Below, piece after piece: positions 1 to 64,000 of a stretch of DNA of 64,000 nucleotides. This DNA comes from Acidobacteriota bacterium (GTDB taxonomy: Bacteria > Acidobacteriota > Terriglobia > Acidiferrales > UBA7541), in the NCBI GenBank assembly GCA_013289695.1, contig JABCZK010000013.1, positions 36,906-100,905 of the forward strand. The letters run 5' to 3'. Made by a program: the position numbers and the translations under genes. The number at the start of each line of letters is the position of its first letter. The stretch's first letter is position 1. The notes below the pieces were generated by a model that was not told the origin of the DNA, made no database searches, and worked only from the letters and a program-made list of their open reading frames with translations.

Positions 1-834
1 ATAATTTACCTGGCGAATCAATTGCGGGTCCGTCGCGCTGGCCACGTTGATGTAGTAAGTGACCATCCAAACGCGTGTAATTGTGGTCGGTGGAAACACT
101 CCCGGGGTGGTAGCCAGGCTCGCTACCGTTCCGTTCGCCAAGCCTGTTTGATTGAGGCCGGCGGGATCGCCGGCTCCGAAAGCGATGGTTTGGCCGGCGA
201 CGCCAGTCACATATTCCAGCGCGGTTCCGTTCTGGTTGTGAAACATGATCAGATTACCGGTGGTAATGGGATTCGTGACTCCCGGCATCGTGAAACAGGC
301 CGGCGCGAGCGAAACCGATGCGCCGGTGGGGGATATCGTTCCAGCGCAAACCGGAACGGATGGCGCGGCTTGAAAGACCGGATAGCTGTAGAGGTAGTTT
401 CCCGCCGTATCCACCAGAACGTTGTCCGCATAGATAATGTTGATGATGTCGGTCTGAATTCCGGTGAGCGCTGCGTTGGTTGCAGGATTGATGGACGTGG
501 CCAACGACCCGGCCTGGGACCCTGGAGTGATCGCCGGCAGGGCGATGTAGCCTGTCGGAAATGTGGTTGCGGTGCCGGGGCGATTCACCGCCGAGGCAGC
601 GGTATAGGGAATACTGATGCCACCCTGAGGAATTCCCTCGCCCGCCTGCATCAGGTCGCGGACCATGAAATGCATTCCGGCGCGCAGGTTCTCTTGCGTG
701 TTGGCCTCATAGGCGACCATGGTGGTCACGTGCTCCGCCTGCATCAGCGCATCCGTGGCGATGGCCACGACGGAAACGACGATGCTCATCGAGACCATCA
801 ACTCAATCAGCGTAAATCCTCTTTGCAGCTTCAT
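1..834 (-). CDS. PilW-like minor type IV pilin (partial, runs off left edge)
   Basis: Not in the ORF track because it has no stop inside the window. Reverse-strand translation from ATG at 834: MKLQRGFTLIELMVSMSIVVSVVAIATDALMQAEHVTTMVAYEANTQENLRAGMHF; class III prepilin leader GFTLIE. Confidence 0.8.
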   Translation of the reverse strand, partial: MKLQRGFTLIELMVSMSIVVSVVAIATDALMQAEHVTTMVAYEANTQENLRAGMHFMVRDLMQAGEGIPQGGISIPYTAASAVNRPGTATTFPTGYIALPAITPGSQAGSLATSINPATNAALTGIQTDIINIIYADNVLVDTAGNYLYSYPVFQAAPSVPVCAGTISPTGASVSLAPACFTMPGVTNPITTGNLIMFHNQNGTALEYVTGVAGQTIAFGAGDPAGLNQTGLANGTVASLATTPGVFPPTTITRVWMVTYYINVASATDPQLIRQVNY

Positions 835-851
835 CCTTGCTCCTTGCGGTG

Positions 852-1403
852 CTAGAAGGCTGAAACGTAGGTGGTCAAACTGTAGGCGCGCTGAAAGCGG
901 CCTGTCGTATAGTTCACGGTGATCACTACCTGATTCAGGCTGTTGGTGTAACCCGCCACCGGAGTGATGGCGATGGTGCGGGTAAAGTTTCCCAGCGCTT
1001 GCTTCACGTCGTCGGGGGTGCCCAATTTGCCGTCAGGTCCGGGATAAACGATGTAAGCCGGCGTTCCGCCTGAATCGGCAACCGAACCGACAAGCCCGTC
1101 GGCTCCGGGAACCAGCAACGGCTGCGGCCCGACCAGGAAGAGTCCACCGGGATTGCCCACGGTGTTGTTGGAAAGCTGCGCGAACGTTGCGTTGTTCGTA
1201 TATTTCGCAGTGTAGATTGCTTCGGCGGCTTCTTCCGCCTTCTGCTGCGCGATGAAAGCATCCTGAGAGCCCTGCATGTAGGCCAGCGAGTCCGCCAACA
1301 TCGCCGCCAAGCCGAGAACGCCCACACCCAGAACTACCAGTGAGATCATCGTCTCTAAAAGCGTGAAGCCCTTCGCCGCTTGCCGTTTTCTGACTTGCCA
1401 CAT
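852..1403 (-). CDS. PilV-like type IV pilus modification/minor pilin
   Basis: Prepilin motif KGFTLLETMISLVVLGVGVLGLAAM, adjacent to other minor pilin genes. Confidence 0.8.
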   Translation of the reverse strand: MWQVRKRQAAKGFTLLETMISLVVLGVGVLGLAAMLADSLAYMQGSQDAFIAQQKAEEAAEAIYTAKYTNNATFAQLSNNTVGNPGGLFLVGPQPLLVPGADGLVGSVADSGGTPAYIVYPGPDGKLGTPDDVKQALGNFTRTIAITPVAGYTNSLNQVVITVNYTTGRFQRAYSLTTYVSAF

Positions 1404-1417
1404 TTTCTTGAGCTCCT

Positions 1418-2029
1418 TCAGAACCTAGCCCATATCGCACCCGTTCCCTTCCAGCCGCGTATCCGGCCGGTGCCGCCGAGAACAGTAACTGCCCGCGCCG
1501 TCGAGTTTTTGCCGGGTTGACCCATGAACACCGTTCCGTTAATCGGCTGGAACGTCGCTCCATCCACCAATTCGCCATCGCTTTGGAACAGCATTCCGCT
1601 GAGTGGTCCGCCTGCGAGACCCTCGAATACCACCGGCGCCGAATTGCCGAAGCCGTCTGGCGTGTCCGGCGTTCCGGCGAACACGTAATACTGCGCTGGG
1701 GATTCGATGGGCACGGTACTCAGAACCGGATTCACTGCTCCGGCGCCGGCCGTCAGATCGTTTCTTACCTGCATTACAACTTGATATTGGGTGATTCCGC
1801 CTACGACGGCGGTGGGAAAGGTGACTTGCACGTAGCGGCGGTTGGTGACCGAATACTCGCGCGCCTGCCGCAATTGATCGATCACTTCACGCATCGCGGC
1901 GTCGAAACGCGCGTCCTGCAAAGTCGGCGAGTAGGCGATCAGCGCCATCGCCGAGATGATCAGGATCAGCATGACTACGGCGCTCATTTCAATCAGCGAA
2001 AACCCCCGCTCGCTGTTGTCTTCGCGCAT
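1418..2029 (-). CDS. GspH/FimT-family pseudopilin
   Basis: MREDNSERGFSLIEMSAVVMLILIISAMALIAYSP; prepilin leader followed by a hydrophobic helix; ORF open to 2104, start uncertain. Confidence 0.78.
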   Translation of the reverse strand: MREDNSERGFSLIEMSAVVMLILIISAMALIAYSPTLQDARFDAAMREVIDQLRQAREYSVTNRRYVQVTFPTAVVGGITQYQVVMQVRNDLTAGAGAVNPVLSTVPIESPAQYYVFAGTPDTPDGFGNSAPVVFEGLAGGPLSGMLFQSDGELVDGATFQPINGTVFMGQPGKNSTARAVTVLGGTGRIRGWKGTGAIWARF

Positions 2030-2361
2030 GTCGCGGTTCGCCTTCGTTTCGCGTTCTTTCACGCTTGCACCCTCGAATCGCCCTGGAGGTAGCTGGCGAG
2101 GCACAGAACTGGGTAGTTACATTGCAGTTCCCAGGCCATGTCGGGGGGAGACCTAAACCTATATGGCAGAGCTAGTCAGCGGGGGGAGCAAGAATTCACG
2201 ATCTCCATTTCAACCTGGGCGGGGTAGAAACGTTACATTTCTGGTGGCGGCCTACCACAACGCAAACGGGGGAAATTCACCCGAAGGTGACGAGCGCGAA
2301 CTAGCGAAGCACCGAAATCGAGCGCCGAAATGATGCCGCGGCCGCCGCGCTGTGCTCGCTA

Positions 2362-3114
2362 TCAATTGCGGCTGCGCAGCTTCGAAAGCAAGCGCAGAAT
2401 TTCCAGATACAGCCAAATCAGCGTGACCATCAATCCGAACGCCGCATACCACTCCATGTATTTCGGCGCTCCCGCGGCCACACCGCTTTCGATAAAATCG
2501 AAATCCAGCACCAGATTCAGCGCCGCCACAACCACCACGAATGCGCTAAAGGCGATCCCGATTGGACCGGAGCCGTTAATGGTGGTGAAGTGGACGCCGA
2601 AAAATCCCAGCACGATAGTCGCGAGATAGAAAATCATGATTCCACCCGTAGCCGCCACCACGCCCAGCCGGAACTTCTCGGTGACCGGAATCAGCCCCGA
2701 GCGATAGGCGAGCAGCAGGATCGCGAGCGTTCCGAACGTCAGGCTCACCGCTTGAATGGCGATGCCGTGAAAGCGCACGTCGTACATGGCGGAGATTCCG
2801 CCCAGCAGTAAACCTTCGAGCAGCGCGTATATCGGCGCGGTCACCGGCGCCCAGGTTTTCTTGAAAATCGTTACCAGCGCAAAAATAAATCCGCCGATAC
2901 CACCGATTGCCAGCAGGGGCAACACCGCTTCGGGATTCTGCGAATGCGTGTAAATATTCCACGTCCAGGCCGCCGTCGCGATCACGCAGATCAGCAGCAG
3001 GCCCGTCTTGTTGACGGTTCCCTGCAGCGTCATCGCCTCGCCCAGCCCGATGCCCTCTCCTTGAAATGCTTTGGCGTTCAGAGCCGGGTTCGATGTCCTC
3101 ATTAAATCCGCCAC
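2362..3114 (-). CDS. Bax inhibitor-1/YccA family multi-spanning membrane protein
   Basis: 250 aa, about 7 hydrophobic segments; N-term MRTSNPALNAKAF typical of the YccA-like family. Confidence 0.8.
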   Translation of the reverse strand: MADLMRTSNPALNAKAFQGEGIGLGEAMTLQGTVNKTGLLLICVIATAAWTWNIYTHSQNPEAVLPLLAIGGIGGFIFALVTIFKKTWAPVTAPIYALLEGLLLGGISAMYDVRFHGIAIQAVSLTFGTLAILLLAYRSGLIPVTEKFRLGVVAATGGIMIFYLATIVLGFFGVHFTTINGSGPIGIAFSAFVVVVAALNLVLDFDFIESGVAAGAPKYMEWYAAFGLMVTLIWLYLEILRLLSKLRSRN

Positions 3115-3288
3115 TATGACTCTCCTTTATGCTGCTCAGTCCAAATTTATCGCGAATGCGGAAGTGCGGCCGCTGCTTATTATTTCCAAGCGCTAAAGCA
3201 ATTTTACCTCATATCGGGTTTCTTCGCGCGCGGGGGACGGTGCGCAAGCAGGGACGCGGATAAAAAATCCCTTGAATCAGGCCGTAAT

Positions 3289-3363
3289 TGGTAGCGCTAA
3301 CGGGAATCGAACCCGTATTTCAGCCTTGAAAGGGCCGCGTGCTAACCGTTGCACCATAGCGCC
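3289..3363 (-). tRNA. tRNA-Glu (anticodon UUC)
   Basis: Reverse strand GGCGCTATGGTGCAACGGTTAGCACGCGGCCCTTTCAAGGCTGAAATACGGGTTCGATTCCCGTTAGCGCTACCA folds as a cloverleaf; loop CTTTCAA, encoded CCA. Confidence 0.95.
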
Positions 3364-3585
3364 ACAGAGGAAGTGCTGCCAGACGTGCTTAGATTATCAG
3401 AGATACGGGCGGAATTCACAAGCGCGCAATCCTCAGACGGTGGGCCAATTTCAGTCCGCGCGGCTGGTCAAGCGCCTGGCCAAAGCAGGCGGGAAAACTT
3501 TCGGGCAATTGTGCTAGCCTCCTTGAATCAGGACAGCGGCGCGCTGATTTCATCACTGGGCCAAGCGGTTCGGGGGTAAGAGTAC

Positions 3586-4086
3586 ATGACCTACGTTGAA
3601 TCGAACTTGGTTCCCGGGGAAACGGTAATTTACCAGACGCGGCTGCATTGGATCGTGATGCTCGGGCACATTTTCATTGGGTGCGTGCTGCTTGGCCTGC
3701 CGGGAGTGCTGCTGCTTTATTACGCATTCAGCCAACACGGAATGGACATCAATGCGTTGCACTTGACCGAAGGTGGCGGAGTGGCGCTGCTCGTTTGCGG
3801 CGCCGTCGTGATTCTGACGGGCATGGTGCGCCGCGGCGCAACAGAAATGGCGGTGACCAATCGGCGCGTGGTGATCAAGACGGGCCTGATGAGCCGCAAG
3901 ACCATCGAAATGCTGCTGAATAAAGTGGAGAGCATCGAAGTGAGCGAAACGACGTGCGGCCGAATGCTCGGTTATGGAACGATTGTAATGATCGGCACGG
4001 GCGGAACTTCCGACCCATTTCACCAAGTCGCACATCCGCTGGAATTTCGCAACCAAGTGCAGCAACAGATCGAGAAGCTGCGCTGA
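3586..4086 (+). CDS. bacterial PH (YdbT/bPH2-like) domain membrane protein
   Basis: Two N-terminal TM segments, then TEMAVTNRRVVIKTGLMSRKTIEMLLNKVESIEV, a typical bPH2 pattern. Confidence 0.8.
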   Translation: MTYVESNLVPGETVIYQTRLHWIVMLGHIFIGCVLLGLPGVLLLYYAFSQHGMDINALHLTEGGGVALLVCGAVVILTGMVRRGATEMAVTNRRVVIKTGLMSRKTIEMLLNKVESIEVSETTCGRMLGYGTIVMIGTGGTSDPFHQVAHPLEFRNQVQQQIEKLR

Positions 4087-4119
4087 GAATTGTGTAACGC
4101 CGCGTGCGACGGGCGGGCG

Positions 4120-5061
4120 TTAGGCTGCATCTTCCGCTAAAAGTGTCTCTGCGGGTTTCTTCGCGGGCGTGGTGGTGATCACTATCACACTGATCAGCAC
4201 CAGAAAAGTTCCCAGGATCGTGCGCGCGGTTAGCGCTTCGCCGCCTAGAAAATATCCTACCAGCACGGCGACAATCGGATTCACGTACGCGTAAGTGCCG
4301 ACTTTTGTTGGCGATTCATGATGAATCAGCCAGACGTACGCCGTGAAACCGATGATCGAGCCCGCGACGATCAGGTAGAGCAGCGCGAGCCACGCACCGC
4401 GCGAAACGGCCCACGGATGAAAATTTCGAAATTCACCCAGCGCGCCCGCGGCGATTGCGAGAAAAATTCCGCCCGCGAGCATTTGCGCTCCGGAGCTCAT
4501 CACTTTGGAACTGGGCAGCGGCAGTTTGCGCGCCAACACGGACGCTACCGACCAGCTGATGGAAGCGACAATCAGCGCCATCGCGCCCCGCTTATCAATC
4601 GGCGCCCCGCCCAGATTCAGCGCGCGGCTCAACAGCACTCCCACTCCGCCGATGCCGATCAAAAGCGCCAGGCTCAAGCGCGCCGTAAGACGCTGCGTGC
4701 GCAGGAAAATAATTTCAGACAGCGCCATAAATACCGGAATGGTCGCCAGCATGACGGCGGCGATGCCGGAAGGCACACGCTGCTCAGCCCAGAACAGCAG
4801 CCCATAATCGAAAAGGAAAATTACCATTCCGAGTATGGATGCCGACCGCCATTCGCGCGCGTTCGGTGAGGGTTCGCCGCGCGCGAGCACCCAGCCAAAA
4901 AGCACCAGCCCCGCAACCGAAAAGCGCATCGCCGCCAGAACCAGCGGCGGAACTTCGCGGACTCCTACACGAATCGCGAGAAATGTGGATCCCCACACAA
5001 AATAAATAATCGCAAAGGCTAATAGGGTCTTCCACGTCGGGCGATGGTCCGTGTGTTCCAT
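4120..5061 (-). CDS. EamA/DMT-superfamily transporter
   Basis: 10-TM pattern, IIYFVWGSTFLAIRVGVREVPPLVLAAMRF. Confidence 0.85.
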   Translation of the reverse strand: MEHTDHRPTWKTLLAFAIIYFVWGSTFLAIRVGVREVPPLVLAAMRFSVAGLVLFGWVLARGEPSPNAREWRSASILGMVIFLFDYGLLFWAEQRVPSGIAAVMLATIPVFMALSEIIFLRTQRLTARLSLALLIGIGGVGVLLSRALNLGGAPIDKRGAMALIVASISWSVASVLARKLPLPSSKVMSSGAQMLAGGIFLAIAAGALGEFRNFHPWAVSRGAWLALLYLIVAGSIIGFTAYVWLIHHESPTKVGTYAYVNPIVAVLVGYFLGGEALTARTILGTFLVLISVIVITTTPAKKPAETLLAEDAA

Positions 5062-5248
5062 ACAAGGTTCCTACGGACAATCTACCAATTTCTCGGTGTG
5101 ATTGCTCGCACGCGCCAGCGCACCGCGACGCCGCAAACAGGCCACATTGTCACCATGACGTGTCAATCGGGGAGCTGACGCATGGGTACGGTGAATGTCG
5201 GGCTGATCGAGTCATCTGGCATAATCCACTTTGGTCGGCTGATGTTTA

Positions 5249-5794
5249 GTGGAGCACCGAATGAAAAGGATTCTCGCGGTATTGATGGCAATGATGACCA
5301 CGATGTCTTTCGCACCCCGCGCAACATTCAATCCTGAGAACGGCGGACACATTGTGCTGCCGAACGAAAAGCTAATGTCGTGCAAATCCTCGAGTTGCTC
5401 ACAGCTATGGTCAGACGCAGGTCCGAACGATATATATCCAAGACAGGTGATGGTCGATTTTTTCGGCAGTAGGGGCAGTGAGAGTTGCGTACGAGGCTCA
5501 GCGGCCATCTATGAAAAATCCGTATCCCTCGACGACTTAAAAGCGGCGATCGATCAGCGCTGGGGCAAATGGAAATACGCCGACAATGCAAAACTTTGGC
5601 GCGTGGAGCCGCAGAAGTTCGCGATTCAACTAGGAGTCACCGCAGACCGAAGGAAGGGAGCGACACGCGCTGAAAAGCGCGCGTATGCCTTCAGCCAAGC
5701 CTTCGGATACGGTGAGAGAAGCAATGCCGCTGCGGCGGGGATGCCTGAAGTAATCTTCATTGCGTTTGTCGGGTCGCAGTGCAACTCCGAATAA
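5249..5794 (+). CDS. secreted hypothetical protein
   Basis: N-terminal signal-like stretch MKRILAVLMAMMTTMSFA; no family recognised. Confidence 0.55.
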   Translation: MEHRMKRILAVLMAMMTTMSFAPRATFNPENGGHIVLPNEKLMSCKSSSCSQLWSDAGPNDIYPRQVMVDFFGSRGSESCVRGSAAIYEKSVSLDDLKAAIDQRWGKWKYADNAKLWRVEPQKFAIQLGVTADRRKGATRAEKRAYAFSQAFGYGERSNAAAAGMPEVIFIAFVGSQCNSE

Positions 5795-5826
5795 TTCGCT
5801 TGGGACGTTTGGGAGCAAGCGCCTCG

Positions 5827-6363
5827 CTAGCGCCATCCTTCGCGTTCGCGCAGCGACGTGATGTGCGCCACGTGATGTTTTCCGTGCCACGCGTACAGCG
5901 CGAGCGAATCGTCCAGCGAAAGCGGCTTCTCATGGTCCGGATGGCGGAACTTGCGCGACCACTCCGCCGGCCCCAGCGAGCGCAGCAGCAGCACCCAGCG
6001 TTTGTGCAAATTTTCCAGCAAGGCGAGCGACGGTTCGATGGCCGCCGTTCTGGCGTCTCCCAGTTCGGCCCACTTTGCTTCGTCGTAGGGCTTGATCAAT
6101 GGCAGCTCTTCGGTGAGCGCGAGTTTGAATCGCGTGTAGGCGTTCATGTGGCTGTCCGGAACGTGATGCACGACTTGGCGCACCGTCCATCCCTCGGGAC
6201 GGTAGCGCGTATCCAGTTGCTCGGGCTTCAATCCCTTGAGGGCGTCGCTAAGCCGCGCGGGCGTTGCGGCAATCGCTTCAATGTATTCGCGACGCTGAGT
6301 GTCCGTCAGCGCCACCGTCGGACGTTGAAACTTTCCGATGGGAAATCGTAGATCCGGTCCCAT
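5827..6363 (-). CDS. DinB/YfiT-like putative metal-dependent hydrolase or thiol transferase
   Basis: LRFPIGKFQRP...YRPEGWTVRQVVHHVPDSHMNAYTRFKLALTE...WHGKHHVAHI; YfiT-type His motifs. Confidence 0.85.
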   Translation of the reverse strand: MGPDLRFPIGKFQRPTVALTDTQRREYIEAIAATPARLSDALKGLKPEQLDTRYRPEGWTVRQVVHHVPDSHMNAYTRFKLALTEELPLIKPYDEAKWAELGDARTAAIEPSLALLENLHKRWVLLLRSLGPAEWSRKFRHPDHEKPLSLDDSLALYAWHGKHHVAHITSLREREGWR

Positions 6364-6571
6364 GCTGATGCCTCCCGGCCGGCAGATTCAATCCGCCGAG
6401 TTCAATCGCGAAGACAAAAATCTACCACGCCGGCGCAATTTGGCGGATTGGATGCGGGGATTCGCGCATTCGATTCGATGGACAATTTGGACTGCTTCGA
6501 GATCAGCTGTGGAAGTGCGCGGGAAAGTACGCACGAAAGTTTGTGCAGACGAGGCCTGAGCAGAAACTGGA

Positions 6572-6787
6572 TTACTGGCTATCTTGAAATTCCTCGTGCC
6601 AGGCCATTTGAATCGCTTCGAGCTTTCCTTCGTTCGATAATTTCGGATCGCCGGTAAAGCCCGGAAGTTCGACAATCCATTTGTGCATGTCGGTGAAGCG
6701 CACGGTCAGTGGGTCCACGCCGGGATGTTTTTCCGCCAGCTGGATGCCGATTTCCTCGGCGTTGTCCCAATCAAACGTGTTCGGCAT
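6572..6787 (-). CDS. iscX: IscX
   Basis: 71 aa MPNTFDWDNAEEIGIQLAEKHPGVDPLTVRFTDMHKWIVELPGF; end of isc operon. ORF-track N-terminal extension judged spurious. Confidence 0.92.
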   Translation of the reverse strand: MPNTFDWDNAEEIGIQLAEKHPGVDPLTVRFTDMHKWIVELPGFTGDPKLSNEGKLEAIQMAWHEEFQDSQ

Positions 6788-6852
6788 TCTATCCCGCTTC
6801 TCCATACAGAATTTTCCGTCGGGCGCAGGCTGCCGCAGCGCAGCCGCTCGGA

Positions 6853-7266
6853 CTACTGATGCTCGGCTTCCTTCGCGTAATTCTTGTTCCACTCCGGAAT
6901 CTCCACCACGATGTCCTTGCTTCCGTCCGGCACGCACTGGCAACCGAGGCGCGACTTCGGCGTCACACCCGGCGCCTCGTCCAACTGGTCCAGCTCCGCG
7001 TCGGTGGCTTCGTTGCAACTTTCCAGACCCTCGTGTACGATCACGTGGCACGTGGAGCACGCACACACGCCGCCGCAGGCGTGGTCCAGGCCCATGTGGT
7101 AGCCCTGCGAAATGTCCAGGATGCTGCCCGGCAAGCCGTCGTGGCCGTAGGGAATTTTGTCGGGATCAATTTCGACGGTCTTCCCTTCCCTGACAAACGT
7201 CACCTTATATTTCTTCGTCGCGGGCGCGAACTTTGTTTCTTCAATATATGGATTCTTGCCGCCCAT
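6853..7266 (-). CDS. fdx: 2Fe-2S ferredoxin, ISC type
   Basis: HACGGVCACSTCHVIV plus a later Cys in SRLGCQC; in isc operon. Confidence 0.92.
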   Translation of the reverse strand: MGGKNPYIEETKFAPATKKYKVTFVREGKTVEIDPDKIPYGHDGLPGSILDISQGYHMGLDHACGGVCACSTCHVIVHEGLESCNEATDAELDQLDEAPGVTPKSRLGCQCVPDGSKDIVVEIPEWNKNYAKEAEHQ

Positions 7267-7367
7267 GCTGTGCTGCTCCTCCCTCAACGCGCTCATCACA
7301 AAATCAGAACGGTCGAGCGCCCAACTCCAAAACGGTCATCGCGAGCCAGCTATGCTCGCGCGCAAGT

Positions 7368-9209
7368 CTATACGTCGTCCAGTCGCTTGCCTTCGAACGC
7401 GGTCTGCAGCGCGCCATTCATCAGCACTTCGGCCAGATGCGCCGTAGCCGCGTTGATTTCGTCAATCCGGGTGCGCATCAATTTGTAATCGCCGCCCGCG
7501 AGCGCCGCGCGCAAATGCGCTTCCGAATCCGCGACTGCTTTTCGCTCCGCAGCTGAAATTTCCCGCGAGCGCGGGTCCGCCAGCGCTTTGTCGGTCGCCG
7601 CTAGGATCGTCTCCGCTTCGGTGCGTGCTTCGATCACCTGGCGCTCGGCAAAATCCTGCTCGGCATATTCGATGGATTCCTCGAGCATGCGTTCGATCTC
7701 AGTATCGGAAAGGCCGTAGCTCGGCTGCACCTCGACGGTATGCTGCTCGCTGGTGCGCAGATCGCGCGCCGCCACTTGCAGAATGCCGTTGGCGTCAATC
7801 AGAAATTTCACTTCGATGCGCGCCAGGCCCGCGGGCCCGGGCGGAGTTTTCAGCTGGAAGCGCGCGAGCGAGCGGCAATCCTTGGCCAGTTCGCGTTCGC
7901 CTTGCAGCACGTGGACGTCAATGGCCGTCTGATTCTCGACTCCCGTGGTGAAAAGTTCCTGCGCGCTGGCGGGAATCGTGGAATTGCGCGGAATAATTTT
8001 GGCGATGACGCCGCCCATGGTCTCAATGCCCAATGAAAGCGGCGTCACGTCCAGCAGCAGCATGGTCTTCACGCCGGTCTCGAGAATGTCCGCTTGCACG
8101 GCCGCGCCCAGCGCCACTACTTCGTCGGGGTCGAGCTCGCAATGCGGCGCGCGCTGGAAGTAATCGCCCACCGTCTTGCGCACCAGTGGAATACGCGTCG
8201 AGCCGCCTACCAGCACTACTTCGTCCATTTCTTGCGGCGCGAGTTTGGCATCGGCCAGCGCCATTTTCACGGGCGCCATGGTGCGCGCAATGATCGGACG
8301 AATCAGCTCCTCGAATTCTGCGCGGGTGATTTCGCGGACGTACATGCCTTTGGATTCCAGCGGATATTGCACGATGGTTCTTTGCGCCGAGGAAAGCTCG
8401 TGTTTGGCGCGAATCAGGCTCTTGCGCAGCGTCTGGATGGCTTCGCCGCGATGATCGAACTCCACGCCAAATTTTTCCCGGATTTCGCGGCGCGCCAGGT
8501 CCAGCAGCGCGTTGTCAATATCGTCGCCGCCCAGGTGCGTATCGCCGTTGGTCGCGAGCACCTGATAGATGTCGCCTTCGTTGGTGCTGATCAATTTCAA
8601 GAGCGAAATGTCAAAGGTGCCGCCGCCGAAATCGTACACAGCGACGTGCCCGCGCTTTTGTTTGTGCAAGCCGTAAGCGAGCGCGGCAGCGGTCGGCTCG
8701 TTCACCAGGCGCAACACTTCGAGACCCGCGAGGCGGCCGGCATCTTTGGTGGCTTGGCGTTGCGCGTCGTTGAAATACGCCGGCACGGTGATCACCGCGC
8801 GATCCACAGGCTCATTGAAATAAGCTTCGGCCCAGGATTTCAGTTCGCGCAGAATGTACGCGGAAATTTCCGGCGCGGTAAAACTTTTGTCGCCCAGCCG
8901 GACGCGGATCACGTTGTCGCTGCCGGGATCAATACGAAAAGGAAAAATCTTGAGTTCGTCCTGCACGTCGGCAACGCCGCGGCCCATCAGGCGTTTTACA
9001 GAATAAATGGTGCGCTCCGGCTGCGTCAGCAGCTTCGCACGCGCCGGTTCGCCCACAATCACCTTACCGTCGCGATCCACACTCACAACCGACGGGCACA
9101 AAGTCGAGCCGTACGGCCCCGGAATACACTTCGGCGACCCTGTTTGCGCGTCAAGATACGCGATCAGGCTGAATGTGGTACCCAGGTCAATTCCAACTAC
9201 GCGTCCCAT
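7368..9209 (-). CDS. hscA: Fe-S assembly Hsp70-type chaperone HscA
   Basis: [29 protein letters not shown]; 613 aa; next to hscB. Confidence 0.93.
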
Positions 9210-9215
9210 CGCTCG

Positions 9216-9944
9216 TTAGCTCCCAAGTTCTTTCGCCACGCCCGCCACTAGATTCCGAATGTACGCACGGCGATTCAGCGTTTCGTTCATGCGCGCGAGC
9301 AAAGCTTGCTTCTTCGATTCATCGCCGCCGAAATCAACCGCGGCGTCCCACTCGCGGCCGAGCGCGGCAAGTTCCGTATCCACGTCGTCAAGACCTTCCT
9401 GAAAATTTTGCTGCGCCGCTTCCAGCCGGCCCTGCAAGGCCGCCACGTCGCCTCCCGCAGCCCGCGCGTCGCGCAGCTCATCGAGCGACTCGTTCAATTC
9501 GAAAACTTCCTCGAGCAATTCGGGCGGCGCCTGCTGCCTAGTGGTGCCTTCCTTGCGCACGCCGAGGTGTTCAAGCAAGTATTCGACGCGCGCGATCGGA
9601 TCGCGCAACGTGCGATACGCATCGTTCAACTGCGAGGAGCGTTCCAGCGACAAATTCCGTTCGAACTCGCTCGCGCGCACAAAATTATCCGGATGCAGCT
9701 TCCAGCTGAGCATATGAAACTGGCCTTCGAGCGAGGCTGGTTCGATGGTCAGCTTCTGTGGCAGTCCGAAAAACGCGAAGTAACTGGCGCCCGCCGGCAG
9801 CGGCTGCACTTTTCCGCAAGCCGCGCAAAAATGCGCGCCGGTGACTGCGGCGCGGCAATTCCAGCAGCTGGTGACCGGTATGCCCTCGGTCTGCGCATCT
9901 TGGGATCGTATGACGCTCATGGGTCTGGTCTCGTCCGGGCGCAC
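9216..9944 (-). CDS. hscB: HscB co-chaperone with N-terminal tetra-Cys motif
   Basis: J-domain LHPDNF; C-terminal HscB domain; N-terminal CWNC...CAAC. Confidence 0.88.
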   Translation of the reverse strand: MRPDETRPMSVIRSQDAQTEGIPVTSCWNCRAAVTGAHFCAACGKVQPLPAGASYFAFFGLPQKLTIEPASLEGQFHMLSWKLHPDNFVRASEFERNLSLERSSQLNDAYRTLRDPIARVEYLLEHLGVRKEGTTRQQAPPELLEEVFELNESLDELRDARAAGGDVAALQGRLEAAQQNFQEGLDDVDTELAALGREWDAAVDFGGDESKKQALLARMNETLNRRAYIRNLVAGVAKELGS

Positions 9945-10032
9945 CCCCGAGGGAAGAAGAGCGCGATTGGCACTGGAGAGAAACGCCTCAGGTCAACGCG
10001 AAACGCATACCACTTACATTCTGCTACCCAGC

Positions 10033-10386
10033 TCAGGCAGTGAACGAACTACCGCACCCGCAACTCCGCGCCGCCTGGGGATTCTGGAAGACGAAGCCCT
10101 GCTTCATCAGGTCCTCGTGATAATCCAGCGTGGTGTCGTGAAGATAGAGATAACTCTTCGGGTCCACAAAAATGCGCGCGCCGTTTTCTTCGAACACTTT
10201 GTCGCGATTGCGCGCCTCGGTATCCAGACGCATCGCGTAGCTGAGCCCTGAACATCCGCCCCCCTGCACGCCCACGCGGAGTCCGCCGGACTCGGCCGGG
10301 ACGCCTTCTTTTTGCAGCAGCTCGCGAATTTTTACAGCAGCTTTTTCGGATACATGAATCATGGTCGTTGTCCCGTTTACGTCCAA
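10033..10386 (-). CDS. iscA: IscA-family Fe-S assembly protein
   Basis: GVQGGGCSGLSYAM...SCGCGSSF. Confidence 0.92.
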   Translation of the reverse strand: MDVNGTTTMIHVSEKAAVKIRELLQKEGVPAESGGLRVGVQGGGCSGLSYAMRLDTEARNRDKVFEENGARIFVDPKSYLYLHDTTLDYHEDLMKQGFVFQNPQAARSCGCGSSFTA

Positions 10387-10435
10387 AACCGCGCACGAAT
10401 CGCCATGCGCGGCGCGGCAGCAAACAGATTGCGGG

Positions 10436-10861
10436 TTAGTTGTGCGCTGACGCGGTTTCCGCGGGCTTCAAGTCCGCTTCGCCCTGCTTCTTCTTCCAAT
10501 CGCCCAAGGCGGCCTTGATGGCGTCTTCGGCCAGCACGGAACAGTGAATCTTCACCGGCGGCAGCGCCAGTTCACGGACAATGTCCGTGTTCTTGATGGC
10601 CAGCGCTTCCTCGACTGTCTTGCCCTTCACCCATTCGGTGGCCAGGGAAGAACTCGCAATCGCCGAACCGCAACCGAAGGTCTTGAACTTGGCCTCTTCG
10701 ATCACGCGCGTTTGCGGATTCACTTTCATTTGCAGCTTCATCACGTCGCCGCATTCCGGCGCGCCCACCAGACCTGTACCCACGTTCGGATCGGCCTTAT
10801 CCAACGAGCCGACGTTGCGCGGGTGATTGTAATGCTCAATTACTTTATCGCTATACGCCAT
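10436..10861 (-). CDS. iscU: Fe-S scaffold IscU
   Basis: MAYSDKVIEHYNHPRNVGSLDK...GAPECGDVMKLQ...KTFGCGSAIASSS...IHCSVLAEDAIKAA. Confidence 0.95.
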   Translation of the reverse strand: MAYSDKVIEHYNHPRNVGSLDKADPNVGTGLVGAPECGDVMKLQMKVNPQTRVIEEAKFKTFGCGSAIASSSLATEWVKGKTVEEALAIKNTDIVRELALPPVKIHCSVLAEDAIKAALGDWKKKQGEADLKPAETASAHN

Positions 10862-11160
10862 TAGTTGATTCTCCTCTTCATGGTAACGCTGCTATCCAGC
10901 CCTTCTTCTGCAATCACTCGATCCGACAAAGTCACGTGCGCGATGGATGCCGAGCGTCCGGCGCAAACTTCCTCCAGCGTCCGCACCACCACTTCCTCGC
11001 GCAATTTCAGAAACTCCAAAAACCCTGCCAATTCTTCCAGGTCACGAAAGCGCCGCGAGTTGCACGCGCCGCCATCTACGTTAGGAGCGAAAAATACGTC
11101 AAATACCGGGGTGCTGCCGCTGAACGTTCGATGTACGCCGACTGTGCCTTCGTAGATCAC
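10861..11160 (-). CDS. uncharacterised 99-aa protein inside isc operon
   Basis: Between iscS and iscU, same strand; its stop overlaps the iscU start (TAATG). Confidence 0.75.
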   Translation of the reverse strand: MIYEGTVGVHRTFSGSTPVFDVFFAPNVDGGACNSRRFRDLEELAGFLEFLKLREEVVVRTLEEVCAGRSASIAHVTLSDRVIAEEGLDSSVTMKRRIN

Positions 11161-11182
11161 GTTCCCCCCTTTAAGACGATTT

Positions 11183-12409
11183 TTATTCCGCTGCCACCTG
11201 CCACTTCATTTTGCTGACGTCCACTCCCTCTTTAGCCATTTCGTACAGAGGTGAAAGTTCACGCAAGCGCGATACGGTTTCGACGACGCGATCCGCAACG
11301 TAATCCACTTCTTCTTCCGTGTTGAAGCGTCCCAGGCCGAAACGAATGGAAGTGTGCGCCAGATCCTCGCCCACGCCCAGGGCCTTCAGCACGTAGCTGG
11401 GTTCCAAAGTCGCCGAAGTGCAAGCCGAGCCGCTGGACACCGCGATGTCGTTGATGCCCATCAGCAGCGATTCGCCTTCGACGTACGCGAAGCTGATATT
11501 GATATTGTGCGGCAGACGGTGCTCCATCGAACCGTTGATGAACGTCTCATCCAGCCGCGACATGATGGACTCTCTCAGACGTTCGCGGAGCTTGAACAGC
11601 TGCTCGCTTTCCTGCGCCATTTCCTGACCGCAGAGTTCGCAAGCCTTGCCCAGACCGACGATTCCCGGCACATTCAGCGTGCCGGAACGCATGCCGCGTT
11701 CGTGCCCGCCGCCATCAATCTGCGCGGCGAGTTGCACGCGGGGATTCTTGCGGCGCACGTACAACGCGCCTACGCCCTTCGGCCCGTAAATTTTGTGCGC
11801 GGAGATGGACATCAAATCAATTCCGTCCTTCTGCACGTCCACCGGAATCTTGCCCACGGCCTGCACGCCATCCACGTGGAAGAAGACGCCCTTCTCTTTC
11901 GCGATTTTGCCGATTTCCGCGATGGGCTGCACTACGCCGATCTCGTTATTCGCGTACATGATCGAAATCAGAATTGTTTTCGGACTGATCGCCTTGCGCA
12001 GCTCGTCCAGGCTGATACGGCCGTCCTTATGCACGGCCAGGTAGGTCACTTCGTAGCCGTTTTTCTCCAGGCGCTTACAAGTATCCAGCGTCGCCTTGTG
12101 CTCGGTGACCTGCGTGATGATGTGATTGCCCTTCTCGCGATACATTTCGGCGACGCCCTTGATCGCCAGGTTCGTGGATTCGGTGGCGCCGCTGGTGAAC
12201 ACAATCTCTTTGGGCGTGGCGTTGATCAGCTTGGCGATTTGGCCGCGCGCATTTTCCACCGCCTCTTCCGCCTTCCAGCCGTATTCATGGTTGCGGCTGG
12301 CCGCGTTGCCGTACTTGTCCGTAAAATAAGGAACCATGGCCTCAACGACGCGCGGATCCACCTGCGTGGTCGCGTGATTATCAAAATAAATCGGAAGCTT
12401 GATCGCCAT
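11183..12409 (-). CDS. iscS: cysteine desulfurase IscS
   Basis: [64 protein letters not shown]. Confidence 0.95.
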
Positions 12410-12582
12410 TCTCTGTCTCCTCAATCCCCGTTCAGTGTTTGTTGCCGCCAGCCCATGTAACGCTGCCGCAAAGCTTGTTTCGATCTTTCTCTGACGATGC
12501 GATCAGCATCGTCATCCTGAGGCCGACGCCTTGGCTGCAAGCCGGCCGGAGGAACTCTCCCGCACTTCCGCGCGCCGTCCCC

Positions 12583-13020
12583 TCAGACTCGCAACTCAAC
12601 CATCTCCGAAAGCGGCGCCGCATCCGCCATCTGCGAAATCGTGACCTTGCCAAGTACTTCCAGAATGCTGTCATTCACTCGGCGCAGCGGTTCGCGAATC
12701 GAGCAGGTCGTCGTCACGTCGCACGCTCCCCGCGAAGTCACGCAGGAAGTAATGAACAGCGGCCCGTCGATCGCCTTGATCACATCCAGCGCCGAGATCA
12801 GCGAAGCATCGCGTCCCAGCGTGTAGCCGCCGCCCGCACCGTGCCGCGCTGCGACCAGCCCTACCTTCGCCAGTTTCTGCAGCACTTTGGCCATCAGCGG
12901 CGTGGACATCTTATACAGCTCGGCGATGTCTCCCGCACTGCATGACCCGCGCCCGTTGTGCATCGCCAAATGTTTCAGCGCGATCAAACCGTAGTCTGCC
13001 TTCTTCGATAGCTTCATCAT
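12583..13020 (-). CDS. iscR: Rrf2-family Fe-S regulator IscR
   Basis: MMKLSKKADYGLIALKHLAMH; Cys triad CVTSRGACDVTTTC; first gene of isc operon. Confidence 0.92.
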   Translation of the reverse strand: MMKLSKKADYGLIALKHLAMHNGRGSCSAGDIAELYKMSTPLMAKVLQKLAKVGLVAARHGAGGGYTLGRDASLISALDVIKAIDGPLFITSCVTSRGACDVTTTCSIREPLRRVNDSILEVLGKVTISQMADAAPLSEMVELRV

Positions 13021-13026
13021 AGATGC

Positions 13027-13051
13027 ATATGCGACTGATACGGTCGCATAT
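13027..13051 (-). promoter_or_regulatory. IscR-type operator (perfect 9-7-9 inverted repeat)
   Basis: ATATGCGAC-TGATACG-GTCGCATAT immediately upstream of the iscR start; resembles the E. coli type 1 IscR site pattern. Confidence 0.82.
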
Positions 13052-13053
13052 AG

Positions 13054-13083
13054 ATTCTAAGCTCTCCCAGCAGGCAAAGTCAA
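13054..13083 (-). promoter_or_regulatory. sigma70-like promoter of isc operon
   Basis: Reverse strand TTGACT-N18-TAGAAT directly upstream of the operator. Confidence 0.65.
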
Positions 13084-13393
13084 GCCACGCCTGTTGCCAC
13101 AACTCCAGCCAGCGCAATACGTTACACAACGACCATTTTAGTCGTACTGGTCAACGCCCAAGGGTCAAACGGGGCAAATACCGCCCCGAACGGCAGCTTG
13201 CGCGCGTTAAACGGCTCGAGCGAGAGCGCGCCGGGCCGCCGATTTTTCAGCAAGGGCGTCCGGGCGAACCGCAGGGGCACAGCCAAGCATGACCTCTGTA
13301 TCGATTCCGCGTGCATTGACTTACTGCGCCACCGCCATGCCCGGATTTTTCTGGCCGCAGCAAAGGAATTTCTAGGTTAGAATCGCGTATCGA

Positions 13394-13891
13394 ATGGATT
13401 CCGGCGCCTCCAGACCCGTCACTGCGATCTATCCCGGTTCGTTTGATCCGGTTACTAATGGCCATCTGGACCTGATTACCCGCGCGTCCAATATATTTGA
13501 CAAGCTGGTCGTCGCCGTCGCGCACAATATGGAGAAGGATCCGCTGTTCACCGAAAAAGAGCGCGTGGAGATGCTGGAGACCGCGACGTTTAAGTGGGTG
13601 AACGTGGAGATTGATGTGTTCGACGGCCTGCTGATGGACTACGCGCGTGCGAAAAAGGCCAGTGTGATCGTGCGCGGCATCCGCGCCGTCTCCGACTACG
13701 AGTTCGAACTGCAGATGGCCATGATGAACCGCAAAATCGAGCCGGACATCGAAACGGTCTTCATGCTGCCGGCCGAGCAGTACAGCTATCTAAGTTCGCG
13801 GCTGGTGAAAGAACTGGCGCGGTTCGGCGGTTCTACCAAGGATTTTGTTCCGCCGCTGGTGCAGGAGCGGCTGAGCGCCAAATTTAAGTAA
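13394..13891 (+). CDS. coaD: phosphopantetheine adenylyltransferase
   Basis: AIYPGSFDPVTNGHLDLITRA...VIVRGIRAVSDYEFELQMAMMNRKI...YSYLSSRLVKELARFGG. Confidence 0.95.
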   Translation: MDSGASRPVTAIYPGSFDPVTNGHLDLITRASNIFDKLVVAVAHNMEKDPLFTEKERVEMLETATFKWVNVEIDVFDGLLMDYARAKKASVIVRGIRAVSDYEFELQMAMMNRKIEPDIETVFMLPAEQYSYLSSRLVKELARFGGSTKDFVPPLVQERLSAKFK

Positions 13892-13964
13892 CCGGTTTAA
13901 GCGGGAGTCGCGCGGCGCTGTTAACCGCGCGGAATTTTCGCGGCACCTACGAACTGGGGAGCGT

Positions 13965-15179
13965 GTGATGGGACTGGCCACGGAAAAGAAAATGGATAAA
14001 ACCGTTCAGCTTGCGGATCGCGTGAATCGCATCAGTGTTTCGCCGACGATGGTGGTGCTGCAGGAAGCCGAGAAACTGAAGGCGCAGGGAATTGACGTCG
14101 CGGACTTCGGACCCGGCGAGCCGGATTTCCCCACGCCCGAACACATCAAGCGCGCCATCGTCCAGGCGCTCGAGGAAAATCGCACGAAATACACACCTGT
14201 GGCGGGCATCGCTCCGTTGCGTCAGGCCATTTGCGATTGGCACGCCGCGCAATTGGGATCTGCCTATCAGCCTTCGGAGTGCGTCGTCAGCGTCGGCGGC
14301 AAGCACGCAATTTTCAACGCGATTTGCTCGCTGATCAATCCAGGTGACGAAGTAATTATCGGCGCGCCCTATTGGGTCAGCTATCCGGACATGGTCAAGT
14401 ATGCCGGCGGAACGCCCGTCCTCGCCGAGACCCTCGCGAACGACGCCTTCATCTTGCGCGCGTCCGAGGTGGAGCAGGCGTGCACGCCGAAGACCAGGAT
14501 CGTTATCGCCAACTCTCCGAACAATCCCACCGGCTCGGTGATTCCGCCGATCGAATTCGCCCGCTTGCAGGATTTTTGCAACCGGCGCGATATCTGGCTG
14601 CTCTCCGACGAATGTTATTCGCATTTCGTTTACAAGGACGCCAAGCCGTTTTCCGCCGCCAGCATTCCCGGCCCCAAAGATCGTTTGATCGTCGCCGGCT
14701 CGTTCTCGAAAACGTTTGCCATGACGGGCTTGCGCCTCGGGTACATTCTCGCGCCTAAGCCGCTGGTGGATGCGATCGCCAAGCTGCAGAGCCAGTCCAC
14801 TTCGAATCCCACTTCGATCATTCAGTATGCCGGGCTGGCGGCCATGCGCGGTTCGATGGATTCGGTGACGGCCATGCTTGAGGAATATGCGCGCCGCCGT
14901 GAACACATTCTCGCGGGCCTGCGCGCGATTCCGGGAGTCACCTGCACGCCGCCGATGGGCGCGTTCTACGTGTTTCCAAATGTCGCGGCGCATTTCAACC
15001 CGCAAATGCCGGACACTTCGGCCGTCGCCAAGCAACTGCTGGAGCGCGAACACGTCGCGGTCACTCCCGGCGAAGCGTTCGGCGCGCCAGGATTCCTGCG
15101 CCTCTCCTACGCCACCTCGATGGAGCGGATCGACGAAGGTCTGCGCCGGTTGGCGCGCTTCTTCGGTAAGGCGGCGTGA
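13965..15179 (+). CDS. class I/II PLP aminotransferase (aspartate aminotransferase-like)
   Basis: NSPNNPTGSV, AGSFSKTFAMTGLRLGYI (PLP lysine). Confidence 0.9.
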   Translation: MMGLATEKKMDKTVQLADRVNRISVSPTMVVLQEAEKLKAQGIDVADFGPGEPDFPTPEHIKRAIVQALEENRTKYTPVAGIAPLRQAICDWHAAQLGSAYQPSECVVSVGGKHAIFNAICSLINPGDEVIIGAPYWVSYPDMVKYAGGTPVLAETLANDAFILRASEVEQACTPKTRIVIANSPNNPTGSVIPPIEFARLQDFCNRRDIWLLSDECYSHFVYKDAKPFSAASIPGPKDRLIVAGSFSKTFAMTGLRLGYILAPKPLVDAIAKLQSQSTSNPTSIIQYAGLAAMRGSMDSVTAMLEEYARRREHILAGLRAIPGVTCTPPMGAFYVFPNVAAHFNPQMPDTSAVAKQLLEREHVAVTPGEAFGAPGFLRLSYATSMERIDEGLRRLARFFGKAA

Positions 15180-16246
15180 TTCCGGGCAACGCCTCTCTGT
15201 GCCCCGTGCGGCTGGAGCCGGTTTTCAGCGCGCGTCCGTGGGGCGCGCGTAATCTCGCGCCGCTGTTTCCCGAAAAATCGCATCTGACCGAGCCCTTGGG
15301 CGAAGCCTGGATGAGTGGTGTGGAATGCCGTTTCGCGTCGGGACCTTTTGCCGGCCAGAAACTCGGCGATGTGTGGCGCACTTTGCCATCGGGATGGACC
15401 GGAACGAAGATCAGCGGCTCTGACGGCTCGTTTCCTCTGCTCGTAAAATTTATTTTCGCGGAAGAAAAACTTTCCGTGCAGGTTCATCCTGATGATGAAT
15501 ACGCCGCACGTCACGAACAGGCCGCCGGAGGCCGCGGCAAGACGGAATTGTGGTACGCGATCCGTGCGCGGCCCGGTGCCGAAGTGCTGGCGGGCCTGAA
15601 ACCCAGCGTCACACCTGAAATATTCAAACGCGCCATCGAGGATGGTTCTGCTGAGGATTGTCTGCAGCACGTTCTGCTGCACGCGGGAGAAGCCATTTTT
15701 GTTCCTGCGGGCACCGCGCACACCATTGGCGCGGGTTTGGTGCTCTGCGAAATTCAGGAATATTCCGATCTCACTTATCGCGTGTTTGATTATAACCGCC
15801 GCGACGCGCAGGGCCGTTCGCGCGAGTTGCACATCGAAAAAGCATTGCGGGTGATCCGCTTCGGCGAACAGCTGGGCGGAAAAATCGAACCGGCGCGGAT
15901 CGCACGCGGCGGAGTCACCGAAACGTTTTTTATCGCCTGCCGCTTTTTCGCGGTGGAAAGATGGGAATTCGTGGAAAAAGTGGCCGCCGCCACCACGCCG
16001 GAACATTTCGACCTGCTGACTTTTCTGGAAGGCCGCGGCGCGATCCTGTGGGGCGGCGAATCCCTGGAATACCGGCCGGCGCAAACCTGGCTGCTTCCTG
16101 CGGCGCTCGGTGCATATCATTTGGCGCCGGGCGCGCGGACATCGCTGCTCCGCGCCTACGTTCCCGTGCCCTTCGACGAATTCGCGCGCAAGCTGGCCGC
16201 TCAAGGCGTCAGCGAATCCGGGTTGGCGCGTTTGGTGTATCCGTGA
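15176..16246 (+). CDS. manA: type I mannose-6-phosphate isomerase
   Basis: FSARPWGARNL...LLVKFIFAEEKLSVQVHPDDEYA...GKTELWYAI...GTAHTIGAGLVLCEIQEYSDLTYRVFDY. Confidence 0.9.
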   Translation: MIPGNASLCPVRLEPVFSARPWGARNLAPLFPEKSHLTEPLGEAWMSGVECRFASGPFAGQKLGDVWRTLPSGWTGTKISGSDGSFPLLVKFIFAEEKLSVQVHPDDEYAARHEQAAGGRGKTELWYAIRARPGAEVLAGLKPSVTPEIFKRAIEDGSAEDCLQHVLLHAGEAIFVPAGTAHTIGAGLVLCEIQEYSDLTYRVFDYNRRDAQGRSRELHIEKALRVIRFGEQLGGKIEPARIARGGVTETFFIACRFFAVERWEFVEKVAAATTPEHFDLLTFLEGRGAILWGGESLEYRPAQTWLLPAALGAYHLAPGARTSLLRAYVPVPFDEFARKLAAQGVSESGLARLVYP

Positions 16247-17370
16247 AAAAACGAGCCGCCGCAAAACCCGAATCGCTTCCCGTGTGCGCCGTGCTGCTGG
16301 CCGGCGGACGCGGCACTCGTTTCTGGCCGCGCAGCCGCACCCGCATGCCCAAGCAACTGCTGAACATCACCGGCGGCGAGACCATGCTGCGCGAAACCGT
16401 CTCGCGCCTGGAACCGATTTTTGGGTTGCGCGATTTCTGGGTCGTCACGAACATCGAGCAAGCTGCGGCGGTCCGCAAGCAGCTGCCGCGCATGCCCGCC
16501 GCGCACATTCTTGCCGAACCGGTTGGCCGCAACACCACCGCGGCCATCGCCCTCGCCGCCGTTCACCTTTTACACAACCACCAGGACGCGGTGATGACCG
16601 TCCTGCCGTCGGACAGCTACGTCGCAGACGCCGCGCATTATCGCCAGCTCGTGCGCGCCGCGCTGGACCTGGCGCGCGCCCCGGGTAATCTGGTGGTTTT
16701 CGGCGTTCCGCCTACGCGCCCTGAAACAGGCTACGGCTATATTGAAGCCGGGTCGCCGGCCGCGCGCATTCGCGGCATCCGGGCTTTGCGCGTGCGCCGC
16801 TTCACAGAAAAGCCCGCGCTGCCGGCGGCGCGAGGCTACGTCGCCTCCGGGAGATATTTCTGGAACGCTGGAATATTTTTTTGGCGCGTCTCCACGTTCC
16901 TGGAATGCTTGTGCCGCTTTCTTCCCGCTACGCACTCCGCGCTCATGCGGCTCGCCGAAACCATCGGCACGCGCAAATACCGCGCGGCCCTGCGGCGAAT
17001 TTATCCCACGCTCGAAAATATTTCCGTGGACTATGCCATCATGGAGCCCGCCGCTCGCGCCGGCGACGCCACGCGCGTCTCGGTGATCCCCGCCAAAGTC
17101 GGCTGGAGTGATATCGGGTCATGGAGCGCGGTATACGATTTGCTTGCATCGCAGCGCGCCGCGAACGTTTCCACCGGCCCGTCGTTCGCACTGGAGGCGA
17201 GCGGAAATTATTTCTGGGCCCCCGGAAAATTTATCGCCGCCATCGGCGTGCACGATCTCGTGGTGGTGGAAACAGACGACGCCATCCTGGTCTGCCCGCG
17301 CGAGCGCGCACAAGACGTCGGCCAAATCGTCAGATGGCTCGAACGGCAGAAGCTCGCCCGCCTTCTTTAG
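16243..17370 (+). CDS. manC: mannose-1-phosphate guanylyltransferase
   Basis: VLLAGGRGTRFWPRSRTRMPKQLLNI...VGRNTTAAIALAA...VLPSDSYV; GTG start overlaps the manA stop (GTGA). Confidence 0.88.
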   Translation: MKKRAAAKPESLPVCAVLLAGGRGTRFWPRSRTRMPKQLLNITGGETMLRETVSRLEPIFGLRDFWVVTNIEQAAAVRKQLPRMPAAHILAEPVGRNTTAAIALAAVHLLHNHQDAVMTVLPSDSYVADAAHYRQLVRAALDLARAPGNLVVFGVPPTRPETGYGYIEAGSPAARIRGIRALRVRRFTEKPALPAARGYVASGRYFWNAGIFFWRVSTFLECLCRFLPATHSALMRLAETIGTRKYRAALRRIYPTLENISVDYAIMEPAARAGDATRVSVIPAKVGWSDIGSWSAVYDLLASQRAANVSTGPSFALEASGNYFWAPGKFIAAIGVHDLVVVETDDAILVCPRERAQDVGQIVRWLERQKLARLL

Positions 17371-17457
17371 CGCAGGTCAGATTGGCGCTCGCGGTGAGCT
17401 GCTTTTTTGTCCGACGCTGCTTCCCGCAGGAAATTCCTTCGCTTATACTGGCCTACC

Positions 17458-18867
17458 GTGAGCGACATACAATTTGGCACCGACGGCTGGCGCGGCATCA
17501 TCGCCGAAGATTTCACATTCGAGCACGTGCGCACGGTAGCGCAGGCAATCGCCCGCTACGTGGTACGCGCCGAAAAGCCAGGCGTCGGCATCCTGGTCGG
17601 ATACGATACGCGCTTCGGCTCCGAACGTTTCGCGCAAACCGCCGCCGAGACGATTTCCGCGGCTGGCATTCCCGTCTGGCTCGCCGCCGAAGCCGCGCCC
17701 ACGCCCGCGATCTCCTTGCTCGTGAAACTGCGCGGCGCCGCCGGCGGAATTCAGATCACCGCCAGCCACAATCCCTATCAATGGAACGGCGTGAAATATA
17801 AAGCCAGTTACGGCAGCTCCGCTTCGCCGGCAATCGTCGCGCAAATAGAGTCGGAGCTCGCGCAAGTCCTGCGCGAAGGCGTTCCAGCTCTTCCGCCGCG
17901 CAAGGACCTGCTTCATTCGCTCGATGTGCGCGCGCCGTATCTGGAGACTCTCGACGCTCTGGTCGATTGGGATCGCCTGCGCGGCGCCAAATTCCGCTTC
18001 GTCATTGACCCCATGCATGGCGCGGGGCGCGGCCTGCTGTGCGACCTTTTCCGCCGCCACGCAATCGCCTGCGAAGAAATTCGCGGCACGCGCGATCCGC
18101 TTTTCGGCGGCGTAAATCCCGAGCCCATCGAACCGCACATCGCGGCTCTGCAACGCGCCGTGGTGCAAGGTAAATTCGACGCAGGCTTCGCGCTCGATGG
18201 CGACGCCGATCGCATCGGCGCGGTGGACCGTGACGGCGCCTTCATCAACCCGCACCAGATTTTCGCGATACTGCTGTGGCACCTCGCCGGCACGCGCAAG
18301 CTTGCAGGCGCGGTGGCCAAAACTTTTTCCACCACCAAAATGATCGACAAAATCGCCGCCAAATTCGGCCGCCAGGTTTGGGAAACTCCCGTCGGTTTCA
18401 AATACATCTGCGACCGCATGCTGGAAAGCGACATCCTGCTCGGCGGCGAAGAAAGCGGCGGGATCGGAACCAAGCTGTACTTGCCCGAGCGCGACGCCAC
18501 CGTCAGCGCGCTGCTGCTCGCGGAAGTCATGGCCTGGCACGGCAAAAGCCTCGGCGAACTTGTCGCGCTGCTGCACGCGGAATTCGGCGAACACCATTAC
18601 GGCCGCGTGGACTTGCACGTGAAAAAAGGCCAAAAGGAAAAAGCCATCGGCCATTTTTCCGCCGACAAGCTCCAGCGTCTGCTCGATTGGCCCATCACGC
18701 GCCGCGAAAATCTCGACGGGATCAAAGTGTACCTGGACGACATCGGCTGGCTGATGCTGCGCGCATCCGGAACCGAAAACATGCTGCGGATTTATTCCGA
18801 GACCACGCGTCCGGAAACCACCAAGCGCGTTCTCGATACTGTTGTGGCGCTCGTGCCGAAATTGTAA
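17458..18867 (+). CDS. phosphoglucomutase/phosphomannomutase
   Basis: IQFGTDGWRG; ITASHNPYQWNGVKYK; DGDADRIGAVD; GTG start. Confidence 0.9.
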   Translation: MSDIQFGTDGWRGIIAEDFTFEHVRTVAQAIARYVVRAEKPGVGILVGYDTRFGSERFAQTAAETISAAGIPVWLAAEAAPTPAISLLVKLRGAAGGIQITASHNPYQWNGVKYKASYGSSASPAIVAQIESELAQVLREGVPALPPRKDLLHSLDVRAPYLETLDALVDWDRLRGAKFRFVIDPMHGAGRGLLCDLFRRHAIACEEIRGTRDPLFGGVNPEPIEPHIAALQRAVVQGKFDAGFALDGDADRIGAVDRDGAFINPHQIFAILLWHLAGTRKLAGAVAKTFSTTKMIDKIAAKFGRQVWETPVGFKYICDRMLESDILLGGEESGGIGTKLYLPERDATVSALLLAEVMAWHGKSLGELVALLHAEFGEHHYGRVDLHVKKGQKEKAIGHFSADKLQRLLDWPITRRENLDGIKVYLDDIGWLMLRASGTENMLRIYSETTRPETTKRVLDTVVALVPKL

Positions 18868-18922
18868 CAATGATACAACGGGCCCTGCGGGGCGGTGGCC
18901 CGTTGCAAACGCAAAAAGGAGA

Positions 18923-19288
18923 ATGGCGATGGAATCGGTAAATCTGAATGAAAAACTGTCCCGTGTAAAGGAATACTGGAGTCCCACGATCATCGGCGAA
19001 CTCAACGATACCTACGTAAAAATCGTGAAATTCACCGGCGAATTCGTCTGGCACCACCACGACGACGAGGACGAAATGTTTCTGGTTGTCCGAGGCTGCC
19101 TGCGCATGCGCTTTCGCGATCGCGAAGTCGCCGTGCTGCCGGGTGAGTTCATCATCGTCCCCAAGGGCGTCGAACACATGCCCGTAGCGGAGGAAGAAGT
19201 TCACGTTGTGCTGATCGAACCGAAATCAACTCTCAACACGGGGAACGTCCGCAACGAACGCACCCGCGCCGAACTGCAACGCCTCTAG
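18923..19288 (+). CDS. cupin-domain protein
   Basis: EFVWHHHDDEDEMFLVVRGCLRMRF...VPKGVEHMPVA. Confidence 0.9.
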   Translation: MAMESVNLNEKLSRVKEYWSPTIIGELNDTYVKIVKFTGEFVWHHHDDEDEMFLVVRGCLRMRFRDREVAVLPGEFIIVPKGVEHMPVAEEEVHVVLIEPKSTLNTGNVRNERTRAELQRL

Positions 19289-19426
19289 ACCGAAACAATT
19301 TTTCAGCCGTTACAGGAGCGTCACCTGCCGCGCCAAGCAACCGTGGTTTATTTCCGGAACGCAAGGGCAGAAAGCGCTATCATTCATCACGCTCGCGCCC
19401 ATGGCTGAGCCAGAAAGCGGAACTGC

Positions 19427-20308
19427 ATGAATCGCCGACTCTACACGCTCGATGTTTTCACCAGCAAACGCTTCGCCGGGAATCCGCTGGCGGTCGTCAC
19501 CGATGGCGACGGAATTCCCGCTGCGAAGATGCAATCCATCGCGCGCGAGATGAATCTTTCGGAAACTGTTTTCATCCAGCGGCCCACGAATAATCGCGCG
19601 CTCGCGCGCCTGCGCATCTTCACCACCACGCGCGAACTACCGCTGGCTGGTCATCCCGTAATCGGCGCGTGGTTTTTGCTGGCGGAACTCGGCGTCGTCC
19701 CCGCCTCCGAGGGAAGCGTGCACATCCTGCAGCAGACCGGAGCCGGAATTCTTCCCGTCGAGTTGGCTTTTCACAACGGCCGCCCCGTCCGCGTCACCAT
19801 GACGCAGCGGCCGGCGCGATTCACGCGCGCGCCATTCTCGCGCGCTGCGCTGGCTGCGGCGCTCGGCTTGAGGCCCAGCGACCTTGCGCCATCCCTGCCC
19901 ATCGAATTCGTCTCCACCGGAATTTCCAACCTGATGGTTCCGGTGAGCCGCCGCGCGGTGCTTGGGAAAATCCAGATGAACATGCCCGCTCTCGCGCACC
20001 TGGTGTCACCGCACGGCACCATGGCGTATTGCTTCGCGCTAAGTGGCCGCGGACGCGCCTACGCACGCGGCATGGTTCCCTGGGGAACGATTGAAGATCC
20101 TGCGACGGGCTCCGCCGGCGGCTCACTCGGCGCGTACCTCGTGCATCACGGCCAACTAAAGCCCGGAGAACAATTGCAAATCACCCAAGGCGTGGAAATG
20201 GGCCGCCCCAGCGAAATTCACGTGGAAGTGGGCGCGGATAAGGGAAAACTTACGCCGAGAGTCAGCGGCTCTGCAGTTCGAATCTTCGAAGGCCACATCG
20301 AAGCGTAG
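19427..20308 (+). CDS. PhzF-family isomerase
   Basis: YTLDVFTSKRFAGNPLAVVTD; ATGSAGGSLGAYLVHHG. Confidence 0.9.
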   Translation: MNRRLYTLDVFTSKRFAGNPLAVVTDGDGIPAAKMQSIAREMNLSETVFIQRPTNNRALARLRIFTTTRELPLAGHPVIGAWFLLAELGVVPASEGSVHILQQTGAGILPVELAFHNGRPVRVTMTQRPARFTRAPFSRAALAAALGLRPSDLAPSLPIEFVSTGISNLMVPVSRRAVLGKIQMNMPALAHLVSPHGTMAYCFALSGRGRAYARGMVPWGTIEDPATGSAGGSLGAYLVHHGQLKPGEQLQITQGVEMGRPSEIHVEVGADKGKLTPRVSGSAVRIFEGHIEA

Positions 20309-20315
20309 TCAATCT

Positions 20316-20738
20316 CTACTTCTTCGCGGGACGCGGTTCCTCGACGCTCTTGCTCGCAGCGTCAAGGATCCCATTCAAGAATGCGGGAGAATCCGCCGAG
20401 GAAAATTTCTTCGCGAGTTCCAGCGCTTCGTCAATCACCACTTTCACCGGCGCGGTGCCGAAGCGTAATTCGTAAATCGCCAGCCGCAGGATGCTGCGGT
20501 CCACCGTCGCCAGGCGGTCGAGCTTCCAGTTTTCGGAAAGCCTCTCAACCGTCTTGTCGCTCGCCTCCGCCGCCGATACCGCGCCTTCAAACAATTGATT
20601 GGCGAATTTTCGCGTGGAATCCGCCGCGCGGGCCTGCTCCCAGAAATGTTGCTGCAGCAACGAAGGCTTGCGCCGCGTCATATCCCACTCGAAAAGCATT
20701 TGCAGTGCGAACTCGCGTGACTTGCGGCGCAGCGTCAT
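20316..20738 (-). CDS. nusB: transcription antitermination factor NusB
   Basis: RKSREFALQMLFEWDM...ILRLAIYEL...VVIDEALELAKKFSSADSPAFLNGILD. Confidence 0.93.
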   Translation of the reverse strand: MTLRRKSREFALQMLFEWDMTRRKPSLLQQHFWEQARAADSTRKFANQLFEGAVSAAEASDKTVERLSENWKLDRLATVDRSILRLAIYELRFGTAPVKVVIDEALELAKKFSSADSPAFLNGILDAASKSVEEPRPAKK

Positions 20739-20739
20739 G

Positions 20740-21285
20740 CTAACGGCGCCGCCCGCGACGCGATGCGCTTTTCGAACTACCGCTCGTCGCGGCGCCAGAC
20801 TTGCCGGCAATCTTGCGCACCAACTGCGCCATCTCGATCGCCGCCAGCCCTGCCTCGTATCCTTTGTTGCCGGATTTCAGGCCCGCGCGGTCAATCGCCT
20901 GCTCTAGCGTGTCGCAGGTCAGCACGCAAAAAATCAGCGGCACGCCGGTATCAAGCTGCGCGAGTTGGATGCCGCGCGCTGTTTCGGAAACCACCACGTC
21001 GTAGTGCGACGTCTCGCCGCGCAAAACGCAGCCGATGCAAATAATCGAATCGAATCGCCCGCTCGCCGCCAGTTTTTTCGCAACGATGGGAAGTTCAAAT
21101 GATCCGGGAACGCGCACGATCTGAATCTGCGCTTCGGTGGCGCCGGCTTGCTGCAGCGCATCGAGAGCTCCGGCAAGCAGCCTGTCGGTAACAAAATTGT
21201 TGAACTGGCTGGCGGCCACGCCAATTCGCAGCCCCGCCGCACTCAGTCCGCCCCGCACATTCGACGGCTTCAACTTTTCCGCCAT
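20740..21285 (-). CDS. ribH: 6,7-dimethyl-8-ribityllumazine synthase
   Basis: RIGVAASQFN...VPGSFELPIVAKKLA...CIGCVLRGETSHYD. Confidence 0.93.
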   Translation of the reverse strand: MAEKLKPSNVRGGLSAAGLRIGVAASQFNNFVTDRLLAGALDALQQAGATEAQIQIVRVPGSFELPIVAKKLAASGRFDSIICIGCVLRGETSHYDVVVSETARGIQLAQLDTGVPLIFCVLTCDTLEQAIDRAGLKSGNKGYEAGLAAIEMAQLVRKIAGKSGAATSGSSKSASRRGRRR

Positions 21286-21288
21286 TCT

Positions 21289-22071
21289 TTAGCGCCCCTC
21301 GAATTTCGGCGGCCGTTTTTCCAGGAACGCGCGCGTGCCCTCGCGCATGTCCTGCGTCGCGCAGCACAATCCGAAAAGCGTGGCTTCCAGATACAAGCCT
21401 TCTTCCTGCGGCATTTCCATTCCGTGCTCTACGGCTTCCATGGCAAACTTCACGGCCAACGGCGCGTTCGCAATGATTTTCTTGGCTATCGCTTCCGCCG
21501 TAGTCAGTAGTTCGCTGGACTCCACCACGCGATTCACCAGTCCGACGCGCAAGGCTTCTTCCGCCGAAATCATTTCGCCCGTCAGAATCAATTCGTGGGC
21601 CACGCCTTTGCCACACAATCGCGGCAACCGCTGCGAGCCGCCGTAACCGGGAATAATTCCCAGCTTTACTTCCGGCTGTCCCAGTTTCGCGTTGCGGCTG
21701 GCGATGCGCAGCGTGCAAGCCAGAGCCAGCTCGCATCCGCCGCCCAGCGCGAATCCATTGATCGCGGCGATCGCGGGTTTCCCCAGTGTCTCCAGCCGGT
21801 GAATAATTTCCTGGCCGTACAACGTAAATTCCCGGCCGTTCACAGGAGTTTGCTGCGACAGCTCGTTGATGTCCGCTCCGGCGATGAAAGCTTTCTCGCC
21901 CGCGCCGGTGAGTATCAGCACGCGGATCTCGTCGTCCGCGCGCACCGTCTTCAGACAATCACCCAGCTCGTCCATGGTCTTGCGGTTCAGCGCGTTCAGC
22001 ACATTGGGACGGTTGAAGGTGATGCGCGCAATTTTCTCGCTCACCTCGAACAGTAAATTATCGTAAGCCAT
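21289..22071 (-). CDS. enoyl-CoA hydratase/isomerase family
   Basis: ITFNRPNVLNALN; AAINGFALGGGCELALACTLRIAS; PEVKLGIIPGYGGSQRLPRL. Confidence 0.92.
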   Translation of the reverse strand: MAYDNLLFEVSEKIARITFNRPNVLNALNRKTMDELGDCLKTVRADDEIRVLILTGAGEKAFIAGADINELSQQTPVNGREFTLYGQEIIHRLETLGKPAIAAINGFALGGGCELALACTLRIASRNAKLGQPEVKLGIIPGYGGSQRLPRLCGKGVAHELILTGEMISAEEALRVGLVNRVVESSELLTTAEAIAKKIIANAPLAVKFAMEAVEHGMEMPQEEGLYLEATLFGLCCATQDMREGTRAFLEKRPPKFEGR

Positions 22072-22154
22072 ATCTTCCTTGCCGTAAGTTTCCGAATTTC
22101 CGCACTGGTATGGTACCCGAATCGGCCGCGCTTTGCCCCGTTGTGCCACCGCGC

Positions 22155-23342
22155 TCAAGAAACCGATTCGACAATCACCGCGATGCCCTGCCCGCCGCCG
22201 ATACAGGCGCTGGCGACGCCATAGCGCGCGCCGCGCCGCCGCAATTCCAGCAACAGACTAAGGATCAGCCGCGTTCCGGTAGCCGCCAGAGGATGCCCCA
22301 GGGCGATCGCGCCGCCATTTACATTGGTTTTCTCGCGAGTCAGCCCCAGCTTTTTTTCCACGGCCAGGTATTGCGCCGCGAACGCTTCGTTCACTTCCAC
22401 CAGATCCATTTGCTCGAGTTTCAAGCCCGACAGCGCCAGCGCCTTCTGAATTGCCGGCACCGGCCCGATCCCCATGATCTGCGGCGGCACCCCCGCCGTC
22501 GCCCAACCAACGATACGTCCCAGCGGTTTCCAGCCGCGCTCTTTTGCGATTTTCGCGTGCGTCACCACTACCGCCGCCGCGCCGTCCACGATTCCGCTGG
22601 CGTTCCCGGCGGTCACGATGCCGTCCTTGCGAAAAGCCGGCTGCAGCGATTCCAGCACTTCGATGGTTGTTTCCGGACGCCGGTGATCGTCCTCCGTCAC
22701 CATTGTCGTCTTCTTCCCCTTTTTCACTTCCACCGGCACGATCTCTTCCTTGAAATATCCCGCGCGAAATGCCGCTTCCGCGGCCTGCTGGCTGCGCAGT
22801 GCGTATTCATCGGACGCGCGGCGCGTAATTCCCTGCTCGGCCGCCAGATTTTCCGCCGTTTCAGACATGCTGAATCCGCAATACGTGTCGAAGAGCCCGG
22901 ACAGTAGCGAATCTTCCAGCTTGCCTTCGCCCAACCGGAATCCGGCGCGCGCCCCGCGAATCACGTGCGGGCATTGCGACATGTTTTCCATCCCGCCGGC
23001 CAGCACCACGCGCGCTTCGCCGAGCAAAATTCGCTGCGCTGCTTGCGTGATGGATTCCATGCCCGAGCCGCACAGACGATTCACCGTCACCGCCGGCGCT
23101 TCAATCGGCAAACCGGCTTTCAATCCCACGTGACGCGCGCCATACAGCGCGTCGGCACTGGTTTGCATCACGTTTCCGAAAATTACGTGGTCGAAATCCG
23201 CCGGCTCCGTGCCGGCGCGGCGAATCGCTTCTTTGCTGGCGGCCGCGCCGAGTTCAATCGCCGTGGTATTACCGAACGCGCCCATGTAGCGGGCCATCGG
23301 CGTGCGTGCTCCGTGCAAAATCACAGCATCCGTAATGAACAT
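22155..23342 (-). CDS. thiolase (acetyl-CoA C-acetyltransferase)
   Basis: [41 protein letters not shown]. Confidence 0.93.
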
Positions 23343-23364
23343 TGGTCCTCGGGGTAATTCAGAA

Positions 23365-25965
23365 TTAGGGCGTGGAAAGCGCTACGAGCGTGTCGCCGCC
23401 GCGTTGCCGCGCGTCATCCAGCCCGGCTTCGGCGCGATTGATCCATTCGGTGACGCGATCTTCGGTTTCATCGCCAGGGCGCGAAGAGGCTTCGGCCACG
23501 ACAGCGCTGATCGTCAAATCCGGCGTGCCCCAGGATGGCCGCACCGACGCAGCCAGTTGCCGCAGTTTTTCCCCCAGCGCCCGCGCATTATCGAATGACG
23601 TATCCGGCAGAATAAATGCCAGCGACCAGGCCGTATATTTCACAGCTACATCCGTTTGGCGAATCGCGGATGAAAGAGCGCGCGCCAGTTGTTCGATGTA
23701 ATGATCCACCGCCGCGTCTCCGTGCTGGCGCAGCAGATCGCCGCCGCGGTCCACGTGCACCACGATCAGGGAAATCGCGGTGTTCTGCGCTCGCGCGCGG
23801 TTGGATTCCACCAGCAAGCAGTCAAGGTAGGCTCCGCGATTCAGCAGACCGGTCTTTTCGTCCGCCACTGCGAGCGAACGCACCAGTGAACGCAATCGCG
23901 TGTGATTCACGGACATCACCAATTGGTCGCCCACGGCCTGCAGGAAATAACTTTCGTTCGGCTTCCATTTTCGCCCGCGCGCATCGCCGATCAGCAACGC
24001 CCCGGAAGGCGCCTGCGTTTCCTTATCCGTCAGCATCACGCCCAGGGCCGATTCCAGCCCCAATTCGCGCAAGGACGGCAAGCTCGATGCCTGCAATTCC
24101 ACTCCGCCCATAGAATCGGGCGTCACCTGCGTCACCATTCCCACGATGCTGGAAATTTTTTGCGAGCCTAACGCGGCGAATCCCGGCGCGGCATATTCCG
24201 CCGTTGCTTGCGCCCCTTCTCCCGGAGCGCCCACCGCCACCAGGCAGCGGCTGGCGCGAAGATGCTTCCCGATTTCCGCCGCCGTAGTCACCAGCACTTC
24301 GCGCGGCGTTGGCTGCCGGTACATCAAGCGATTAATTTCCGCGATCGCCGCCAGATCCCGGTGCGTTTCAGCGGCCGTGGGCGCGGACGCGGTTCCGTAG
24401 GCCTCCAGTTGCTGCGCCGGCTGCAGTGGCGGAGCAATTTCCACAGGTGCGGGCGCGGGAGACGCGGGTCGGGGCGCAGGCTTTCGGCCCCCACCCTTCG
24501 GCCACCAGTTCGCGCGTTCGTAGAGTGCGCGCAGGCGCTCGTTGCCGTCTTCTTCGCCGGGAAAAAGCTCTGCGATGCGTTCCAGTCTTTCCACTGCCTT
24601 GCTCTGCAACGAATACTGCAAGAAAATCTCTACCTGCACCACCAGATCTTCCAGCGCCTGTTGCGCGCGCTCTTCCTCGGGCATCGCACCGGAGTTTTCC
24701 GATAGCTCGCGTCCCGCGCCGGTAAAACCTTCGGTGCGCGTCGATACCGTCGCCGCCTTCGCCGCGCGCGCCATAATATTCTGCAGAAAGCCTGGATCAG
24801 CTTTGCCTTCCAATTTTGCGATACGCTCGTGATTCCGGTAATCGTATGGATCAATATCCACCAGCCGGTCGAGCGTTTCGCAGGCTTCTTTCAGCCGGCC
24901 CGCGCCCAGATACAAATCAAACAGACTCAATAGCGAATCGAAATATTTCGTCTCGCGGTTCAGTTCCTCGTACAGCTTAGCCACCACTTCGGCCAGCGGC
25001 AGCGACTGCGGATAGCTCGTCACCAGCCGGTCCAAGTTGGCCGCTAGCTCCACTTCCCGGCGCAGCGAGCGCATGGTTTCTTTCGTCTGCACCAGCAGCG
25101 CCGCTGCTTTGGGGTCCTGGCCCGCGCGGATATAGGCGGCAGCCAATTCGAATAATTTTACGAAGCCTTCCGGCTTTATCGAGTAATAGGCCTGGAACAC
25201 GTCCCGCGCGGCGTCCAGGTTCCCGTAGCGCAGTAGCGCTTCGCCATATAGCGCCTGAAAAGCAGCATCGGGCTCGGTCGCAGCGAAGGGCTTGAGCAGC
25301 ATCACCGCGCCTTCGGCGTCGCCCTTCCGCAGCTTTGCTTCCGCAAATAGCAGCGCGCCAACCCGGTCCTGCGGCGCCAGCAGCTGTGCCCGCCCGAAAT
25401 ATTCCAGTGCCTGGTCCAGCGCGCCCACCGACAGCGTCAATTGCCCCGCCCGCACGTAACTGCGCGCCGCCATGTCCGCGTGGCGCAGCTTCTCCGCCAT
25501 TTCAGCCAGGACGATATGCCGCTGCGGATTTTCCGGATCCAGCACCGCCATGCTTTCGTAGCAGGCCAGCGCTTCGATGCTGCGTTGTTCCTTGGCGTAA
25601 ACTTCCGCGGCATTTCCGAATTGTTCGATGGCTTCCAAAGTGCGGTTTTGTTTCTGCAGCAAGGTTGCAAAACGCATCAAACGGTCAACGGGCTGCGGAA
25701 ACGTGCGCAGAAAACGAATGAATACCGCGGAAGCCTTGGCGCCATCGCCGGTTTCGACCAGGCGGTCGAACTGAATGCCGTAGTATTCGGCGGCTCGCTC
25801 CGGCTCGTTCAAGCGCGTATAAATGTCGGCCAGTGACTGCAGCGCTTCGTGATGCGCGGGAGCTTCTTCGAGCACCGCCTGGTACTCGCTGACGGCTTCG
25901 CGAAGCTTGTTCTTCTCCAGGCTCTTGCGCGCCCGGTCGAGATGTTTGTTAATGTCCTGTGCCAT
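23365..25965 (-). CDS. TPR + GAF-like + degenerate GGDEF protein (866 aa)
   Basis: Multiple TPR-like helices, middle GAF-like segment, C-terminal DEKTGLLNRGAYL GGDEF-fold entry with KYTAWSLAFILP at the GGDEF position. Confidence 0.75.
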   Translation of the reverse strand: MAQDINKHLDRARKSLEKNKLREAVSEYQAVLEEAPAHHEALQSLADIYTRLNEPERAAEYYGIQFDRLVETGDGAKASAVFIRFLRTFPQPVDRLMRFATLLQKQNRTLEAIEQFGNAAEVYAKEQRSIEALACYESMAVLDPENPQRHIVLAEMAEKLRHADMAARSYVRAGQLTLSVGALDQALEYFGRAQLLAPQDRVGALLFAEAKLRKGDAEGAVMLLKPFAATEPDAAFQALYGEALLRYGNLDAARDVFQAYYSIKPEGFVKLFELAAAYIRAGQDPKAAALLVQTKETMRSLRREVELAANLDRLVTSYPQSLPLAEVVAKLYEELNRETKYFDSLLSLFDLYLGAGRLKEACETLDRLVDIDPYDYRNHERIAKLEGKADPGFLQNIMARAAKAATVSTRTEGFTGAGRELSENSGAMPEEERAQQALEDLVVQVEIFLQYSLQSKAVERLERIAELFPGEEDGNERLRALYERANWWPKGGGRKPAPRPASPAPAPVEIAPPLQPAQQLEAYGTASAPTAAETHRDLAAIAEINRLMYRQPTPREVLVTTAAEIGKHLRASRCLVAVGAPGEGAQATAEYAAPGFAALGSQKISSIVGMVTQVTPDSMGGVELQASSLPSLRELGLESALGVMLTDKETQAPSGALLIGDARGRKWKPNESYFLQAVGDQLVMSVNHTRLRSLVRSLAVADEKTGLLNRGAYLDCLLVESNRARAQNTAISLIVVHVDRGGDLLRQHGDAAVDHYIEQLARALSSAIRQTDVAVKYTAWSLAFILPDTSFDNARALGEKLRQLAASVRPSWGTPDLTISAVVAEASSRPGDETEDRVTEWINRAEAGLDDARQRGGDTLVALSTP

Positions 25966-26225
25966 GGGAAACGGCGCGTTCCTCGGGTTTTGCGGGCTTG
26001 CTGGGGAAGTCCGCCCGCGAGCTCTGCCGCGACATCGTCACGGGTCCCGATTTTTTCGCGCGGGTCGAACTTCCACTATATACCGGACGCCAACCCGCCC
26101 CCAAAACGAATTCAGCCCAGCGTGCTCAGAAGCACCACAAAAGACGGAGATTCGGAGCGGACCGATCGAGGGTTCACCAGATGGGTACATCCGGTCGGAG
26201 AGCCGCCACGGGGACTGCCTTATGC

Positions 26226-27257
26226 TTACGCCCGCGCACCCGCGCGTGCCTGGCTCGGTAATTCCTTCACCTTTTCGCGCATGGATTTCAGCGACAGCCC
26301 GCTGCGCACCAGGCCTGCAAATCCCAGGAAAATAAACGGAATGGTCAGCGCCAGGAACGCGAAAAACGAAAAACTTGTCGCCGTCGTCTTTTCCACCTGA
26401 AACACGCTCAACCCCAGCACGCAGAAAAACTGATAAGACCCCACGTTGGCTGGCGCGTTCGGCAGCGACACGCCCAAGTTGATGATCAGAAGCACCACGA
26501 TCGCCGCCAGAAACGGCAGCTGCAATCCGTAGGCCTTCATCATCGCCCACAGCCCCAGCACCTGGCAGGCCGGCATCAGCAGCGATGCGAACACCGCCGC
26601 ATAAAAAGTCGGCGCTGTGCCCATGGCGTGCAAACCCAGCAGCGCGCGCATCAATTTTCCAGGCAGACGCCGCTGTCCGGAGTAGCAATCAGGATCCTGT
26701 GAAAGTTTTACTTCCAGGTAGTAGATGACGATCACCACGACCCCCAGCAACACCAGGGTGATGATTCCCAGCGTATCGGCCACCCTGCGGAACCGCTGCG
26801 GCAAATCCACCAGCAGTGAAACCACCGCCAGCGACGCCGTCGCAATCACCAGATCCACCAGCCGCTCGACGCCCACCGATCCCAGCACTCGTCCGAGCCT
26901 GATGTCCTCGGCATCCGACACGATGTAGCTGCGCAGCAATTCGCCCGGCCGCAGCGGAAACACCAGGTTGGCGAACAGTCCCGCGTATACCGCGCGGATC
27001 GTGTGCGTCAGCTTCACTTTCCCGAACGGGCTGAGCAGCCATTTCCAGCGCAACGCCTGCACTCCGTAGCTCAGCACGTCGAAGCCCATGCCGATCGCCA
27101 CCCACTTCCAATCCACGCGAGACAGCTCGCGCACCGCTTGCATGAAATGAAAATCGTGCAGCACCCAAATCAGGCAGGCGGTCGCCAGCGTATAGCCGAG
27201 AATCCTCAGCACTCTGGACTTTTTTTGTACGACGACGATCTGGGCCGTGGTGTTCAA
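26226..27257 (-). CDS. lysylphosphatidylglycerol synthase TM region / UPF0104 flippase-like membrane protein
   Basis: VFPLRPGELLRSYIVSDAEDIRLGRVLGSVGVERLVD; multi-TM. Confidence 0.85.
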   Translation of the reverse strand: MNTTAQIVVVQKKSRVLRILGYTLATACLIWVLHDFHFMQAVRELSRVDWKWVAIGMGFDVLSYGVQALRWKWLLSPFGKVKLTHTIRAVYAGLFANLVFPLRPGELLRSYIVSDAEDIRLGRVLGSVGVERLVDLVIATASLAVVSLLVDLPQRFRRVADTLGIITLVLLGVVVIVIYYLEVKLSQDPDCYSGQRRLPGKLMRALLGLHAMGTAPTFYAAVFASLLMPACQVLGLWAMMKAYGLQLPFLAAIVVLLIINLGVSLPNAPANVGSYQFFCVLGLSVFQVEKTTATSFSFFAFLALTIPFIFLGFAGLVRSGLSLKSMREKVKELPSQARAGARA

Positions 27258-27670
27258 TGAGCAGCTTCCGCCGCGCGTGTGTAGTGGAACTTGAAGTGTC
27301 GTTGCATCTGCAGATTCAACCGCAAATCTCCCGTCGCGGCCGTTTTTCGGCCGCCTGTTGACTCAAATGGCAAGATCTGGCAACCGCTAAACCGGCTACA
27401 GCCTACGATATCAGCTTTCCACAGGCAATCCGAGACTACCGGCGAAGGTGCTGGTACATCACCGGCCCGGGCGACCCCGGTCAGGGCAGCCGCCGACCCC
27501 GTCGCACGTCTTTCACTTTCAACCCTAAGCCTCGCGCTGAACTCCTGATTTCCGCTTTCCAATTTCGATTTTCCGTCTTTGTGTGGCAAACTCGATGGTT
27601 TGAAGGGCGCGACGCCCGCGCGCAGAGCGAGCTTCGCTCCAGCCTGCGCCGCGCGCTCGCACAGAGAGAC

Positions 27671-29485
27671 ATGGATCCCCAGTACATCCGCAATTTCTGC
27701 ATCATCGCGCACATTGACCACGGCAAATCCACGCTGGCCGACCGCTTGCTGGAACTTACCGGCGCGCTCACCCAACGCGAAATGCATTCGCAGGTGCTCG
27801 ATTCCATGGACCTCGAGCGCGAACGCGGCATCACCATCAAAGCCAAAAGCATTCGCCTGCATTACACCGCGCGCGACGGCCACGAATACCGCCTGAACCT
27901 GATTGATACCCCCGGCCACGTGGATTTTTCCTACGAAGTTTCCCGCGCGCTTTCCGCCTGCGAAGGCGCGCTGCTCGTCGTGGACGCGAGCCAGGGCGTC
28001 GAAGCGCAAACTGTGGCGAACGCCTTCCTCGCCTCACGCCACAATCTCACCATTATCCCGGTGATTAATAAAATTGACTTGCCCGCCGCGCGCATTGATT
28101 TCGCGAAGGAGCAAATCGAAAACGTTCTGGCGATTCCCGCCGATGAAGCTCTGCCCATCAGCGCAAAAAGCGGTCTGGGTGTCGAAGAAGTTCTGGAAGC
28201 CATCGTGCGCCTGGTTCCTGCGCCGAAAGGTTCTGAAGACGCGCCTCTGCGCGCGCTGATTTTCGATTCCTGGTTTGATTCCTATCGCGGCGCTGTGGTG
28301 CTGGTGCGCGTGATGGAAGGCCGCCTCACGCCGCACATGAAGATTCGGCTCACGTCAAGCAACGAAGTCTACGAGGTGGAAAATCTCGGCGTGCTTACGC
28401 CGAAACCGGTTGTGCTGCAGGAACTCGCCGCGGGAGACGTCGGCTTCATCATCGCCAACATAAAACGCGTGGCCGATGCGCGTGTGGGTGACACTGTCGT
28501 CGAAGACGGCCATCCCGAGCCGCCTCTGCCCGGTTTCGAAGCCATCAAGCCGATGGTCTTCGCCGGGCTTTTCCCGGTAAACGCCAGCGATTACGAAATG
28601 CTGCGCGACGCCCTGGGGAAATTGCAGCTCAACGACGCCGCGTTCTTCTACGAGCCGGAAAATTCCGTCGCCCTCGGGTTCGGCTTTCGCTGCGGCTTTC
28701 TCGGCCTGTTGCACATGGAAATCGTCCAGGAACGCCTCGAGCGCGAATTCAATATCGGCCTGATCACCACCGCGCCCAGCGTGCAATACCGCATCACCAC
28801 CACCGCGAACGAAGTGATGGAAGTGGATAACCCCACCAAATTTCCGCCGCCCGCTTCGATTCAGAAAATCGAAGAGCCCATGCTCACCTCCATGATCATC
28901 ACTTCGGAAGAATCCGTCGGCGGCGTGCTGCAACTGTGCGAAGAGAAACGGGGCGCGCAAAAGAAGTTCGAATACCTTTCGCCCACGCGCATCATGCTCA
29001 CTTACGAAATGCCGCTCAACGAAATCGTTCTCGATTTTTACGACCGCCTGAAAAGCGTTTCGCGCGGCTACGCTTCGCTCGACTATCATTTGTCCGGCTA
29101 TCACGAATCGGACCTGGTGAAGCTTGACGTGCTCGTGGGCGGCGAGCCAGTGGACGCGCTCACCGTGATCTGCCACCGCGACCAATCCTACGAACGCGGC
29201 CGCGACCTAGTCTCGCGCTTGCGCAAACTCATCCCGCGCCAGATGTTCGAAATCGCCATACAGGCCGCCATCGGCAGCCGCGTCATCGCCCGCGAAACGA
29301 TCAGCCCCATCCGCAAAAACGTGATCGCCAAATGCTACGGCGGCGACATTTCCCGCAAACGCAAACTCCTCGAAAAACAAAAAGAAGGCAAAAAACGCAT
29401 GAAACGCGTCGGCCGCGTGGACATCCCCCAGGAAGCCTTCCTCGCAGTTTTAAAGGTTTCCGGCGGTGCTGCGGACGAGGAGTGA
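27671..29485 (+). CDS. lepA: elongation factor 4 (LepA)
   Basis: [31 protein letters not shown]...[14 protein letters not shown]...[24 protein letters not shown]. Confidence 0.96.
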
Positions 29486-29542
29486 GATATCAGAGTCGCA
29501 CCTCTGCGAACGATCCTGACTATCACCGCGCTGCTGGCTGCG

Positions 29543-30349
29543 GTGGAGAGCGGCAACGGTGCGTGGTCCGCTCCTCAAGAGGATCCAAGCGCACAGCGCG
29601 CGGAAGCGAGAAGGCGGCTATACGACGGAGTCCAGGCTTTTAAAGATGGACAAATTGATCAGGCTGTTACCGATTTCCAGGACTCCAAGGATCTCGATCC
29701 CTCGCTTGTGAATGCTCGGCTCTATCTGGCGACGGCGCTCTCTGCGCTATATATTCCAGGAAACACCTCTGCCGAAAACGCCCAGCACGGCAACCAAGCG
29801 CTTCAGGAATTCAAGGACATTCTGGAAGCGCACCCCGACAATCTGTCAGCGATCGATGGCGCTGGCTCAATTCTATACAATTTAGCAGGCACGCCATTTG
29901 ACCCGGAGAAGATGGAAAAGTCGAAGGCTTATCATCAGAAACACAGCGAACTGAGACCGGGGGATCCCGAGCCGTATTATTGGGTCGGCGTCATCGACTG
30001 GTCTTTAGCATTCCGCGGCAATCGCGAAATGCGCGAGGATTTCAACAGGATCGCAAAAAAGCCCGTCAAGAATACGGATCCGACGCCTCCTACACTCGCC
30101 GCGCAGTTTCGGCACAGATATGGCGGGATCGTCGACGAAGGAATTGCAAATTTGAAGAAAGCGATGGACCTTCGTCCCGATTACGACGATGCAATGGCGT
30201 ATCTCAATCTTCTCTATCGCCAGAAGGCAGACACGGAAGTGACGCTTGACGAGCAGAAACTTGACATAAGAATCGCCGACGACTTGGTTGATCAGGTGAA
30301 AGCTATCAAGGCGAGAAAAATGAATCCGTCCCAAAGCTCTCAGCAATGA
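29543..30349 (+). CDS. TPR-containing, probably exported protein
   Basis: TPR-like repeats (YDGVQAFKDGQIDQAVTDFQDSKDLDPS; DEGIANLKKAMDLRPDYDDAMAYLNLLYR); hydrophobic stretch in frame just upstream suggests a signal peptide; start uncertain. Confidence 0.65.
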   Translation: MESGNGAWSAPQEDPSAQRAEARRRLYDGVQAFKDGQIDQAVTDFQDSKDLDPSLVNARLYLATALSALYIPGNTSAENAQHGNQALQEFKDILEAHPDNLSAIDGAGSILYNLAGTPFDPEKMEKSKAYHQKHSELRPGDPEPYYWVGVIDWSLAFRGNREMREDFNRIAKKPVKNTDPTPPTLAAQFRHRYGGIVDEGIANLKKAMDLRPDYDDAMAYLNLLYRQKADTEVTLDEQKLDIRIADDLVDQVKAIKARKMNPSQSSQQ

Positions 30350-30354
30350 ATTCG

Positions 30355-31854
30355 TCAGGCGTTTTTCTTGGTGCGGACGGTAGCACCAACTTCACCGCGC
30401 GCCACTCGCACTGAAATATCTTCGCCTAACGCCACCTGATCGGGTGAACGCAGCACCTTTCCCGCTGCGTCATACGCAATCGCGTAGCCGCGCTCCAGAA
30501 TCTTCAGTGGGCTGCGCTCATCGAGCGTTAGCGCGGCAGATTGCAATAATCGTCGCTTCGCGATCAGTACGCGATCAATGCGTACCTGCAGGTCGGTGGA
30601 ATCCCGTTCCAATCTCCGCCGCAAATGGCCGACCCGCGCACGCAAATCGAGCGCCGCAAACCGCACTTGCGCGATCGCGAATCCGCGCCGTTTGCGCGCC
30701 ACGACGCGCTCCAGCGCAGCCCGCAGCAAACCGTGCTGCTGCTCGATGCGCCGCGCCAGCACGGCCGCGCGCCCGCGCAGATCGAACGATGCAATATGCG
30801 CGTTCGCCTCCGTCAGCCGCTGCCGAGCCATCGCCAAACGCAGCCGCAAACCAATCGCCAGCGAGTTCGCCATTTCATCCAGCTGCTGCCGCCGGTTGCG
30901 CAACACCAGCTCCAGCTGCCGGAATCCGCGATGCGTCTGCAAATCGCGCACGCGATGCCGCCACTGCGAAAGCCGGTAGCGCATGTGGTGCGCAATTTGC
31001 CGCTGATATTCCGCGATGTGCCGCTCGAATTCCTCTCGCGACTTCACCACGATTTCCGCGGCCGCCGAAGGAGTAGGCGCGCGCAAATCCGCCACAAAAT
31101 CCGCAATCGTGAAATCCGTTTCGTGCCCCACACCCGTAATCACCGGAATCAGCGACGCGAAAATCGCCCGCGCCAGAATTTCCTCGTTGAACGCCCACAA
31201 ATCTTCCAGCGACCCGCCGCCGCGCGTCAGAATCAGCACATCCACTGTTTTCGCCTGGTTGAAATACCGCAGCGCCTCCACGATTTCCGCCGCTGCTCCC
31301 GCACCCTGCACCTTAACCGGATACAGGCTCACTTGTGCGTTGGGAAATCGGCGCTTCAGCACGCGCAGAACGTCGCGAATGGCCGCGCCGGTCGGGGACG
31401 TCACCACCCCGATGCAGCGCGGAAGCACCGGCAGCGGTTTCTTGCGCGCCGCAGCGAATAATCCTTCTCGTTCCAGCTTCTTCTTGAGCTCCTCGAACGC
31501 CAGCTGCAACGCGCCTAATCCCACCGGCTCGATTAGCGTCACGTAAATCTGATATTCGCCGCGCGCGTCATACACGCTCAGCGCGCCGCGCACGGTGATG
31601 TGCAGCCCATCCTCCGGCTTGAATTTCATCCCGCGCATCTGGTCGCGGAAACACACGCAGCGAATTTGCGACTTCGCATCCTTCAGCGTGAAATAACAAT
31701 GCCCGGACTGCGCCAGGTGGCAGTTCGAAACCTCGCCCTCCACCCACACCTCTGGCAGCGCCGACTCCAACAGCTCGCGGATGCGTGCCGTCAGCTCGCT
31801 GACCTTCCACATCCGCCGCTCCGGCATCAGATTGAATAGTGAAGTCTGGCTCAT
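30355..31854 (-). CDS. xseA: exodeoxyribonuclease VII large subunit
   Basis: [68 protein letters not shown]. Confidence 0.95.
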
Positions 31855-31858
31855 GTCT

Positions 31859-32092
31859 CTATCTGCGGAAATGATTCACAACCCACAGGAGCAAACTCAA
31901 GACCACGCTCAACAGAACGCAAGTCATCACCGGAAAATACAAACTTCCACTGCGCCCCCGATACACAATATCGCCCGGCAAACGTCCCAGCCGAAACGGC
32001 AGTCTTCCGCTGAAGAGGAGCAGCGCGCCCACACCGGCCAACACGATTCCCAGCACAAGCAGAAGCTTTCCGGTTTCGCGTAATGCATCCAT
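31859..32092 (-). CDS. DUF2905-like small membrane protein
   Basis: [55 protein letters not shown]. Confidence 0.85.
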
Positions 32093-32341
32093 GGCAGCGC
32101 GCGCAGCGCTCCATTCTACTCCGAACGATTGATCAGGCGCCGCTGTTGCGCGCAAACGTAATTTCACACACAAGCATCTCGCCAGAGAAGACCCGAGAGG
32201 AGCACCACCGACGAGAAAAGTAATCCTGCTGCTCTGCGCCGCCGCTGGCTGCGCCCCAGCTGGTCGCGATTTCAACACCGAGTCGGCCTGGTAGGGGCGG
32301 TTCGTGAACCGCCTGCCTAAATCGCGGCGCGCCCAATCAGC

Positions 32342-32761
32342 CTAGACTAGCTCCGAACCAGAAAAGAAATAGCCAATTTCGTACGCGGCGGTATCCTGCG
32401 CATCCGATCCGTGCGTGCAATTAAACTGAATGCTCTCGCCCAACTCCTTGCGTATGGTGCCGGCAGCGGCCTTCGCCGGATCCGTCGCGCCCATCGTCTC
32501 GCGCCATTTCGCAATCCCATTTTCAGCCTCAAGCACCATCACCACCGTCTTGCCCGAGCTCATGAAATCCGTCAGCTCGCCGAAAAATCCCCGGTCGCGA
32601 TGCACCGCGTAAAATCCCTCGGCCTGCTTCTTCGTCAAACGCAGCGACTTGATCGCGATGATCTTGAATTTCGCCGCATGCACGCGGCTAAGGATGTCGG
32701 CGGTAAGCCCACGCCCCACTGCGTCCGGCTTAACAATTGCCAAAGTTCTCTCGACGGCCAT
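32342..32761 (-). CDS. ndk: nucleoside diphosphate kinase
   Basis: ERTLAIVKPDAVGRGL; NCTHGSDAQDTAAYEIGYFF. Confidence 0.96.
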   Translation of the reverse strand: MAVERTLAIVKPDAVGRGLTADILSRVHAAKFKIIAIKSLRLTKKQAEGFYAVHRDRGFFGELTDFMSSGKTVVMVLEAENGIAKWRETMGATDPAKAAAGTIRKELGESIQFNCTHGSDAQDTAAYEIGYFFSGSELV

Positions 32762-32819
32762 TCGCTTGATCTCCCAAAATTAAAATGATGCGCGCACTCG
32801 CAACACGCTACGCGACGCC

Positions 32820-33764
32820 CTACTTCTTTTTCTTTCCAGGCTTCTTCGCTTTTGCGGCAGCCGGCTTTTTCTTCGCGACCGGTTTCGTCTTCGATTTACC
32901 CAACGCCGCCGCCATCGTGTGACCGATCTCCGCCGGACTCTGCACCGTGAGAATCCCGGCCGCGCGCATCGCTTTATATTTTTCCGCCGCAGTTCCCTGC
33001 CCGCCGCTGATGATCGCCCCGGCATGTCCCATCCGCCGTCCCGGAGGCGCGGTCTGTCCCGCGATGAATCCCACCACCGGTTTGCGCACATGCTTCTTGA
33101 TGTATTCCGCCGCCACTTCCTCGGCATTGCCGCCGATTTCGCCGATCAGAACGATTGCATGCGTATCGCGATCTTCATTGAACATCTTGATCGCATCCAG
33201 AAAACTCGTGCCGATGATCGGATCGCCGCCAATCCCGATGCAAGTGGATTGCCCGATCCCCAGATGCGTCAGCTGATCCACGGCCTCGTACGTCAAGGTT
33301 CCACTGCGGCTCACCACGCCTACGTGCCCCTGCTTGTGAATCGAGCCCGGCATAATTCCGATTTTGCATTTCCCCGGCGAAATAATTCCCGGACAATTCG
33401 GCCCAATCAATCGCGTCCGCGAATTCTTCAGTGCCGCCGCCACGCGCACCATGTCCAACGTCGGGACGCCTTCGGTGATACAAATCACCAGCGGCAAGCC
33501 CGCGTCCATGGCTTCCAGAATCGCATCCGCGGCAAACGGCGGCGGCACAAAGATTACCGACACGTTGGCCTTCGTCGCCTGCACCGCCTCCGTCACGGTA
33601 TTGCATACCGGCACGCCCAGGTGCGTGGTCCCACCCTTCCCCGGCGTCACGCCCGCCACCACTTTCGTCCCGTAATCCAGCATCTGCTGCGCGTGAAAAC
33701 TTCCTTCCCGCCCCGTGATTCCCTGCACGATCAGCCGCGTATCCTTGTCAACCAGCACGCTCAT
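32820..33764 (-). CDS. sucD: succinyl-CoA synthetase alpha subunit with Lys/Ala-rich C-terminal tail
   Basis: [58 protein letters not shown]; tail [25 protein letters not shown]. Confidence 0.95.
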
Positions 33765-34930
33765 CGTGCCCCTCCTGCAAGTTTCACCACTTTTTCAGCT
33801 CCGTCTTTCATTCCCTCCGCCACCGCGAAATTGAATCCGGAGTCACGCAAAATTTCCTTACCCTGTTTCACGTTGGTGCCTTCCATGCGCACCACCACCG
33901 GCACCTTGAACTTCAATTCTTTCGCCGCGTTCACCACGCCGCTGGCCAGCACATCGCAACGCAAAATCCCACCGAAAATATTCACGAACACGGCGCGTAC
34001 GTTCGGATCGCTCAGCAAAATCCGAAACGCGTTCTTCACCTGCTCTTCGGAAGCGCCGCCGCCAACATCCAGAAAATTCGCCGGACTGCCGCCGCTCAAT
34101 TTGATGATGTCCATGGTCGCCATCGCCAAACCAGCGCCGTTCACCATGCAGGCAATATCGCCATCCAGCTTGATGTAATTCAATTTGAACTTGGAAGCTT
34201 CCACTTCTAGCGGCGTTTCCTCTTCCAGGTCGCGCAAATCCTTGAATTCCGGATGCCGGTACAGCGCATTGTCATCAAAAGTTACTTTCGCATCCAGCGC
34301 CACCAATTTCCCGTCGCCAGTCACCACGCACGGATTGATTTCGATCATCGAAGCATCCGTCTCGATAAACGCGCGATACAGTGCCTGAAAAAACGGCACG
34401 GCGACTCCAGCTTGTTCCGGCGTCAAGCCCAACCCAAACGCCAGCTTGCGCGCCTGATATGGCTGAAATCCGGTGGCCGGATCAATCGCCTCGCGCAAAA
34501 TCGCTTCCGGATGATCTTTCGCAACTTCCTCAATTTCCATCCCGCCCGCCGCGCTAGCCATGAAAATCGGCGCGCCCAACGCGCGATCCACCAAAATCCC
34601 CAGATAAAGTTCGCGCTTGATGTCCAAACCCTCTTCGATCAACAAGCGCCGCACGATGCGTCCTTCTTCTCCCGTCTGCGGCGTCACCAATTTCATTCCC
34701 AAAATCTGCCCCGCCAGCGTCGCGGCATCGTCAGGAGATTTCGCCAGTTTCACGCCGCCGGCCTTCCCGCGCCCGCCCGCATGAATCTGCGCCTTCACCA
34801 CGACCACGGATGTTCCCAGCCGCTGCGCCACCGCCCGGGCTTCATCCTTCTTAAAAACCACTTCTCCGCGCGGTACCGGGACCCCAAATTTCGCAAGGAT
34901 ACCCTTGGCCTGATATTCGTGGATCTTCAT
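33761..34930 (-). CDS. sucC: succinyl-CoA synthetase beta subunit
   Basis: [38 protein letters not shown]; 4-nt overlap with sucD. Confidence 0.96.
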
Positions 34931-35419
34931 TCCAGCTCCATCGGCTTCCTGAAGGTCGCCTTGAATAGCGGTGATTTCCAGATATAATGCAAAGAACGGA
35001 GTTTACCTGTTACCGCAAAAGCAGGCAAGCGAGGTGCAGTTGCAATGCCGACCGGTTTGCTCAGCTTGAACGGCATTGTTCAAATCCTTCTTGGGATCAA
35101 GCTTTTCAGATCTGGATGCAGTGGCATCAAGTCCGCTCCCGGACCCCAACTGTGGGAACCTTCTCGCAATCCTTCGCCGCCCGAGAAGATGGAATCGAAT
35201 CAACAAACAATCTCGATCGGATTGGGGGCGGCATTGATAGCATTAGGAATATTGAATTTGTCGGTGGGCCTCCTTCGCCTTTTTCATGGAAAATACTAGC
35301 CGTTTCAGGGCCAGGCTGTTTTGTGCTTGCCTACCTGCGGTGCCGCAGCCAGATTTCATTATTGAAGGGCCCGCCATCGCCGGTAGAATCTCCAGAATCG
35401 CAAAGCCGAGTGACAAGCG

Positions 35420-36490
35420 ATGATTCACGAAGCACTCGACAAACTAATCCAAGGCGAAGACCTCTCGCGCGCCGAAGCGCAAGCCGCGATGGAGCAAATC
35501 CTTTCCGGCCACGCCAGCACCGAGCAGATTGCGGCCCTGCTGATCGCTCTGCGCATAAAAGGCGAAACCGTGGACGAAGTGGTCGGCTTCGCCCTGGCCA
35601 TGCGCCGACACGCCACGCCAATTTTTCCCGCCGGCCGCAAACATCCCGACGCAGTGATCGTAGACACCTGCGGCACCGGCGGCGACGCGCGCGGCACGTT
35701 CAACATTTCCACCGCGGTCGCTTTCGTCGTCGCCGGCGCCGGCGTGCGCGTCGCCAAACACGGCAACCGCTCGACCGGCTCGCGCTGCGGCTCCGCCGAC
35801 GTGCTCGAAGCCCTCGGCGCGAAAATCGAACTCCCGCCCGAACGCGTCGCCGAATCCATCGAGAAAATAGGCATCGGCTTTCTCTACGCTCCCGCGATGC
35901 ACACCGCCACGCGTTACGCCATACCCGCGCGCCGCGAGCTGCGCGTGCGCACCGTTTTTAATCTGCTCGGCCCGCTCACCAATCCCGCCCGAGCCTCCGC
36001 ACAAATCGTCGGCGTGTACGATGCAAGTCTCACCGAACTGGTGGCGCAGGCCCTAGGCGAATTGGGCGTGCAGCGCGCGCTCGTCGTTCACGGCGCCGAT
36101 GGCCTGGATGAAATTTCCATCAGCGGTGAAACTTCCATCGCCGAATTGCGCGATGGCGGAGTGCGCAGCTACACCGTCGCGCCCGAAGATTTTGGCCTGC
36201 GCCGCGCGCCACTCGAAGCGATTCGCGGCGGCGATGCCGCGCACAATGCCGAAATCATTCACAAAGTTCTGGGCAGAGCGTCTCACCCCCACGAACACGG
36301 CCCGCACCGCGACATCGTGCTGGCAAATGCAGCCGGAGCGCTGTTCGTCGCAGGCCGCGCCCCGGATTTTCTCGATGGCCTGCGCCTCGCCACAGACTCC
36401 ATTGACTCCGGCGCAGCCCGCGCCAAGCTCGAAGCTTTGGTCGCGTTTTCACAATCCGCCGCAGGCCATCACAACCAATCCGCATCCTGA
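35420..36490 (+). CDS. trpD: anthranilate phosphoribosyltransferase
   Basis: [52 protein letters not shown]. Confidence 0.95.
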
Positions 36491-36507
36491 TTGGAATTCC
36501 CTACGAC

Positions 36508-37431
36508 TTACTGTGAGTTGTGAGTCCCTAACGCAGACGGGTCAGGCGACACCGAAGAATCAAGATCAAGCAGCAAGCGACCCGCGGCACGGCTCGCCGG
36601 CGGATAGCAATTGCCATCCGAACTGTAGGTCGCGCCACAGTGCGCGGTAAAATTCCGCCGTCGCGGCGATTGCGCAAACTGCCAAACGCGCGCCCCGGCA
36701 AACCCGCTCTGCGACGGCTGCGGTGGATTTTTCAAATACGCGCAGCCCGGCGATGGAGGACACGCGTCGTTGTAGATGAAGTAGGCCGTCACCGGCGCGC
36801 GCTTGTGAATATCGTCCGCCGTCGTGATGGTTTGGCCCTTTTCTTCTTTCACTTCAATTCCCGAGCAGTAAACTCCGGCTAGGAAACCACTTGAAGCCAC
36901 CCGCCCACTCCAGCCCCGAATGTAATTGATTTGTGTCGGCAGCATTCGGCCGCCCTCTTCCATATCCAAAAAAATCACGATGCCGTTGCCGACAGAAAAT
37001 CCCTCACGCTGCGCCGCCGCGACCGCAAGCTCCGCATCACGCGCGCCCGAATCGCCAGGATCGACCGGCGGCTGCAGTTCCTTTGCTAAACGCCCGTTGA
37101 AAAGCAGTAAGAAGCCAAATCCATCTTTCAGGAGCTCAGCCCGCTTCCCGATCCAGGAATTCGTCTTCGCGCCAGGCGGCGCGTTCAGCCAATAGCCGGA
37201 AAAGGTGAAAGTTCGTCGCAGCGCGGGCAGCGCGTCATCGCCGGGATAGTCGTTCGCGTCAAAACCGAGGTAGGTTTGCGGCGGAGGGTTTCCTGCTTGC
37301 GTGCGAGACGCCGCATTCGGACCCGCCGCCCGCGGAAACAGTAGGACGGCCGCGATTGCGACGCAGAGCACAAGAATTTCGGCGACCGCAGCCCGCTTAC
37401 TTCGCGTCACGTGCACATCGCACCGTCGCAC
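36508..37431 (-). CDS. DUF1906-like glycoside-hydrolase-fold, exported protein
   Basis: Hydrophobic N-term; YLGFDANDYPGDDALPALRRTFTFSGYWLN; IVIFLDMEEGGRML; YCSGIEVKEEKG. Confidence 0.7.
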   Translation of the reverse strand: MRRCDVHVTRSKRAAVAEILVLCVAIAAVLLFPRAAGPNAASRTQAGNPPPQTYLGFDANDYPGDDALPALRRTFTFSGYWLNAPPGAKTNSWIGKRAELLKDGFGFLLLFNGRLAKELQPPVDPGDSGARDAELAVAAAQREGFSVGNGIVIFLDMEEGGRMLPTQINYIRGWSGRVASSGFLAGVYCSGIEVKEEKGQTITTADDIHKRAPVTAYFIYNDACPPSPGCAYLKNPPQPSQSGFAGARVWQFAQSPRRRNFTAHCGATYSSDGNCYPPASRAAGRLLLDLDSSVSPDPSALGTHNSQ

Positions 37432-37435
37432 CGAA

Positions 37436-37999
37436 TCAAATACTCAAAAAATTCTTCAGCAAATCAAATCCCGCGCCGGTCAGCACCGATTCCGGGTGAA
37501 ATTGCACCCCTTCCACGCGCAATTTGCGATGGCGAAAACCCATGATCGTCCCATCTTCGGTCTCCGCCGATATTTCCAGCTCGCGCGGCAGCGATTTGCG
37601 TTCGACGATCAACGAATGGTAACGCGTGGCGATGAACGATTGCGGCAACCCGTGAAAAATGGTCCGCCCGTCATGTTCGATCTCGCTGGTTTTTCCGTGC
37701 ATCAGCTTCGGAGCGCGAATCACGCGCCCGCCAAACGCCGCGCCAATCGCCTGGTGCCCCAGGCACACGCCCAAAATCGGAATCTTCCCCGCAAATCGCT
37801 GGATCAACGGCACACTAATACCCGCTTCCTTCGGCGTGCACGGCCCCGGCGAAATTACGATGCGCTCCGGCGCCATCTTCTCGATTTCATCCAAGGTGAT
37901 CTCGTCGTTGCGGCGCACAGCGAGCTGCTGCCCCATCTGGCCAAGGTACTGCGCCAGGTTGTAAGTAAACGAATCGTAGTTGTCGAGCAGCAGAATCAT
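37436..37999 (-). CDS. trpG: anthranilate synthase glutamine amidotransferase component
   Basis: [48 protein letters not shown]. Confidence 0.94.
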
Positions 38000-38117
38000 C
38001 TCGCGTTCATTCTCTCAGGTCTCGCGTATCCCCAAGGTTAAGCACAATTCGCAGCGCCGGAGTCGCGCCGGCTCTTTGCCTTTTCGCGATCATCGTGAAA
38101 ATTGTCGCTACGCATTG

Positions 38118-39608
38118 CTATTCTGCGCGGCTTCCGTTCCTGCCGCGATGCGCGATTTCCAGCGCCGTCACCAGCGCGCGCGCCTTGCTCACCGTTTCCT
38201 GGTATTCGCGTTCCGGCACGGAATCCGCCACCACTCCGCCGCCCGCCTGAATGTAAGCGCGGCCGCCCTTCGCCACCATCGTGCGCAGCGCGATGCACGA
38301 ATCAATGTTACCGGAGAAATCCAGATACATCACCGCTCCGGCGTAAATGCCGCGCCGCGTCGGTTCCAGCTCATCAATAATTTGCATCGCACGAATTTTT
38401 GGCGCACCCGAAAGCGTGCCCGCCGGAAAACAAGCCAGCAACGCGTCAAAGCAATCCACGTCCGCCCGCAATTGCCCGCGCAGGCTGGAAACCAGATGCA
38501 TCACGTGCGAATAGCGCTCCACAAACATCAGCCGCTCGACCTTCACCGAGCCGTATTCGCACACCCGGCCCAGATCGTTGCGGCCCAAATCCACCAGCAT
38601 GATGTGCTCGGCGCGCTCCTTCGGGTCCGCAAGTAGTTTTGCTTCCAGCGCGCGATCTTCCGCTTCGTTGCGCCCGCGCGGCACCGTCCCGGCGATCGGA
38701 CGATAGGAAACGTTGCGCCCCTGCACCTTCACCAGCATCTCTGGCGAACTGCCCACCACCGCAAGTTCGTCGAGCTTCAAATAATAAAGATACGGCGAAG
38801 GATTCACCACCCGCAGCGCGCGATAAATCTCGAACGGATCGGCGTCAGTGCGCGCCGAAAATCGCTGGCTGGGGACCACCTGGAAAATGTCGCCCGCGCG
38901 AATGTAGCTTTTGGCCTTGCGCACCGCGGCCATGTACTGCGCTTTCGTAAAATTTGATTCGATGCGCAGCGCTCCACCCCGCCGCGTGCGGCGCTGCCGC
39001 GGCAGCGGACTTTCCAATTTGCGCCGCGTGCGGCGAATTTCGCGCACGGCGGCGTTGTACTTTTCACGCAGAGATCTCGGACCTTCCGTGAAAACATTGC
39101 GAATCACCCACACGCGATGTCGCACGTGATCGAACGCCACCAGGCCCAGGTAGAACATCATCACGCTGTCATCCAAATTCAAATCGTCCCGCCCGCTCGC
39201 CGGAATCCGCTCGACCAGCCGCACCATGTCGTACGCGAAATATCCGATTGCTCCGCCAATCAGCGGCGGCAGGCCCGGCACGCGCACCGGCTGATAGCGC
39301 TCCGTGAGCTGCCGCAAATACGCAATGGGATCAGCCTCAAAATTTTTGCGCTTGCCGCCCGTCTCTAGGCTGCATTTCCGTCCGCGCGAGCGAAAAACCT
39401 CCTGCGGATTTGCGCCCGCAAACGTGTAGCGCGCGATATTCTCACCGCCTTCCACGCTTTCCAGCAGAAACGAATATTCCCGATTGTGCGCCAGGCGCAG
39501 ATGCGCGCCCACCGGCGTCAACAAATCGGCCGTGAACGTCTCATACACCGGAACCAGGTTCCCGTGGCGCGCCAGTTTCACGAATGTTTTGAAGTCCGGC
39601 TGAATCAT
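38118..39608 (-). CDS. trpE: anthranilate synthase component I
   Basis: GDIFQVVPSQRFSA; IAGTVPRGRNEAED; FPAGTLSGAPKIRAMQIIDELEP; start MIQPDFKTFVKLA. Confidence 0.94.
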   Translation of the reverse strand: MIQPDFKTFVKLARHGNLVPVYETFTADLLTPVGAHLRLAHNREYSFLLESVEGGENIARYTFAGANPQEVFRSRGRKCSLETGGKRKNFEADPIAYLRQLTERYQPVRVPGLPPLIGGAIGYFAYDMVRLVERIPASGRDDLNLDDSVMMFYLGLVAFDHVRHRVWVIRNVFTEGPRSLREKYNAAVREIRRTRRKLESPLPRQRRTRRGGALRIESNFTKAQYMAAVRKAKSYIRAGDIFQVVPSQRFSARTDADPFEIYRALRVVNPSPYLYYLKLDELAVVGSSPEMLVKVQGRNVSYRPIAGTVPRGRNEAEDRALEAKLLADPKERAEHIMLVDLGRNDLGRVCEYGSVKVERLMFVERYSHVMHLVSSLRGQLRADVDCFDALLACFPAGTLSGAPKIRAMQIIDELEPTRRGIYAGAVMYLDFSGNIDSCIALRTMVAKGGRAYIQAGGGVVADSVPEREYQETVSKARALVTALEIAHRGRNGSRAE

Positions 39609-41110
39609 CGTCTGACCATTTTCGCTTCGTGCGTCAGAGCGCGCAAGACGGCGCGGCGCATCGCCGCCACCGGCGCGCGCTCGCCCGTCCATATTTCCCA
39701 CTGGCCGGTTCCCTGCGCCACGAACATCTCCACGCCCGAAACCGTTTCGATGCCGCGCAGCGCCGCGAGTTGCATCAGCTTCGTAACCCGCGGCCGGTAA
39801 ATCAGATCGAACACCAGCCTGCAATTCAGCTCGCGCGCCGCGAGCGGCGAGCGGCCGACAGCTGGATGCATGCCTATTGGCGTCGCGTTCACGATTGCGT
39901 CAAAAAATTCTCGCTGCAAGCGCGGACGCTCCACCACTTCGCCCCCCACCGCGCGCGCCAGCGCTTGCGCTTGCTTCGCGCGACGCGCACAAACACAAAC
40001 CGAAGCTCCCGATTGCGCCAGCGCGAAGGCCACCGCGCGCGCCGCGCCTCCCGCGCCGAATATCAACGTTCGGCTGCCGCGCAACGGGATGCGGAGTTCG
40101 AGCGCGCGCAGCACGCCCACATAATCGGTGTTGCAGCCGTACAATGTTCCGCCGCCGCGCACCACCACGGTATTCACTGCGCCAATTGCCGCGGCCATCG
40201 CGTCGCAATCGTCCAGATGCCGCAGAATCGCCTGCTTGTGCGGCAACGTGACGCTGAACCCTGCGATTCCCAGCGGCTCGACGCTGCGCAGAAAATCCCT
40301 TAGATCGCGCACCGGAAACGGCAGGAACACCGCCTCCATCCGGCGTGCCTGAAATCCCGCGTTCTGCAGCACCGGCGACAACGAGTGACCGATCGGATTG
40401 CCGATCACCCCGTACACGCGCGACTTGCGACCCAATTGGTCCGCGCGATACAAGCCTATCATTTCCTGCAATGTCACTTGGCCGGGCGCGGTCGCGTACT
40501 CCACCGGCGCATACGCGAGCGCGCTTCCTTCGCGCAGCGCGAGTACCCGCGCCGGTAGAGCAACGTCGCCCATCGGCACGGCAATGGTACTTTTTCGGCC
40601 GTGCGCCAGCCGCAGTACCTCGATGCTGCGGCCCAGCGAGTCGCATTTCACTGCAATTTTGATCGCGTCAGGGTTCCCGCGATCCAAATCAGCCGCGATC
40701 CCGCGCAAATTTTTGGGCGAGCGCTGAAAAAAATGCGCGGACGCGATCCGGCGCCCTTCGCCAAGGAGCACTTCCAGCAATTCCGGCGGACACCGCGAAG
40801 AACTTTCGACTTCCAGATCGTACCAGGCGCAACCCGAGCGCAGCGCCGCGGCCAAGTGCACCAGCTGCCGCGCAATCGTTCCGCGAAATTTCCCGCCTGC
40901 CTGACGCCGTCGGCAAGTCGCGATCAACGTGGCGCGAGGGCGCGTCTTTGCAAGTCGCGCCAGAAACCGGTCCATTTCGTCGGCGTCGGAAAGCCAATCC
41001 AGCCGCAATTCCACGGTCCGCGTAACTCGCAATGCACGCGCGAGCTGGTTCCACATCCCGAGCGCGTCCGTCGCAGCTGCCACCGCGCAGATTTTGTCTT
41101 TTGCGATCAT
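39605..41110 (-). CDS. fused 3-dehydroquinate dehydratase / shikimate 5-dehydrogenase
   Basis: N-terminal AroD-like (VELRLDWLSDADEMDRFL...AIKIAVKCDS) then AroE-like (YGVIGNPIGHSLSPVLQNAGF; GFSVTLPHKQAIL; IFGAGGAARAVAFALAQ). Confidence 0.9.
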   Translation of the reverse strand: MIAKDKICAVAAATDALGMWNQLARALRVTRTVELRLDWLSDADEMDRFLARLAKTRPRATLIATCRRRQAGGKFRGTIARQLVHLAAALRSGCAWYDLEVESSSRCPPELLEVLLGEGRRIASAHFFQRSPKNLRGIAADLDRGNPDAIKIAVKCDSLGRSIEVLRLAHGRKSTIAVPMGDVALPARVLALREGSALAYAPVEYATAPGQVTLQEMIGLYRADQLGRKSRVYGVIGNPIGHSLSPVLQNAGFQARRMEAVFLPFPVRDLRDFLRSVEPLGIAGFSVTLPHKQAILRHLDDCDAMAAAIGAVNTVVVRGGGTLYGCNTDYVGVLRALELRIPLRGSRTLIFGAGGAARAVAFALAQSGASVCVCARRAKQAQALARAVGGEVVERPRLQREFFDAIVNATPIGMHPAVGRSPLAARELNCRLVFDLIYRPRVTKLMQLAALRGIETVSGVEMFVAQGTGQWEIWTGERAPVAAMRRAVLRALTHEAKMVRR

Positions 41111-41353
41111 GAAGAATGTCTTGGGTTGGGCCGGATTCGGATCACTGACGCGGGCGTCTGTTCTCGCGAATTCTGAGGTACCCTGGCCTATCGTACAGGT
41201 ACTACAGGGCTTGTACCATGTGGTGCACAATGTGTAAAGCGCCTCAGACCATTGTCTTGACGGGTTCCAGTACGTCCATTACAGTCCGTATATCGGGCTA
41301 ATTGTGGGTCAGCGCCTGTTCCGCGGCGCACGATATTCAAAGGAGCAAGCATT

Positions 41354-42244
41354 ATGCGTGGGAAAATTGTCCTTGCCAGTGTGATTTTAAGCCTTTCGGG
41401 CGTTGCCGCTTCGGCGCAGAGCTCCGCCGGTTCTGCCCCTATCTATAAGGACATCTATTGCTCCGGGACCATCACCAACGAGTCCGTCCCGCAAGACTCC
41501 TACGTGATCACGGGCGAAGGCTCCAATTACAAGATTACCTGGGAGGACGGCGACTATGTGTACCTCAACAAAGGCGCCAGCCAGGGTGTGAAAGTCGGCG
41601 ACGAACTTTCGGTGATCCGTCCGGTCGTGGACCCCACCGAAGTCGAATGGTCCAAGTGGCAGTTCGCGATCATCCGCAAGCTGGGCACCTGGTGGGAGGA
41701 CGAGGCTCGCGTGCGAGTGGTTGTCGCGCAGCCTGACACCTCTGTCGCGCAGGTCGAACACTCCTGCAATTACGTGCAGCGCGGTGATATCCTCCTGCCA
41801 TTCAAGGAGCGCCCCACGCCTCCTCTCAAATCCGAGACCAGTTTCGACCGCTTCGCGCCTTTCAGCGGCAAAGTCACCGCGATGGTTATGATTGGCAAGT
41901 CCTTCCAGGTGGAATTGGGCACCAACGACGTATTCTTCGTGAACCTCGGCAGCCAGCAGGGCGTGCGCGTGGGCGACTATTTCCGCATATTCCGCTACAC
42001 CGGCACCGAGCATGAACTCGCCTACGAAACCAAGCGCGCCGCATTCGATAACGACAAGGAAGCCACGGTGTACGGCCGCATTTACGGATTCGGCAGCGTC
42101 CCCGCCAAATGGAAATGGGATAACACTCCGCGCGAGGTCATCGGCGAGGGCATCGTGCTCCGGACCGGCACCAATTCCGCGACGGTCTTGACCACCTACA
42201 GCTTGCGCGAGTTCTTCGTCGGCGATTACGTCGAGCTCGAGTAA
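41354..42244 (+). CDS. exported protein with repeated FlgT-C-like segments
   Basis: Signal peptide MRGKIVLASVILSLSGVAASAQ; internal repeat YVYLNKGASQGVKVGDELSVIRP / VFFVNLGSQQGVRVGDYFRIFRY. Confidence 0.65.
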   Translation: MRGKIVLASVILSLSGVAASAQSSAGSAPIYKDIYCSGTITNESVPQDSYVITGEGSNYKITWEDGDYVYLNKGASQGVKVGDELSVIRPVVDPTEVEWSKWQFAIIRKLGTWWEDEARVRVVVAQPDTSVAQVEHSCNYVQRGDILLPFKERPTPPLKSETSFDRFAPFSGKVTAMVMIGKSFQVELGTNDVFFVNLGSQQGVRVGDYFRIFRYTGTEHELAYETKRAAFDNDKEATVYGRIYGFGSVPAKWKWDNTPREVIGEGIVLRTGTNSATVLTTYSLREFFVGDYVELE

Positions 42245-42296
42245 GCCGCAGCGCGGGCGCTACCCTATTATTCATGCGCTGCATTAATACGCTGCG

Positions 42297-42878
42297 TCAG
42301 CCAAACTGCGCTTTCCGCGGCGGCAAAGCAAAAGCCGCTTCGCTGAACACTTCGGCGGTAAAGGCCTGCACTCGCGTCGCTGGGTCTTTCCAGGCAGCGC
42401 GTTCCAGACCGGCCTTCACGCACGTTTCTTCCAAGAAGCGTTGCGCTCCCCAGTTGAATTGACTGGCCACTTGCGGCAGCAGCACTCCGCGCAGCCTGCC
42501 TTGGCTCACGACCAGCCCATGCTTGCCCGCTACGATCGCATCCAGCGTCACGTCCTGAAACGCCGCAAGAACCGAAACTTCGATCTCAATCTCGCTCACT
42601 TCTGCCAACCCAACAGGCTCGAAGCGCGAATCGTCCAGCGCAGCAGCCCGCGCGCAGTGCGCCACTACCGCAGCGAGCGCTGCGCGGCCTAGCAGCTGGC
42701 CGACGCAGCCGCGCAGGCGCCCGCGGCGATGCAGTGTGACGAATGCGCCTGCCGGCTGCTCCAAAATCCCTTCGGCGGGAAATTCCTGCAAGGGAGGCTT
42801 GCCTTCAACACCGAGAGTCAGGGCGCTCCGGGCGATCTGCAGCAGCAACTGCTTCTCGCGCTCAGCGAGTGAGGACAT
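42297..42878 (-). CDS. AMMECR1 / AmmeMemoRadiSam system protein A
   Basis: GAFVTLHRRGRLRGCVGQLLG; EIEIEVSVL; LRGVLLPQVASQFNW. Confidence 0.85.
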   Translation of the reverse strand: MSSLAEREKQLLLQIARSALTLGVEGKPPLQEFPAEGILEQPAGAFVTLHRRGRLRGCVGQLLGRAALAAVVAHCARAAALDDSRFEPVGLAEVSEIEIEVSVLAAFQDVTLDAIVAGKHGLVVSQGRLRGVLLPQVASQFNWGAQRFLEETCVKAGLERAAWKDPATRVQAFTAEVFSEAAFALPPRKAQFG

Positions 42879-43491
42879 CCTGTGGCTTTTCTTCCGGCTT
42901 CACGAGCAACGCGCCCCGGCGGCGCTGCTGCACGCGAAAATTAATTTGCGTCCAGAACATTTGGAAGTAATGCCCTGCCGACGCCACTGCGCTCACCACC
43001 ACCATCCACAGCAGCACGGTCCCAACCAGTTTCAACGCCGGATGATTCGCAGTGAGAATCACAGTACATCCCGCCAGCACCTGCAAAATCATTTTCACTT
43101 TTCCCAGCGGCGACGCCGGAATGATCAACCCTTCCACCGACGCAATCTCGCGCAGCCCCATCACCATGAATTCGCGTCCGATGATGATCACCACCATCCA
43201 CGCCTGCATCAATCCCATTTCCACCAGCGAAATAAAAGCGGCGGAAATCAGCAGCTTGTCCGCGATCGGATCCAGCAGAATTCCGAGCGTGGTGATTTCC
43301 TTGCGCGAACGAGCCAGGTAGCCGTCCATCATGTCGGTAGCCGCGGCCATGAGCAAAATCAGCACACCCAGCACTTCGAAATGTATGGGCAATCCCCAGA
43401 AATCAAAATTGGGTTGGCGGGTGAGCAGCACAACAACCAGCAGCGGCACGAAAAAGATCCGCAGGGTCGTCAGGCTGTTGGGCAGATTCAT
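42862..43491 (-). CDS. pgsA: CDP-diacylglycerol-glycerol-3-phosphate 3-phosphatidyltransferase
   Basis: NLPNSLTTLRIFFVPLLV; ATDMMDGYLARSRKEITTLGILLDPIADKLL (CDP-OH-P motif). Confidence 0.93.
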   Translation of the reverse strand: MNLPNSLTTLRIFFVPLLVVVLLTRQPNFDFWGLPIHFEVLGVLILLMAAATDMMDGYLARSRKEITTLGILLDPIADKLLISAAFISLVEMGLMQAWMVVIIIGREFMVMGLREIASVEGLIIPASPLGKVKMILQVLAGCTVILTANHPALKLVGTVLLWMVVVSAVASAGHYFQMFWTQINFRVQQRRRGALLVKPEEKPQDVLTR

Positions 43492-43810
43492 GAAGTCCCC
43501 GGGGAAAAACCCTCGGCTCGCGGGCCAACGAGCATTCGAAAGGTCACTTCACTATAGTCCCGCATTCCGGGCGAGTCAACGGCGGCAGCACAGTCCGCTC
43601 CGAAATTTGCGCCTTTGCGGGAAATACGTACGTGTTGCCTACAAAGGCAAATCCCTATGCTAGTGACGTTTAGAGAACATCCCGCCCCAGACCTGTGCAT
43701 ATTCCACAAGCGCGTAACAATTACCGCCGGGCGCAAAATCGCGCGGTAGTTTGGCCTGGGTGTCGCCATAACCGCTGTATTTGCATCGCGATACAAGTCG
43801 GGTACCAATC

Positions 43811-43911
43811 TATGGGATTTAAAATGTTGATTTTGCTGGGCTTTTTCACCGTTCAGGGGGCTTCTTTATCCACAGTGATATCCACAGGAGCGTTGTGGAT
43901 CGTGTGGATTA
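43811..43911. other. candidate oriC core: AT-rich stretch plus DnaA-box cluster
   Basis: 43811-43848 tatgggatttaaaatgttgattttgctgggcttttt; boxes TTATCCACA 43866-43874 (+, perfect), ATATCCACA 43878-43886 (+), TGTGGATCG 43894-43902 (-), TGTGGATTA 43903-43911 (-). Confidence 0.75.
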
Positions 43912-44500
43912 CCCGGTGCATAACTTGTGGTTTCAGGCGCGGCGTTTCGCGCGATTTGCGGGGTCTTGGTGGGCGAGATGCGCCGAAATGCACGCACGAA
44001 ACATGCTCTTTTCGACCGATCAGAATGGGAGCCCTCCGTTTGTTTTCATTTGGTTGCGACGATTTCTAATCGCGGAGAAGCCGATTAGAAACGGTGTGAT
44101 TCCTGAGTGGTGATGGTTGATTAGTGAGTCGTGCTTGGTCATCCGCGATTCCTGACTTGTGATTCGTGCGACGTCCCCCCGGGACACGTGCCTGGAGGCT
44201 TCTTTGCCTGTGTTAGCGGCTGCCTGCAGGTGGGCGCGGAGGTTCTTGCGACCGCTTCGCGCGGGAGTGGAAGTCACGCACAGCGGGTTTTGCAACGTAG
44301 TGAGCGCAAAGCGATTGTCGCGCGCTTTTCGAAAACGCCGCATCTTTTTTACCCCCATTCCAAGGTAACACTCCGCAGAGGAGAACACAGCTGTACGTTG
44401 GGATGGAAGTGGGACAGGACGATTGGCAACTGCCGAAATGATCACCCATGCTGAACTTTGCCGGGTGGGCGGGGCGTTAAGAGCCGAGTCAGAAATTCGC

Positions 44501-44535
44501 AGTTGAGAGTTGGCAGTTAAAAGTCAAAAGTTAAG
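44501..44535. repeat. degenerate 7-nt tandem repeat, copy 1
   Basis: AGTTGAG AGTTGGC AGTTAAA AGTCAAA AGTTAAG. Confidence 0.7.
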
Positions 44536-44753
44536 ACTGGTTTGTCGCGCGCTGTGACCCGCTGCCGTGGCGCGCAGCGCTGGAAATCTGGTGCGCGGCG
44601 CAGAGTGAAAGGGGGTGCGTTATAAGGTAATCTTACGTCCACAAAGCGGGAACCAAGCAGGTGCGAGGGGCGTCTGAGCAAGCACATGAAACGCAGGCAA
44701 TCTCGATCGGGCGCAGCGGGCATTTGCCGCCTGCGCTCACGGGGATACTGACG

Positions 44754-45989
44754 ATGGCGCCCCTACTGCTGTGGCTGGTGATGGTTCTTTGCCTGCTGAT
44801 TACGGCGGTGAAGTACCTGATGGGCGTGATCCTGAAAGTATCGTTCCCCAGCACGAAAATCAAAAAAGACTACAGCTACCAGCCGAGCGTAAGCGTCTTG
44901 ATGCCGTGCTTCAACGAAGGGAAAACCGTTTACGAAACGATCGAAAGCATCAGCAAGAGCAATTATCCGAGCGAGAAATTCGAAGTGATCGCCCAGGATG
45001 ACTGTTCGGTGGACGACAGCTACCAGTGGATACTGAAAGCGCAGCGGGATTTCACGGGCATACGGATTTCGGCGGGACGCAACGAAGCGAACAGCGGAAA
45101 AGCGCGCACGGTTTGCAACGCGATGCAGCACTCGACGGCGGAAGTGATCATTTCCATCGATTCGGACTGCATCTTTCATCCTGAGGCGATCCGCGAATTG
45201 ACGGCTTGCTTCGCCGAGCCGCATATCGGGTCGGTGGGAGGGCGAGTCGGCGTGCGCAATCCGAACGACGGAGTGATCACGGCGATTCAGGCGATCCTGT
45301 ATTATTCGGCTTTTCAGCTTTACAAGATTCCGGAAAATTGGACGCGCAGCGTGTGCTGCATCAGCGGGTGCTTGTTCGCCATCCGGCGGGAACTGCTGTT
45401 GGAAATCGAACCGGCGATCCGCGCGCGGAATTGGTTTGGCATCCCGGTGAATCAAGGCGAGGACCGCTTCCTGACGCACCAGACTCTGCTTCGCGGATAC
45501 GGAACGTATATCGATAACGACGCGCTGTGCTGGACGACCGTGCCGAACACGCTTTCGGTGCTTTTCAAGCAACAGCTGCGGTGGCGGCGGAGCATCGTGC
45601 GGGATTTTTTCTATACGCTGAAAACGCTGCCGCAGCATGTCTGGAAATTGCATCCGAACACCGTGCTGACCCTGGTGCTGACACCCCTGGGAGCGATTGT
45701 GGCGCTGCTGGTGGTGGTGACGATGCTGACGGCGGATCCGCTTTCCTGGGCCGGACCCGTGCCGCTGATCACCGCGCTGGGAGTGGGAGCGGTGTTGAGT
45801 TGGGTGATCAAAAAATACAGCGCGAAAGAGACGCTGGCGCATCCGCTGGCTTTTGGCGCCTACGTGGCGTGGTCGCTGGTGAGCAGCTTGCTGCTGACGC
45901 CGCTTGCCCTGTGCACCATGGATTCGGCGGACTGGGGCACGCGGACAAAGCAAGAACCCGAGGTGCCTCTTGGCAACACCACCGCTTAA
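44754..45989 (+). CDS. family-2 processive-type membrane glycosyltransferase
   Basis: VSVLMPCFNEGKTVYETIESISKSNYP; SIDSDC; GEDRFLT; QLRWRR; flanking TM segments. ORF open from 44661. Confidence 0.88.
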   Translation: MAPLLLWLVMVLCLLITAVKYLMGVILKVSFPSTKIKKDYSYQPSVSVLMPCFNEGKTVYETIESISKSNYPSEKFEVIAQDDCSVDDSYQWILKAQRDFTGIRISAGRNEANSGKARTVCNAMQHSTAEVIISIDSDCIFHPEAIRELTACFAEPHIGSVGGRVGVRNPNDGVITAIQAILYYSAFQLYKIPENWTRSVCCISGCLFAIRRELLLEIEPAIRARNWFGIPVNQGEDRFLTHQTLLRGYGTYIDNDALCWTTVPNTLSVLFKQQLRWRRSIVRDFFYTLKTLPQHVWKLHPNTVLTLVLTPLGAIVALLVVVTMLTADPLSWAGPVPLITALGVGAVLSWVIKKYSAKETLAHPLAFGAYVAWSLVSSLLLTPLALCTMDSADWGTRTKQEPEVPLGNTTA

Positions 45990-47061
45990 GGTAACGGCGC
46001 GAGTGGCGGACGCGAAGAAATGGCCGTCGCTGCAATCGCTGCAATATAAATTGGTGCTGACGCTGTACCGCGTGTTCGCTGTCGTAATCCTGTACGCCGT
46101 GCTCGCGGGAATTCTGGCCTATGCGTTCGTGATGGGCTTCTATGCGATTAACACGTCGTGGGCCGCGCCGATCATTCTTTCCGCGGTGGATGAAAAGAGC
46201 CTGGACTTCCGCGAGAAGCTGGTCACCAGCCAGCAGACGATCGAAGATCTGAAGGTGGATTCCGCGAAATTGCAAAGCGGCATTGAGGAAATGACGAAGC
46301 ACCGCGCGGCGCTGCTGGCGCTGGAACCGGAACTGCAAACAGCCATCGCGCGGGAGCAGAAACACAACCTGGCCACCGGACCGGCACTTGCGGCGCTCGA
46401 CCAGCAGAAACAAACCGACAATGTGAAAACACAAGCGGTGCTGGCGCAATTGAACGAGGTCGAAGCGAACATCCAAAAGGACCTGGTGGCGGGGCTGATC
46501 ACCAAAGGCGACGCCGCGACGCAGCTGGCGGCGCTGAATCAGGCGCAAGGAGCCGCAACAGACAGCAAGATTGCGGAAGTCTTGCTCACCGACAGCGTGC
46601 TGGACAAGACCACGAACGGAACCAACTCGCTCGATGTGCTGGAAAAGCAAGCGGAGTTGCGCTCCGAGGCGGCCCAGCTGGACGTCGCAATCAACGTGTC
46701 GCAAAAACAACTGCAGGAAGAGGCGCGCCAAATCGACCGCCTGAAACAAGCAATCAGCACCGCGAAACAGAGTCCCTACTACTTGAACGCGGCGGGTGGA
46801 CAGCGGTTGTACTTCGCATTTGTGCCCTATGACAACCAGGCCGCCGCCGTGGCCGGCGCTGCGATCTACGATTGCCTGCTTAACATGATCGGCTGCCGGA
46901 AAGTAGGCAGCGTGAATCAGATCTTTCCCGGCGAAGAAGCCGCCATCCATCCGATCTTCAAGACCGCGATTCGTGGTTACCTGATCCAGATGAACCTGGA
47001 GAGCTCCGAATCCGCGAAATCGAAAACAGTGTTTCTGGGCCGCAGGCCGCTGATTTTCTAA
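45970..47061 (+). CDS. inner-membrane-anchored coiled-coil protein
   Basis: One TM segment (VFAVVILYAVLAGILAYAFVMGFY), then long heptad-rich coiled coil; ORF open from 45904, TTG start inferred. Confidence 0.65.
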   Translation: MATPPLKVTARVADAKKWPSLQSLQYKLVLTLYRVFAVVILYAVLAGILAYAFVMGFYAINTSWAAPIILSAVDEKSLDFREKLVTSQQTIEDLKVDSAKLQSGIEEMTKHRAALLALEPELQTAIAREQKHNLATGPALAALDQQKQTDNVKTQAVLAQLNEVEANIQKDLVAGLITKGDAATQLAALNQAQGAATDSKIAEVLLTDSVLDKTTNGTNSLDVLEKQAELRSEAAQLDVAINVSQKQLQEEARQIDRLKQAISTAKQSPYYLNAAGGQRLYFAFVPYDNQAAAVAGAAIYDCLLNMIGCRKVGSVNQIFPGEEAAIHPIFKTAIRGYLIQMNLESSESAKSKTVFLGRRPLIF

Positions 47062-47072
47062 GGAGAACAAGA

Positions 47073-48203
47073 ATGTTCCTGATCAAGTGGTATCTCATGG
47101 CCGGCGTAGCTTTGCTCGTTCCGGCCACACTCACGGCACAAAGCGCGGCGCCGAATTTGATGCAGAGCGCCGGACCGAGCGGCACCTCCGCGGTGGACGA
47201 AATGTCCGGCGCGAACGCGGACGAGCGGGCCTACTGCACCTACGTGACGGAGCAGGCGCTTGCGCAGCGGGACTTTCTGCGAACTCCGACCGCCACTTCC
47301 GGAATCACGCAGCCGGACAACGGGTTGCCCATGCAATTTGTCGGCGGCGCGACCCTGGGACTATCCGACCTAAGAAAAGCCAGCCTGACCGTTGCTGCCG
47401 CGCGCAAGAATTGCGAACTCTACCGCAGGACGACGGATACCCAGCAGGATATCCAGTACGCGCTGCCCAGCCTGGAACAGGAGGCCCTGCACAACAGGCT
47501 CTCGCTGATCGATAACGCCACGAAATCACTCGCGTCGTTGCTGGATAGGACTTCCAAAATGCTCGAAGCGCAAAACGCCACTCGGCTGATGCTCTTTTCG
47601 CTGCAGACCACGCAAATCAAATTGAACGGCGATCGCGCCGACACGCAGTCCAAAATCTCGGCGATTTATATTCCACCGCTGCGCGACCGCCCGCTGAAAG
47701 CGCTGGTCGCGGAAAAGCAGACTAGCGAAGCCGATGAACAAAAATCCCTTGCCAAGCTTAGCCGGCAAAACAATTGGGACGTGGCGCTCACGGTCGGCCT
47801 GCATCAACAGTTGAATCCGCTGGCCCACGGAGTGCAGCCCTACGGCGAAGTGGCGGTCAACTACAATCTCGCCAGCCACGCGGTCAACAAGCATCTGGAT
47901 CGCAGCGTCGAAGCACACGACGCCTGGAAAGCTGTTCAGGAAGGCGACGTGGTCCGCAGCATGGCCGAGCTTCGCCAGCAAATGGAAGCCAGTATTTCGG
48001 CGCAGCAGTCGAAGCTCAGGACCCTGCAGGAGGAAAGCGCGGAGATCGACAAAAATCTACAGCTGATCGGCGAGCCGGACACCTCGGCAGCGCTCGACTT
48101 CCACAACCAACTCGCCGCCGCGCGCCTGCTGCTGGACGTAGAGTCCGGCGACGCCACCTTTCGCTTGGCCCTCCTGCAGGAATATCTCGTCAAGAATTTC
48201 TGA
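47073..48203 (+). CDS. exported coiled-coil protein
   Basis: Signal peptide MFLIKWYLMAGVALLVPATLTAQ; long helical/coiled-coil body; SD aaggagaacaaga before ATG. Confidence 0.68.
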   Translation: MFLIKWYLMAGVALLVPATLTAQSAAPNLMQSAGPSGTSAVDEMSGANADERAYCTYVTEQALAQRDFLRTPTATSGITQPDNGLPMQFVGGATLGLSDLRKASLTVAAARKNCELYRRTTDTQQDIQYALPSLEQEALHNRLSLIDNATKSLASLLDRTSKMLEAQNATRLMLFSLQTTQIKLNGDRADTQSKISAIYIPPLRDRPLKALVAEKQTSEADEQKSLAKLSRQNNWDVALTVGLHQQLNPLAHGVQPYGEVAVNYNLASHAVNKHLDRSVEAHDAWKAVQEGDVVRSMAELRQQMEASISAQQSKLRTLQEESAEIDKNLQLIGEPDTSAALDFHNQLAAARLLLDVESGDATFRLALLQEYLVKNF

Positions 48204-48330
48204 TTCCTTTCTCGTTGCTGCTTGGCCATGTCGGCGGGCGAGTGGCACGCCTTTCCACACCGTCCAAGCGTACGCCTCGCGATTCTGCGGATGCCGCATG
48301 CTTTGTTTTTTGAATCGTGCGGGTTTTGAG

Positions 48331-48380
48331 AGTTAAGGTCGCAGGTTGAAAGCTAACAGTTAGGAGTTGAAAGTCAAAAG
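48331..48380. repeat. degenerate 7-nt tandem repeat, copy 2
   Basis: AGTTAAG ... GGTTGAA AGCTAAC AGTTAGG AGTTGAA AGTCAAA. Confidence 0.65.
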
Positions 48381-48511
48381 CGACGAGCCGAGGTCAGAAA
48401 TCGCGGCGCGCGGAACTGGGTATGTACTATCATCCGGCGCACACGGAATACCACCAGCCGACGCACGGCCAGATCGCGCCTCGATGTGGCCCAACCGTGA
48501 ATTGGGGAGGA

Positions 48512-48946
48512 ATGCCGATGAATCCGATGCGCATTGCTTTGGCGGCGTTGGGTGCCTTCGTTGCGTATTTTGTGGTGGGGGGAGTTATGTTTGTGTCGAT
48601 GCCGTGGCTGAAGACGGAGTTCATGAAGTATCCGGCGGTGTACCGGCAGCAAGAAGGACAGATGAAACACATGCCGGTGGCAATGGCGGCGACGTTCGTG
48701 GCGATCGTGGTGCTGGCGGTGCTTTACGCGATGATTTATCACGGCGGATCGGCAGTGGTGGAAGGTGCGTGGGTCGGCGCGCAGTTCGGGGCGCTGATTG
48801 GAGTGTTCGCGATTGGGACGTTTACGGTGCACAACTACGTGAACTTGAATATCGGGTGGAAGCTGACGGTGGAGCAGTCGGTGGCTTATTTTATTGAATG
48901 GATGGTGGTGGGGATTGTGATTGGGGTGATTTATCGACCGGCGTGA
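48512..48946 (+). CDS. small multi-spanning membrane protein, unknown function
   Basis: MNPMRIALAALGAFVAYFVVGGVMF...; 4 hydrophobic segments; ORF open from 48422. Confidence 0.65.
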   Translation: MPMNPMRIALAALGAFVAYFVVGGVMFVSMPWLKTEFMKYPAVYRQQEGQMKHMPVAMAATFVAIVVLAVLYAMIYHGGSAVVEGAWVGAQFGALIGVFAIGTFTVHNYVNLNIGWKLTVEQSVAYFIEWMVVGIVIGVIYRPA

Positions 48947-48960
48947 GGGCTGGCGCGGTG

Positions 48961-48990
48961 AGAGTTGAGAGTTAACAGTTGAAAGTTGAA
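48961..48990. repeat. degenerate 7-nt tandem repeat, copy 3
   Basis: AG AGTTGAG AGTTAAC AGTTGAA AGTTGAA. Confidence 0.7.
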
Positions 48991-49012
48991 CGTGAGAGGC
49001 GCGCGGCGCGAT

Positions 49013-49657
49013 TCAGTTCGCGGTGGGGCGGGCGCAGACGAAGACGATTTGCGAGATGGCTGGGGGTTCGAGGAATTCGGCGCGGAGGGTCCGGGGGGCG
49101 TGACGCGCGGCTTCGTGAGCCAGGCGCGCGATTTGGTCGGGGTTGAGCGCGATGGAGTAGAGGTCGCCGCGGCGCGTGTAGGAATATTCGCGGTAACGCG
49201 GATGGGCTTCTGCGGCGAAATTCATCAGCCGTTGCCAGAAGGTGGGCGCGTGGCGCAGGGCGCGTGCGATTTTGTGCAGCGGGCTGGCCTTCGCGGCTGC
49301 GTCTCGCTCGATGCGCAGCGAATGGCGTGGGGGCGAGCCGCTCGATTCCAGGATTACTTCGACGCAATCGGCGGCGCGGAAGGGGCGCGTAGGGTCGGCG
49401 TCGGGATATTTGGCGAGAATTTCCGCGAGAGCCGCGGCGTCGGGGTCAAATCCTTGCCACCAGTAGCGGAAGGAATGGAAGACGATCGTGCCGGCGCGCA
49501 AAATCTGCTGCACGCGCGCGGAATCTTTTCCGGCAACTTGCACGATCATGTCCACCAGCTCCGGGGCGCGGAAGGTCTGGCGGACCAGCGGACGCATGCT
49601 GAGGTATTCGGCTTCTTCTTCGGTGTATTTTACGGCGATGGTTTCGGGCAGCGGCAC
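49013..49657 (-). CDS. hypothetical protein (214 aa)
   Basis: Coherent globular composition; no family recognised. Confidence 0.55.
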   Translation of the reverse strand: MPLPETIAVKYTEEEAEYLSMRPLVRQTFRAPELVDMIVQVAGKDSARVQQILRAGTIVFHSFRYWWQGFDPDAAALAEILAKYPDADPTRPFRAADCVEVILESSGSPPRHSLRIERDAAAKASPLHKIARALRHAPTFWQRLMNFAAEAHPRYREYSYTRRGDLYSIALNPDQIARLAHEAARHAPRTLRAEFLEPPAISQIVFVCARPTAN

Positions 49658-49768
49658 AGCACCAGCCTGGGTGAGACGTCGCGGCCGTCATCGGCTTGCG
49701 GCGTCGCGGCGCTCTCGCATTTTGGCGTCGCAACGGCAGACCGGCGGCTTCGTTGCAGCGAAATTATC

Positions 49769-50236
49769 TCAGGGTTTTCCCGCGGATTTTTCCGTCAGGC
49801 GTTCACGAACTTTGTCGCTGAGCAATTTGCCGTCAATGGATTTGCCTTCGAGCTTGGCGCGCGCGGCTTTTACCACCGCGCCCATTTGTTTGAGTGAGTC
49901 CGCGCCGGATTCGGAGATGGCTTCCTCGACGGCGCGATGCATATCGGTGTCGCTGGGAGCGGCGGGCAAATATTTTTCGATGATGGCGATTTCCTTCGCT
50001 TCCTTGTCCGCCAGATCCTTGCGGCCGCCTTGGGTGAACTGTTCGACGGATTCCTTGCGCTGCTTGATGAGAGTTTGAAGAATTTGCAGCGATTCGAGAT
50101 CGTCGAGCGGGCGCATTTTGTCGATTTCTTTGAGCTTCAGAGCGCTTTTGACCATGCGCAGTACGCTGAGGCGGAGTTCGTCCTTTTCTTTCATGGCCGC
50201 GGTAAGGTCGCTCTGGATTTTTTCGATGTATCCCAT
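49769..50236 (-). CDS. GatB/YqeY domain protein
   Basis: MGYIEKIQSDLTAAMKEKDELRLSVLRMVKSALKLKEID...MGAVVKAARAKLEGKSIDGKLLSDKVRERL. Confidence 0.93.
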   Translation of the reverse strand: MGYIEKIQSDLTAAMKEKDELRLSVLRMVKSALKLKEIDKMRPLDDLESLQILQTLIKQRKESVEQFTQGGRKDLADKEAKEIAIIEKYLPAAPSDTDMHRAVEEAISESGADSLKQMGAVVKAARAKLEGKSIDGKLLSDKVRERLTEKSAGKP

Positions 50237-50376
50237 TCGTTGTCCCCCGAAGTGCAGCCAGAATACCACACGGAATATGGCGCGCGGCCGTATTTGCATT
50301 TGCCGCGCGTGATTTGCATCTGCTGGATGCGCATAACGGATTTGACTCTGCTGCGGGCTGCCATTACGCTCCTAAA

Positions 50377-51984
50377 ATGAAAATCGTGGTTGCGGATAAA
50401 ATCAGCGAACGTGGAATTGAACTGTTGCGCGAAACGGGCTGGGAGATTGTGTTGCCGACGGCTGCGGCGCTGGCGAGCGAGATTGTGAATGCCGACGGAT
50501 TGATCGTGCGCAGCGCGACGAAGGTGACGAGCGCTCTGCTGGATCGCGCGGAGAAGTTGCGCGTGGTGGGGCGCGCGGGCGTGGGCGTGGACAATGTGGA
50601 CATGGACGCGGCGACACACCGCGGCGTGCTGGTGATGAACACTCCCGGCGGGAACGCGGTGAGCGTGGCAGAACACACTTTCGCACTGCTGTTGGCGCTG
50701 GCGCGCGGGGTGGCGCAATCGAATGCGGCGATTCACGCGGGACGTTGGGAGAAGACTTCGTCGGGAATGGAATTGCGCGGTAAGACGCTGGGACTGGTGG
50801 GGCTGGGACGCGTGGGGTCGGAAGTGGCGCGACGGGCACGCGCGCTGGAGATGAAAGTGCTGGCGTACGATCCTTATGTGACGCCGGCTGCTGCGCGCGA
50901 ACTGGACGTCGAGCTGATTTCGTTTGAGGATTTGCTGAAGCGCTCGGACGTGGTTTCGCTGCACACGGCGCTGAGCGCGACGACTGAGAAAATCATTAAC
51001 GCGGCGGCGCTGGCGCAGATGAAGAAGGGCGCGCGGCTGATCAATTGCGCGCGCGGCGAATTAATTGACGAAGCGGCGCTGGCCGAGGCCTTGCGCTCGG
51101 GGCATTTGTCCGGCGCGGCGGTGGATACGTTTGCGCAGGAGCCGCCGAAAGATTCTCCGTTGATTGGATTGCCAAATCTGATCGCGACACCGCACATTGC
51201 CGGCTCGACGGCGGAGGCGCAGGAAGAAGTGGGGACACTCATCGCACTGCAAGTGCGCGACTATCTTACGGAAGGCCTGATTCGCAATGCGGTGAATATG
51301 CCGGCGCTTTCGGCGGAGCAATATCGCCGCTTGCGGCCGTACCTGGAACTGGGCGAGCGGCTGGGCGCTTTTGTGGCGCAGGCCGCGACTTCGGCGAGTT
51401 TTAGCCGGATACGCATTCGCTACGCTGGAGAGCCGGCCGAGCTTGGTTCGCATGTAATACGCAGCGCGGTGCTGATCGGAATACTGAATTCGGTGCTCGA
51501 TGAAAAAGTGAATTTGGTGAATGCGTCGCAGGCGGCCGCGGCGCGCGGGCTGATTGTGGAAGAGACGACGCGGCGGCGTGAACGCGGATTTCCGAACACG
51601 CTGGAAGTGGCGGTGGAAAATGGGGGTCATGCGCTGACCGTGGAGGGCACCGTGGCGCAGGATGGTTCGCCGCGAATTCTGCTGCTGGATGGGATTGAAC
51701 TGGAAGCGCCGCTCGAGGGCACGTTGCTGCTGACGCGCAATCGTGACGTCCCGGGCGTGATCGGGAAAATCGGGACGGCGCTGGGGAATTTGGGCGTGAA
51801 CATCGCGACGTTTGCACTGGGACGGCGGCAGCCGGTGCATGGCGCGGAAGCGGTGGCGCTGGTGCGGCTGGATGGGGTGGTGGATTCTTCCGTGGTGCAA
51901 ACGATTCGCGCGATTCCTTCCATCACCGAAGCGAAATTGGTGCGGCTGGCGGAAGCGGCCAAACTAAATTCGCAGACGGCGTAG
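50377..51984 (+). CDS. serA: D-3-phosphoglycerate dehydrogenase
   Basis: MKIVVADKISERGIELL; LGLVGLGRVGSEVARRARALEMKVLAYDPY; C-terminal ACT-like domain NRDVPGVIGKIGTALGNLGVNIATFALGR. Confidence 0.95.
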   Translation: MKIVVADKISERGIELLRETGWEIVLPTAAALASEIVNADGLIVRSATKVTSALLDRAEKLRVVGRAGVGVDNVDMDAATHRGVLVMNTPGGNAVSVAEHTFALLLALARGVAQSNAAIHAGRWEKTSSGMELRGKTLGLVGLGRVGSEVARRARALEMKVLAYDPYVTPAAARELDVELISFEDLLKRSDVVSLHTALSATTEKIINAAALAQMKKGARLINCARGELIDEAALAEALRSGHLSGAAVDTFAQEPPKDSPLIGLPNLIATPHIAGSTAEAQEEVGTLIALQVRDYLTEGLIRNAVNMPALSAEQYRRLRPYLELGERLGAFVAQAATSASFSRIRIRYAGEPAELGSHVIRSAVLIGILNSVLDEKVNLVNASQAAAARGLIVEETTRRRERGFPNTLEVAVENGGHALTVEGTVAQDGSPRILLLDGIELEAPLEGTLLLTRNRDVPGVIGKIGTALGNLGVNIATFALGRRQPVHGAEAVALVRLDGVVDSSVVQTIRAIPSITEAKLVRLAEAAKLNSQTA

Positions 51985-52004
51985 TTGCCGCTTCGTATTT
52001 TTTT

Positions 52005-52505
52005 ATGCTCGAGACAGCGCGGATGCGACTCTTGCCGTGGCAGCCGGACGACTGGCTGCTATTGCGTTCGATCGCGACCGATCCTCAGGTGATGCGCTAC
52101 ATTTCGGACGGCAAACCTTGGCCGGACGAGCGCGTTCGCGAATTTGTTGGGCGGCAAGTTGCGCACTTCGATCGGCTCGGCTATTGCCTCTGGAAACTTC
52201 TGCATAAAGAAACGCCGGAGATGATAGGATTTTGCGGCTTGCAACCGCTGGACGGCACGCCGGAAACTGAAATCGGCTGGTGGCTGGCGCGGGCGTGCTG
52301 GGGACAAGGCTTGGCGACGGAGGCGGCGCGCGCGGCGCTGCAGCATGGATTTGAGCGCGCGGGACTCGCGAGAATTGTGGCGGTCGCGCTGGCCGCGAAT
52401 CGTGCTTCGATTCACGTGATGGAAAAGCTGGGGATGAAGTACGAACGGGAAATGATTCACCGCGGATTCCAGGTGGTCCTGTACGCGGTGAATCGTCCGG
52501 GGTGA
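52005..52505 (+). CDS. GNAT N-acetyltransferase (RimJ/RimL-like)
   Basis: LETARMRLLPWQPDDWLLL; IGWWLARACWGQGLATEAARAALQHGFE. Confidence 0.92.
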   Translation: MLETARMRLLPWQPDDWLLLRSIATDPQVMRYISDGKPWPDERVREFVGRQVAHFDRLGYCLWKLLHKETPEMIGFCGLQPLDGTPETEIGWWLARACWGQGLATEAARAALQHGFERAGLARIVAVALAANRASIHVMEKLGMKYEREMIHRGFQVVLYAVNRPG

Positions 52506-52680
52506 TGATGCGGGGGATTTTACGGCACCGGCCGCAGCCCGAGCTTGCAAGCTGGCGCGGGCGCGTTTCATTTCAGCGGAGGGCGCTGCCGATGTTCGCG
52601 GGAACTGCGCTCCGGCATGGAAGCTGTGCTATTCTAGCTTGGTTCGCGCGAGAGTTTTGTGGCGCTTGCGCGCACACGGT

Positions 52681-52758
52681 CGGGGCGTAGCGCAGCCTGG
52701 CTAGCGCGCCTGGTTCGGGACCAGGAGGTCGAAGGTTCAAATCCTTTCGCCCCGACCA
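52681..52758 (+). tRNA. tRNA-Pro (anticodon CGG)
   Basis: CGGGGCG...CGCCCCG acceptor stem, loop TTCGGGA, GGTTCAAATCC T-arm, encoded CCA. Confidence 0.96.
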
Positions 52759-52783
52759 TTATTTCCCCTCTCGATTCATAACG

Positions 52784-54106
52784 TTACGCTGCGTTTTGCT
52801 GCACGACGGCAAGCTCTAAACTAGGTACATTAGGTACAACATCGGGGGTCTGAGGCGAAATCTCAAATCCCAAGCCGATTTTATCTGCCACTTCTCTTCT
52901 GTATTCCACATCCTCGCGGAGCTTCGAGTAACCGTCTGTCACGGACTCGTCCGCGTGGCCGAGCCAGAAACGAATGAGATCTTCTGGCGTTCGGTTTTTG
53001 CGGAGCCACGTCGTACGGAAACGCCGGAAGGCATGAAAGCCCGCTTTCGGTTGCCCCAACTTTTTCAAGGCGGGGTGCAAGCCACGTCTCAAGAGATTCG
53101 TCTGTGAGAAAGAATTCCCGTTCTTGTTGTTGAACAGGTAGCCGGAAGTACGCTTTCCCACATACTTCTTGAGCATCTCTGCTAGAGCAGGACAGATGTC
53201 CACGTCTCTGCGCCCGCCCTCGGTCTTGAGGAAGTCCTCTAACTTACCTCTGCGGACTTTCTGGCGAACGTATAGAGTTCTGAAGTCGTCCGAGATGTGC
53301 TTATCGACTTCAAGCCCCAATGCTTCTCCAGCGCGGAGCCCCGTTCCACCAAGCAGGGCACAAAACATCTGCTTGTACCCTTTGGAAGACGCGAGAATCC
53401 CGGTGATTACTTCGCTGGTGAAGTGGGGCGTGTTCTGCTTGCTCTTGTCCACCACTGGCATATCGACGAATTCGTGGTTCCATTTGCGAGGGAAGATCTG
53501 CTCGCCTTCCTCGTTAACGGCAGAAGCCACGACCGACTTGACGACCTGCGAGTAGGTGTTGACCGTCTTAGGTGAGAGGCCTCCCTTGACCATTCTTTCA
53601 ACCAGCCCCTTGAGAGCTAGATTCCCCACCGAAGACAGGGGAACATCTCCAAGGTTCGGAAGAATCCATATATCAAGGGCACCTTGCCACCATTCAACGG
53701 TTGCGGGAGCAATGGGCTTGCGCTTTCGTTGTTGCACGTGCTCGATCCACCATGCCGCTTGTTCACGAAACGTCACACCAAGGGAAACACCCTCCGCTTT
53801 GGCAAGGTGCTCTGGTGTATCTGCTCCGCTCGCGGCAATGATTTCTCTTGCTTTCCTTTCCCGCTCGGGTTTCGTCAGGCGTCCAGGACCAGAGATCGGG
53901 CATACCTTTTCGCTTGCATGCATTCGTTCCTCTCGGCCCGGTACGTCCTGCCAAAACCTGACCACGTAGTATTTACCTCTCACTTCAATATAACCACTTT
54001 GACCAGATCGGCGGCTCATGCTCTTGCCTCTTTTCCGCTTTTCTGGCGTCGCTTTCGCGACTGTATCAACGACATCGGCTGACAGCAAGTGTCTGTTCGA
54101 TTCCAT
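52784..54106 (-). CDS. tyrosine-type site-specific integrase
   Basis: GTGLRAGEALGLEV, HAFRRFRTTWLRKN, FWLGHADESVTDGYSKL (R..HxxR..H..Y); ends 25 bp from the tRNA 3' end. Confidence 0.93.
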   Translation of the reverse strand: MESNRHLLSADVVDTVAKATPEKRKRGKSMSRRSGQSGYIEVRGKYYVVRFWQDVPGREERMHASEKVCPISGPGRLTKPERERKAREIIAASGADTPEHLAKAEGVSLGVTFREQAAWWIEHVQQRKRKPIAPATVEWWQGALDIWILPNLGDVPLSSVGNLALKGLVERMVKGGLSPKTVNTYSQVVKSVVASAVNEEGEQIFPRKWNHEFVDMPVVDKSKQNTPHFTSEVITGILASSKGYKQMFCALLGGTGLRAGEALGLEVDKHISDDFRTLYVRQKVRRGKLEDFLKTEGGRRDVDICPALAEMLKKYVGKRTSGYLFNNKNGNSFSQTNLLRRGLHPALKKLGQPKAGFHAFRRFRTTWLRKNRTPEDLIRFWLGHADESVTDGYSKLREDVEYRREVADKIGLGFEISPQTPDVVPNVPSLELAVVQQNAA

Positions 54107-54156
54107 CGTGGCTGCTCAAAATCTGTCAAATTGCGGCATGTGATTCCGGCGCTTTG

Positions 54157-55068
54157 CTAGTGGCTAGGCTCGCGATTGCCCTCGTTCGCAGGAGCTGTCC
54201 CCGCACTGCGCGAAGATGTCTGGGAATTGAGTTCAGCTTGGGCCTTGGCAACTGTGCGCTGGGCATAGTCGTCGGGGTCGTACTTTTCGTGCGCCCGGAA
54301 CTCGGCAATGTCGCGCATGACCTCTTCGGGCGGGAGTCCCCGTGCCAGGGCGCGTTTAGCGTAAGCCCAGTCTCGCTCTGATTGGCTCAATTCACGAGGG
54401 CCTGACGCTGCGGTGCGCTCACGAGACGGATTCCATCTTCCTGGGCCAGAATCCACTGGGTCGGTGCGAAGTCTAAAATCTCGTGTGTGATAGGTGCGGT
54501 CTGTATGGGCGTGGACCACTACTTGAAAGTCCTCCTCGTACTTTTTGTTCGCGAAACCCGGAAGACGGAGCACTCTTGTCGAATCGGTTGCTGCGGGATC
54601 GCCATCGAATTCCCGCGCCAAGGCGTGCAGGAATGCTTCGGCTTGCTCTTGAGTGACTCCCTCGACCTTCCATATCACCTGAAATTTGTCGGGCGACGTG
54701 CTCAGGACGTAGCTTGGGGTCGGGACAAGATCCGACTGCTGGATGGCCGCGAGGGATTTGCTGCCGTCGTGGTCGAGGTCGATATAGAGATGCTTGATCG
54801 CTTGTATGTCATCCTTCGTTCGCGTGCGGGCTTCGGGTTTCAGCGGATTCATGCCGAGGTAGATGTCCGAGCCGTCTCGCTCATTCTTGTAGCGTAGCCA
54901 GTCCTGAAATTGCGGGGCCGCGATTCTTACAGCCGTGCTGATGCGCTGAAGAGTATCTCCGCGCCTTCGATTCCGCACTAGCACTGCCAAGCGGTCCGAG
55001 GGATCAAAATTCGCGCGAACGTAGTTTGGCGCGGTGATTTCGTTCTTGTCTGGGTTCTCAGTATTCAT
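54157..55068 (-). CDS. RepB-like DNA primase domain protein
   Basis: IKHLYIDLDHDGSKSL; PSYVLSTSPDKFQVIWKVEG; TDSTRVLRLPGFANKK. Confidence 0.78.
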   Translation of the reverse strand: MNTENPDKNEITAPNYVRANFDPSDRLAVLVRNRRRGDTLQRISTAVRIAAPQFQDWLRYKNERDGSDIYLGMNPLKPEARTRTKDDIQAIKHLYIDLDHDGSKSLAAIQQSDLVPTPSYVLSTSPDKFQVIWKVEGVTQEQAEAFLHALAREFDGDPAATDSTRVLRLPGFANKKYEEDFQVVVHAHTDRTYHTRDFRLRTDPVDSGPGRWNPSRERTAASGPRELSQSERDWAYAKRALARGLPPEEVMRDIAEFRAHEKYDPDDYAQRTVAKAQAELNSQTSSRSAGTAPANEGNREPSH

Positions 55069-56039
55069 GGCTTTTCTCCCTGATGCACATACATAGCGCA
55101 GTAGTCGAAAAGGTCGGCGTCCGGGTCGTAACTGTTGATTTCGAGGACTTCGGAGATGTACCGGCGTCCCGGTCTGCGCTCAAGCTGGATCACGACATTT
55201 AGTGAGTCAGCGATGTTCGTCTTGATGGCGCGATACGGCAGGTCCACGCCGCTCTGGAGCACGCAACTTGTGAATCGAGCGAGGCCCTGTTTGGCCGAGT
55301 TGGCGTGAATGGTTGAAAGCGTGCCAGAGTGCCCTGTGTTCAGAAGTTGCAATAGATCGAAGGCTTCGCCGCCGCGAATCTCGCCGAGGATTATCCGGTC
55401 GGGACGGTGCCGAAGAGCTGCCTTGAGAAGATCCCGGATCGCCACTGCCGGCAGGCCATTCTGAGCCTGCCGCGCTTCGAATCGGACGAGGTTCGGCTGG
55501 GCCAACTGAATCTCTGCGGTGTCCTCAATCAGAAGGACCCGATCATCCTGAGGTATGAATTTTCCGAGGATGTTGAGCATCGTCGTTTTGCCGGTCCCGG
55601 TTCCGCCGCTAATGAGGATGTTTTTCCGAGCGAGGACATACTCCTTGAGTCGATCTGCTAGATTGCCGTCGAGTGTTCCGGCTCTGATCAGATCGTCCAT
55701 TTCAAAATGGCGTGTATTGAACTTACGGATGGTCAATGTGACCCCGCTCAAACTGCACGGTGGGATGACGGCGGCAACGCGGCTTCCGTCGGGCAGGCGC
55801 GAATCGAGAATGGGCTTCGATTCCGAGATGTCATCACCCAAGCGGCGGGCAATGTTTTTCACAGCAACCATGAGGGATTTCTCGCCTAGAGACACGTCTT
55901 GTACTTGCCGAAGCATTCCTGCACGCTCAATGAAGATTCGGTCCGGGCCGTTCACCATGACCTCGCTGATCGAATCGTCGAGGATGAGGTGCTCGATTGG
56001 TTTCAGGAACGGAAGGATTATTTCGAATCCGTTCATCAC
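55065..56039 (-). CDS. VirB11/TrbB-like secretion ATPase
   Basis: NILISGGTGTGKTTMLNIL; LIEDTAEIQL; RPDRIILGEIRGGEAFDLLQLLNTGHSGTLSTIHANS. Confidence 0.92.
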   Translation of the reverse strand: MMNGFEIILPFLKPIEHLILDDSISEVMVNGPDRIFIERAGMLRQVQDVSLGEKSLMVAVKNIARRLGDDISESKPILDSRLPDGSRVAAVIPPCSLSGVTLTIRKFNTRHFEMDDLIRAGTLDGNLADRLKEYVLARKNILISGGTGTGKTTMLNILGKFIPQDDRVLLIEDTAEIQLAQPNLVRFEARQAQNGLPAVAIRDLLKAALRHRPDRIILGEIRGGEAFDLLQLLNTGHSGTLSTIHANSAKQGLARFTSCVLQSGVDLPYRAIKTNIADSLNVVIQLERRPGRRYISEVLEINSYDPDADLFDYCAMYVHQGEKP

Positions 56040-58033
56040 AGCTCTCCATCAGCGACTTGCTTGAAATAGGATTTGTTGGCGTCGTTGTAGTAGGGCTTCA
56101 GGTAGCAGAATGTCGGCGGCATTGGATTGAAGCCGTCGTATGCGATGGCAACGGACTGCGCGTTCTTTAGTTCGGTGAAGGTCTTCATGTCGAAACGGAA
56201 GTCGGAGTGGGGGTAATAACTCTTCGAGGCCGTAATATTGGCCTTGTGTGAGATGGCCTTGCCGGTGAGCAGGCTTACACTCGCATCGTGCCCGCTCTCG
56301 GAAAGGTTGTAGCTAACCTTGAGTTGGTCTTCCCGACCGCAGAGCTCGCTTGCCGTGCGAGCCGAGAAGTCGTCTGAGAGAGCCAGAAATATCTTCGTGC
56401 GGAAGGTCTGAACCAGCGTTCGCCAAGTCTCTCCTGGGAGCGCCGATTTCAGAGAGCTGATGCTCTGAGTAGCGATGATGGGGATGCACTTGGGTTGACG
56501 GGACAGACTGAAGAACTTCTCGTCGCCGGTCGGTTCGTTCTCTCCGACCGTGGCGAAGTGCTGGTATTCGTCGCACATGAAGAGGACCTGACGGAAGTGC
56601 TTTTCCTTATTGGCTTCGATGATGGGCACACGATTCAAAACGGCCCGCTCGAAATCGAGCTTCATCATGACGCCGAGGGCCTTCGCTAGACCGGGATTCA
56701 TTCCGATAGGGAAATTCAGGCAGCAGACCTTTCCGCTTTCTATGAGCCAACTGAATGACGGCAGAGGTTTGCCAAAGCGGTAGTCGGCGTTGGCCTTCGG
56801 GTCGTAGCACTCCGGCGGCGGGCAGAAGCTTCTTTTTACCGCTGGGTTGTCGTCGAACAGTGACAGGAAAACCGAGATGCCTTCGACGATAGAGGTTCGC
56901 AGTTTCGGCTCGATGCGCCGCCAATCGTTGTAGAACCAGCGCTTGACGGCTTGCAGTTGTTCGAGCCGGTCAGGATCGGCCTTATCGAAGCCTGATTCGC
57001 TGAGGTAATCGCAATCGATGGATTTGCTCTGCAGAAACCGCCGTGCTCCAGGAGTGTCTTTGGCTCTGTACATCTCGATGGGTTCATCGAGAGCGAACTC
57101 GAAGAGTTTCAAGTCGTCGAAGTGTGCTCTGTAGTCAGTCGCGGAAACGAGGAGGAAATAGCGTTCTTCGAGCCGCCTTTCCGCATCCTGAATCTTCTTC
57201 TCCAAAATGTCCGGGGAGATGGCGGACTCATAGACATCGAACAAGGTCACGTAGTCGAAGGCAACCTTGTGCAGAAGAATGATGAATTTGACAAGGTTTG
57301 TGTACGCCTGCTGCCAGAAGGGTTCCTTGCCCTTCCCGAATAAATTGTTCAGGAGCGACGCAATGCTGTAGGCCAGGGCATAGGCGTCGAGGTCGTTGTG
57401 AAGCGGGTTGTAACGGTATTGCGAGTCGAGACTAATCTCGATGTAGTCGTCCTCTCTGCCGTGCCGAGCTAGAATCTCTCTGATCCTGTGGCAGAAGTCG
57501 CCTTTCACTTCGAGAACGAGACCGCCAATCCTCTTTTCTTTGTCTCCAGCACAATAGGCAAAAATCTGCTCCGCGAAAGGGTACATGCAGCAACTCGTTT
57601 TTCCGGTCCCTACGGCTCCGAAAATGGCTATTCCGGTGAACAGTCCGCGCTCGGGTACGACCAGCCAGTGAGGGGCAGCTGCCGGTACAGTCTTGCGGGG
57701 GTTGTGAACCTCGCCCAACACGATAGACAGATCAGGACGCTCGCGCGGATCGGGGTAGGCCGGCAAGCGTCCCGGCCTAATGCGTTGCGGAATCTTGAGC
57801 GCGAAGATGTAAAGACCTGAGAGCAAGACCGAGTAGCCGATGTAGGGAGTGGTGTAGAGGAAAACGACGTAGGAATACTTGAATCCGAGGAACACGGGCC
57901 GCGCCCAGACAAACATCAACTCGAAGAACAGGTTTCCCTCGGGGAAAGGCATCTTTATATAGAGGACCATCCCTGTCGCCGCTGCCAGGAGGCAGGCAAC
58001 AAAGTTCTTCGAGTTGAGAATCCGTTGGATCAT
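56036..58033 (-). CDS. VirD4/TraG-like coupling ATPase
   Basis: N-terminal TM segments; FGAVGTGKTSCCMYPF; VLFMCDEYQHFATVGE; IPIIATQSISSLKSAL. Confidence 0.85.
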   Translation of the reverse strand: MIQRILNSKNFVACLLAAATGMVLYIKMPFPEGNLFFELMFVWARPVFLGFKYSYVVFLYTTPYIGYSVLLSGLYIFALKIPQRIRPGRLPAYPDPRERPDLSIVLGEVHNPRKTVPAAAPHWLVVPERGLFTGIAIFGAVGTGKTSCCMYPFAEQIFAYCAGDKEKRIGGLVLEVKGDFCHRIREILARHGREDDYIEISLDSQYRYNPLHNDLDAYALAYSIASLLNNLFGKGKEPFWQQAYTNLVKFIILLHKVAFDYVTLFDVYESAISPDILEKKIQDAERRLEERYFLLVSATDYRAHFDDLKLFEFALDEPIEMYRAKDTPGARRFLQSKSIDCDYLSESGFDKADPDRLEQLQAVKRWFYNDWRRIEPKLRTSIVEGISVFLSLFDDNPAVKRSFCPPPECYDPKANADYRFGKPLPSFSWLIESGKVCCLNFPIGMNPGLAKALGVMMKLDFERAVLNRVPIIEANKEKHFRQVLFMCDEYQHFATVGENEPTGDEKFFSLSRQPKCIPIIATQSISSLKSALPGETWRTLVQTFRTKIFLALSDDFSARTASELCGREDQLKVSYNLSESGHDASVSLLTGKAISHKANITASKSYYPHSDFRFDMKTFTELKNAQSVAIAYDGFNPMPPTFCYLKPYYNDANKSYFKQVADGEL

Positions 58034-58272
58034 GCTGTTTTCCGAATGGCCCCGGCGTCACTGAGGGGCTTGCTCTGCGCGGTGATTTTCTGCTCCGCCC
58101 GCCACTTTCTGTATTCCGGGTCCCTCCAAAGAATCTTTTTCAGGACAGAGTTCGCCACATGGTCGGGCGTGCATTCGACGAATCGGGCGTAGTCGTCCAG
58201 CAGCTCGTTCGTTGGCTGTTCTAGCTTGATCGAACGGCTGACCAGCTCTGGTGGTTTCTTGATGTAGGCCAT
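58030..58272 (-). CDS. small protein, possible ribbon-helix-helix-like
   Basis: MAYIKKPPELVSRSIKLEQPTNELLDDYARFVECTPDHVANSVLKKIL; coupled to the VirD4-like gene. Confidence 0.65.
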   Translation of the reverse strand: MAYIKKPPELVSRSIKLEQPTNELLDDYARFVECTPDHVANSVLKKILWRDPEYRKWRAEQKITAQSKPLSDAGAIRKTA

Positions 58273-58329
58273 TTTCCTTTCCTCCTGTGGTTCAGTTTCT
58301 TGCTCGAAATCCTGGACGCGGCCACATGT

Positions 58330-58418
58330 GTCACGCGCTGCGCGTGACTGAGGCGGGAGCGACCCCACGAATTCCAGTGACGCACCGTGCGTCAAAGGGT
58401 GGGGTCGCTCCCGCCTCA
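58330..58418. repeat. three-palindrome hairpin cluster
   Basis: GTCACGCG-CTG-CGCGTGAC (58330-58348); TGAGGCGGGAGCGACCCCAC (58349-58368) perfectly complementary to GTGGGGTCGCTCCCGCCTCA (58399-58418); loop contains TGACGCA-CCG-TGCGTCA. Confidence 0.95.
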
Positions 58419-59555
58419 TCCGAATTTGGCCGCGTCCTTCCGGGCTTTCTCGTCACGGGGTATCTCTCTTGTTTCTCTTGAGTTCGCTTCAGCCAAGGGC
58501 TGAAGCGCGAAATCTTTGCTCCTGAAGCCTGGTACTGAAGAGCGCTTCAGCGTCTTCCATGCAGCACCATCGTCGCGGCGATTGCCTCTGACGAGGAACG
58601 TTTGAAAGCCTGCCTTTCGGTTAGGAGTGGCTGCTTGAAACTGTCGGCGCACATCATCGTCGGTGAGTTTTCCCGAGCACCAAGCCGCGTGAAGAGAATC
58701 GAAGCGGTCGCCTTGAAACCGGCGTGTTGCATCGTTCAACCACTCGATCTCGTTGTTCGAGAAGAGCGCGTACTTCTTCAGGTCCCACGCTTTCCGAAGA
58801 CGGAAGTACCGCAGAACATCCGCCGCAATCTCTGTTGAAATCGGTGCCTTTACCACCGAGGAGAAGCATTTCTCCGCATCGGCAAAATGGACCGAGGAAT
58901 TCGATATCAACAAGAAGTGGAATTCGTTCAGTTCTTGGAAGAGCGGACGATAGGCATTCAGGTGGTTCGCAAAGCCCGCGACACTGGGGTAGCCGGGGTC
59001 TACGTACGACAACGTGACCACAGGGGAGAAAGGGGCGCGTGACGAGTCAAGGAAGAGGGGGTATTTGTCGACAAAATATCGGAGTGTTGGCTCGCAGCTC
59101 GAACTGCCTTCGTAAGTCTTGGTGGGAAGAGAAGTCTTTGGAAGCCCAAGCTCCTTGCAGAAATACCCAACCTTCTGCTCTTCCGTTTCAAGGTAATCAT
59201 ACTGTTGGTTAGCGATGACGAAATCGAGCAGCACGAGCCGGGTCCTAATGAATTCGACCGAGTGTCGGCGGCGGTTACGAAGATTTTCCTTTCCGATTTC
59301 AGCATATAGCTTCTTCGAAAAGAGGTGATAGACACCGCCAGTGTCTTGGTATTCGCGCCAGGTTGCATGGCCCCGGCTTTCGAGCTTCTTCGAGAGCTGA
59401 TCCGTTCGGTAGCCCCAACTGGCGCCGGTCAGGTCCAGGAACTGGCGCGGAACGAAGTACCCAGAATGCGTTGCCACGATATAGAGAAAACGGGCTTCGT
59501 CCGCGGTATAGCCGAGAGCTTTGATGGCAGCGATATCGTGCTCTGCGATCTTCAT
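58416..59555 (-). CDS. uncharacterised island protein, putative N-terminal winged-helix
   Basis: ALGYTADEARFLYIVATHSGYFVPRQFLDLTG; 379 aa; 4-nt overlap with the upstream gene. Confidence 0.7.
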   Translation of the reverse strand: MKIAEHDIAAIKALGYTADEARFLYIVATHSGYFVPRQFLDLTGASWGYRTDQLSKKLESRGHATWREYQDTGGVYHLFSKKLYAEIGKENLRNRRRHSVEFIRTRLVLLDFVIANQQYDYLETEEQKVGYFCKELGLPKTSLPTKTYEGSSSCEPTLRYFVDKYPLFLDSSRAPFSPVVTLSYVDPGYPSVAGFANHLNAYRPLFQELNEFHFLLISNSSVHFADAEKCFSSVVKAPISTEIAADVLRYFRLRKAWDLKKYALFSNNEIEWLNDATRRFQGDRFDSLHAAWCSGKLTDDDVRRQFQAATPNRKAGFQTFLVRGNRRDDGAAWKTLKRSSVPGFRSKDFALQPLAEANSRETREIPRDEKARKDAAKFG

Positions 59556-60487
59556 AGGTTGAGAATCTCCGCCGTCAGTTCGCGATGGTCGAGCACACGC
59601 CGCAATCGGTCGGCGTCGCTGCGCGAAGCGTAGAGGGAGAACCCCGCACGGACTTTCTCGGCCAAGTGGCCTGGGCGGTAGTGCTCGGTCGCAAGTTCGA
59701 GGTCCACGCGGGCTATTTCTCCCTCGCGTGTCTCGTACTCAATGCGGAGGTCGGGGACGGGAATTTTCTCGCCCACAACTTGGAGGGCGTGACGAGATGC
59801 GATTTCTTGTCTGGATTCAGTCCCGAACGTCGCAAAATCCCGGTTGAGCTTCTTCTTCAGTTCAAAATCGAGAACGACGCGGAGATTCTTTCCTCCTTGG
59901 TCGAGGATTCTGCTCGCCTCTTTCTGATAAAGCCGGTAGATGTCCGCGTCGTGGTTCGTTTCCTTCGGCTTGACGAAGCCGTAATAAGTGGACTGGCCAT
60001 CGGAAGCGAAGCGGTTTGCGCGGAGCAATCTGTGCCCTTCCTTCGTCAGGGTCAGCATCTCGCGGCGGCTCGCTTCCGGTCCTTCAAATGCCTCTTGCCG
60101 GACGAGGCCCTGCTGCGCGAGATTCCGAATGTCGTGCTCCATTTCTTCCCGATGATCCTGATAGGCATGTGTCGCGAGGTCTTCGGTGGCAATCACACGG
60201 AACTTCCCCAACTCGCTGAGGGTATGTACTTCAGACTCGCGCAACCGGTACGCCCGATCCCGCTCATAAAACACGGTGCGCAGGTCCTGGGACCGCGCAC
60301 TGTCGGGGCGAGCGTCGCGCGGGGTCGCAGTGTCCCGATCAATCTGAGGGTTTCCGCCTGGGCTGTGGCGTGGCTCGGGGTGCTTCGTTTCCGGTTCAGG
60401 AGTTCGCCCACGGGAGGCAGATTCGTCCGTTCGAAGATCTTCAAATTCACCGGGCGTGAAATCACGGGACATTTCAGTGCTCTTCAT
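59552..60487 (-). CDS. replication-relaxation-like protein
   Basis: SELGKFRVIATEDLATHAYQDHREEMEHDIRNLAQQGLVRQE...LTLTKEGHRLLRAN; helical DNA-binding N-term plus DLELATEHY segment. Confidence 0.6.
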   Translation of the reverse strand: MKSTEMSRDFTPGEFEDLRTDESASRGRTPEPETKHPEPRHSPGGNPQIDRDTATPRDARPDSARSQDLRTVFYERDRAYRLRESEVHTLSELGKFRVIATEDLATHAYQDHREEMEHDIRNLAQQGLVRQEAFEGPEASRREMLTLTKEGHRLLRANRFASDGQSTYYGFVKPKETNHDADIYRLYQKEASRILDQGGKNLRVVLDFELKKKLNRDFATFGTESRQEIASRHALQVVGEKIPVPDLRIEYETREGEIARVDLELATEHYRPGHLAEKVRAGFSLYASRSDADRLRRVLDHRELTAEILNL

Positions 60488-60709
60488 CCTCCATCGGGGG
60501 CGGTACCGGCGAGTGGCCCGCCGTGACCTGTTTCGTGCCTTAGGAGGCTGGAGCGGATGGCAACGCGTGTGACAGGAGAGAAGTTGGCGACTGGCGCAGC
60601 CGTGTGCTAGCGCAGGCCGACTCAGAGACTAAATGGAAGGCGACATCTATGGTGGCTTATTACCCTCTCTATTGACAGCGCGGAGGCGACAGAAATTATC
60701 TCCGCCTCT

Positions 60710-63235
60710 TTAGCGCGCCCGTGCGGGGAGATTCTCAAATACCTTCTGCGCCTCCTCGCGGGTAATCACGGTGTCGTACAGCCCAATTTCCTCTTCGCCG
60801 TGCTTGTTAATGCCGGTGTAGCTGAGGCTGGCATCCTCATAGCGCTTGAATTTGTAGACGGCGTCGTTCATCAGCGCGCTGTTGAACAGTCCCAGGCTGA
60901 CAAGCAACTCGAAATCCTTTAGGGTCAAGCCCGTGACCTTTTTGAATAGGCCGGGCTCGAGCTGCGTGATCACATCTTTCAGAGACCGCTCGCGATAGTC
61001 GGTTAAGTACATGAAGATTGGGACGCGTGTCGCGAACTTGATGAGCTTCTCTTGAATTTGTTTCCGCAATGTCTTGTATTCTTTCTCCTGTTGAGTTAGC
61101 TCCTTCCTCTCCTTGTCGGATAGCTCCTCGTCATTGGCTTCCTTGCGGGCCTTCTTCACGGCCTCCGATTTGTTGATGATGGTCTCGATCTCTTGATTGA
61201 GATTGCGAAAAGCCTCGATGCTCATGAGGGCATCCATGGCCTTCTTGTTATTCATCAGGCGGCGCAAAGTGTCGTTGTCCACGTTGACCAGTAACGCGCT
61301 CTCCCAGCGCCGCGCCAGGAGGGTGGCGGTTGTGCCGCTCATCGCCATCTCCAGAATCCCGGCAGCGTCAATTTGCTTCATGGAACTGCCGTCGTATGCG
61401 AGCACAGGCAGAAAGCTAATGAACTCCGCCACCTTCTGTTCCGGGTTTGTCTCGTCGAGGTTCAACCGACAACTGTAATCTGCAATCTGCCGCAACGCTC
61501 TGTCTGGAGCAAAATCGAAGACGTAACACTCTTCTTTGATGATCTGTTCTTTATTGGGCGAGTCGCCGTCCGGGTTCCGCACGGTCCAAGGCGATTGAAC
61601 ACGGAATGCTGCCTGAAAGTATGTTTCTGGGCTGGATGAGTTGCGAAGCATGAAAATGCCAGTCCATGGTTTCACAGTCACGCCTGTCGTGAGTTTGCCG
61701 CAGGAAAGAGTTATAGTCTTCGACCTCAGCGGCTCGTCCATGGCGTCCAACACCGGAGGCAGAGCCGCAACGCCGATGCCGGCGGCGTTCCCCGCCGCGA
61801 CGACAATTTTGTAATCGTGATAGAAGCCGTTCTGCTTTTTCGCCAGCAGGTTGTTCATTGCGTAGCAGGAAGCCACGCTGGGAAGGAACCAGAACGTGTG
61901 TGAAAGCACGCTCAGAAGCCGAGCGTCTGAGTAGGGCATCGGCGGTTTATGCACACCTAGTTTTAAGTTATCAACAGTGGTCGGCAGAAACGACCCGCGA
62001 ATTAGGTCCAGCCACTTCTGAACTTCGTCCTCATACTTGAACGTCGCCTTTTCGCCAACTCCCTCGGCTGAGAAGAACACGTTCAAGTCGAACTCGTTGA
62101 ACTCGCCCTGCATCGCGATTTCCCGGATTGCGTCTGGGAGTTGATAGGTCATGAGCACCATGCGGGGCAATGCGGCGTACGGATTGTTGGCACCCTTCCA
62201 ATCCCGCTTCGACCGTTGCTCATCGGAATAAGTCCAGTTGTAGATCTGCTCTTCGATGAACTCGCCGGAGGCAATCGCTCGGAAGGGGGTACCGGATAGA
62301 TAAAGATAAGCATCCGTTGTGATCGGCATCATTTCTTCGTCAAAATCCTCGATGCCTTCGCCTTTCCCGAATTCAACCTCCTTCTTGTCCTCGGCTTCGA
62401 AGAGCTCTTTAGCATTCTCCCGCCATGCCCCGTAATGGTATTCGTCGAGGATCACGCAGTCCCAATTCGTGGAGTGCACCCATTCGTTTTTCGTCTTGAT
62501 GCCGCCGGTGTTTGGGTTACGCCCCAGGTAATTTTGAAACGAGCCAAAACAGACAAAGGGTTTCTTTTTGTCGGCGTTCGCGTACGACAAACCCCCAGGT
62601 GAAATGAACTGCCAGCCTTTGAAGTCCACGTGAGTCTTCAAGTCTTCTTCCCAGGCGCTTTGCACTGCCGGCTTGAAAGTCAGGACAAGAACTTTTCGCC
62701 ATCCCATTCTCTTTGCCAACTGATACGCTGCGAAGGTCTTTCCAAAACGCATCTTCGCATTCCATAGAAAGTGCGGTGGCTTGTTCCGGTTGACCTTTTC
62801 TTCGCGCCAACTGGCAAAGTAGGCGGCGGTTTTTTCGACAGCCGCTTTCTGCTCTGGCCGCATTGCAAAGTCAAGTGACCGGTTCTCCTCGTTCAGTTGG
62901 CCGTCCCGCACGGCGATGATCGCCGCCTTGACTTTATCCACCGCGCATCGAAACCACTCACCGTCAGGATTCTTCACTCCATTGAGTCGGAGCATCCGAT
63001 GTACATCGTGGTCAGTAAATACCGTTCCGTCATTCCGCATGGCGGGCTCTTCCAGGACGATTCGGTAAGGGAGCTTGCCGGGACGTAGCGTCGGATACTG
63101 CTGCGCAACGCGACTCTGCGTATCCACGGTTGTATAACCGACTTTCAGCAGGCCCGCATACTGCGGGTTCGTATCCTCGTAAGCGTAGACAGTTGGGCGC
63201 GATGCAGGGCGCGGAGGGAAGAAACCGTCACTCAT
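60710..63235 (-). CDS. T5orf172/GIY-YIG-like domain fused to DExH helicase
   Basis: N-term VYAYEDTNPQYAGLLKVGYTTVDTQSRVAQQYPTL...DHDVHRMLRLNGVKNPDGEWF; helicase KMRFGKTFAAYQLAKRM, CVILDEYHYG, LYLSGTPFRA, YFQAAFRVQSPW. Confidence 0.82.
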   Translation of the reverse strand: MSDGFFPPRPASRPTVYAYEDTNPQYAGLLKVGYTTVDTQSRVAQQYPTLRPGKLPYRIVLEEPAMRNDGTVFTDHDVHRMLRLNGVKNPDGEWFRCAVDKVKAAIIAVRDGQLNEENRSLDFAMRPEQKAAVEKTAAYFASWREEKVNRNKPPHFLWNAKMRFGKTFAAYQLAKRMGWRKVLVLTFKPAVQSAWEEDLKTHVDFKGWQFISPGGLSYANADKKKPFVCFGSFQNYLGRNPNTGGIKTKNEWVHSTNWDCVILDEYHYGAWRENAKELFEAEDKKEVEFGKGEGIEDFDEEMMPITTDAYLYLSGTPFRAIASGEFIEEQIYNWTYSDEQRSKRDWKGANNPYAALPRMVLMTYQLPDAIREIAMQGEFNEFDLNVFFSAEGVGEKATFKYEDEVQKWLDLIRGSFLPTTVDNLKLGVHKPPMPYSDARLLSVLSHTFWFLPSVASCYAMNNLLAKKQNGFYHDYKIVVAAGNAAGIGVAALPPVLDAMDEPLRSKTITLSCGKLTTGVTVKPWTGIFMLRNSSSPETYFQAAFRVQSPWTVRNPDGDSPNKEQIIKEECYVFDFAPDRALRQIADYSCRLNLDETNPEQKVAEFISFLPVLAYDGSSMKQIDAAGILEMAMSGTTATLLARRWESALLVNVDNDTLRRLMNNKKAMDALMSIEAFRNLNQEIETIINKSEAVKKARKEANDEELSDKERKELTQQEKEYKTLRKQIQEKLIKFATRVPIFMYLTDYRERSLKDVITQLEPGLFKKVTGLTLKDFELLVSLGLFNSALMNDAVYKFKRYEDASLSYTGINKHGEEEIGLYDTVITREEAQKVFENLPARAR

Positions 63236-64000
63236 TGTCTTCTTCCATCGGGCGAACAACCTTGTCGATGAACGCGATCTCGCTAGCGGAAATGCCATAT
63301 TTCGCGTAGAGGTCCTCGTCCGTCCACCGCTTTGTCCACTTCTGAGTTGGCACGAAGGAGTAAACCTTGCGCGTGACATGTTGGGATGGTTTGTGCAGAA
63401 GAATTAGTAGGCGAGTTAGCTGACAGCTGAGGTAGGACAACACGCTTTCAGCTTGATTCTTGGAGTCGAACGGTCCGATGCAGAGGTAGGTTTCTGAAGA
63501 AATGGTGCCCGGTGCTCCGAGGAACGGCGTGCTTATGATCCTGTGCGGATAGGTGTCCTTATTCCCAGTCCCGGGCGCAGCATAGCCCGCAAAAACTTTC
63601 CACTTGTCGATAAGTTCAGTGCCGGTCGTGATGGATTTCCTAGGCGTGTATCCCGTTCCGCCGTTTTGATAGACCAGCAGGTCACCGGCGCGCTTTGTCG
63701 GCTTGCCATTGAAGGTCGTGTCTAGCCCGAAGGGCTTTCTGGAGCTAACCAACTGATCGAAACGTTTGCTTTCAGGGAGCGCAAGCGAGCCGGTTTTTCC
63801 GTTCTCAGCGACGACGACCTTCTTGAGAATCGACAGGCCCTCATTGAAACGAATGAATACGTCAACACCCTTTTCAAGAAGCGGACGGCTGGCGGTCGAG
63901 GTCGGCCAGTCCTTGTAACGAGTGGTGACTTGGCAGGGTCCGGGATTGTCGCGGTCCCAGAGGAAATAGCAAACGCCACCCTTGAGACCAATACCCGGAA
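63228..64000 (-). CDS. Eco57I-like restriction-modification methylase, C-terminal part (truncated by window)
   Basis: Frame stays open to the edge upstream of the listed ORF start: KGGVCYFLWDRDNPGPCQVTTRYKDWPTSTASRPLLEKGVDVFIRFNEGLSILKKVVVAENGKTGSLALPESKRFDQLVSSRKPFG; overlaps helicase start. Confidence 0.72.
   Translation of the reverse strand, partial: PGIGLKGGVCYFLWDRDNPGPCQVTTRYKDWPTSTASRPLLEKGVDVFIRFNEGLSILKKVVVAENGKTGSLALPESKRFDQLVSSRKPFGLDTTFNGKPTKRAGDLLVYQNGGTGYTPRKSITTGTELIDKWKVFAGYAAPGTGNKDTYPHRIISTPFLGAPGTISSETYLCIGPFDSKNQAESVLSYLSCQLTRLLILLHKPSQHVTRKVYSFVPTQKWTKRWTDEDLYAKYGISASEIAFIDKVVRPMEEDNE

What the first reader, a model, noticed from the sequence alone, without database searches (positions are those of the whole stretch)
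43492..44753. Probable chromosomal replication origin between pgsA and a glycosyltransferase, not next to dnaA
Seen: about 1.2 kb without a convincing gene between divergent genes. It contains four DnaA-box-like 9-mers within 46 bp (43866-43911): one perfect TTATCCACA, two with one mismatch and one with two. They are arranged two forward then two reverse, with the last two directly abutting. A short AT-rich stretch lies just left (43811-43848). Hand counts on a few 60-nt rows suggest the + strand is C-rich to the left (24001: C25/G15; 34321: C18/G12; 36361: C25/G15; 43681: C23/G12) and G-rich to the right (43921: G25/C11; 50041: G18/C10; 50581: G25/C14). This holds for genes on either strand. 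Known: oriC normally combines DnaA boxes, an AT-rich unwinding element and a negative-to-positive GC-skew switch.
Basis: partly seen in the sequence, partly recalled or inferred. Interest (0 to 1): 0.78.

Follow-up and report, generated by a model that had tools for sequence, protein, structure and literature searches.

The report
DnaA boxes on multi-switch bacterial chromosome
The suspected replication origin is a real, evolutionarily conserved cluster of DnaA-binding sites at a sharp DNA-strand-composition switch, but the same soil bacterium has at least a dozen other equally sharp switches, so the site cannot be called 'the' origin; the bigger surprise is a chromosome whose composition looks as if copying starts at many places.

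Summary
Four DnaA-like boxes lie in 46 bp (43866-43911), the only such cluster in 1.58 Mb scanned, and the cumulative GC-skew minimum of the 100.9-kb contig is 138 bp away. A 12-bp-period pair of boxes (TTTTCCACA-nnn-ATTTCCACA) upstream of pgsA is kept in 31 of 41 pgsA-bearing genomes of the order, so it is a genuine conserved site. 'The chromosomal origin' is not established. The genome (an unnamed Acidobacteria MAG, 64 contigs) has a sawtooth GC skew: 13 sharp minus-to-plus switches of at least 0.12 in 1.58 Mb, several steeper than this one, separated by gradual declines. It is the same in genes on either strand (r = 0.87). Congeners also show the sawtooth, but their pgsA boxes are not at a switch. 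Here the switch coincides with a lineage-specific junction: hflX, the ancestral neighbour, is on another contig, and the flanking glycosyltransferase gene is found in none of 40 relatives. Two other conserved DnaA-box sites (dnaA promoter; a one-per-genome palindrome) compete as oriC. Best reading: a conserved DnaA-binding element, possibly one initiation site among many, in a family whose skew looks like multi-origin replication. Replication itself was not measured.

The parts
43866..43911 (.). Four DnaA-box-like 9-mers: 43866-43874 (+, TTATCCACA), 43878-43886 (+, ATATCCACA), 43894-43902 (-, CGATCCACA), 43903-43911 (-, TAATCCACA)
   Evidence: only such cluster in 1.58 Mb of the genome
43866..43886 (+). 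The evolutionarily conserved part: two direct boxes with 12-bp period (order consensus TTTTCCACA-nnn-(A/T)TTTCCACA), 374 bp upstream of pgsA
   Evidence: within 500 bp upstream of pgsA in 31 of 41 pgsA-bearing genomes of the order; flanks not conserved
43811..43848 (.). AT-rich stretch next to the boxes (68% AT), possible unwinding element
   Evidence: top 0.04% of 38-mers of the window; function inferred only
43728..43728 (.). Minimum of cumulative GC skew of contig C13 (minus-to-plus switch; 10-kb step D = 0.25)
42862..43491 (-). pgsA-like CDP-alcohol phosphatidyltransferase (PF01066), downstream of the conserved pair
   Evidence: E = 5.7e-36
44098..44163 (.). Dispersed GATTAGTGA/GTGATTCGTG-type repeat near the presumed rearrangement junction; a similar stretch follows hflX on contig C36
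44661..45989 (+). GT2 glycosyltransferase (PF13641), no match at E <= 1e-60 in 40 relatives; replaces hflX as the neighbour

Best explanation
The element is a conserved DnaA-binding site upstream of pgsA: a pair of direct boxes ancestral to the order, extended to four boxes here. Shown: the sequence, its conservation, its roughly fixed distance to pgsA in most genomes, and the skew switch. Inferred: DnaA binds it cooperatively and uses it either as an origin-like site or to tune pgsA. It lies on a chromosome whose strand composition is a sawtooth with many sharp minus-to-plus switches about 50-200 kb apart and gradual declines between them. The simplest cause of a gene-strand-independent sawtooth is that forks leave many initiation zones and merge at variable places between them (inferred, not measured). 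This locus may be one such zone, but its switch coincides with a lineage-specific junction, so even that is unproven, and nothing singles it out as the one oriC.
For: Box cluster unique in 1.58 Mb. Pair kept at pgsA in 31 of 41 genomes of the order while flanks diverge; reversed-pattern controls 0 or 1 per genome. Sawtooth: 19 up-steps >= 0.12 against 5 down-steps in this genome plus relatives; 15 of 16 contigs have a larger maximum up-step than down-step, sign test p = 5e-4; GC3 skew of + and - genes correlates r = 0.87 over 80 windows; the fourfold-site profile goes from about -0.35 to about +0.35 across switches and passes zero 40-60 kb away. E. coli control over oriC with the same code: largest step 0.08, no sawtooth.
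Against: No replication data. Switches share no motif or repeat and are not conserved in colinear blocks of congeners. Genes are not co-oriented with the presumed fork direction (43%). AT skew hardly follows GC skew. The genome is an incomplete MAG in 64 contigs; only 35% of it was read.
Confidence: 0.55

Rival explanations
1. This is the single DnaA-dependent oriC of the chromosome; the other skew switches have other causes.
For: Only skew switch read that carries a DnaA-box cluster; cumulative minimum 138 bp from the boxes; adjacent AT-rich stretch; conserved pair in the order.
Against: Steeper switches elsewhere; no switch at the same box pair in relatives G001, G002, G004, G012, G049; dnaA-dnaN-gyrB has its own box cluster; the switch lies at a lineage-specific junction.
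Confidence: 0.2
2. oriC is at dnaA (C5:77334-77442: TTTTCCACA, ATTTCCACA, an inverted box and TAATCCACA) or at the one-per-genome palindromic element (C11:89585, TTTTCAACA-nnnn-TGTTGAAAA preceded by (T/A)TTTCCACA-nnn). The pgsA boxes are a DnaA-controlled promoter or titration site; acidic phospholipids made through PgsA can reactivate DnaA in vitro, which would make a feedback loop.
For: Classical dnaA-dnaN-gyrB order with boxes; palindromic element once per genome in nearly all of the family, with an AT-rich flank; roughly constant 290-475 bp distance of the pair to pgsA in most genomes; phospholipid-DnaA link discussed in PMC10235992, which itself calls the role ambiguous.
Against: Neither site lies at a skew switch in this genome; in L020-L022 the pair is inverted and only about 150 bp from pgsA; no promoter or expression data.
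Confidence: 0.4
3. The skew switch in the window is only a junction between two blocks of opposite skew, made by recombination at a dispersed repeat or by a misjoin in the metagenome assembly.
For: hflX normally follows the boxes but is on contig C36 here; the GT2 gene is absent from 40 relatives; similar dispersed repeats lie at 44098-44163 and just after hflX; the closest relative, G002, has positive skew on both sides of its boxes.
Against: Many other sharp switches exist, and at C11:~50k the gene order is colinear with G004 across the switch; rearrangement alone predicts as many sharp down-steps as up-steps, which is not seen.
Confidence: 0.35
4. The sawtooth marks fixed fork-fusion sites (lagging strand G-rich) or hot spots of recombination-dependent replication rather than DnaA origins.
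For: No shared DnaA boxes or any motif at switches; slight excess of genes head-on to the usual sign convention; only GC skew, not AT skew, follows.
Against: Would need sharp termini with dispersed starts, a layout not known in bacteria (own knowledge); the gene-orientation excess is small and operons are not independent.
Confidence: 0.15

Closest known systems
Bacterial oriC (DnaA boxes + AT-rich unwinding element + skew switch; Ori-Finder/DoriC criteria, PMC4403523)
   Same: Cluster of at least 3 boxes with at most 1 mismatch to TTATCCACA, AT-rich neighbour, skew switch
   Different: Not beside dnaA, dnaN, gidA, hemE or parB; the switch is one of many and is not shared by relatives
Multi-origin, DnaA-independent replication of Synechocystis and Nostoc (PMC7198777)
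   Same: Bacterial chromosomes reported to start at many sites; irregular skew; dnaA still present in those species
   Different: There the skew is described as irregular or collapsed; here it is strong (GC3 up to about 0.5) with sharp localised switches and gradual declines
Human skew N-domains (PMC3320577)
   Same: Upward jumps with linear decline crossing zero mid-domain, read as gradients of fork polarity
   Different: Domains roughly 10 times shorter, in a dnaA-bearing bacterium
DnaA regulatory or titration sites away from oriC (datA, DARS, autoregulated promoters; PMC10235992)
   Same: Short clusters of DnaA boxes outside the origin, linked to initiation control
   Different: No sequence relation tested; position upstream of pgsA not reported in the papers searched

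Membership tests
Bacterial oriC | At least three DnaA boxes with at most 1 mismatch, clustered | tested here: met
   three such boxes plus one with 2 mismatches in 46 bp
Bacterial oriC | AT-rich unwinding element | tested here: inconclusive
   38-bp stretch of 68% AT at 43811-43848; no 13-mer repeats or DnaA-trio tested
Bacterial oriC | Unique minus-to-plus skew switch of the chromosome | tested here: not met
   at least 13 switches >= 0.12 in 35% of the genome
Bacterial oriC | Next to a replication gene (dnaA, dnaN, gidA, hemE, parB) | tested here: not met
   neighbours are pgsA and a GT2 gene; dnaA-dnaN-gyrB on C5
Bacterial oriC | Same site at a skew switch in relatives | tested here: not met
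   G001, G004, G012, G049, G002
Bacterial oriC | Replication starts there | not testable with these tools
   no reads or cultures
Multi-origin chromosome (skew N-domains) | Sharp upward skew jumps with gradual declines, excess over downward jumps | tested here: met
Multi-origin chromosome (skew N-domains) | Skew independent of gene orientation | tested here: met
   r = 0.87; fourfold sites
Multi-origin chromosome (skew N-domains) | Several replication starts measured | not testable with these tools
   needs marker frequency or Okazaki sequencing

The most novel reading that the evidence does not exclude
A family of dnaA-bearing Acidobacteria replicates its chromosome from tens of initiation zones, about one per 100 kb, whose positions shift between species of one genus, leaving a eukaryote-like sawtooth of strand composition.
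Probability: 0.45. Interest if true: 0.9.

Novelty: new variant of a known kind. Interest (0 to 1): 0.62.

Why it matters
Natural bacterial chromosomes are taken to have one origin; PMC4403523 saw no firm evidence of two functional origins on one chromosome, and cyanobacteria are the reported exception (PMC7198777). A strong, gene-independent sawtooth in a dnaA-bearing soil lineage makes the question directly testable by coverage profiling of growing cells. It also warns that skew-based origin finding, growth-rate (peak-to-trough) estimates and skew-based assembly checks may fail for such genomes. The pgsA box pair is a separate, simple test of a DnaA-phospholipid link.

Tried and rejected
Gene orientation as cause of the skew: rejected. 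Inversions or rearrangements as cause of all switches: rejected because up-steps exceed down-steps and C11:~50k is colinear in G004 across the switch. Shared motif, repeat or island at switches: none found. dnaA locus at a switch: no. Palindromic TTTTCAACA element at switches: no in this genome. Noncoding RNA in the gap: none in Rfam. Named relatives by genome contigs: one hit, Acidobacteria bacterium isolate palsa_312. Mean coding density dips only slightly at switches.

Full report
What the window is. The window is positions 36906-100905 of contig C13 (100,905 bp) of an incomplete genome (4.5 Mb, 64 contigs, 87% complete).

The four boxes, their order and the two abutting reverse boxes are as described. 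Such a cluster occurs once in the 1.58 Mb of this genome that I could read. A looser scan of the first 1.07 Mb found only one other three-box group, around the start of dnaA. The gap between pgsA and the glycosyltransferase has no coding-like ORF and no known RNA. The cumulative skew minimum of the contig is at window 43728.

The boxes are conserved. In 30 pgsA loci of the family, the region upstream of pgsA aligns poorly except for two direct boxes with a 12-bp period, TTTTCCACA-nnn-(A/T)TTTCCACA, present in most of them. With at most one mismatch the pair lies within 500 bp upstream of pgsA in 31 of 41 pgsA-bearing genomes of the order: 18 of 19 in the genus, 8 of 16 elsewhere in the family, and 5 of 6 in other families of the order. 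It is in none of 18 other genomes of the class (counted by hand). Reversed-pattern controls gave 0 matches in 60 of 61 genomes and 1 in the other. So this is a real site, presumably for DnaA. The two reverse boxes were not seen in the relatives' alignment.

But the skew switch is not special to it. The genome has a sawtooth GC skew. Sharp minus-to-plus steps lie at C5:~123k, C1:~14k and ~178k, C2:~167k, C3:~160k and ~194k, C4:~84k and ~157k, C6:~16k and ~128k, C7:~75k, C11:~51k and here, with gradual declines between. GC3 skew is the same in genes of either strand (r = 0.87 over 80 windows), so transcription is not the cause. At fourfold sites the mean goes from about -0.35 before to about +0.35 after a switch and returns to zero in 40-60 kb. 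The largest upward step exceeds the largest downward one in 15 of 16 contigs (p = 5e-4) of this genome and relatives G001, G004, G012, G023 and G049. The same code over E. coli oriC gives a largest step of 0.08 and no sawtooth. Random inversions would give equal numbers of sharp steps up and down and no gradients; many initiation zones with variable merging points would give this shape, as in human N-domains (PMC3320577).

Switches and boxes do not go together. No other switch read has such a box cluster and the switches share no motif or repeat. In G001, G004, G012 and G049 the pgsA pair lies in flat skew, and in G002 positive skew continues on both sides. Switch positions differ even in colinear blocks: C13 and G012:C1 share gene order over 70 kb but have opposite skew in places, and the switch at C11:~50k is within a block colinear with G004.

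This switch lies on a junction. In relatives hflX follows the boxes. Here hflX is on contig C36 and a glycosyltransferase gene not matched in 40 relatives takes its place. A dispersed repeat lies at 44098-44163, and a similar stretch follows hflX. Recombination, or an assembly misjoin, may have joined a negative to a positive block.

Rival origins. dnaA-dnaN-gyrB on C5 has TTTTCCACA, ATTTCCACA, an inverted box and TAATCCACA around the dnaA start. A palindrome TTTTCAACA-nnnn-TGTTGAAAA, usually preceded by TTTTCCACA-nnn, occurs once per genome in nearly all of the family and in some genomes outside it; in this genome it has an AT-rich flank. Neither is at a switch here.

Conclusion. A genuine DnaA-box element and a genuine skew switch, but 'the' oriC is not shown. 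The more surprising result is the sawtooth itself, which a single origin does not explain. Replication was not measured; the genome is fragmented and 65% of it was not read; and no control from outside the order could be read beyond a 75-kb stretch of G033 and E. coli.

Noticed in passing
G000 contigs C1-C7, C11, C13: Sawtooth GC skew with sharp up-steps about every 50-200 kb, independent of gene strand; also in relatives G001, G004, G012, G023, G049.
   Followed up: yes
G000:C11:89585; also in L085, L108, L109, L110, L111: Palindromic element TTTTCAACA-nnnn-TGTTGAAAA, usually preceded by TTTTCCACA-nnn, once per genome in nearly all of the family and in parts of other families of the class; neighbour genes differ between some genera; function unknown, oriC candidate.
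   Followed up: partly
G000:C5:77334-77442: DnaA-box group (TTTTCCACA, ATTTCCACA, inverted box, TAATCCACA) around the start of dnaA in a dnaA-dnaN-gyrB cluster, not at a skew switch.
   Followed up: partly
window 44000-44165: Dispersed degenerate GTGATTAGTGA-type repeat family, 72-86% alike over 36-91 bp, at several places in this genome and congeners.
   Followed up: partly
G000, fourfold sites around switches: GC skew swings by about 0.7 across switches while AT skew hardly changes, unlike a simple cytosine-deamination pattern.
   Followed up: no
window 52001-64000: Lower GC (0.54-0.57) than the rest of the window (mostly 0.57-0.64), mostly minus-strand genes; possibly part of an acquired block.
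   Followed up: no
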